DNA of 33,916 nt, from the NCBI RefSeq assembly GCF_947260015.1, contig NZ_CAMYOM010000029.1:1-33916 (forward strand), written 5' to 3'. The stretch's first letter is position 1; every line of letters starts with the position of its first letter. Positions 1 to 33,916 of the stretch are shown here, piece by piece. The position numbers were made by a program, and so were the translations under genes. Below the pieces are notes generated by a model. The model saw only the letters and a list, made by a program, of their open reading frames with translations. It had not been told where the DNA came from and did no database searches. This stretch comes from an uncultured Eudoraea sp. (GTDB taxonomy: Bacteria > Bacteroidota > Bacteroidia > Flavobacteriales > Flavobacteriaceae).

Positions 1-203
1 TCTTTAATATATCCTTCATCTAGGATATCTCCTTTTAAAAAGGTGTAATTTCGAGATTCCTCAATGTCTCTCAGATTCTCAAGATTCCCCGCATAAGTGA
101 GAGAATCTAAATTATAGATATGATAGTCCGGATAGTTGTTTGCAAATCTGCGTACAACATGTGAGCCAATAAATCCTGCACCTCCTGTTATTAAAATATT
201 CAT
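1..203 (-). CDS. rmlB: dTDP-glucose 4,6-dehydratase, N-terminal fragment cut by the window edge
   Basis: Reading leftward from the ATG at 203, the protein begins MNILITGGAGFIGSHVVRRF. This is the Rossmann NAD-binding signature GGxGFIGS of extended short-chain dehydrogenases. It continues with the dTDP-glucose dehydratase hallmark NLDSLTYAGNLENL (about residues 35-48) and a GDI motif near residue 62. About 67 codons are visible; the catalytic residues lie outside the window. RmlB converts dTDP-glucose to dTDP-4-keto-6-deoxyglucose in the cytoplasm, the second step to dTDP-rhamnose and related sugars. It lies 85 nt downstream of the Wzz-like gene on the same strand, so the two probably serve one polysaccharide locus. 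A related NAD-dependent sugar epimerase/dehydratase is the only realistic alternative, and the DSLTYAGN motif favours RmlB. Confidence 0.88.
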   Translation of the reverse strand, partial: MNILITGGAGFIGSHVVRRFANNYPDYHIYNLDSLTYAGNLENLRDIEESRNYTFLKGDILDEGYIK

Positions 204-288
204 AATATACTGGCTTTCAGCACTTTGTTTTTCTTTATAAATTTATGATAAATACATTTTCATATCCTCTTTTCCTCTATTAGGGTAT

Positions 289-1290
289 TCAATTTTGAAC
301 TTCTGCGGCTTTCTTATTAAGATATTTGAGTATGTCAATAAAAAAGAAAATGGCTAGCAAAATCAGTGGAATAAGTATAATTTTTTCTCCAAAAAAGGAT
401 TTCTGAACAATATGCGGTTCGCCAAAATAAATAATGCTAATAGCATCCTTTCGTTCCAGGAGTTCCATTTTTTTCCTTTCAATATCCCGAATCAGACTGT
501 TCTTTAAATTAAAAAGTTCTGCAATATCCAGTTGTTTCTCATTGTCCAAAATAATTCTTTGATCATTAAGCTGACTTTCCGTACTTGCCATTCTATCCGA
601 ATATCTGCTAATTAGTTCGTCCATTTGAACCAGTAATGCTTCGTTTTGCCTAATTCTTTCCAGCGCATTTTCCTGGCTAATTTGGGTCAGCTCTTTAAAG
701 TAACTGTTTGAGTTAATATATTCCATGACCTTCTGACTAAACTTCCGGCCGTTCGCTGCATCTTTATAAGTGAATGTGATTTTGTGTTCCAAGGAGCTTT
801 TATTTAATATCTCTGTTCTGGTAACAGCTGTTACTAGCCCCCCATCCTGAAATTTTTCCAAAAGTTCCAAATACTCCAAATTATCGTTATCCGAATCAAT
901 GTCTTTCAAGGTCTGATCTATGGCTACCTCATACCCCTTCAAATTTGGAAGGCTAATACCTATTCGACTAAAAAAAATTGTGTCCTTTCCCTTAATATTA
1001 GCCTGAATTTCATCAACTGCATCATATAAATAGGCCTTACTTTCAAAATTTGGCTTTACGATAACTTCGGTCTGAAGTTTTTCAGACACAAACTGGTTTA
1101 AGCCAAAGGCAATTAATGCCCCGACAATAACAAGACTAAGCAAAACCAGGAAGTTCTTTTTGAAATAGAGAAAAATTCTTAAAAACCACCTGAATAGCCT
1201 ATTAAAGCCATTACCAATCATTCTAAATAATTGCCCTAAATCTATTTCATCATTTGATGTGGTTTCTTTCGTTGTTTGTTGATCTGCCAT
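289..1290 (-). CDS. Wzz-like polysaccharide chain-length determinant (polysaccharide co-polymerase)
   Basis: A 333-aa inner-membrane protein with the Wzz topology: a short cytoplasmic N-terminus (DEIDLGQLFRMIG), a transmembrane helix at about 46-65, a long periplasmic part with a helical segment at about 205-285, and a second transmembrane helix at about 303-322 followed by a basic tail. Proteins of this family set the modal length of O-antigen, capsule or exopolysaccharide chains. No C-terminal tyrosine-kinase domain is present, so it is the short Wzz type. The ATG lies only 2 nt after the stop (1293-1295) of the upstream gene's out-of-frame tail, and rmlB follows, so the three were probably one transcription unit. 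The family is clear from topology and neighbours, but the polymer it controls is unknown. Confidence 0.75.
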   Translation of the reverse strand: MADQQTTKETTSNDEIDLGQLFRMIGNGFNRLFRWFLRIFLYFKKNFLVLLSLVIVGALIAFGLNQFVSEKLQTEVIVKPNFESKAYLYDAVDEIQANIKGKDTIFFSRIGISLPNLKGYEVAIDQTLKDIDSDNDNLEYLELLEKFQDGGLVTAVTRTEILNKSSLEHKITFTYKDAANGRKFSQKVMEYINSNSYFKELTQISQENALERIRQNEALLVQMDELISRYSDRMASTESQLNDQRIILDNEKQLDIAELFNLKNSLIRDIERKKMELLERKDAISIIYFGEPHIVQKSFFGEKIILIPLILLAIFFFIDILKYLNKKAAEVQN

Positions 1291-1292
1291 AT

Positions 1293-1447
1293 TCAGGAAT
1301 TAAAAATTTGCTTAAGTATTTTATCGGTTATTAAATAGGTGGGTTTTACACCCGTTGTTCCAAGGCCCCCGGAAGCTAAGGTACTACCAGATTCCAATGG
1401 ATTATCTGACGCATAATAGGCATATCTGACCTTAACTTCCTCTCTTA
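1293..1447 (-). pseudogene. Out-of-frame 3' tail of the DUF6909-like gene
   Basis: Past the TAA at 1445-1447, the frame one base back stays open and reads SIREEVKVRYAYYASDNPLE, then a Gly/Thr-rich stretch and KPTYLITDKILKQIFNS, ending at TGA 1293-1295. The 52 residues are protein-like. The YASDNP motif resembles the catalytic-Asp SDN/SDK region of PNP/UDP-phosphorylase-fold enzymes. The stop lies 2 nt before the wzz ATG, which suits the true end of the gene. The frames would join if one A were added to the AAAA run near 1454. A larger deletion is also possible, because the ExEGA motif expected upstream of SDN is absent from both frames. Confidence 0.7.
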
Positions 1448-2839
1448 TGCTTTTCCTGATTTTAGAAAACCATTCCCCTCAAAATCTTTGGCGCATAGTT
1501 CATTCTTAAAGGGGTAGTTATCCGCTGTTCCTTCAAAAATATGTGCAGACGGAATCATTAAATCTCCTTTACCGCCCTCGAGAATGCCTGCTTTCCCCAT
1601 TATTGAAATTGAAGCCACATCTAAAAAGATGTCTTGGCCATTTTCTAAAACAAAGGGCTTTAAAAGTTCGTCAATTGTTTCATAGGCCTGTTCCCCAAAG
1701 GCATAGTCCATTACAAATATAACAGGTTTTTTATCATCAGGAAGGTTCATATTTAGTTCATAACAACAGGCGTCCTGCCCTAATTTCGCCATATCAAATA
1801 TCTGAACATCTATACTCGTTCCTGAGGTGTCCTCTAAAGAGATCATGCCGTTCCGTTTTGCTTTGGTAATTACTTTATTGCGTAAAGCCATATTATCCGT
1901 GGAACTTAAAGCCTCATATATCTCAAGGGATCCGTTTGAAGGAAACTCTTTTCTAAGCGCTTTTCTGGCATATAAAGAATTTACCACGCTATGCATATTG
2001 GAGCTGATAATATGTATTGGTCTTTTTAATAAATTGTGTGTGTTTAAGGTTTTCTTTATGGTTTCGGCCCATATTTCGCCGTGAATATGATGCCCCAGGC
2101 GATCCCTTAACATACTACTAAAGGTTATTACTCTTTTCTCGCCACCCGTTTCCTCCTCAATAGATAATTTACCTAACCAATACAGAATCTTCAAAAATCT
2201 TTCAGGTTCTTTCTTTGTTGCCAGTTTATCATATACCTCTAATACCTCCACAAATGATCTTCCAAGGATGTTTGCAGTATGAATTAATGCAGTTTCTTTC
2301 TCCACTTGAGTAAGCTTGGCTTTGGTAGCTGCTTTTTCTAATTTTTTCCAATCGCGAATAGTCTTATTTGTGTCTTCTATTAAAACGCGTTGGCATATTT
2401 TATCGGCTTCTATATACAAAAAGGTAAGGTGTGTAAGTATGTCATAAATATCTGAGCGTCCTCTTGTGATCTCAATATTCATCTGCTCACTATCTATTCG
2501 GTAGCAATTTCTTCTCCTTTTGGGCGGGATAATTGCTTTAAAGTGGGATTTTCCATAACCTTCATCTGAAGTAAGATTAATATACCTGCACTGCTCTATT
2601 CCGGAAGGTAATCGTTCCAATACATATATAAGTCCATTAAGTTCAGCCTTATCTTCAGCCACTGAACCATAAATTTCCGGATGTAAAGCTAAAAGGGCAT
2701 TTCTCAAAGTCTCCCCTGAAACTCCCGTAGGTTTATAGAAACCTCTATTGAATAAATGACGCATAGTAACATACATCCGCTCAATGGCATTTGTAGATTC
2801 CTGTGCTCTGGTATTATCTTTAACTATCTCCATAGACAT
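1445..2839 (-). CDS. DUF6909-like protein, PNP-fold-like, C-terminus disrupted by a frame change
   Basis: The main frame codes for about 464 residues from ATG 2839 (MSMEIVKDN); ATG 2833 (MEIVKDN) is an equally good start. I recognise it as a Bacteroidota family of unknown function, most likely DUF6909. Visible features are a charged N-terminal helical part containing TRAQESTNAIERMY, a central HHIHGEIWA, and a C-terminal PNP-like part with VMDYAFGEQAYE and GKAGILEGGKGDLMIP, then HIFEGTADNYPF. The frame stops at 1445, just after FLKSGKA, while the expected C-terminus continues in another frame. As read, the product lacks the SDN-containing end and is probably inactive or altered. A TAATTTTG promoter box ends 3 nt before ATG 2839. 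The substrate is unknown; a nucleoside/nucleotide hydrolase or phosphorylase is a guess from the fold-like motifs. Confidence 0.65.
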   Translation of the reverse strand: MSMEIVKDNTRAQESTNAIERMYVTMRHLFNRGFYKPTGVSGETLRNALLALHPEIYGSVAEDKAELNGLIYVLERLPSGIEQCRYINLTSDEGYGKSHFKAIIPPKRRRNCYRIDSEQMNIEITRGRSDIYDILTHLTFLYIEADKICQRVLIEDTNKTIRDWKKLEKAATKAKLTQVEKETALIHTANILGRSFVEVLEVYDKLATKKEPERFLKILYWLGKLSIEEETGGEKRVITFSSMLRDRLGHHIHGEIWAETIKKTLNTHNLLKRPIHIISSNMHSVVNSLYARKALRKEFPSNGSLEIYEALSSTDNMALRNKVITKAKRNGMISLEDTSGTSIDVQIFDMAKLGQDACCYELNMNLPDDKKPVIFVMDYAFGEQAYETIDELLKPFVLENGQDIFLDVASISIMGKAGILEGGKGDLMIPSAHIFEGTADNYPFKNELCAKDFEGNGFLKSGKA

Positions 2840-2842
2840 TAG

Positions 2843-2850
2843 CAAAATTA
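2843..2850 (-). promoter_or_regulatory. -7 promoter element TAATTTTG
   Basis: The minus strand reads TAATTTTG, a full match to the Bacteroidota -7 consensus TAnnTTTG. It ends 3 nt before ATG 2839 and 9 nt before ATG 2833. No TTG is seen at the expected upstream distance. Transcription would begin at about the start codon, favouring a leaderless mRNA and possibly the 2833 start. Confidence 0.4.
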
Positions 2851-2939
2851 CATTTTATACTTAAGATTTAATTGAGTCTATAAAATTTAGTCTAATTCTA
2901 GGGTTAAATCCCTTCTTTCTAAAACGAAAATTGCTAATC

Positions 2940-4436
2940 TTATTCTCGCTGTAATGCCAACTTGTCTGCCACCGACCTATCATTAGAAAGGCGTTGTACC
3001 TTATTTTGGCCTCCTAATTTTCCGATAGATTTCATAAACTCCTGAAAACCACTTTTTTTGATAGAGGTGATTTTTAAACGCTGTAGTATTTTACCCTCAA
3101 TAAGATCATAATAGTAACTGTTTTGTTTTTGAAGTGATGTATCTAGAATCTCAATAAATTTAGACATGTCTGAAGGTTTTCGTTCAAATTCGATAAACCA
3201 CTCATGGTACGGAAGTTCATCTTTTTCAGGTGTAATTTGCGGTGCCACTGTAAACTCGTTTATAGAAGCATCACATGCCTCTACGGCCTTTTGCATGGCA
3301 ACCTCAACCTCTTTTGCAATAACATGTTCCCCAAATGCTGAAATAAAGTGTTTTATGCGACCTGTAACTACAATTTTATAAGGTGTTGTTGAAATAAACC
3401 GAACGGTATCTCCAAGATTGTATCCCCAAAGACCTGCGTTGGTAGAAATAATCATGACATAGTTAACATCTAATTCTACTTCACTTACAGTAAGTCGTTT
3501 TGGTTGATCCTCAAAAAATTCATCTGCCTTAACAAATTCATAGAAGATACCAGAGTCTAACAATAACAACATGCCCTCTTCTTTTTGAGTGTTCTGATAA
3601 GCAAAAAATCCTTCACTCGCCGGAAATAATTCTATGCTATCCACTCTGCGGCCTATAAGTTCCTCAAATTTAGCCCTGTAGGGCTCATAATTGACCCCCC
3701 CATAAATAAACAGATTAAAATTTTTGAATAATGAACCTATATTTTTATCACTTGTGGCTTTTAATTTTTCAAAATACATTTGAACCCATGAAGGAATGCC
3801 TGCAATCAGTGTCATATCTTCATTTATTGTTTCCTCCACAATCTTTTCCACCTTAGTTTCCCAGTCCTCAATACAGTTTGTTTCCCAGCTGGGCAAGCGG
3901 TTCTTTTGAAGGTAGTTGGGCACGTAATGTGCTGAAATACCTGATAATCTTCCTAGTTTAATCCCGTTTTTTTCTTGTAATACCGGACTTCCCTGTAGAA
4001 ATATCCACTTTCCATCAACAAAATCCGAATTTCCGGTTTCATGGATATAATTCAGAATTGCATTCCTTGAGGCAAGAACCTGTTCTTTAATAGATTCTGA
4101 AGTAATGGGAATATATTTGGCCCCTGATGTCGTTCCTGAGGTTTTGGCAAAATAGATCGGCTTTCCGGGCCAAAGAACATTTTCCTTACCCGCTACCGCC
4201 TGCTCAACATACTCACGCAAAGCTTCATAATCTCGTATTGGAACTTCATTTACAAATTCTGAGTGGCTCTTTATTCGTGCAAAATTATGATCAATTCCAA
4301 ATTTTGTGTTTTGAGCATTCCGTATTATATGTTTGAAGACTTTTTCCTGACTTTTTAAAGGTTCCCCGGCCCACCTGGCTGTTTTACGGGCTATGTTTTT
4401 TGCAAAAATTCTGGCTGCTAAAGATTTTAATGACAT
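2940..4436 (-). CDS. GH3 auxin-responsive-promoter family protein (acyl-adenylating enzyme)
   Basis: A 498-aa protein of the GH3 family, the ANL-superfamily enzymes that adenylate a carboxylic acid and, in plants, conjugate it to an amino acid. The phosphate-binding loop is FAKTSGTTSGAKYIPIT at about residues 97-113. Further family blocks are FIYGGVNYEPYRAKFEEL, an ELFPASEGFFAYQ segment, YNLGDTVRF, and VTGRIKHFISAFGEHV near the mobile C-terminal domain. The length is normal for bacterial homologues. There is no signal peptide, so it is cytoplasmic. The start is 5 nt downstream of the M23 peptidase stop, indicating co-transcription. The bacterial substrate is not known, and neither the acid nor the acceptor can be inferred here. 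The family call is firm. Confidence 0.88.
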   Translation of the reverse strand: MSLKSLAARIFAKNIARKTARWAGEPLKSQEKVFKHIIRNAQNTKFGIDHNFARIKSHSEFVNEVPIRDYEALREYVEQAVAGKENVLWPGKPIYFAKTSGTTSGAKYIPITSESIKEQVLASRNAILNYIHETGNSDFVDGKWIFLQGSPVLQEKNGIKLGRLSGISAHYVPNYLQKNRLPSWETNCIEDWETKVEKIVEETINEDMTLIAGIPSWVQMYFEKLKATSDKNIGSLFKNFNLFIYGGVNYEPYRAKFEELIGRRVDSIELFPASEGFFAYQNTQKEEGMLLLLDSGIFYEFVKADEFFEDQPKRLTVSEVELDVNYVMIISTNAGLWGYNLGDTVRFISTTPYKIVVTGRIKHFISAFGEHVIAKEVEVAMQKAVEACDASINEFTVAPQITPEKDELPYHEWFIEFERKPSDMSKFIEILDTSLQKQNSYYYDLIEGKILQRLKITSIKKSGFQEFMKSIGKLGGQNKVQRLSNDRSVADKLALQRE

Positions 4437-4441
4437 CCTTT

Positions 4442-5311
4442 CTAGTTAAAATCAATATAATCTGCCGGGTTTACCGGATTGCCATTGTTCCACAGCTCAA
4501 AATGCAAATGAGGCCCTGTAGTTAATTCTCCGGTATTTCCTACGGAGGCAATAACTTCCCCGGCCCTGACAAAGTCTCCCTGGCTCTTGTTTAATGAGCC
4601 GTTGTGTTTATAGACTGAAAGTATTCCGCTTTTATGCTCCATAATTATGACATATCCAGTTTCAGTTGTCCATTCAGAAAAAATTACTGTTCCGGCAGCT
4701 ACTGCTTTGACCGGAGTATCCTTAATAGCGACAATGTCTACTGCATAGTGCTTGTTTTGTGCATCATATTCCTGAGAAATTGTGCCGCTAACTGGTGAAA
4801 ACAACACAAGTCCCTCACCATCTTTATTGCTTTCAAAAAGATTGTACTTATCTTCCAAAGCAACTTCTGCTCTTAGCATGGAGTCTTCTCTGATTGGACT
4901 AAGATCTACTGTGGACGGGTCTATTTTAAATTGTTCAAAAAGGGAGTCTCTGTTAATCTGATTGTTTTCAATATCTCCTCGCAAGACCATTCGAATATTA
5001 CTTAAATACTTATTGGTATAATTCAGAACAGTGACCAGAGAATCTGTTTTATACGTTAATTCCGTTGCCTGTCTTTTAAGCTTTGTAGAAGAGTAGCCGG
5101 GTATATATTCCCTTAAAGGTGTAAAAGCAATAAGCAAGGTTGTAAGCCCGATAAGTGCGACAATAAACAAGGATCCTGTGACAAACACATTGAGTCTGCT
5201 AAGTTTAAAAGATATCTTTTCTTCAAAAGTACTTTCGTTAAGTATCACCAGTCGATACTTATGAAGTAGCTTTCTCCGAATTTCTTTTCTCTTTTTTCCT
5301 TTTTTAGCCAT
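4442..5311 (-). CDS. Membrane-anchored M23 (LytM-type) metallopeptidase
   Basis: A 289-aa protein with a basic cytoplasmic N-terminus, one transmembrane helix at about 43-63, a short helical linker (about 75-160) and a C-terminal peptidase M23 domain (about 168-287). The zinc-site pattern is complete: H188xxxD192 (HYAVD) and H268xH270 (GPHLHFELW), with H236 in YKHN as the additional active-site histidine. M23 enzymes cut peptide cross-links in peptidoglycan, so the domain faces the periplasm and may act in wall remodelling. The ATG is preceded at 5 nt by a TATCTTTG promoter box, and the GH3 gene follows after 5 nt. It is divergent from tatA. Confidence 0.9.
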   Translation of the reverse strand: MAKKGKKRKEIRRKLLHKYRLVILNESTFEEKISFKLSRLNVFVTGSLFIVALIGLTTLLIAFTPLREYIPGYSSTKLKRQATELTYKTDSLVTVLNYTNKYLSNIRMVLRGDIENNQINRDSLFEQFKIDPSTVDLSPIREDSMLRAEVALEDKYNLFESNKDGEGLVLFSPVSGTISQEYDAQNKHYAVDIVAIKDTPVKAVAAGTVIFSEWTTETGYVIIMEHKSGILSVYKHNGSLNKSQGDFVRAGEVIASVGNTGELTTGPHLHFELWNNGNPVNPADYIDFN

Positions 5312-5316
5312 AAATA

Positions 5317-5324
5317 CAAAGATA
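5317..5324 (-). promoter_or_regulatory. -7 promoter element TATCTTTG of the M23 gene
   Basis: On the minus strand, TATCTTTG matches the Bacteroidota consensus TAnnTTTG exactly. Its last G is 5 nt from the ATG at 5311, so the transcript would start at or very near the start codon. No clear -33 TTG is visible. Confidence 0.5.
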
Positions 5325-5481
5325 AACTTCGATTTGAATTAAGCAGTAAATACCTTTTAAATTTATAGTCCTCCAAATTTCACACTACGTATAATTTACG
5401 GATTGAAAACATTTTTTGACGTTTACAATTTAAAATAGATCTTCCCGTTACTATTAACAATAATATAAGTACTTTTTTTAG

Positions 5482-5489
5482 TACCTTTG
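5482..5489 (+). promoter_or_regulatory. -7 promoter element TACCTTTG of tatA
   Basis: TACCTTTG matches TAnnTTTG and lies 22 nt before the tatA ATG, allowing a short leader. It sits in the divergent spacer between the M23 gene and tatA. A convincing -33 TTG was not found. Confidence 0.5.
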
Positions 5490-5511
5490 TAATCCATTAA
5501 ATTATAAAATT

Positions 5512-5697
5512 ATGGTATCATTAATTACCTTTTTAGCAATAGGTCCATGGCAAATAGCCATAATCGTCATGGTTGTTTTACTTTTATTCGGGGGCAAAAA
5601 AATACCTGAATTAATGAGAGGTTTGGGAAGTGGAATTAAAGAATTTAAAGATGCCTCTAAAGAAGACGATCAACTTGAGGAGAAAAAAGAAGAATAA
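5512..5697 (+). CDS. tatA: Sec-independent protein translocase subunit TatA/E
   Basis: A 61-aa protein with the canonical TatA layout: a short N-terminal transmembrane helix (about residues 12-27), the conserved FGGKKIPEL hinge, an amphipathic helix ([16 protein letters not shown]) and an acidic-basic tail. TatA oligomers form the pore through which folded twin-arginine proteins cross the inner membrane, together with TatC. No tatC is nearby, which is common in this group. It is a single-gene unit, with a promoter box upstream and a strong terminator 23 nt downstream. TatA and TatE cannot be separated by sequence at this length. Confidence 0.93.
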
Positions 5698-5720
5698 CTA
5701 AGAAATTCCGCAATAGATAA

Positions 5721-5747
5721 AAGGCGCCAGTTATGGCGCCTTTTTTT
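5721..5747 (+). terminator. Rho-independent terminator after tatA
   Basis: A perfect 9-bp stem, AAGGCGCCA (5721-5729) paired with TGGCGCCTT (5734-5742), has a 4-nt GTTA loop and runs into a T tract ending at 5747. Confidence 0.9.
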
Positions 5748-6086
5748 ATGGAATATAAAAAGATTAAATTTTGATATTATACCTATCGTTTTATTTATTT
5801 ATTCCCTTTTTTAATGCGCTAACAGACAATTTGATACAGCGTTTCATACCATTTTGTAGTACTTTCCACACAGAATATAATAGATATTGCACCTTCCTTT
5901 TTATCGATGAAATACATAAGTTGATCGTACACGACAAAAAACATCTCTTTCACAACAAAAAATAAATAAGGAGTATTAATACTTCTAATTTCGTCGTTAA
6001 ATCAATCATATTGGTGAAACTCTGCCAGAATATTTATAACACTAACAAAATAGGCAGATAGTCATATTTTCCAAGCCATTGAACTA
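5748..6086 (+). other. AT-rich intergenic region upstream of the PorE-like gene
   Basis: About 340 nt without a supportable gene. A 64-codon frame at 5771-5965 has no family resemblance and is rejected. TAATTTCG at 5986-5993 is a one-mismatch match to the TAnnTTTG promoter element and could begin an approximately 90-nt leader for the downstream gene. No hairpin, tRNA or repeat was recognised. Confidence 0.4.
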
Positions 6087-8993
6087 ATGAAGACAAATTT
6101 AATACAGTTTCTTTTTGCGTTACTATTGCTAACAACTTTTGGGGCAAGTGCGCATTGGAATGAGTCTATACACGAAATTACATCGGCAGATGTAATAACT
6201 TATCATAATACAAGCATTGAAGCCATTACTAATGATGTTAAGACTTCAACACCGAATACTGATGATGATTTTAAGCGAATGGCCAGAGAATACGGCATCC
6301 CTACAAGATTAGTCAAAGATTTTTTATCAGCAGAAAACGGATACTACGTTATTGCCGGAGTTTACGGAGATCGGGCTAACGCCAATAAATTTGCTCAAAA
6401 ATTAAGGCTTAAGCGACTTAATCCTGTTATCATTACACATCCTGTCAGTAACTTAAACTATGTTACCCTAGCCCAGCATGAGAATTGGAAAGAAGCCATT
6501 AATTCATGTATTTCGGCAATGAATGGTAAATATCAGTCTGAGGTTTGGATTATGAATGTTCAGGGACGTAATTCGGACCACAGTGATAAGAAGTTAGATA
6601 TTGAAAGCAACGAATTAAAAGAAAACTCACTTAATACATCAAAAGAATTTATAAAATCAGCAAAGAAAAATAAAATTGCGGCCAGAATAGTTCCCAGGTT
6701 CAAGGGTTTAAAGAATGGTTATTATATAGTTGCAGGTGTTTTTGGGGATGTTCACAATGTTAAATCATTCCAGGAAAAACTAAGTAAAAAAAATCTGGTT
6801 TCCAAAATAGCAACTCACCCTGAAAGTCAGTTAAACTATGTATATATCAAGGAATATAAAGACTGGGAAGAGGCAATAAATGCCTGTAAGTCTAATCTAA
6901 ATGGAAACTATTATGATAAAATGTGGATCATGAATGTCTTTGATCCAGGTGAAGTAGTAACAACAGAAGATTTGTATACCTTGGAGAAGAATAAGAAAAC
7001 TGTTTCAGAATTCTCCAATCAAGTCAATCCGGAGTATATTAATCTACTTGCACCATCCAGAACACATAAAAAAGGGTCTTCCATTTTTACTAATGACAAA
7101 CTGCTTCAAAAGGCAGATTTATACTTTAGTAAAATGTGGTATGCCGAAGCTGCGGAACTTTACGAGCAGGTACTGGAATCAGATCCTAATAATCAATCTT
7201 TTAAAATAATAGAAAAAGCAGGGGATTCACACTATTATAATACAAATATGGAAAGAGCTTATTACTGGTATGATAAGCTGTATACTAATTATAAAAATGA
7301 GATGTCCGCAGAGAATATCTTTAAATATGCCAATTCTTCGAAGGGTACCGGGAAGTACGCAAGAGCCAAACGCTTGATGCGATTGTATGATCGAGAAATG
7401 AAAAACGGAAATTCGCGTGCACTGGAAGATCTATCAAGGGCAACTCCCAATGAAATTGTTCTAGACAATATATTAAATACGGAGGAAACAATTAACATTG
7501 CAAATTTGGCAATAAATTCAGAATATTCAGATTTCTCTCCAATGTTCTATAATGATGACGAGATGGTATTTTCATCAGCTATGGATTCTTCTTTTTTTAA
7601 TACCAGACGGTATAAATGGAACAATCAACCCTATCTTGATTTATATGTCGCTAAAATTAATAAGGAATCACAGGAAGTTAGGGATGCCATTAAATTTTCA
7701 AAAAAGATAAATACCAAATACCATGAAGCATCCGTCACATTTTCTCCGGACAATGAAACGATGTACTTCACTAGAAATAATTATGGTAAAAAGTTAAAAC
7801 GAGACAAAAACGGAAACAATAATTTAAAAATATACATGTCCAAAAAAATGGATGGTGAATGGACTGAAGGGAAAGAACTCCCATTTAATAGCGATGATTT
7901 TTCTACGGGCCATCCTGCCCTTAGCCCTGATGGTAAACAACTGTATTTTGTTTCCGATATGCCCGGAAGTATCGGTATGACTGATATTTTTGTAGTTGAT
8001 GTACTTGGTGACGGTCAATTTTCCGAGCCTAGAAATCTTGGCCCGGAAATTAACACCGAACGAAAGGAGATGTTCCCGTTTATTAACGAAAAGAAACTCT
8101 ATTTTTCTTCAGATGGACATGTTGGCATAGGCGGGCTGGACATATACGAGGTGGCTTATGATGACGAAGCAGGTTTTCTGGAGGTAAGGAACGCAGGTCA
8201 ACCAATAAACAGTAAAAAAGACGACTTCTCATACATTGTTGATGAAGAAACTCAAAAGGGTTTTTTTGCATCAAACAGAAGAGGTGGTAAAGGGGATGAT
8301 GATATTTATTCATTTCAAAGATTACTGCCTGAAGAAGCAAATGAAAATGCTATTGCAGGCGTTGTGACAGATTTAGTTACAGGGGAAGTAATGCCCGAAG
8401 CTTTGGTAATGCTCCTGGATGAAAATAATATTAAGCTAAAAGAAGTAGTTACCGGTGAAGATGGAAGCTTTGTGTTCGAGGATCTCGATAGCTCTACAAA
8501 ATATATCTTAAAGACAGTTAAAGGCACTTATTTTATTGATGAGCAATCTGTACTTACTAAGGACAATGAGTTAGTGCATGCCGATGTATCCATGAAAAAA
8601 CTTAAAGAACTAATTATTCTGGAAGATGGGATCAAAAAGTTAAAAATAGATATGATCTTCTTTGATTTTGACAAGTTTTATATCAGAAATGATGCTGCCA
8701 ATGAATTGGATAAACTTGTTGAGGTAATGAATGAGCATAAAACCATGGTTATTAAAATTGAATCTCACACAGATTCCAGGGGTAAAAGAGCTTATAATAA
8801 ATATCTGTCAGATAAAAGGGCAAAATCCACAAGGGAATATCTGATATTGCAGGGAATTTCTCCAGATCGCATACAAAGCGCTATAGGGTATGGAGAAGAA
8901 AGATTACTCAACGAATGTGATGGTACGGTTAGGTGCAGTTCGGCCAAGCATCAGCTCAACAGGCGTTCAGAGTTTATAATTGTTAAGATGTAG
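6087..8993 (+). CDS. PorE-like OmpA-family protein with two SPOR-like modules, TPR, PD40 and regulatory domain
   Basis: A 968-aa exported protein with a signal peptide of about 22 residues (LLLLTTFGASA). Domains in order: SPOR-like module 1 (84-158), SPOR-like module 2 (210-284), TPR-type helices (about 335-450), a PD40/WD40-like beta-propeller with repeats such as ALSPDGKQLYFVSD (about 471-744), a carboxypeptidase-regulatory-like beta-sandwich (about 752-845), and an OmpA C-terminal peptidoglycan-binding domain (about 852-968). The last contains SHTDSRG and LSDKRA, supplying the usual Asp/Arg pair for diaminopimelate. TPR-PD40-CRD-OmpA is the architecture of PorE, a periplasmic T9SS component tying the machinery to the wall. 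The N-terminal module pair is extra and also occurs in the PorP/SprF protein at 31293. It stands alone between terminator-flanked units. A gliding-associated PorE paralogue is likely, but true PorE function is not proven. Confidence 0.82.
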   Translation: MKTNLIQFLFALLLLTTFGASAHWNESIHEITSADVITYHNTSIEAITNDVKTSTPNTDDDFKRMAREYGIPTRLVKDFLSAENGYYVIAGVYGDRANANKFAQKLRLKRLNPVIITHPVSNLNYVTLAQHENWKEAINSCISAMNGKYQSEVWIMNVQGRNSDHSDKKLDIESNELKENSLNTSKEFIKSAKKNKIAARIVPRFKGLKNGYYIVAGVFGDVHNVKSFQEKLSKKNLVSKIATHPESQLNYVYIKEYKDWEEAINACKSNLNGNYYDKMWIMNVFDPGEVVTTEDLYTLEKNKKTVSEFSNQVNPEYINLLAPSRTHKKGSSIFTNDKLLQKADLYFSKMWYAEAAELYEQVLESDPNNQSFKIIEKAGDSHYYNTNMERAYYWYDKLYTNYKNEMSAENIFKYANSSKGTGKYARAKRLMRLYDREMKNGNSRALEDLSRATPNEIVLDNILNTEETINIANLAINSEYSDFSPMFYNDDEMVFSSAMDSSFFNTRRYKWNNQPYLDLYVAKINKESQEVRDAIKFSKKINTKYHEASVTFSPDNETMYFTRNNYGKKLKRDKNGNNNLKIYMSKKMDGEWTEGKELPFNSDDFSTGHPALSPDGKQLYFVSDMPGSIGMTDIFVVDVLGDGQFSEPRNLGPEINTERKEMFPFINEKKLYFSSDGHVGIGGLDIYEVAYDDEAGFLEVRNAGQPINSKKDDFSYIVDEETQKGFFASNRRGGKGDDDIYSFQRLLPEEANENAIAGVVTDLVTGEVMPEALVMLLDENNIKLKEVVTGEDGSFVFEDLDSSTKYILKTVKGTYFIDEQSVLTKDNELVHADVSMKKLKELIILEDGIKKLKIDMIFFDFDKFYIRNDAANELDKLVEVMNEHKTMVIKIESHTDSRGKRAYNKYLSDKRAKSTREYLILQGISPDRIQSAIGYGEERLLNECDGTVRCSSAKHQLNRRSEFIIVKM

Positions 8994-9017
8994 TGCAAAC
9001 AGAAATGATTAATGGAT

Positions 9018-9078
9018 AGCGTACTTTTTGTATACGCTCACTCGAGTGCTTAATTACTCTAATTATACCTAAAGGTAT
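9018..9078 (+). other. Cluster of short inverted repeats after the PorE-like gene
   Basis: Three adjacent symmetrical elements: AGCGTA (9018-9023) with TACGCT (9033-9038), the 10-bp palindrome CACTCGAGTG (9039-9048), and ATACC (9065-9069) with GGTAT (9074-9078). They may weaken or end transcription of the upstream gene, but none has a proper T tract, so this is not called a terminator. Confidence 0.3.
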
Positions 9079-9200
9079 CTCTTTAATCCATTGATTTTCA
9101 CAACCCTGTGTAGCACTTTCACAACAAACCTAGTTCCCAAAATACGTATTAAAAGAAAATTTAGTTATAACTATAATCTTAGATCTTAAAAGTCCAGCCT

Positions 9201-9371
9201 ATGAAACATATATTACTTCTTAAAGAAATTTATACTGAAGCCTTCAAAAATCTTGGCCATGTAATAATAAAAAATTATTTCAAAGTATTTTCGTGGTTTT
9301 GTTTTATCTCTTTTATCATTGTGCTTTATGCATTTTTGTTTAGAGTAGCTACGGGATTTGCTTTCGATTAA
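9201..9371 (+). CDS. Small membrane protein, probable DUF6747 family, copy 1
   Basis: A 56-aa protein beginning MKHILLLKEIYTEAFKN and ending FRVATGFAFD, with one hydrophobic helix at about 30-48 rich in Trp/Phe/Cys (FSWFC). A basic patch (KNYFK) precedes the helix, suggesting an N-in single-pass inner-membrane protein. A second protein of the same length and near-identical ends lies 241 nt downstream. A strong terminator follows 22 nt after the stop, so it is its own unit. I recognise it as a flavobacterial small-protein family (probably DUF6747) with no known function. Paralogue conservation is the main evidence that it is a real gene. Confidence 0.75.
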   Translation: MKHILLLKEIYTEAFKNLGHVIIKNYFKVFSWFCFISFIIVLYAFLFRVATGFAFD

Positions 9372-9393
9372 CACCAAGCAACCTAAATACCAA

Positions 9394-9419
9394 AGAGCGC
9401 CCTAACCGGGCGCTTTTTT
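9394..9419 (+). terminator. Rho-independent terminator after small membrane protein copy 1
   Basis: AGCGCCC (9396-9402) pairs with GGGCGCT (9408-9414) across a 5-nt loop, with A residues before and a T tract after (9414-9419). Confidence 0.88.
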
Positions 9420-9612
9420 ATTTTCCATATACTTTCACGTTCTTTAATAAAGTCCGCGCTCCGTGCATTTAAACGCCTATTTCATGCCTTTTAAAGATGT
9501 CGAAAAGGAAGCCTGTTCTTACGCCAAATATATATGCTCTTTAACCGATTTATATAACATATTTAATCCATAAAATGATCTTTGTCTTAATTAACTTCTA
9601 AAAATACACTAT

Positions 9613-9783
9613 ATGGATAAAGTATTACTTTTTAAAGAGCTCTACTTAGAAGCTTTTAGAAATTGGACGAACATTTTTTTAAATAAATATTTTAAAGTAT
9701 TTTCCTGGTTTTGTTTTGCTTTGCTCCTCATTACCATATATGCTTTTATATTTAGAGTAGCTACCGGTTTTGCATTTGATTAA
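9613..9783 (+). CDS. Small membrane protein, probable DUF6747 family, copy 2
   Basis: A 56-aa paralogue of the preceding gene, beginning MDKVLLFKELYLEAFRN and sharing YFKVFSWFCF and FRVATGFAFD with copy 1. It has the same single transmembrane helix and the same length to the residue. Many third-codon bases differ while the protein is kept, indicating selection on the protein and an old duplication. About 55 nt upstream, GATCTTTG is one mismatch from the TAnnTTTG promoter box. A 15-bp-stem terminator follows. Function unknown. Confidence 0.75.
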   Translation: MDKVLLFKELYLEAFRNWTNIFLNKYFKVFSWFCFALLLITIYAFIFRVATGFAFD

Positions 9784-9804
9784 TTATCGGAGTTATAAAA
9801 TATT

Positions 9805-9840
9805 AAAAGGCCCTGAAAATATATTTTCAGGGCCTTTTTA
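9805..9840. terminator. Bidirectional terminator between convergent genes
   Basis: A perfect 15-bp stem, AAAAGGCCCTGAAAA (9805-9819) and TTTTCAGGGCCTTTT (9824-9838), has a TATA loop and an A tract on one side and a T tract on the other. It can stop the small membrane gene (+) and the DUF4837 gene (-). Confidence 0.92.
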
Positions 9841-9858
9841 AATTAATGCTATTTAAAC

Positions 9859-10848
9859 CTAATTGAACTGTACTGTTCTGAGAATTGCTTCAAGTTCAAA
9901 CATATAATCTCTTTTGTTGGTTGCAGGAGCAAAAGTAAATCCCTCCAGGATCAATTTTCTGTTATTTGCCTTGTCATTTATAATATAAGTCAAAAAAGGG
10001 CCTGCCATAGGATAATTTTGAATTTCCCAGATCCCTCTGGCTTCTGCTGCCTTTTTCCCTGAAATCTCTGCAGGGAAAACATAAGGAGCAAATGCCTTCT
10101 CCGTGACCATAAAGGTTGTTTTATTAGGAATATCTGGTCCCGGGATATACTTTTTACCAATAGAATCCCTCATCTTTACAATATCTTTGACAAAAGTGGA
10201 ATCATTTTCAAAACTGTCCCAGGGCATAGCGTACACAATTATGTTCATAGTTCCTTTGGGAATTTCACGGTCTATCCAAACAAAATTGTCTTCTTCTTTC
10301 CCGACCTTATAAATTGAAGGCAGCCTAAAAGAAATATTAAATTTAGATTGTAATATTGTGTCTTTATTTAAAGATCGTAAAAATCTTTTTTGGGCCTCTT
10401 TCATTTCTGTACTTTTAAAAGACGCAATAATTTCATCTGCCCCGGCATCCAGATTTTGCATGAGTTCTTCTTCCGTTCTCCCTTTAATTACCCCAACCTT
10501 TTGAGGTGTTGCATATAAATCTGTTTTTATATGTGCCAAATCCAGGCTGTCTAAACTAACGTATAAAACGGAACGTCTATGACGTGTCATACCTGTAAAT
10601 ACCTGAGGGGGCATGTGTTCTATAGAAAATTGAGGTTCGTTCCAGGTAAGCCCTACTATAGGAGCCGCAAAATGTTCCCTTACTTTGTCACCCACCTTTC
10701 CTTCCCAAAGCTTATTATCCATGACAACCGCGAGCGAATTGATTGCACCAACCGAAATAGGTTTATATGTTTTTTTATTTTTATCGTTACAAGAAATTAA
10801 TATAAAAAGAGATAAAAATAGCGTTCCAAAGTATTTCATATATTTCAT
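9859..10848 (-). CDS. DUF4837 family lipoprotein
   Basis: A 329-aa predicted lipoprotein with a short hydrophobic signal ending in a lipobox, FILISC, with Cys20 as the lipidation site. The mature protein matches my recollection of DUF4837, a Bacteroidota family of unknown function; visible blocks include SVGAINSLAVVMDNKLW, MTRHRRSVLYV, and a C-terminal FTFAPATNKRDYMFELEAI. ATG 10848 is 1 nt from the stop of the lytic transglycosylase gene; the second in-frame ATG (residue 4, 10839) is an equally plausible start. The tight spacing implies co-transcription with that cell-wall enzyme and hints at an envelope role. No catalytic motif is visible. Confidence 0.8.
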   Translation of the reverse strand: MKYMKYFGTLFLSLFILISCNDKNKKTYKPISVGAINSLAVVMDNKLWEGKVGDKVREHFAAPIVGLTWNEPQFSIEHMPPQVFTGMTRHRRSVLYVSLDSLDLAHIKTDLYATPQKVGVIKGRTEEELMQNLDAGADEIIASFKSTEMKEAQKRFLRSLNKDTILQSKFNISFRLPSIYKVGKEEDNFVWIDREIPKGTMNIIVYAMPWDSFENDSTFVKDIVKMRDSIGKKYIPGPDIPNKTTFMVTEKAFAPYVFPAEISGKKAAEARGIWEIQNYPMAGPFLTYIINDKANNRKLILEGFTFAPATNKRDYMFELEAILRTVQFN

Positions 10849-10849
10849 T

Positions 10850-12484
10850 TTAGGATGAACAATCGCACAGTTTCAATTTTGTGCCTGGCTGCAGATTGTT
10901 ACCGCTAATACCGTTCCATTGTCGTAATTTTTCAATGGTAATTCCGGGATATTTTCTGGAGATAGTCCATAATGAATCGCCTTCTTTTACAGTGTGAACT
11001 TTAGAGTTGCCTGAAAAACTAACTGCGGGAGTAGGTTTTATTGATGTTTTTTTATTTGAAGAAGCCACGGTTACCGGCTTTCTGGGATATATGGTGAGTC
11101 GTTGACCAATTCTTAAATTATTACTTCTAAGGCCGTTCCATTTTTTTATTTGGCTAACACCAACACCATAACGTTCAGCTATCCTGCCCAGGTAGTCCCC
11201 GCTCCTGACTCTATATCGAATTCTGTCATTTGCCGTAACCAATTTGGGTAAGGCACTTTCTTTACTCTTATTCTCTTTTTCCGCGAATGCATAAATAGCG
11301 GCCTCGTTAGCTACAAATTTGCCAATAGCATCTTTTGGGAGACGTAAGAAATACTCTTTACCTTTTATTTTGGGAATAATATCTAGTTTGTATGAAGGAT
11401 TAAGAACTTTTAATTCTTCATTACTTACGCCGACCAGCTTTGAAATTTGATCAAAAGTTATGAGCTTCTTGACATGAACCGTATCTGTTTCAAAATAAGC
11501 CCGTTCAACCTTATTTAACTTTATTCCATGCTCGCTTGCATACTCAAACAAATACATAGTGGCTAAAAATGCCGGTACGTAACCCGCAGTTTCTCTCGGA
11601 AGATTCCTTCTTATATTCCAATAATTCGTATAACCGCCCGATCTTCTAATAGCCTTATTTACATTCCCGGGGCCCGAATTGTACGCAGCCAAAGCTAAAT
11701 CCCAGTCCTCAAAGGTTTCATAAAGTTTAGACAGATATTTACATGCCGCTGCAGTTGATTTTATGGGATCACTGCGCTCATCTACATAACTGCTTACATC
11801 CAATCCGTACATTTTACCCGTACTATACATAAACTGCCAAAGACCCGTGGCACCCACTCTTGATTTTGCCCTGGGGTTTAACGCAGACTCTACGATAGCC
11901 AGATACTTTATTTCCAATGGAATATTGTAATTATCCAATTCCTGCTCAAACATGGGAAAATAAAACTGGCTTGCTGTAATCATGCGTTCTATAAATTCAT
12001 GCTTCCGCAACAAAAAGGACTGTATTACTCTTTCCAACGAAGGGTTATATGCAATGTTAAATGGAGTTTTCTGATTAAGTAATTCCAGTCGTTCCTTTAA
12101 CACTTCAGTATCAATGGTAAGCTGTTTTAAGGTGTCTATATCCAGATTTGAGACATAATTATACATGTCGTCATAAAGGCTTGCATTTTCATAAAGTTCC
12201 TTCATCCATAAACTGTCGTATTTGGCAGCCTTAGAATTATCCTTAAGGTTGTAGCCATCACTTGACGTAGTAGATTCAATTGAATTGTCCTTTTCTGTCA
12301 ATGTTTCCCCGAATACAGCATTCAGGTTAATTGGTTTTTGGATAACTTCAATCTTTTCTTTAGTCGATTTGTCTAAGGAAGATGTGGACTCCAAAATTGG
12401 AGATGTGTCTTGTTTTTGTGCCAGCAAGGGTCCAACAAAAACAAGAAGAAAAATGTAAAGAACTATTTCTTTATTCGCGGTCAT
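10850..12484 (-). CDS. MltD-like lytic transglycosylase with two LysM domains
   Basis: A 544-aa secreted protein: a signal peptide of about 22 residues ending in LLAQ, a Ser/Thr/Asp-rich linker and helical region, an SLT lytic transglycosylase domain (about 175-290), and two C-terminal LysM domains (about 420-466 and 492-540). The catalytic glutamate is E199 in AIVESALNP, followed by the family blocks GATGLWQFM and ALAAYNSGPGNV. These enzymes cleave the MurNAc-GlcNAc bond, forming 1,6-anhydro ends; the LysM domains bind glycan. It resembles MltD, but no lipobox is seen, so it may be soluble in the periplasm. A TATTTTTG promoter box lies about 90 nt upstream. The DUF4837 gene follows after 1 nt. 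Confidence 0.9.
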   Translation of the reverse strand: MTANKEIVLYIFLLVFVGPLLAQKQDTSPILESTSSLDKSTKEKIEVIQKPINLNAVFGETLTEKDNSIESTTSSDGYNLKDNSKAAKYDSLWMKELYENASLYDDMYNYVSNLDIDTLKQLTIDTEVLKERLELLNQKTPFNIAYNPSLERVIQSFLLRKHEFIERMITASQFYFPMFEQELDNYNIPLEIKYLAIVESALNPRAKSRVGATGLWQFMYSTGKMYGLDVSSYVDERSDPIKSTAAACKYLSKLYETFEDWDLALAAYNSGPGNVNKAIRRSGGYTNYWNIRRNLPRETAGYVPAFLATMYLFEYASEHGIKLNKVERAYFETDTVHVKKLITFDQISKLVGVSNEELKVLNPSYKLDIIPKIKGKEYFLRLPKDAIGKFVANEAAIYAFAEKENKSKESALPKLVTANDRIRYRVRSGDYLGRIAERYGVGVSQIKKWNGLRSNNLRIGQRLTIYPRKPVTVASSNKKTSIKPTPAVSFSGNSKVHTVKEGDSLWTISRKYPGITIEKLRQWNGISGNNLQPGTKLKLCDCSS

Positions 12485-12573
12485 AAATCTGATTTTTGGC
12501 CGTAGGGTGTAAGCGAAAATCGCATTTTTTTATGAAACATTAAAATAATGCTTCTTAAACTATTTCTAAAAAA

Positions 12574-12581
12574 CAAAAATA
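12574..12581 (-). promoter_or_regulatory. -7 promoter element TATTTTTG upstream of the transglycosylase gene
   Basis: The minus strand reads TATTTTTG, matching TAnnTTTG, between the pgk stop and the transglycosylase ATG, giving a leader of about 85-90 nt. No clear -33 TTG. The motif is AT-rich, so chance occurrence is possible. Confidence 0.35.
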
Positions 12582-12601
12582 CCCGTTTATCGATAACGCC
12601 T

Positions 12602-13795
12602 TTAAGCCTCTAATATTGCCGCAATTCCAGGTAGAGATTTCCCCTCCAGGCTTTCTAACATGGCGCCTCCGCCAGTAGATACATAGCTTACTTTATCTTC
12701 GAACCCAAATTGTTTTACAGCAGCTACTGAATCTCCTCCTCCAACTAATGAAAATGCCCCATTTCTAGTCGCTTCGTCAATAAAATTCCCTACGGATATG
12801 GTGCCTTTGGCAAAACTCTCCATTTCAAAAACGCCTACTGGACCATTCCACAGTATTGTTCTGGAGGAAAGTATCACTTCTTTAAAGAGCTCTAATGTTT
12901 TTGGTCCGGCATCCAATCCCTGCCAGCCATCAGGGATTTCATCAACGGCCACAACTTTAGTGTTTGCATTATTATTAAAGTCATCAGCAGCTATGACATC
13001 CACCGGAAGATGAATCTGAACTCCCAACTCTTTAGCTTTCTGAAGTATGGAAAGTGCAAGATCCATTTTATCATCTTCACATATTGAATTACCTACTTTA
13101 CCCCCTTGCGCTTTTATAAAGGTATAGGTCATCCCGCCTCCTATAATCAAGTGATTTATTTTACTCAGAATATTTTCAATAATGGTGATTTTAGAGGAAA
13201 CCTTAGCCCCTCCAAGTATTGCTGTAACCGGTTTTTCTCCCGTTGTCATAACCTTATCTATGGCCTTGATTTCTTTTGCCAACAGGTAGCCAAAACATTT
13301 TTTATCAGGAAAAAAACCTGCCACTATTGTCGTAGAGGCATGAGCTCTGTGCGCTGTGCCAAAAGCATCATTGACAAAGATATCTCCTAAGTGTCCCAAT
13401 TGTTCCGCAAAGGACGGGTCTCCTTTTTCTTCTTCAGGATAAAATCGAAGATTTTCCAGCAAAAGCACTTCTCCATTTTCCAATTCTGCTGCCGCTCTCT
13501 CGGCCTTATCACCCACACAGTCATCTACAAACTTAACCTGAACACCTAATACTTCTGAAACTTTATCACAAATATGCGATAATGATAAAGCTGAATTCCG
13601 TTCTCCTTTCGGTCTCCCAAGATGACTCATTAGAATCGCGCTTCCGCCGTCTTCCAGGATTTTAATTATCGTTGGTTTGGCTGCCTCAATTCGGTTTGCA
13701 TCCGTTACATTAAAGTTACTATCCAATGGAACATTAAAATCGACCCGTACTAATGCCTTTTTATTTTCAAAATTAAAATCATCTACTGTTTTCAT
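12602..13795 (-). CDS. pgk: Phosphoglycerate kinase
   Basis: Phosphoglycerate kinase transfers phosphate from 1,3-bisphosphoglycerate to ADP in glycolysis and runs in reverse in gluconeogenesis; it is cytoplasmic. The N-terminal signature is [12 protein letters not shown], followed by [20 protein letters not shown] and [14 protein letters not shown]. The C-terminal domain has [22 protein letters not shown] and the nucleotide-loop GGGDSVAA. I place the start at ATG 13795 ([16 protein letters not shown]), giving 397 aa as usual for the family; an upstream in-frame codon at 13822 adds only nine unconserved residues and overlaps the promoter. A TACATTTG box lies 24 nt before this ATG. Confidence 0.96.
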
Positions 13796-13819
13796 TCGTA
13801 ATACTAGTTTAGAGAATGG

Positions 13820-13827
13820 CAAATGTA
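13820..13827 (-). promoter_or_regulatory. -7 promoter element TACATTTG of pgk
   Basis: A full match to TAnnTTTG on the minus strand, 24 nt before ATG 13795. It overlaps the alternative upstream start region, which supports the shorter pgk reading. No -33 TTG at 17-23 nt. Confidence 0.5.
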
Positions 13828-13868
13828 AAGATTAATACAATTCAGTTAAAGGCGGCTCCAATAATTTA

Positions 13869-13897
13869 TTGTTAGATAATCAAATGTTCTATATTTG
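13869..13897 (+). promoter_or_regulatory. Promoter of holB: TTG-N18-TATATTTG
   Basis: TTG (13869-13871), an 18-nt spacer and TATATTTG (13890-13897) match both elements of the Bacteroidota primary sigma-factor consensus. The -7 box ends 5 nt before the holB ATG, so transcription should start at about the start codon and the mRNA would be leaderless. Confidence 0.65.
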
Positions 13898-13902
13898 AAG
13901 GT

Positions 13903-15063
13903 ATGTTATTTAAGGATATTCTGGGGCTTTCACATATTAAAAATCATCTGTGGTCAACTGCTGATTCGGGTCGCATACCACATGCACAATTATTTGTAGG
14001 TCCCGAAGGCAGCGGTACTCTTGTAACCGCTCTGGCTTATGCTCAATATTTATTGTGTAAGAATTCAGGTGGTGAGAACATTCCAATAGAAGATTCATGC
14101 AACCTGAAATGTACTTCATTATCCCATCCAGATTTACACTTTGCATTTCCCGTATCCAATTCAGAAAAAGTAAAATCTCATGCTGTAAGTAATAATTATC
14201 TGCAAGAATGGCGACAATTTGTAAAAGAACAGCCTTATGGAAATCTTTTTGATTGGTACCAGCTTATTGGTATTGAAAAAAAACAAGGGCAAATTGGAGT
14301 TGACGAAGCCTATGATGTTCTAAAAAAACTTTCATTAAAATCCTATGAAGGTGGATATAAAATAATGGTTCTTTGGATGGCTGAAACTATGAATATTACC
14401 GCTTCAAATAAGCTGCTAAAATTAATTGAAGAGCCTCCGGATAAGACTGTTTTCATACTTATTGCGGAAGATGAAGAACAGATCCTGCAAACGATTCGTT
14501 CAAGATGTCAGATATTACACTTTCCGCCATTATCCGAGGATGCTATTTCCGCTGCTTTGATAGAAAAAGGATTAATGAGAGAAGAAGCTTTAAGAGTTGC
14601 CCATGAAGCGAATGGGAATTTTAACAAAGCCATGGATCTTATGAACAAAGATTCTGAAGAATTAATTTTTGAAAAGTGGTTTGTACAATGGGTACGCAGT
14701 GCATTTAAAGCAAAAGGTAATAAAGCGGCTATTCATGAATTAATTCTCTGGAGTGAAGAAGTTGCCAAAACCGGCAGAGAAACACAGAAAAAATTTCTAA
14801 AGTATTGTTTGGCCGTAATGAGGCAGGCCATGCTGTTGAATTATAATGTCAAAGAATTGGTCTATATGCGCATTCATATTGACGGCTTTCAGCTTGAGAA
14901 ATTTGCCCCTTTTATCCACGAAAGAAATATAATGTCTATAGTAAATGAATTGGAAGAAGCTATATATCATATTGAGCGCAACGGGAATTCAAAAATTATA
15001 CTGACGGATTTGTCCATAAAACTAACTCGTCTATTGCATAAACGAGCAGCTAAATCACTATAA
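13903..15063 (+). CDS. holB: DNA polymerase III delta' subunit
   Basis: A 386-aa AAA+ clamp-loader subunit. The N-terminus MLFKDILGLSHIKNHL, a degenerate P-loop GPEGSGT at about 33-39, cysteines C52, C66 and C70 of the zinc-binding insertion followed by HPDLHF, the ASNKLLKLIEEPP block, and the RSRCQ motif (about residue 200) identify delta'. With delta and DnaX it loads the beta clamp at replication forks. The degenerate P-loop agrees with delta' not hydrolysing ATP. The start is supported by the conserved MLFKDILG opening, although the promoter box lies only 5 nt upstream. A DoxX-like gene follows after 45 nt. Confidence 0.92.
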   Translation: MLFKDILGLSHIKNHLWSTADSGRIPHAQLFVGPEGSGTLVTALAYAQYLLCKNSGGENIPIEDSCNLKCTSLSHPDLHFAFPVSNSEKVKSHAVSNNYLQEWRQFVKEQPYGNLFDWYQLIGIEKKQGQIGVDEAYDVLKKLSLKSYEGGYKIMVLWMAETMNITASNKLLKLIEEPPDKTVFILIAEDEEQILQTIRSRCQILHFPPLSEDAISAALIEKGLMREEALRVAHEANGNFNKAMDLMNKDSEELIFEKWFVQWVRSAFKAKGNKAAIHELILWSEEVAKTGRETQKKFLKYCLAVMRQAMLLNYNVKELVYMRIHIDGFQLEKFAPFIHERNIMSIVNELEEAIYHIERNGNSKIILTDLSIKLTRLLHKRAAKSL

Positions 15064-15108
15064 TTTACTCCAAATACTTGATTATAAAATAGTTAAACAA
15101 AATATATT

Positions 15109-15507
15109 ATGGAAATCATACTGAATAATGCGGCCGCCATTTTAATCTTACTATTCCTCATAATTACTTTTTTACAAAGTGGGATTGATAAGATAATTGA
15201 TTGGAAAGGTAATCTGGGTTGGTTGCAAGGGCATTTTGAGGATACGCCTCTGAAAGACCTGGTTCCTATGCTTCTGGCTACTGTACTTCTTACGGAGGTG
15301 GCTGCAGGTTCAATATGTGCAGTAGGACTTTGGCAACTAATTTATATTGGAGAAGGTACGATTGCGCTTTATGGAGCCATCTTATCGTGTATAGCCTTAC
15401 TAATGCTGTTATTTGGTCAAAGAATTGCTAAAGACTATGATGGGGCAAGAACCATTGCAATCTATTTTATTCCGGCCATTTTCCTTGTTTTTCTACTGCA
15501 GCCTTAG
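15109..15507 (+). CDS. DoxX-like four-helix membrane protein
   Basis: A 132-aa integral membrane protein with four predicted helices, at about 8-25, 50-70, 80-102 and 112-130. The loop after helix 1 contains SGIDKIIDWKGN and is followed by WLQGHF. The small four-helix layout and the position of the charged loop resemble the DoxX family, whose members are often linked to redox or stress roles, but the exact function is unknown. It is 45 nt downstream of holB on the same strand and may share its transcript. A convergent inverted repeat follows. Confidence 0.6.
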   Translation: MEIILNNAAAILILLFLIITFLQSGIDKIIDWKGNLGWLQGHFEDTPLKDLVPMLLATVLLTEVAAGSICAVGLWQLIYIGEGTIALYGAILSCIALLMLLFGQRIAKDYDGARTIAIYFIPAIFLVFLLQP

Positions 15508-15541
15508 ATCAAAATTAATACAACAGACTAACCGTTCTTTT

Positions 15542-15588
15542 GGCTTTAAAGAAATCCTCTTATAAGAGCTTCAAGTGTAAATAAAGCC
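15542..15588. repeat. Nested inverted repeats between convergent genes
   Basis: GGCTTTA (15542-15548) can pair with TAAAGCC (15582-15588); the interval holds a 12-nt palindrome CTCTTATAAGAG (15557-15568). The position between two convergent genes suits a transcription stop, but there is no long T tract. Confidence 0.35.
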
Positions 15589-15594
15589 TTGATA

Positions 15595-16101
15595 TCAATT
15601 CTTATACTGTTCGTTTAGGATTTTTAAAATGTCCTGTGTAAGATCCTTGGTGTCAGTTCCATAAAGCACACTCCCGCCTTCTCCACCGCTTAAGATATAA
15701 GTAAAGCCATTACTCTTTCCAAAACCATTAATCTCCTTCTTAACTTTACTTATCAAGCTATCCATTTCTATCTGACCTTCAGTTTGCATTTGTTGTTCTT
15801 CCTGCTGCAATTGTTGGCCCATAAACTGACCTCTTTGTTGCAACAAACCGTACTCTTCCTGGGCTTGGGCCTGGGGCATGCTTTGAGCTTTGGTTTGAAA
15901 AGCTTGTGCTTCTACTTGAAATGCCTGAGAAATACTGTCTCTTCTTTTATTTAGTGCTTCTGCTTTAATCTTAAATCTGGCTTCTATATCGATTTTTTCC
16001 TGATAACCATCCATCAATTTTACGTTATCGACAAAGCCAATTTTATTTTGCTCACAAGCTGCTGCTACGATTATAAAAATCGCTAAAACTATTTTCTTCA
16101 T
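15595..16101 (-). CDS. OmpH/Skp-like lipoprotein
   Basis: A 168-aa protein with a signal sequence ending in a lipobox (VAAAC, Cys16), then KIGFVDNVKLMDGYQ, the typical start of the OmpH/Skp chaperone fold. A long Gln/Glu/Ala-rich coiled-coil hairpin (about 40-125) and a C-terminal strand region with YILSGGEGGSVLYG follow. Skp-type proteins hold unfolded outer-membrane proteins in the periplasm; the lipid anchor is a variation seen in Bacteroidota. Upstream lies a TATTTTTG promoter box, 22 nt from the ATG. It is separated from the methyltransferase by about 265 nt. The exact clients are unknown. Confidence 0.8.
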   Translation of the reverse strand: MKKIVLAIFIIVAAACEQNKIGFVDNVKLMDGYQEKIDIEARFKIKAEALNKRRDSISQAFQVEAQAFQTKAQSMPQAQAQEEYGLLQQRGQFMGQQLQQEEQQMQTEGQIEMDSLISKVKKEINGFGKSNGFTYILSGGEGGSVLYGTDTKDLTQDILKILNEQYKN

Positions 16102-16123
16102 TTGGTTCCTTAAATTAGTTCGG

Positions 16124-16131
16124 CAAAAATA
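16124..16131 (-). promoter_or_regulatory. -7 promoter element TATTTTTG of the OmpH-like gene
   Basis: Matches TAnnTTTG on the minus strand, 22 nt from ATG 16101. No -33 TTG at the expected spacing. The remaining intergenic DNA up to 16367 is AT-rich and shows no other element. Confidence 0.45.
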
Positions 16132-16367
16132 GTAAAGGTTTTTGAAATGATTTAAGTTTTATTCAATAATTAGCCCGGCTGATTATAAAAGAGTATAATT
16201 CCTGTTCCTTAGCAGATTAATTAAATAATAGAAATTATTTATGTAAATTTTAAAATAACATGCGTATTATCTATTATTGCTGAAGTTACCTGGTCCTTTA
16301 TAATTGATAAATAACAGTCTCCTTAGGGAATAATATACTGAGTTAAATAATCTGCGCTTAAATCGCA

Positions 16368-17207
16368 TTAAAACGCTTTTTCATCCATTTTAAGGACATA
16401 AAGAAGAGATGAATACTCTTTTGTCTTCCACGCCAATATATTTGATTTGAGTCCTACTAAAAATGCTCTTAAGAAATTGCCCTTACCGCATTTATATTTT
16501 TCGGAAAGTAACGAGACATAAAAAGAATCGAATATCATGGGCTTTATCCTTAATACCTTCATCCCATTTTTAGCAAAAAGTTTTTTAATAGACAATTGAG
16601 AGAAATGCGAAAGATGTCTGGGAACATCATAAGCTGCCCAATATTCTTTATAATATTTAGCATCGTAAGATTGGAAATTTGGGACTGCCAGGATCAAAGT
16701 CCCATTCCTGTTTAGAAGGGATCCTATTTTATTAATCTGCAATTCCAAATCCGGTAAATGCTCAAGCACATGCCACAGAGTGATTACCTGAAAACCTTGT
16801 TTCCCCAGAAGATCGATGTTTTCCCTGAGTTCCAATCCTTTATTTATTGCCAGGTCCCTGGCCTTCTTATTGGGTTCAATTCCATATGTTTCCCAGCCAC
16901 TTAATTTTGCAGATTCAAGGAAAGAACCAGTACCGGCTCCAATATCTAATAGTGTTTTGTCCGAAGTGGTATATTTATTAATTAACCTGATTTTTTTTCT
17001 AAGGTTGTACTGTTTAATTTGTTGATAGAGCTTTTCAACTAAAGTTTTAGCGACATCTGTATGAGAAATATATTCTTCACTATCATAATAATTTTCGAGA
17101 TCCTTTGGTTGCGGGTGTGTTCGTAACATATTTAATTCCGAATCCAATAATAATTCGAATTCTTCACCGGAAACCGCAAAATCTTTTGTCTTTAAAAATC
17201 TCTTCAT
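16368..17207 (-). CDS. Class I SAM-dependent methyltransferase
   Basis: A 279-aa cytoplasmic protein. The SAM-binding motif I is LLDIGAGTGSFLE (about 86-98), the acidic post-I residue is in YGIEPN (about 108-113), and the methyltransferase-11/23-type motif WHVLEHLPD lies at about 145-153. The region after it (RHLSHFSQLSIKKLFAKNG) is typical of a large bacterial group with unknown acceptors. It is 244 nt downstream of mnmG on the same strand. Methylation of a quinone, sugar or lipid is possible, but the sequence does not decide. Confidence 0.85.
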   Translation of the reverse strand: MKRFLKTKDFAVSGEEFELLLDSELNMLRTHPQPKDLENYYDSEEYISHTDVAKTLVEKLYQQIKQYNLRKKIRLINKYTTSDKTLLDIGAGTGSFLESAKLSGWETYGIEPNKKARDLAINKGLELRENIDLLGKQGFQVITLWHVLEHLPDLELQINKIGSLLNRNGTLILAVPNFQSYDAKYYKEYWAAYDVPRHLSHFSQLSIKKLFAKNGMKVLRIKPMIFDSFYVSLLSEKYKCGKGNFLRAFLVGLKSNILAWKTKEYSSLLYVLKMDEKAF

Positions 17208-17427
17208 GTTTAATTAGTATCGCCTGGTATTTCTTTTTGCATTTCGAAGATAGTCTAAAACCTTGTCTTGAAAAAACGATTTTATATTAGGTGAGTCTCC
17301 CTGAATATCTGTTACCTTTCGGGCTTTAACTATTGTGTTTTAAATTTTTAGGTGAAATCCAATGCAGGCTTTAGTAGTATAAGCCGATTTTCCATATTTA
17401 AGATGCTGAATGGTATAGTTTAATTTA

Positions 17428-17443
17428 AGTTCCACGTGGAACA
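17428..17443. promoter_or_regulatory. parS-like ParB binding site downstream of mnmG
   Basis: AGTTCCACGTGGAACA contains a perfect 14-bp palindrome, GTTCCACGTGGAAC (17429-17442), matching the parS core TGTTNCACGTGAAACA except at positions 1 and 12. It lies 8 nt past the mnmG stop. With the second site at 19333 it brackets mnmG. ParB/CTPase clamps load on such sites to form the partition complex near the origin. Confidence 0.72.
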
Positions 17444-17451
17444 ATTCTTAT

Positions 17452-19320
17452 CTATCTACCCATATATACAAGCAAGACGCTTATATCACTTGGTGACACC
17501 CCACTTATTCTGGACGCCTGAGAAATTGTTGCAGGCTGAATGGTCGTCAGCTTTTCTCTTGCCTCAAAGGAAAGAGATTTTAATTTACTATAGTCGAAGT
17601 TTTCTGGAATCTTAATGTTTTCCAATCGTTGAAGTTTGTCCGCATTATTTTTTTCTTTAGCTATATATCCGGCATATTTTACCTGGATCTCAGCCTGCTC
17701 CAATACTTCTCTTTTTAAATCATTAGTATTTACATAATTCGAAACCTTTTCCAGTTTTAACATATGCGACATTGTTACCCCTGGCCTGGAAAATACTTTA
17801 AACATCTTATCTGACTGCTTAACTGGTGCCGAAGATACATCCTCTAAAATTGGGTTAATCTGTTCCGGATTAAAGCTGGTGTTTTTAAAAAACTTAATAA
17901 AATCATTAGATTTTTTTTCCTTTTCTCTCATTGCAAAAAGACGTTCCTCTTTTGCAAGTCCTATTTCATGACTTTTTGGGGTAAGTCTTAGATCAGCATT
18001 ATCCTGTCGCAGGAGGGTTCTGTATTCTGCCCTTGAAGTAAACATCCTATAAGGTTCTTCGGTGCCTTTAGTTATCAAGTCATCTATTAAAACACCAATA
18101 TAAGCCTCATCTCTTTTTAAAATAAAGGGCTCATTTTCATTTATTTTTAAATGTGCATTTATGCCGGCCATTATGCCTTGAGAAGCTGCTTCCTCATATC
18201 CTGTTGTGCCATTAATCTGCCCGGCAAAATAGAGGTTTTGAACCAGCTTGGTCTCCAGGGTATGTTTCAATTGAGTAGGAGGGAAATAATCATATTCTAT
18301 AGCATAACCGGGTCTGAAGAATTTTACACCTTCAAACCCAACCACAGATCTTAACGCTTTGTATTGTATATCTTCGGGTAGTGAAGTTGAAAATCCATTA
18401 ACATAGACTTCTACCGTATGCCAGCCCTCAGGTTCAACAAATATCTGGTGACTGTCTTTATCGGCAAACCGATTTATTTTATCCTCAATTGACGGACAAT
18501 ATCTTGGACCAATACTCTTAATTCTTCCATTAAACATAGGTGAGCGATCAAAACCCTCCTTTAATAATTCGTGCACTACAGCATTCGTATGAGTCATATG
18601 ACAGTCACGCTGTTCCGTTAAAGTATACGATTCCAAAAATGAAAATTTTTCCGGATCTATATCCCCCGGTTGTAGAATCATTTTTGAGTAATCTAAGGAT
18701 CTCCCATCAACCCTGGGTGGGGTACCTGTTTTCATGCGACCGCTTTCAAATCCGAAATCTGTCAACTGTTCTGTAATACCTGTAGCTGATTTTTCACCTG
18801 CTCTGCCCCCTCCAAATTGCTTATCCCCTATATGTATAAGCCCATTTAGAAATGTGCCGTTTGTAAGCACTACCGCTTTAGCTTTAATATTGACCCCCAA
18901 TGAAGTTCTCACCCCTATCACCTTATCGCCTTCAACAAGCAATCCATTCACCATTTCCTGATAAAAATCAACTAGCGGGGTCTTTTCCAAAGCCAGTCTC
19001 CATTCTTCTGCAAAACGCATCCTGTCATTTTGTGCTCTTGGGCTCCACATTGCAGGACCTTTAGATTTATTCAGCATCTTAAATTGAATTGCCGATTTAT
19101 CCGTAATAATTCCGCTATACCCGCCCAGGGCATCAATCTCTCTAACAATTTGTCCTTTAGCTATTCCACCCATAGCAGGATTACAGGACATTTGTCCGAT
19201 AGTCTGCAAATTCATTGTTACCAGCAAAGTTTTTGAGCCTAAATTCGCTGCCGCCGCTGCAGCTTCAGCTCCGGCATGACCACCCCCTACAACAATTACA
19301 TCATAACTCTTTTCAAACAT
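17452..19320 (-). CDS. mnmG: tRNA U34 carboxymethylaminomethyl-modifying enzyme MnmG (GidA)
   Basis: A 622-aa FAD protein that works with MnmE to form the cmnm5 modification at the wobble uridine of certain tRNAs. The dinucleotide-binding motif VVVGGGHAGAEAAAA is at about 9-23, followed by the family blocks SCNPAMGGIAKGQIVREIDALGG, FKMLNKSKGPAMWSPRAQ, and the C-terminal MFTSRAEYRTLLRQDNADLRLT and TIQPATISQASRISGVSPSDISVLL. The length is typical. The ATG lies 8 nt after the ybeY stop, making an operon DUF4175-ybeY-mnmG. mnmG (gidA) is often near oriC, and here parS-type sites flank it on both sides. Confidence 0.97.
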   Translation of the reverse strand: MFEKSYDVIVVGGGHAGAEAAAAAANLGSKTLLVTMNLQTIGQMSCNPAMGGIAKGQIVREIDALGGYSGIITDKSAIQFKMLNKSKGPAMWSPRAQNDRMRFAEEWRLALEKTPLVDFYQEMVNGLLVEGDKVIGVRTSLGVNIKAKAVVLTNGTFLNGLIHIGDKQFGGGRAGEKSATGITEQLTDFGFESGRMKTGTPPRVDGRSLDYSKMILQPGDIDPEKFSFLESYTLTEQRDCHMTHTNAVVHELLKEGFDRSPMFNGRIKSIGPRYCPSIEDKINRFADKDSHQIFVEPEGWHTVEVYVNGFSTSLPEDIQYKALRSVVGFEGVKFFRPGYAIEYDYFPPTQLKHTLETKLVQNLYFAGQINGTTGYEEAASQGIMAGINAHLKINENEPFILKRDEAYIGVLIDDLITKGTEEPYRMFTSRAEYRTLLRQDNADLRLTPKSHEIGLAKEERLFAMREKEKKSNDFIKFFKNTSFNPEQINPILEDVSSAPVKQSDKMFKVFSRPGVTMSHMLKLEKVSNYVNTNDLKREVLEQAEIQVKYAGYIAKEKNNADKLQRLENIKIPENFDYSKLKSLSFEAREKLTTIQPATISQASRISGVSPSDISVLLVYMGR

Positions 19321-19328
19321 TTTTTCGC

Positions 19329-19748
19329 TTATTGTTTCACGTGGAACATATTAATTTTTTCATCCTCCTTCGTCCTCATTTCTTCCTTCTCTTTCTTGCT
19401 CTTATCATTATAGCCTAACAAGTGCAATACTCCATGAGCCATAACCCGTCGTAATTCCCTTTTAAAATCCTCTTTGAATTTAACAGCATTTTCTTTAACC
19501 CGATCTACTGAAATATAAATCTCACCTGAAATAACATCCTCTTCCGAATAGTTGAAAGTAACAATGTCGGTATATGTATCGTGCCCTAAATATTTTTGAT
19601 TTAGTTTAATTAAATACTCATCAGAACAAAATATATAACTCAAATCACCCAAATGGACGTTTTCGCTTACAACAATAGTATTAATCCAACTGGTATATTC
19701 CTTGATGTTCTCTAAATCAAATTCTGTCTCATAATGATAGTTAATCAT
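19329..19748 (-). CDS. ybeY: Endoribonuclease YbeY (rRNA maturation)
   Basis: A 139-aa UPF0054 metalloprotein involved in 16S rRNA 3'-end processing and ribosome quality control. The metal motif is HGVLHLLGYND (H105, H109). The third histidine of the usual HGxLHLxGYDH is not present: the residue after D115 is Lys, as I recall for Bacteroidota homologues. The region LNQKYLGHDTYTDIVTFNY is the other family block. Its start overlaps the end of the DUF4175 gene by 8 nt. Its last codons (MFHVKQ and stop) are formed by a parS site, so the C-terminal tail is dictated by a ParB-binding sequence. Confidence 0.92.
   Translation of the reverse strand: MINYHYETEFDLENIKEYTSWINTIVVSENVHLGDLSYIFCSDEYLIKLNQKYLGHDTYTDIVTFNYSEEDVISGEIYISVDRVKENAVKFKEDFKRELRRVMAHGVLHLLGYNDKSKKEKEEMRTKEDEKINMFHVKQ
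19333..19348. promoter_or_regulatory. parS ParB binding site inside the 3' end of ybeY
   Basis: The plus strand reads TGTTTCACGTGGAACA and the minus strand TGTTCCACGTGAAACA, an exact match to the Bacillus-type parS consensus TGTTNCACGTGAAACA. On the minus strand it overlaps the final codons of ybeY (M-F-H-V-K-Q), starting just inside the Met codon, and ends before the mnmG ATG. Confidence 0.85.
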
Positions 19749-22700
19749 CGTTTCTAAAATAACTCCTTACCCTTTCCTGATAATTTTGCCGCAAAGGTAA
19801 TGCTTGCCTGTTTAAAATCTCAATTTCATTTTTATAATTCTCAAGTACATCAGGCCTTGTTAAAACAGGGTTTTGATACTGTTTTGTGTTAGACTCACTC
19901 TCTCTTTCCTCCTTCTTGCCCTGTTTAAGAGCGGCATTCTCCAGTTTTAACAATTGATGCTCAATAAAATTCATTCTATCACGTGTTCTTTGGGTTATTC
20001 CGTTCTCCAGAAGGTCATTTTCAAAATCCTCCATTTGCTTAATAAGCTTTTTGGCAAGTGTTTTATCGCCGGCTTCTATCATGTCCTCTAGTTGCTTTTC
20101 CAGTTGCTGTTTTAGATATTCCTGTTCTTTATAAATCTCATAAATTTCCTTCATTTCTTCTTCACTTATACCTCCATCTCCTGCTGCTCCATTTTCTCCA
20201 TTTTTCCCTTTATCTCCTTTGCCTTTCATTGCATCCCCGCTCTGACCCTTATCACCATCTTTGCCTTTTCCCTTGTCGCCTTGATCTCCTTCCTGTCCCT
20301 TTTGACCGGGCTTTTGACCCTCGCCTTCCTTGCCTTCTCCTCCTCCTTCTCCACTTTCACCCATCTTACCCATTTTTTCCTTAAGTTCACCCTGCCCCTT
20401 GATTATGTCTGGTAGCTGAAATCCATCGTTAGGGTTCCCGGATCCGGATCCAGCCTTCATACTTTGTTGCATATTATCGAGTAAATTTGCCAAAAAATTG
20501 GCTAAGCTATTTGAAGCATTCAAAACATATTGTTCGTAAGCTGCACCCTGATATATCTTATTATCCGCTATACTCTCAAGTGACTTGTCTATATTATAGT
20601 AAACTTCGGTAATTTGTTCATTGACAAACTCAGATAATTCAGCCCTTCTTAATGACAAGGCAAATAAACTATCATCTATATGTTCGAACAAATTCCGTAA
20701 TTCCTTTTGTTTTCTAACACTGCCGGAATAATTTGCCATATCAAAGTCCGAGCCTTCCAGCTGATCAAATAGCTTTTCCTGCTTAAAAGAAAAAGTAACT
20801 AAATTATCTAAAATCTGCCTTAACATCTCAGCGTCTTCCGCAATAGTCGACTCTCCGCTCGAAGAACCCGATGCGCTCAATTCCTCGCTCATTTCCTGCA
20901 TTTTCTGAGAGGCATTCTTTTGCTTTTGTTTTGTTTTATTCGCAGATTTTTCCTGATTTATATCATCGTCAGATTGTTCATTGCTTTTTTGTTTATTCAA
21001 TTCATCCAAAGCCTCTCCCTGATCCTCTTTAATTCCCTCTTCTTTGCTCTTATCTATTTTCAGATCAAGAGGCTTTTTAAGATCCTTATTGTCTTTTTTA
21101 AGTTCTTCAAGTTCTTTTGCAAGTTTTTCGAACTGTTCGTTCATTTCCTTTTGTAAATCCGGGCTTAACTTATCAATTTCTTTATCCGATAACACATCTT
21201 GCTCTTTAGCTAATTTCTCTAAATCCTTAGCCAATTGCGCGGCCTTTTCCGTTACATAATATCGTTTTGTTAATTCTAATAGTTGTTCTAAATTTCTTTT
21301 GCTATTTTGTTGTTTCTTACCAAGCTCCTCCAATCGCTTTGACAATTCCTCCTTGTCTATTTTGTCTGCTACCTTATTGAGCTCTTCCAATAGTTTTTCG
21401 TTCTTTTTTGCTTCAATTTCCTGCCGTTCAAGGCGCTCCTTCAGCATTTTACTGAGTTTGTCGTTTTTGTCGGATGATTCCAGATTATCCTTTAATTGTT
21501 TACTGAACTTTTGCATTAACTGCTCCTGATCCTGTTGCTTTTTTAGGAATTCCTTTACTTGCATCTGATCATTGAAGTTTAGGCTGTTCTTTTCTTTTTG
21601 CTCCCGATTTATCTCCTTCAACGCTTCTTCTTGTTTTTTAAATTTTTCCAGGGAATTATCCATGCCTTTTATTATGGCTTGTTGTACTTCTAATTCTTTG
21701 TTATTCAGCTCATTATTGTCCAATATAGTTGTCGTAAACAATTGTGTTTTAGACGTTTTTCCGTTGTGAATTTCATCATTGTCCACTGCTTCAAAATAGT
21801 AAGTATAAGCTCGTCCTTCTTCCAGAGTTAATCCAGTAGGAAAAGTGTAATAAAACTGATTATAATTTGCATTCGGAGTTCCCAGGTTAAGGATTTGTTT
21901 ATCTTCTTTGCTATTATCTGCATAGCAAATTAAATTAATTGATCTAACTCTATAATCATCTGAAGCCTCTCCAATGAAATAGGCCATATTGGGATTTAAG
22001 GAGTCCGTAACCTTCTTCGCGGAAATTGAAGGATAAGCATCCTTAATCACACGAAACTGATAATCAAGTTTTTCATAGTTCGCAACATTCCCATTTGATG
22101 TAGCCAAAGCATAGGAAAATTCTTTATAAAAGGTTTTGCTTAGTGAAAATATATTTTGTTCATTATTTAATGTAATAGTAGTGTCTTTGCTAATTAAAAC
22201 AATTTCATCCGTATTAAGCCCTTCAAGCTTCCAGCTTACTCTTGTTCCTTCCGGAAAGGTTGCGTTTCCGGTACCTTTAAGGATATCTGAGGGTCTTTTA
22301 GTATATTCCGGATAATCTAACGTAATTTCGAAGAATTGTATTGATGGTGTTTTTAAAGATTTCAATTCATAAATCCTTGAATCCACCTTATTAGCCATAA
22401 AAAAGAATTTCGTCGTAATTAAAGGAGCAGTAAAAGTATATTCATATAAATCATTAACCTTTTGTAGTAAGATTTCCTTTCCATTCACAACTATATAAAC
22501 TTCTGTTGGCTTGACTTTCCCTTCCGTTGCCACTTGTACTGTAAAGCTACTGTCTTCCAAGACTTGCAAATCACCTGATAATAGCCTGAAGACAAAAGGA
22601 GCCGGAGGTTCATAAGCCGTGTCATAATTTATAACTCGTTCATAGGAGCCAAAAAATGAGTCCATATTTCCCGAAACCCAAAGCAGCGCTAAAATCAATA

Positions 22701-23178
22701 CCGGAATCGTAACATATTTCAGGTATTTAAAGTTATCGTTAATGTTTATAGCGGTGGTAAAAGGCACCATTTTCAAATTGTCTGAACGCTGTTGGATGCT
22801 CGCCAACAAAAGTTCAGACCTGTCATTGTCCTCCGCTAAATCAAGCAGATTGTATAATTTATCCCCAACTTCCCCAAAGTGTTTCCCGATTAACAATGAA
22901 GCTTCTCTATTGCTTATCCCTTTTTTAATTTTGAATAGATAGGAAATGGGAATTAAAATATAATAATATAGTAATAATGTCTCAACTGCTAAAAACAGTA
23001 ATAACAAAATAAAACGGCCCTTAGAATTAAGCCAGAAAAAGTACTCTATTCCAAGTATTGCCAAAAAATATAATACACCAAAAGCTAAAAAAAGCAACCC
23101 TCCTTTTATTAGCATTTTCGTATAATACTTACGGCTAAACTTATTCAGTTTGTCCAATATGTTGTTATAACTACTCAA
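19741..23178 (-). CDS. DUF4175 family large membrane protein with coiled coil and Gly-Lys-rich segment
   Basis: A 1145-aa protein. Two to three transmembrane helices lie near the N-terminus (about 22-85) and another at about 150-168. Then comes an extracytoplasmic beta-rich part (about 190-480) with repeated YPEYTKRPSD- and EGRAYTYYFEAVDND-like segments. A very long Lys/Glu/Gln coiled-coil region spans about 488-770, a helical domain about 785-925, and a low-complexity Gly/Lys/Glu segment about 940-1005 of G-x-x type (KGQEGDQGDKGKGKDGDKGQ). The C-terminus ends REVRSYF-like with basic residues. DUF4175 is a Bacteroidota family of unknown function. Overlap with ybeY by 8 nt indicates translational coupling. 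An envelope or surface scaffold is a reasonable guess. Confidence 0.82.
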   Translation of the reverse strand: MSSYNNILDKLNKFSRKYYTKMLIKGGLLFLAFGVLYFLAILGIEYFFWLNSKGRFILLLLFLAVETLLLYYYILIPISYLFKIKKGISNREASLLIGKHFGEVGDKLYNLLDLAEDNDRSELLLASIQQRSDNLKMVPFTTAININDNFKYLKYVTIPVLILALLWVSGNMDSFFGSYERVINYDTAYEPPAPFVFRLLSGDLQVLEDSSFTVQVATEGKVKPTEVYIVVNGKEILLQKVNDLYEYTFTAPLITTKFFFMANKVDSRIYELKSLKTPSIQFFEITLDYPEYTKRPSDILKGTGNATFPEGTRVSWKLEGLNTDEIVLISKDTTITLNNEQNIFSLSKTFYKEFSYALATSNGNVANYEKLDYQFRVIKDAYPSISAKKVTDSLNPNMAYFIGEASDDYRVRSINLICYADNSKEDKQILNLGTPNANYNQFYYTFPTGLTLEEGRAYTYYFEAVDNDEIHNGKTSKTQLFTTTILDNNELNNKELEVQQAIIKGMDNSLEKFKKQEEALKEINREQKEKNSLNFNDQMQVKEFLKKQQDQEQLMQKFSKQLKDNLESSDKNDKLSKMLKERLERQEIEAKKNEKLLEELNKVADKIDKEELSKRLEELGKKQQNSKRNLEQLLELTKRYYVTEKAAQLAKDLEKLAKEQDVLSDKEIDKLSPDLQKEMNEQFEKLAKELEELKKDNKDLKKPLDLKIDKSKEEGIKEDQGEALDELNKQKSNEQSDDDINQEKSANKTKQKQKNASQKMQEMSEELSASGSSSGESTIAEDAEMLRQILDNLVTFSFKQEKLFDQLEGSDFDMANYSGSVRKQKELRNLFEHIDDSLFALSLRRAELSEFVNEQITEVYYNIDKSLESIADNKIYQGAAYEQYVLNASNSLANFLANLLDNMQQSMKAGSGSGNPNDGFQLPDIIKGQGELKEKMGKMGESGEGGGEGKEGEGQKPGQKGQEGDQGDKGKGKDGDKGQSGDAMKGKGDKGKNGENGAAGDGGISEEEMKEIYEIYKEQEYLKQQLEKQLEDMIEAGDKTLAKKLIKQMEDFENDLLENGITQRTRDRMNFIEHQLLKLENAALKQGKKEERESESNTKQYQNPVLTRPDVLENYKNEIEILNRQALPLRQNYQERVRSYFRNDD

Positions 23179-23251
23179 ATTCTGCTATATTTAATACCAA
23201 GATACCCGTTAAACTAGATTATTGCCTCAAATATTTGTTAAAAAGTAGTGA

Positions 23252-24301
23252 ATGAAAGATTTAAAGTACCTTGCGGCATTTACTATACCAATCTCAGCCT
23301 TTATTGGGATATACCTCAAAGGATATTGGAGTTTCATTACACCGGTATACGCATTTTTATTGATCCCCGCTTTAGAGCTACTGCTTCCTGTAAATACTGC
23401 AAACTTTGAAGGAAATGAAAGAGAAACCAGACTAAAAAACAAGCTTTTTGACTGGTTGCTTTATTTAAATATCCCTTTCGTTTTTGGGCTCTTTTACTAT
23501 TCATTAAATGAACTTGCTACCAGCTCCTACCAAATCTATGAACTAATAGGGATTATAATATCCATGGGAATTGTTCTGGGAACCAATGGCATTAATGTAG
23601 CCCATGAATTAGGTCACCGCGCTAACAGTTATGAACGTTTTTTGGGCAAGCTATTACTTCTTCCGTCCTTATATATGCATTTCTATATTGAACATAATTA
23701 TGGTCATCATCTTCACGCGGCAACAAAGGAAGATCCTGCAACAGCAAAATACAACCAATCGGTATATTCCTTTTGGATAACTTCCGTTTCACGACAATAC
23801 CTAAATGCCTGGGTTATTCAGGGAAAATTGCTGCAATCCCAGAACAAGGGTAACTTTTCCTTAAATAATGATATGTTGTGGTATACCTTAATTCAGTTTG
23901 CGCACTTAAGTCTTATCTACTACTTTTTTGGTGCTTCAGTTTTACTTTATGCAATCTTAGCAGCTATTGTTGGCTTTTTACTGCTTGAAACTGTCAATTA
24001 TATAGAACATTATGGCTTGATTAGAAAAAAACTACCCTCCGGCCGTTATGAGCGAGTGCGTGAAGTACATTCCTGGAACAGTAATCATGTAATGGGCCGC
24101 ATCATTCTATATGAATTAACGAGACATAGCGACCACCACTTTAAATCATCTAAAAAATACCAGATTTTGGATTATCATGATAGTTCGCCCCAGATGCCCT
24201 TTGGTTATCCAACTTCCATGGTCCTGTCATTTCTGCCTCCACTATGGTTTAGTGTAATGAATCCCAGAATACCTGATGAAATGAAAGAAGCTAGTTTATA
24301 A
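23252..24301 (+). CDS. alkB: Alkane 1-monooxygenase (AlkB-type, membrane non-heme diiron)
   Basis: A 349-aa integral membrane protein with about six helices and the full set of AlkB histidine motifs: HELGHR (H118, H122), EHNYGHHLHAA (H148, H152, H153), NYIEHYG (about 250-256), and LTRHSDHHFKSSKKYQ (about 289-304). The His residues bind the diiron centre that hydroxylates medium-chain n-alkanes at the terminal carbon, using rubredoxin as electron donor. No rubredoxin gene is adjacent. The gene is divergent from DUF4175 with a 73-nt gap and precedes gltX by 53 nt. A related fatty-acid hydroxylase function is possible because substrate range cannot be read from sequence. Confidence 0.9.
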   Translation: MKDLKYLAAFTIPISAFIGIYLKGYWSFITPVYAFLLIPALELLLPVNTANFEGNERETRLKNKLFDWLLYLNIPFVFGLFYYSLNELATSSYQIYELIGIIISMGIVLGTNGINVAHELGHRANSYERFLGKLLLLPSLYMHFYIEHNYGHHLHAATKEDPATAKYNQSVYSFWITSVSRQYLNAWVIQGKLLQSQNKGNFSLNNDMLWYTLIQFAHLSLIYYFFGASVLLYAILAAIVGFLLLETVNYIEHYGLIRKKLPSGRYERVREVHSWNSNHVMGRIILYELTRHSDHHFKSSKKYQILDYHDSSPQMPFGYPTSMVLSFLPPLWFSVMNPRIPDEMKEASL

Positions 24302-24310
24302 TTTATTTTA

Positions 24311-24336
24311 TTGTGCTTTTTTAACAACTATCTTTG
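24311..24336 (+). promoter_or_regulatory. Promoter of gltX with -7 box TATCTTTG
   Basis: TATCTTTG (24329-24336) matches TAnnTTTG and lies 18 nt before ATG 24355. A TTG at 24311-24313 sits 15 nt upstream, slightly closer than the usual spacing. Confidence 0.5.
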
Positions 24337-24354
24337 TCGCCAAACTTCATCTAA

Positions 24355-25878
24355 ATGACTAATAAAGTTCGTGTTCGGTTTGCGCCAAGTCCAACGGGTC
24401 CTCTACATATAGGCGGGGTTAGAACTGCGCTCTATAATTATCTTTTCGCAAAACAAAACAATGGGGATTTTATTCTCAGAATAGAAGATACTGATCAAAA
24501 TCGCTTTGTTGAAGGTGCAGAAAAATATATCATAGATGCCTTAAACTGGTGTGGTATACCTTTTGACGAAGGTCCGGGAAAAGAATTAGGCCATGGCCCA
24601 TACAGACAAAGCGAACGTAAATTGCTTTACAAGAAATATGCGGATCAACTCATAACCAGCGGAAAGGCTTATTATGCCTTTGATTCAGCTGAGAGTCTCG
24701 ATTCTCACCGTAAGGACCATGAGAGTAGGGGTAAAACGTTCATATATAATTGGCATAATCGTTTAAAGCTAGATAATTCGTTATCTCTCAAGCCTGAAGA
24801 ACTACAAACCAGGCTGGCTAATGAAGAAAATTTTGTTGTTCGTTTTTATACCCCGCAGGACGAAGTTTTGCATTTGACTGACGTTATCAGAGGCGATATA
24901 CGGATTGACACCAACATATTAGATGATAAAGTATTATTCAAAAGCGATGGTATGCCCACCTATCATCTGGCTAATATTGTTGACGATCATCTTATGGAGA
25001 TAAGCCACGTCATACGCGGCGAAGAGTGGTTGCCTTCATTGGCGCTGCATACACAATTATACGATGCTTTTGGGTGGCAGGCCCCTAAATTTGCGCATCT
25101 GCCATTAATCATGAAGCCCGAAGGTAAAGGTAAATTGAGTAAACGTGATGGGGAAAAAGGAGGGTTTCCCATATTTCCGCTTTCATGGGGAGATTCCACA
25201 GGATATAAAGAGGCCGGCTACTTCCCGGAAGCGGTAGTTAATTTTCTCGCTCTTTTGGGATGGAATCCAGGCACGGAGCAGGAAATTTTCAAATTGGATG
25301 AGTTGATTAAAGCTTTTGACCTGAGTCGGGTGCACAAATCAGGCGCCAGGTTTGATCCTGAAAAGACTAAGTGGTATAATCATCATTATCTTCAAGAACA
25401 AGATGATATAGTTTTACTAAACTCCTTTAAACCTATACTTGCCGAAAAACTTAATAATGAACCCGCATTTGACCTTAATCTTGGAAATAATGATAATTAC
25501 ATAGCCAGCGTAATTTCTTTGATAAAAGAACGCGCCTCGTTTGTGCATGAATTCTGGGAATTATCCCAGTATTTCTTTCAGACGCCTAATACGTATAATG
25601 AAAAGGCCGTTAAAAAACAATGGAAAGATAGCACCCCATCCATTTTAAATAAGCTGATACCGCTGTTGGAAGCCAGCCAAGATTTTTCTTCCCCCGTTGT
25701 CGAAGAAGTTGTTAAAAACTGGATTGGTCAGAAAGGCCTCTCTTTCGGGCAAGTTATGGCTCCTTTAAGATTAGTCATAGTAGGAGATTTAAAAGGGCCG
25801 CATTTATTTGATATTATGGCTATGGTAGGACAGGATGAAAGTATTAAAAGAATTAGACTTGCACTAAGTAAATTGTAA
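24355..25878 (+). CDS. gltX: Glutamate-tRNA ligase
   Basis: A 507-aa class I aminoacyl-tRNA synthetase. The HIGH-type motif is RFAPSPTGPLHIGGVRTALY (HIGG at 18-21), and the KMSKS-type loop is KGKLSKRDG at about 257-265. LRIEDTDQNR and DGMPTYHLANIVDDH are GluRS signatures. It charges tRNA-Glu, and in organisms lacking GlnRS also tRNA-Gln; here a GlnRS gene lies downstream at 27139, so this enzyme is probably discriminating. Start and length are typical. A promoter box lies 18 nt upstream. Confidence 0.96.
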   Translation: MTNKVRVRFAPSPTGPLHIGGVRTALYNYLFAKQNNGDFILRIEDTDQNRFVEGAEKYIIDALNWCGIPFDEGPGKELGHGPYRQSERKLLYKKYADQLITSGKAYYAFDSAESLDSHRKDHESRGKTFIYNWHNRLKLDNSLSLKPEELQTRLANEENFVVRFYTPQDEVLHLTDVIRGDIRIDTNILDDKVLFKSDGMPTYHLANIVDDHLMEISHVIRGEEWLPSLALHTQLYDAFGWQAPKFAHLPLIMKPEGKGKLSKRDGEKGGFPIFPLSWGDSTGYKEAGYFPEAVVNFLALLGWNPGTEQEIFKLDELIKAFDLSRVHKSGARFDPEKTKWYNHHYLQEQDDIVLLNSFKPILAEKLNNEPAFDLNLGNNDNYIASVISLIKERASFVHEFWELSQYFFQTPNTYNEKAVKKQWKDSTPSILNKLIPLLEASQDFSSPVVEEVVKNWIGQKGLSFGQVMAPLRLVIVGDLKGPHLFDIMAMVGQDESIKRIRLALSKL

Positions 25879-25948
25879 CAAATTGTAAATAATTGCGACA
25901 TATATATTACATCTCTCAAATAATATTCACTAACTTAATTTAAATCTC

Positions 25949-26869
25949 ATGGGTAATTTCCTTCTTATCCCTATTATTGTTATAGGGTTTTTTATTTTTC
26001 TAGCTTCTTTTTTTATTGTCAAACAGCAAACTGCTGTGATTGTTGAGCGGTTTGGAAGGTTTCACAGCATCAGAAATTCAGGATTACAAATGAAAATTCC
26101 GTTGATAGATCGTATCGCGGCTCGCCTTGGCCTTAAAATACAACAATTAGATGTAATTGTTGAAACCAAAACTTTGGACGATGTATTTGTAAAACTGAAA
26201 ATTTCAGTACAATATGTGGTTCTTAAAGAAAAAGTTTATGAGGCGTTCTATAAGTTAGAATATCCTCACGATCAAATTACTTCTTATGTCTTTGATGTGG
26301 TTAGGGCAGAGGTTCCTAAAATGAAATTAGACGATGTCTTTGTAAAGAAAGATGATATTGCTATAGCCGTAAAATTCGAATTACAGGAAGCCATGTTGGA
26401 CTATGGGTATGATATTATAAAAACTCTGGTGACCGATATTGACCCGGATGCCCAGGTTAAAGAGGCTATGAACAGAATTAATGCTTCAGAACGTGAAAAG
26501 ATAGCTGCGCAGTTTGAAGGAGACGCGGCTCGAATCCTGATAGTTGAAAAGGCCAAGGCAGAAGCAGAAAGTAAGCGATTACAGGGCCAGGGGATTGCAG
26601 ATCAAAGACGAGAAATCGCACGAGGATTAGAAGAATCCGTTGAAGTCCTGAATAAAGTGGGCATAAATTCTCAGGAAGCTTCAGCACTAATTGTGGTTAC
26701 TCAACATTATGACACCCTGCAATCCATAGGCGAGGAAACAAATACTAATTTAATCTTACTTCCTAATTCACCTCAAGCCGGAAGTGACATGCTAAATAAT
26801 ATGGTAGCTTCATTTACGGCCAGTAATATGATTGGCGAATCCATGAAAAAGCAAAAACCCAAGGAATAA
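25949..26869 (+). CDS. SPFH/band-7 family membrane protein (slipin/HIR-like)
   Basis: A 306-aa protein with one N-terminal transmembrane helix (about 4-24), then an SPFH/prohibitin domain (about 25-190) starting QQTAVIVERFGRFHSI and including the family blocks QQLDVIVETKTLDDVFVKL and YGYDIIKTLVTDIDPD. An Ala/Glu/Lys-rich coiled coil (about 170-235) follows with EAMNRINASEREKIAA. The sequence is closest in my reading to the stomatin-like/HIR group. Such proteins form ring-like membrane scaffolds, sometimes with membrane proteases; no NfeD-type partner is adjacent. The gap to gltX is 70 nt on the same strand, so a shared transcript is possible. Confidence 0.88.
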   Translation: MGNFLLIPIIVIGFFIFLASFFIVKQQTAVIVERFGRFHSIRNSGLQMKIPLIDRIAARLGLKIQQLDVIVETKTLDDVFVKLKISVQYVVLKEKVYEAFYKLEYPHDQITSYVFDVVRAEVPKMKLDDVFVKKDDIAIAVKFELQEAMLDYGYDIIKTLVTDIDPDAQVKEAMNRINASEREKIAAQFEGDAARILIVEKAKAEAESKRLQGQGIADQRREIARGLEESVEVLNKVGINSQEASALIVVTQHYDTLQSIGEETNTNLILLPNSPQAGSDMLNNMVASFTASNMIGESMKKQKPKE

Positions 26870-26895
26870 CTTAAGGGTGGTTTAACAAGATTCTA

Positions 26896-26931
26896 AAAGT
26901 TCTTGTCAGAGTAACATTTGGCAAGAGCTTT
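26896..26931 (+). terminator. Possible hairpin terminator after the SPFH gene
   Basis: AAAGTTCTTG (26896-26905) can pair with CAAGAGCTTT (26922-26931) with one G-T wobble, across a 16-nt loop. The following T-rich run is short, so the call is weak. Confidence 0.35.
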
Positions 26932-27010
26932 CTGTTTACAACATTCGCAAGGCCATTTTTTCTTTATTTATCCAGCTTTAAGCCTAATCCCTTAATTGGA
27001 ACGCCATAAA

Positions 27011-27112
27011 GGCTTCTATAGAAGCTTCCCATACCAATACCTGCGTAATATGCTTTTCAGCTCTTGAACAAGCGATATATCGCCCTATAATATAAATAAT
27101 ACCAATTGTATT
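27011..27112. repeat. Intergenic palindromes between SPFH and glnS
   Basis: Within the 269-nt gap are perfect palindromes GCTTCTATAGAAGC (27012-27025) and GCGATATATCGC (27072-27083), and an AATAC/GTATT hairpin (27098-27112) near the glnS stop. The gap has no gene I can support; a 34-codon open stretch without a start codon (minus strand) is not convincing. Confidence 0.4.
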
Positions 27113-27138
27113 ATTTTATCAGATAGAAGTTCTCTATT

Positions 27139-28824
27139 CTAGTTTTTCTTCTGAAGTTTTGCCCATGTGTCTCTTAGGGTAACTGTTCTGTTGAAGATCA
27201 TTTTTTCCGGAGTAGAATCCTGGTCTACATTAAAATAGCCCATTCTTTGAAATTGAAAGCGATCATTGATCTTTGCGTTTTTTAAGCTAGGCTCAACATA
27301 GCCGGTAATAACCGTTAAGGAATCCGGGTTTACAAATTCAAGAAAATCCTTATCCTTATGTCCATCCGGCGTTTCATCTGTAAAGAGCCTGTCGTACAAT
27401 CTCACCTCAACCGGTAAAGCATGCTTTATGGATACCCAGTGTAAAGTACCCTTCACCTTCCGCAAACTTTCCTCACTTCCGCTTCCACTTTTACTTTTAG
27501 GGTCATAGGTGCATTGAACTTCAATAATATTCCCCTCGGTATCTTTTGTGCAACTCTCAGCTTTAATAATATAACCGTTCTTTAGTCGTACTTCTCCTCC
27601 AAGTTTTAATCTGAAAAACTTTCTATTTGCTTCTTCCCTGAAATCCTCCTTTTCAATATATAATTCCCTGCTAAATGGAATATCGCGAAACCCTGCTGAT
27701 GCGTCTTCCGGGTTATTTTCAGATCTGAGCCACTCTTCCTGCTCCTCAGGATAATTCGTAATCACCAATTTTAACGGATTAAGTACGCCCATGACCCGAG
27801 GTGCAATTTTATTGAGATGTTCCCGAATATGAAATTCCAGAAGTGATACATCAACCACATTTTCACGTTTGGCAATTCCAATGGTGTCTGCAAAACTGCG
27901 GATAGACTCGGGAGTATACCCTCTTCGCCTCAATCCTGATATGGTAGGCATTCGAGGATCATCCCAACCATTTACTAACCCTTTTTCAACTAATTGCAGC
28001 AACTTGCGTTTACTTACAACGGTATGACTTAAATTTCTGCGGGCAAACTCCCGTTGTTTAGGCCTTACTTTGTCCGGATCTATTATATTATCTAAAAACC
28101 AATCGTACAATTCCCTGTGGGGGGCAAACTCAAGAGTACATAGTGAGTGAGTTATTTGTTCTATATAATCACTCTCCCCATGTGTCCAGTCATACATCGG
28201 GTAAATACACCAATCGGTATTTGTTCTGTGATGTGCCCGCTTTAGAATGCGATACATAATTGGGTCCCGCATCAGCATATTAGACGAAGACATGTCTATT
28301 TTTGCCCTAAGAACGTGGGTTCCTTCGTCAAAAAGACCTTCCTTCATACCCTTAAATAATTCCAGGTTTTCCTCAACAGATCTATTTCTATAAGGGCCGT
28401 TAACGCCAGGTTCCGTAGGTGTTCCTTTTTGTATAGCCATTTCTTCAGAAGACTGGCTATCTACATAGGCCTTGCCTTGTTTTATCAGTTCTACTGCCCA
28501 GTCATATAAAGTCTGAAAATAATCCGAAGCATAACATTCGGTATCCCACTCATAGCCCAACCATTCAACATCCCGCTTGATAGCATCCACAAACTCCTGC
28601 TCCTCCTTTATAGGGTTGGTGTCGTCAAACCTTAGGTTAACAGGTGCATTATACCGAAGGCCAAGGCCAAAATTAAGGCAAATTGAGCTTGCGTGACCAA
28701 TGTGTAAGTAGCCATTTGGTTCTGGCGGAAACCGAAATCTTAATGCATTAGGAGGAAACCCATTAGCAAGATCCTCTTCAATAATGTGTTCTATAAAATT
28801 AAGTGATTTAGGAGATTCACTCAT
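27139..28824 (-). CDS. glnS: Glutamine-tRNA ligase
   Basis: A class I synthetase charging tRNA-Gln. The HIGH motif is in PPEPNGYLHIGHASSICLNF (HIGH at about 41-44), with NLRFDDTNP following, and the KMSKS-type loop is HTVVSKRKLLQLV at about 265-277. The C-terminal beta-barrel anticodon domain with VEVRLYDRLFTDE is present. I take the start as ATG 28824 (MSESPKSLNFIEHI), giving 561 aa, the usual length; an in-frame codon at 28896 would add 24 hydrophobic residues that are unlike the family and lie upstream of the promoter. A full promoter is seen 18 nt before this ATG. Presence of GlnRS implies direct Gln-tRNA charging. Confidence 0.95.
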   Translation of the reverse strand: MSESPKSLNFIEHIIEEDLANGFPPNALRFRFPPEPNGYLHIGHASSICLNFGLGLRYNAPVNLRFDDTNPIKEEQEFVDAIKRDVEWLGYEWDTECYASDYFQTLYDWAVELIKQGKAYVDSQSSEEMAIQKGTPTEPGVNGPYRNRSVEENLELFKGMKEGLFDEGTHVLRAKIDMSSSNMLMRDPIMYRILKRAHHRTNTDWCIYPMYDWTHGESDYIEQITHSLCTLEFAPHRELYDWFLDNIIDPDKVRPKQREFARRNLSHTVVSKRKLLQLVEKGLVNGWDDPRMPTISGLRRRGYTPESIRSFADTIGIAKRENVVDVSLLEFHIREHLNKIAPRVMGVLNPLKLVITNYPEEQEEWLRSENNPEDASAGFRDIPFSRELYIEKEDFREEANRKFFRLKLGGEVRLKNGYIIKAESCTKDTEGNIIEVQCTYDPKSKSGSGSEESLRKVKGTLHWVSIKHALPVEVRLYDRLFTDETPDGHKDKDFLEFVNPDSLTVITGYVEPSLKNAKINDRFQFQRMGYFNVDQDSTPEKMIFNRTVTLRDTWAKLQKKN

Positions 28825-28842
28825 GGATTTGATTTTGAAGCA

Positions 28843-28871
28843 CAAATGTAGGAAAAATGAGGGTATGACAA
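28843..28871 (-). promoter_or_regulatory. Promoter of glnS: TTG-N18-TACATTTG
   Basis: On the minus strand TTG (28871-28869), an 18-nt spacer and TACATTTG (28850-28843) match both Bacteroidota promoter elements. The box is 18 nt before ATG 28824, which fixes the shorter glnS reading. Confidence 0.65.
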
Positions 28872-29110
28872 TTAATAAAAGATGCTCACCATGCAATAAC
28901 CCGATTTCACAACATATTTAATTGGTGCTACAACATTAAATTTCCAGCCAGGTAATTAAAAGACATATTTGTTGTTAAATACACTGGTAAATTGAAGTAA
29001 AACTTTAACAACGCATGTAAAACGAAAAAAACAACGAACACCCATACGGTTTGCCAAAACCCAAATCCAGTAAAAGGTAAAACTGTAGTTCCCCCAAAAC
29101 TACACTACTT

Positions 29111-29232
29111 ATGAGAGCAAAACTATCCTTTAAAATCAAGTATTTCTTTTTGACCATACTGCTGTTAGGATGCATGCAAGTGCCTCCGGTTCTTTTAATG
29201 ATTACTGGGTTAATTTCACATGGAGTCCTCCC
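29111..29232 (+). pseudogene. Out-of-frame signal-peptide segment of the Ig-like T9SS gene
   Basis: ATG 29111 opens MRAKLSFKIKYFFLTILLLG followed by Cys-Met-Gln, a textbook export signal: basic start, hydrophobic core, small residue. This frame ends at TAG 29230-29232, but the downstream Ig-like protein continues in another frame from about 29170. Adding one base near TGCATGC (29171-29177) would join the signal to HASASGSFNDYW. The expected longer mature N-terminus (family members have an additional stretch before ASASFNDYW, as I recall) is also missing, so a small deletion is a second explanation. Confidence 0.6.
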
Positions 29233-31284
29233 TTAGTTAACGGCGATAATGAATTTATTCTTGAACTATCAGATGCGAGTGGCAGTTTTGCAAGTCCGGT
29301 AGAACTTGCCCGAGATGCCACAAAAAATACAAATTTTGACTTCTACATTCCATTTTCAATCCCTACTGATACCAGGGGTGAAGGCTATAGAATGCGTGTT
29401 AGAAGCACTAGTCCGGCCGTTATTGGAGCGGCATCTGTCGCATATCCAATGTATTATATAGATGTAAATTCCGGTCTTACAATCAGACAGCAAGGCAATG
29501 CCGACTTTGGAGACGGTACCGCTGAAGTCTGCAACGGGAATTCAATTACCCTGGAGGTTTATAATCTTCCTAATGCAAATACCTATCAGTATAACTGGTA
29601 CAGAAGCGGATCGCCTTTAGCCGAAAAAAGTGAATCCATTACGGTTTCACAGGCAGGAATGTATAATGTAGAAATTGATTATGGTGCATGCTCCGGATCC
29701 GGTAATACCCTTTCAAACATTATTGATGTAACAACAGGGGCCAGCTTAGGAATAGCTATTAACACACCAACTAAAACTGATTTGTGCGCTGGTGAAACTG
29801 AAAATCTTGAAGCAAACATAAATAATCCCGGTTTAACATATACCTGGTATAAAGATAGCACAGCCATCCCTTCATCTAATAATTATATTTATACTGTAGA
29901 TGCCTCTGTGCCAGGGTTTGAAGGAGATTATCAGGTCGAAATTTTCGGGCCCGGGGCTTGTGTGGAAAGATCTTCAGCCTTGACTATCACTAATGCAGGG
30001 AATTTTACGGTAACCAGAAATAATCCTGCCAACGTAGTAGTTCTACCAGGACAAAACGAAACATTAAGCGTTACAACTAACGCTTCTTCTCCCGCTTATC
30101 AATGGTATAGAGATGGTAGCCTTATATCTGGGGCTACAAGCAACAGTTTGTCAGTAAATGAAACAGAAACCGGGACATATTTTGTCCGTGTTTCCTTAAG
30201 CGGAGGACCTTGTTCTTCAACCTCTATAGATTCCGAAACGACTACGGTAGTTACTCCGGCGTCTTTTGAGATAGTAGTTGATTATGCGACTGCTTATACC
30301 GCATGTGCGAATAACAGTATTGTCCTTGATGTTACTACCATTAATGCTATAGACTCAGGTGGAGGGGTGACTGATGTAACCGCTTCTCTAATCTCTTCAT
30401 TTACATACCAATGGAAAAAAGACGGCAGCCCTGTAGGTGGAGAAACTTCAGCAAGCTTAAGTTTAACGGATATTACTGAAAACGGTAATTATGAAGTAGA
30501 CGGCAATATTACTACTTATAATGCAACATCAAATTCACTGGCTGTTCAACTTTTAGTAAATGAGACTTTAACCATTAACAGTACCGGTCTTATTAGTTGC
30601 GGTCCTGCTGAGCCAATTACAATAAACACCACCACGAATTTGTCTGGTGAATCTTTTGATTGGTTCAAAGATGGTGTAAATCTAAATACAACCGATATAG
30701 CTCTGACGGTTACAGAGCCAGGAACGTACCAATTACAATTAGACAGAAACGGGTGTCCGCTTCCATCAAATGAAATAGTTATATCTGGTCTTGATCCTGA
30801 ATTGATAACTCTTGACCCTTCCGGTACAATTGTATTTCCAGAAGGTGGCTCAAGAACAGTTACCGCAAGTGGTGGTGACTCATACAGGTGGTATGATTCT
30901 AGTAATACTGAAATGAGTAATTCCTCTTCCGTAACCTATACAGAGGAAGGCTCTTATATTCTTATAGCAACTATAGGAAATTGTGAAGTAAGCAGAAATG
31001 TAACTGTAGAATATCTTGACAACTTTAAAATACCGAATGTTATAACTGTCAATGGTGACGGAATAAATGATCAATGGATTATTCCTAATTCCTACTCCAA
31101 TAAGGCTGAAGTGAATGTGACCATTTTCAACAGCGCAGGACAGGAAGTACTAAATGAATTTAATTATCAAAATAACTGGCCTGAAACATCAATGACTTTT
31201 GCCAAGCAAAACATGGTCTTTTTCTATAAGATTAAAGACGCTAATGAAGTTTTAAAACAAGGCACCATAACCATTATTCGTTAA
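29170..31284 (+). CDS. Ig-like surface protein with gliding-motility-associated (type B) T9SS C-terminal domain
   Basis: A 704-aa open frame, here without its own signal peptide because the signal at 29111 is out of frame. It begins ASASGSFNDYWVNFTWSPP and carries several Ig/PKD-like units with the repeated pattern Y-x-W-[YK]-[KR]-[DS]-G (YNWYRSG, YTWYKDS, YQWYRDG, YQWKKDG, DWFKDG), each with paired cysteines. The C-terminal end has NVITVNGDGINDQWIIP and FYKIKD, the gliding-motility-associated C-terminal (CHU_C, type B sorting) domain. Such proteins are secreted by T9SS and bound at the cell surface or released. The PorP/SprF gene follows after 8 nt, in the usual pairing of type B cargo with a PorP/SprF partner. 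Confidence 0.82.
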   Translation: MHASASGSFNDYWVNFTWSPPLVNGDNEFILELSDASGSFASPVELARDATKNTNFDFYIPFSIPTDTRGEGYRMRVRSTSPAVIGAASVAYPMYYIDVNSGLTIRQQGNADFGDGTAEVCNGNSITLEVYNLPNANTYQYNWYRSGSPLAEKSESITVSQAGMYNVEIDYGACSGSGNTLSNIIDVTTGASLGIAINTPTKTDLCAGETENLEANINNPGLTYTWYKDSTAIPSSNNYIYTVDASVPGFEGDYQVEIFGPGACVERSSALTITNAGNFTVTRNNPANVVVLPGQNETLSVTTNASSPAYQWYRDGSLISGATSNSLSVNETETGTYFVRVSLSGGPCSSTSIDSETTTVVTPASFEIVVDYATAYTACANNSIVLDVTTINAIDSGGGVTDVTASLISSFTYQWKKDGSPVGGETSASLSLTDITENGNYEVDGNITTYNATSNSLAVQLLVNETLTINSTGLISCGPAEPITINTTTNLSGESFDWFKDGVNLNTTDIALTVTEPGTYQLQLDRNGCPLPSNEIVISGLDPELITLDPSGTIVFPEGGSRTVTASGGDSYRWYDSSNTEMSNSSSVTYTEEGSYILIATIGNCEVSRNVTVEYLDNFKIPNVITVNGDGINDQWIIPNSYSNKAEVNVTIFNSAGQEVLNEFNYQNNWPETSMTFAKQNMVFFYKIKDANEVLKQGTITIIR

Positions 31285-31292
31285 CCAGAAAA

Positions 31293-33916
31293 ATGAAATT
31301 AAAACTCGCATACCTGTTGTTGTTCATCATGGCGCTTACCAAAGTAAGTGCCCAGGAAGATAATCCTTTTATCTCTTATGATGTGCCTTCACAGAACCTG
31401 TTAAAGTTTAACAGATTTCTTATAAATCCGACCTTCTCAACAGTTCGTGAAGACTTGTCATATATTAATCTTTTACATAGAAACCAATCGGTATCTTTTG
31501 ACGATAATAACCAATTATATTTCCTTAGTTACAGTGGTAGGATTGATGATAGATCAGGGCTGGGATTAAGTCTATATACACAGAGGGAGGGAGTTGTTAG
31601 TAATTACGGAGTGTTAGCCAATTATGCTTATGGTGTAAAATTAAGCGATAAAAGTAATTTCACCTTTGGAGCCAATCTATCCTATTACAGTAGCGGTTTG
31701 GATCAAAACAGAGCTAACCCTATTGAAATAGATCCACTGCTGAGTGGTTTTCAGGATAGTTCTCTGCTCTCCTTTCAACCAGGATTTAACTTTTCATATG
31801 ACCAGTTTGATTTCGGTGTTTTTGCGGAAAACTTATTTGATTATAACCTGAAAACAAATGAATCTGTTACGGACTTTAAGGACAAAACTTTCTCAGCTCA
31901 TTTACAATATACTTATAAGTTGGAAAATAACTCCGGAGTATTTGAAAACTCACGTTTGATGCCATTGGCCCGGGTAAGACAAGTTGGACAGGAAGATATC
32001 GTTTTAGGCGGTAATATAATTTTTGACTTACCCAGACTAGGTTGGATACAGGCCGGATATGATAGTTTTTATGGGGCTTCAGCCGGAATTGGTTTTAACC
32101 TTGGAAAAAGACTCTCTCTTGGATATACGATGGAGAAAGGCCTGTCGAATAGTTTTGACAACTTTGGTACTACCCATGAAATTTCTTTTGCTTACTCTTT
32201 CACACCTAACCTTACTGAAGACAGGGTAATGTTAGAAGAAAGCGAAGAAGCAATCGCAAATATTGAAGAAGAACAAGAAGCTATAGAAGAATCTCTCGCT
32301 TCTGATGATGAGGAGATTACAGAACTCAAGCGCCGTCTGGCAGAAAATGATGCAATCCTTGCTGAGCTCATGTTCAGGCAGGACTCCATGGAGACAAATC
32401 GCGAAAAAGATCTTGAAAGAAGATTTGAGATGGTTATGCGTATGGTGCGTAATGAAACTAATGGAGAGCGACCTGATCTTGAAGAAAAAGCCAGGGAGAT
32501 GTACCTCATTAATAATGACAAAACCGCGTTGGTTGAAAATGTTGAGAAGCCAAGACCTACTGAATACAAGCCCATAGTCAGGAAAAAAACGCAGGCTGAT
32601 GTATTTATTAGGGAGGCAAAACTTAACAATGTTAAAAGCCAAAAATTCCGAGACCTGAAGGGTGTGGAAAATGGGTACTATGTAGTTGCCAATGTTTACA
32701 AAGGCGAACACTACATGAATAAATTCATGGACAATCTATATAGTCAGGGCTTAAACCCGGATTATATTGACAATCCCAAAAACGGAATGAAGTACGTATA
32801 TCTAAAAAGATACGACACCTGGAAGGAGGCTCTGGCCGCGCACAAATCAGGATTAAATGGAACCTATAACGACGAATTATGGGTTATGAATGTTGATAAC
32901 CGCTATACCAACGAGGCCTACGCTGAAAATGCAAATAAAGTTCGTGAAAAATCGTCCGAATATGATACAGCTGTACTACAAAAGAATGTTGTTGTCAGGG
33001 ATAATGTAACAGACAGTGAACCAAAAACGAAAAGTCAATTTATTAATAGTGTTGGCTCCGCTTATTATATTATAGCTAATGTCTTTGCAAACCCTAAAAA
33101 TGCCAATCGATTTGTAAAATTATTAAACTCCCAGGGGCTAAGTGCCAGTTACTTTATAAATCCCGAAAATAACTATCGGTATGTTTATTTAAAGCGACAC
33201 GAATCCTGGAACAATGCTCTCATATCTTACTACTCTAAACTAAATGACGCATATGACGACAAAATGTGGATCATGCGCGTCACACCAAACTTAATAGTAG
33301 GTATATCACAAGAATTCAACAATTTTGAAGTTAGGTACCAAAATAACCTTAAGGGTGACCTGACTTTCATAGCCAACAATATTGTTAACAGAGACGGAGG
33401 CACCGGAAGTACCCAACCGGAAGACCCTTATAATTCCACCGGTAACTCCTCTACTTACAATGACTGGCTTAATATGCAGTACATTGATGTGGATGGTGAC
33501 CCTACCACCTTTAGCTCAAGCACGGCTACATTTACCTATCCACAGGCAAGTTGTAATCTTGTCCGATATGCCGGATTATATTGGTCTGCAACCTATCCAA
33601 GTGCTCAGGCCGGACAGCCTTTAGGTACAGGTAGGCAAAACGATTTTAACCAGGTAAAACTAATGGTTCCTGGTGGGGCTTATGTAGATGTTGTTGCAGA
33701 TGAAATCTTATTCGACGGATTCACTAGTGGTGATCCTTCTGTGACACAAAATAGCCCTTATGCCTGTTATGCAGATATAACAGCGCTTATAACCCCTTTG
33801 GCAGATCCATCAGGGGATTATACCGTTGCAAACATACGATCTGTTGTTGGATCACTTTCTCCCGGAGGCGGTGCAGCTGGCGGATGGACACTTGTTGTCG
33901 TCTATGAAAATCCGAC
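31293..33916 (+). CDS. PorP/SprF protein with two SPOR-like modules, fused in frame to a T9SS surface-protein N-terminal region (cut by window edge)
   Basis: From ATG 31293 the frame is open to the window end (874 codons). Signal peptide 1-20 (MALTKVSAQ); PorP/SprF beta-barrel about 21-307, ending near HEISFAYSFTPNL; a Glu-rich coiled coil about 310-420 with KRRLAENDAILAELMFRQDS; SPOR-like modules at 460-534 and 589-663; then a nine-residue joint TPNLIVGIS; then from residue 673 QEFNNFEVRYQNNLKGDLTF. The rest resembles the N-terminal region of giant type B surface proteins, with YIDVDGDPTTFSS, YAGLYWSATYP and GGWTLVVVYENP. PorP/SprF proteins are outer-membrane barrels that dock T9SS cargo. 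Normally cargo is a separate gene with its own signal peptide, so the joint at about 33282-33311 is unusual: real fusion, deletion or assembly error. Domain calls are firm; the single-protein status is uncertain. Confidence 0.78.
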   Translation, partial: MKLKLAYLLLFIMALTKVSAQEDNPFISYDVPSQNLLKFNRFLINPTFSTVREDLSYINLLHRNQSVSFDDNNQLYFLSYSGRIDDRSGLGLSLYTQREGVVSNYGVLANYAYGVKLSDKSNFTFGANLSYYSSGLDQNRANPIEIDPLLSGFQDSSLLSFQPGFNFSYDQFDFGVFAENLFDYNLKTNESVTDFKDKTFSAHLQYTYKLENNSGVFENSRLMPLARVRQVGQEDIVLGGNIIFDLPRLGWIQAGYDSFYGASAGIGFNLGKRLSLGYTMEKGLSNSFDNFGTTHEISFAYSFTPNLTEDRVMLEESEEAIANIEEEQEAIEESLASDDEEITELKRRLAENDAILAELMFRQDSMETNREKDLERRFEMVMRMVRNETNGERPDLEEKAREMYLINNDKTALVENVEKPRPTEYKPIVRKKTQADVFIREAKLNNVKSQKFRDLKGVENGYYVVANVYKGEHYMNKFMDNLYSQGLNPDYIDNPKNGMKYVYLKRYDTWKEALAAHKSGLNGTYNDELWVMNVDNRYTNEAYAENANKVREKSSEYDTAVLQKNVVVRDNVTDSEPKTKSQFINSVGSAYYIIANVFANPKNANRFVKLLNSQGLSASYFINPENNYRYVYLKRHESWNNALISYYSKLNDAYDDKMWIMRVTPNLIVGISQEFNNFEVRYQNNLKGDLTFIANNIVNRDGGTGSTQPEDPYNSTGNSSTYNDWLNMQYIDVDGDPTTFSSSTATFTYPQASCNLVRYAGLYWSATYPSAQAGQPLGTGRQNDFNQVKLMVPGGAYVDVVADEILFDGFTSGDPSVTQNSPYACYADITALITPLADPSGDYTVANIRSVVGSLSPGGGAAGGWTLVVVYENP

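Follow-up and report, generated by a model that had tools for sequence, protein, structure and literature searches.

The open reading frame that seems to join a PorP/SprF-type outer-membrane protein to the start of a giant adhesin, in a draft genome of an uncultured Eudoraea sp., is most probably a fusion in appearance only. Alignment with sister genomes suggests that an assembly error has removed a stretch holding the stop codon of one gene and the start of the next, at the boundary between sprD and sprB. The case is an ordinary one and not a new kind of protein. The original prediction had read the frame as a docking protein fused to its own cargo, forcing 1:1 coupling between them, and had offered as a fallback either a deletion that removed a stop and a leader or an assembly error. 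The fallback turned out to be right, with 63 nt missing and an assembly error the likelier of its two causes.

The window, meaning the whole stretch of DNA that was analysed (33916 bases), is the entire contig C29 of the draft, G000, which has 98 contigs. The relatives used for comparison belong to the genus Eudoraea (Flavobacteriaceae) and are E. adriatica DSM 19308 (G003), E. chungangensis (G005), the uncultured Eudoraea 2-1786-n2 (G006) and the Eudoraea MAGs G001, G002, G007 and G008.

The open frame and the genes within it

The frame is free of stops from the ATG at 31293 to 33914, where the window ends, and it encodes 874 amino acids; it closes only at the contig end, inside the second gene, sprB. 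The open frame is as the original prediction had described it, and so are the positions of its motifs: MWIMRV at residues 658-663, TPNLIVGISQ at 664-673 and QEFNN from 673. The predicted series of a PorP/SprF barrel, a coiled coil and two SPOR-like domains was confirmed by profile matches and by a structure model, and the features are collected in the table.

Features of the sprC-sprD-sprB region, in window coordinates
Feature	Coordinates	Strand	Evidence
sprC-like gene, Ig-like domains and CHU_C type B T9SS sorting domain	29111..31284	+	profile matches, G001 alignment
sprD-like gene: signal peptide, PorP/SprF barrel, coiled coil, two SPOR-like domains; stop codon absent at joint	31293..33296	+	PF11751, TIGR03519
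PorP/SprF beta-barrel, residues 56-303	31458..32201	+	AlphaFold2 model, Foldseek
Long helices, predicted coiled coil, residues 335-408	32295..32516	+	AlphaFold2 model
First SPOR-like domain, residues 449-535	32637..32897	+	alpha/beta pattern in model
Second SPOR-like domain, residues 590-663	33060..33281	+	Pfam SPOR sub-threshold, model
Joint: sprD tail against sprB signal-peptide end; 63 nt absent between 33296 and 33297	33282..33308	+	alignments with G003 and G001; same layout in G008
sprB 5' piece (giant gliding adhesin), truncated by contig end	33297..33914	+	identity to E. adriatica protein

PF11751 covers residues 31-301 of the window protein with 209.3 bits (cut-off 22.3, E 1e-61), which places it in the PorP/SprF family, and TIGR03519 covers residues 2-303 with 204.6 bits (cut-off 90.55, E 2e-60). 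The Pfam SPOR profile scores 18.6 bits, under its 21-bit cut-off. The window's own sprD-like sequence was aligned with 39 of the 75 full sprD-like ORFs found in related loci, and a SPOR match at E 0.01 or better was found in 35 of the 40 aligned sequences, the window's included; the first SPOR-like part shows a 37% match to the second copy. AlphaFold2 gave a model of moderate confidence (mean pLDDT 62.7, pTM 0.37), and Foldseek placed its barrel beside FadL-type barrels, other porins and chain F of the T9SS complexes 8gl6 and 6h3i. A sequence search of solved structures returned no matches at E 0.01. The first cysteine of the window protein does not come before residue 754, so the SPOR-bearing PorP has no Cys-Xaa-Cys in a periplasmic C-terminal tail, the feature by which SprF is recognized. 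Elsewhere in the window, positions 6087-8993 hold a separate 968-aa ORF with two regions like the SPOR-like modules (37-38% identity at 6264-6947).

Ahead of this gene, the sprC-like protein matches PF13585 with 47.1 bits (cut-off 27), plus Ig_2 and Ig_7, in a profile search, and scores 28.8 against TIGR04131, under the cut-off of 35. The part of the frame after the joint, only about 206 N-terminal residues of SprB, is 92-93% identical to a 4544-aa protein of E. adriatica with 16 SprB-repeat stretches and a CHU_C domain. The sprB-type protein of G006 has 3937 aa, 15 SprB stretches and CHU_C. A further part of sprB lies on another contig of the draft, C19, running from 55621 downwards; its 3' piece has 6 SprB stretches and CHU_C, and sprF follows. 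SprB repeats together with a CHU_C sorting domain, the features that define a SprB adhesin, are thus found in the orthologues and in the C19 piece.

Directly after sprB, a 313-aa PorP/SprF protein is encoded in E. adriatica, in G006 and in the draft itself. The copy on C19 matches PF11751 at E 9e-76, and in both the draft and E. adriatica the protein ends in Cys-Arg-Cys, a tail of the Cys-Xaa-Cys form. The full sprCDBF order is seen on one strand in G006, as a 751-aa CHU_C protein, a PorP-like protein, the 3937-aa SprB/CHU_C protein and the 313-aa PorP/SprF protein, and the last three genes stand in the same order in E. adriatica. The draft has its cluster genes spread over C29 and C19, two contigs that synteny with E. 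adriatica places side by side; sprB is split by the ends of both contigs, and 842 aa of the E. adriatica protein (about 2.5 kb) are absent between them. Judged from sequence, the two parts of the frame are a sprD-like gene and the start of sprB, inside a putative sprC-sprD-sprB-sprF cluster whose sprC and sprD are named from gene order and domain content.

The joint in related genomes

Compared with both G001 and E. adriatica, the window is 63 nt short at 33296/33297, and this is the sole gap in the aligned stretch. Lost with these nucleotides are the stop codon of sprD and, from sprB, the start and the greater part of the signal peptide. The length of 63 is divisible by three, so the frame continues through the joint. 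In E. adriatica, G001 and G008 the SPOR protein ends six residues past MWIMRV, and the stop is followed at once by an ATG, with zero bases between. The last residues of the sprB signal peptide in these three genomes match those at the window's joint, so that TPNLIVGISQ, which had been suspected of being a signal-peptide remnant, does hold the end of one. The original prediction had suggested aligning sister genomes across the joint to look for a stop and a new signal peptide, and both are present in the relatives. The distance from the joint to the end of C29 is 620 nt.

A total of 397 genomes of the family were searched with the joint, and 252 of them match somewhere; among the matches listed, a stop-free run through the whole joint query occurs only in the window itself. 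The boundary was also compared locus by locus at 80 named loci, the best of 120 confirmed relatives. A stop followed by a sprB-like part is found in 74; the stop comes one to seven residues past the SPOR match, and from there it is 66 to 1642 nt to the adhesin-like start. The other six show a stop without similar cargo (2), a contig that runs off (1) or no SPOR end (3). A separate, complete sprD-like ORF of 600-900 aa, ending in MWIM and a short tail, is present at 75 of the 80. Within the genus, an orthologue of at least 80% identity is found in at least 7 of 9 genomes among the matches listed; the stop is seen in 6, and the G002 contig ends before it. An open boundary in an independent genome was found at none of the 80 loci, and the idea of a natural lineage of fused genes was rejected on this count and on the listed matches in the 397 family genomes.

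These comparisons leave the claim of a carrier fused to its own cargo without support, since in the relatives the first gene ends at a stop and the second opens with its own start and a complete signal peptide. A real fusion would put a carrier barrel and a giant adhesin into a single chain and would bear on how the T9SS hands over its substrates. The frame is indeed open, with nine residues from the last SPOR motif to the adhesin. Against a working fusion, with the barrel covalently bound to the adhesin in 1:1 stoichiometry, are its absence from all 74 named loci in which both parts are seen and the adhesin's own downstream PorP/SprF protein with a Cys-Xaa-Cys tail. In addition, SprF handles SprB by its C-terminal domain in the available text of PMC12618676, so that an N-terminal tether would be expected to give no usual coupling. 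The chance that the draft encodes such a working fusion seems very small.

A new internal start, from which SprB could still be exported separately, was also considered and judged unlikely from hydropathy and sequence. The nearby ATGs lie in MWIMRV, and the stretch after them reaches a peak 12-residue hydropathy of 1.41, compared with 2.19 and 2.70 in two sister signal peptides, and is followed by Pro-Asn.

The boundary itself is variable within the genus. After the same sprD end, the sprB start is of one type in G001, G003 and G008 and divergent (51%) in G005. In G006 a sprB with a different start comes right after the same sprD stop, and its N-terminus is unlike the window's among the matches listed. 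These differing starts suggest, at the level of sequence, that adhesins may be exchanged at the gene boundary. Two contigs, C105 of G002 and C136 of G007, stop no more than about 15 nt away from the sprD-sprB boundary, as though the assemblies branched at this point.

It is conceivable, though unlikely, that a mixed population carried different sprB alleles after the same sprD and that the assembler joined different paths. The ends of the G002 and G007 contigs and the different start in G006 would fit this, as would the absence of a similar cargo start for G002 and G007 among the matches listed. On the other side, G000 yielded no second copy of the joint region, and there is no sign that G000 stems from a mixed sample. 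A mixed population would be one possible cause of an assembly error, so the chances given to the two overlap.

Other lesions in the draft

The joint is one of several places where the draft falls short of its relatives. At the start of sprC the window is 82 nt short compared with G001, near 29170; the homologous ATG at 29111 meets a stop, and the 704-aa sprC ORF that was listed starts at an unrelated ATG (29170) and has no signal peptide. A DUF6909 gene on the reverse strand (window 1296-2845) is frameshifted by a shortfall of 145 nt at 1466-1469 compared with E. adriatica, and the 57 residues past the break are 100% identical to E. adriatica. On C19, a gene for an AMP-binding enzyme is 49 nt short compared with E. 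adriatica, and sprB carries two frameshifting changes: an exact 35-nt tandem duplication (L169, 11646-11715) and a 50-nt net loss some 0.6 kb upstream of it. The longer contig C1 has one break only: 34 N stand in a row where about 71 nt are present in E. adriatica. This run looks like a scaffold gap of the wrong size, although the N might in principle mask a withheld stretch.

Frame breaks were scanned with ORFs of at least 150 aa whose best match had at least 60% identity and at least 30% coverage; the sprC-start lesion and the shortfall at the joint were missed by these scans and come from the sister-genome alignments. The full scan of the draft took in 3 of its 98 contigs. ORFs of E. adriatica placed on G000 gave 5 breaks in 102,760 aa, of which the 24,565 aa on C19 and C29 account for four, and the reverse probe, ORFs of G000 placed on E. 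adriatica, gave 0 breaks in 101,365 aa. As controls, stretches of sister genomes were scanned (38 kb of G001 and 120 kb each of G005 and G006). No break was found in 10,663 aa of G001 or in 19,652 aa of G005, and one in 22,727 aa of G006, a 1-nt break toward the end of a 256-aa ORF; the same scan found no indels of the 35-145 nt size in these sister stretches.

In all, six lesions lie on C19 and C29 within 90 kb, and one on C1. Three of the six are in sprB or at its start, a fourth is in sprC, and two are in genes outside the cluster. Their number over this distance, and their presence both in the spr cluster and beyond it, speak against their being real. Selection was estimated over 11 segments, covering sprD, four sprB pieces, sprF, the DUF6909 and AMP-binding genes before and after their breaks and sprC after its break, with G001 as the reference for sprC and E. 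adriatica for the others. The dN/dS values fall between 0.005 and 0.097. Values below 0.1 imply that the genes have been constrained since the species split, and that the lesions are thus either very recent or not real; the tested segments give no sign, in sequence terms, of long-standing decay. We infer that the lesions are probably assembly errors.

As a side observation, the middle part of sprB on C19 (E. adriatica residues 1068-2885) has a dS of 0.40 to E. adriatica, while dS is 0.83-1.11 in the 5' and 3' pieces of sprB, in sprD and in sprF, and 0.55 in one short sprB stretch. The low dS of the middle part may reflect recent recombination.

Some points count against an assembly error: the joint is free of N; the lesions are dense on C19 and C29 and nearly absent on C1, so their cause may be local and not assembly-wide; and four of the six hit sprC or the beginning or body of sprB, a pattern also expected of a decaying operon. 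This leads to the other half of the fallback, a real and recent in-frame deletion in the strain that joins sprD to sprB, which we consider improbable. Such a chimera would be exported on the SprD signal peptide, with the barrel in the outer membrane and the adhesin start tethered to it in the periplasm; its passage through the T9SS would be expected to be abnormal and SprB-based gliding effectively lost, perhaps as one hit in a decaying sprCDBF locus. The frame is kept across the joint, and disruptive indels are found also in sprC and in the rest of sprB, as expected of a dying operon. However, sprC past its lesion and sprB on either side of each of its lesions keep a dN/dS below 0.1, sprF is intact, and similar lesions are found outside the operon, in the DUF6909 and AMP-binding enzyme genes. 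The exact 35-nt tandem copy and the mis-sized N run look like traces of faulty scaffolding. In neither G001 nor E. adriatica is the stretch flanked by direct repeats at a spacing of 63 nt; the repeats found near the boundary there are spaced 14, 50, 57 and 112 nt.

Slippage between flanking direct repeats was considered separately and rejected, none having been found in window positions 33100-33916.

That a true 63-nt deletion yields a SprD-SprB chimera, with the adhesin borne on the C-terminus of a SPOR-tailed barrel, appears very unlikely. If the chimera were made, the SprB N-terminus would be tethered in the periplasm and surface display would be expected to be blocked, and a true deletion would be a natural experiment on whether SprB can leave the cell with a tethered N-terminus. 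With an assembly error as the favoured explanation, the lesson is a practical one: in-frame losses at zero-gap gene boundaries of draft assemblies can mimic gene fusions, and where a fusion lies near a contig end in a repeat-rich adhesin gene, a check against sister genomes should come first.

The cluster and known gliding systems

The frame would then mark a mis-joined place in the draft, at the boundary of two separate genes of a sprCDBF-type gliding cluster. In the cell, the SprD-like protein and SprB are most likely separate. The SprD-like protein would stay as a barrel in the outer membrane, its SPOR tail presumably in the periplasm, with SprC as its probable working partner. SprB would be exported by Sec on its own signal peptide and then pass through the T9SS with SprF as carrier.

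Published work on carriers is consistent with this pairing. Type B substrate genes are described as usually clustered with carrier genes in the accessible part of PMC10202324, and a Cys-Xaa-Cys tail is given as a mark of SprF, the carrier of SprB, in that of PMC12635249. The available text of PMC12618676 reports that SprB and Fjoh_3952 are each carried by a PorP/SprF-like protein encoded immediately downstream, and that SprF, whose gene lies just downstream of sprB, acts on SprB via the SprB C-terminal domain. The same text notes exceptions to the rule: three orphan type B substrates have in common a carrier whose gene lies elsewhere. Under the downstream-carrier rule, the SPOR-bearing SprD-like protein would be the partner of SprC, and SprF that of SprB. 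The pairing of docking protein and cargo assumed in the original prediction is therefore probably wrong, as sprB has its own SprF downstream and the SPOR-bearing PorP follows sprC, with its type B sorting domain. The supposed fusion would link the carrier of one pair to the cargo of the next.

The primary paper on the sprCDBF operon of Flavobacterium is said to be that of Rhodes 2011. The order sprC-sprD-sprB-sprF is reported for the gliding-motility operon of Flavobacterium in the available text of PMC5879114, and the Eudoraea cluster appears to follow the same plan: a type B protein, a PorP-like barrel, a giant SprB-repeat adhesin and a SprF-like protein. The 313-aa protein on C19, outside the window, resembles SprF of F. 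johnsoniae in its PF11751 domain and Cys-Arg-Cys tail. Compared with PorP/SprF carriers of type B T9SS substrates, the window protein differs in its coiled coil, its two SPOR-like domains and its lack of a Cys-Xaa-Cys tail. In contrast to the Flavobacterium operon, this draft is without the stop of sprD and the start of sprB, and has extra indels in sprC and sprB.
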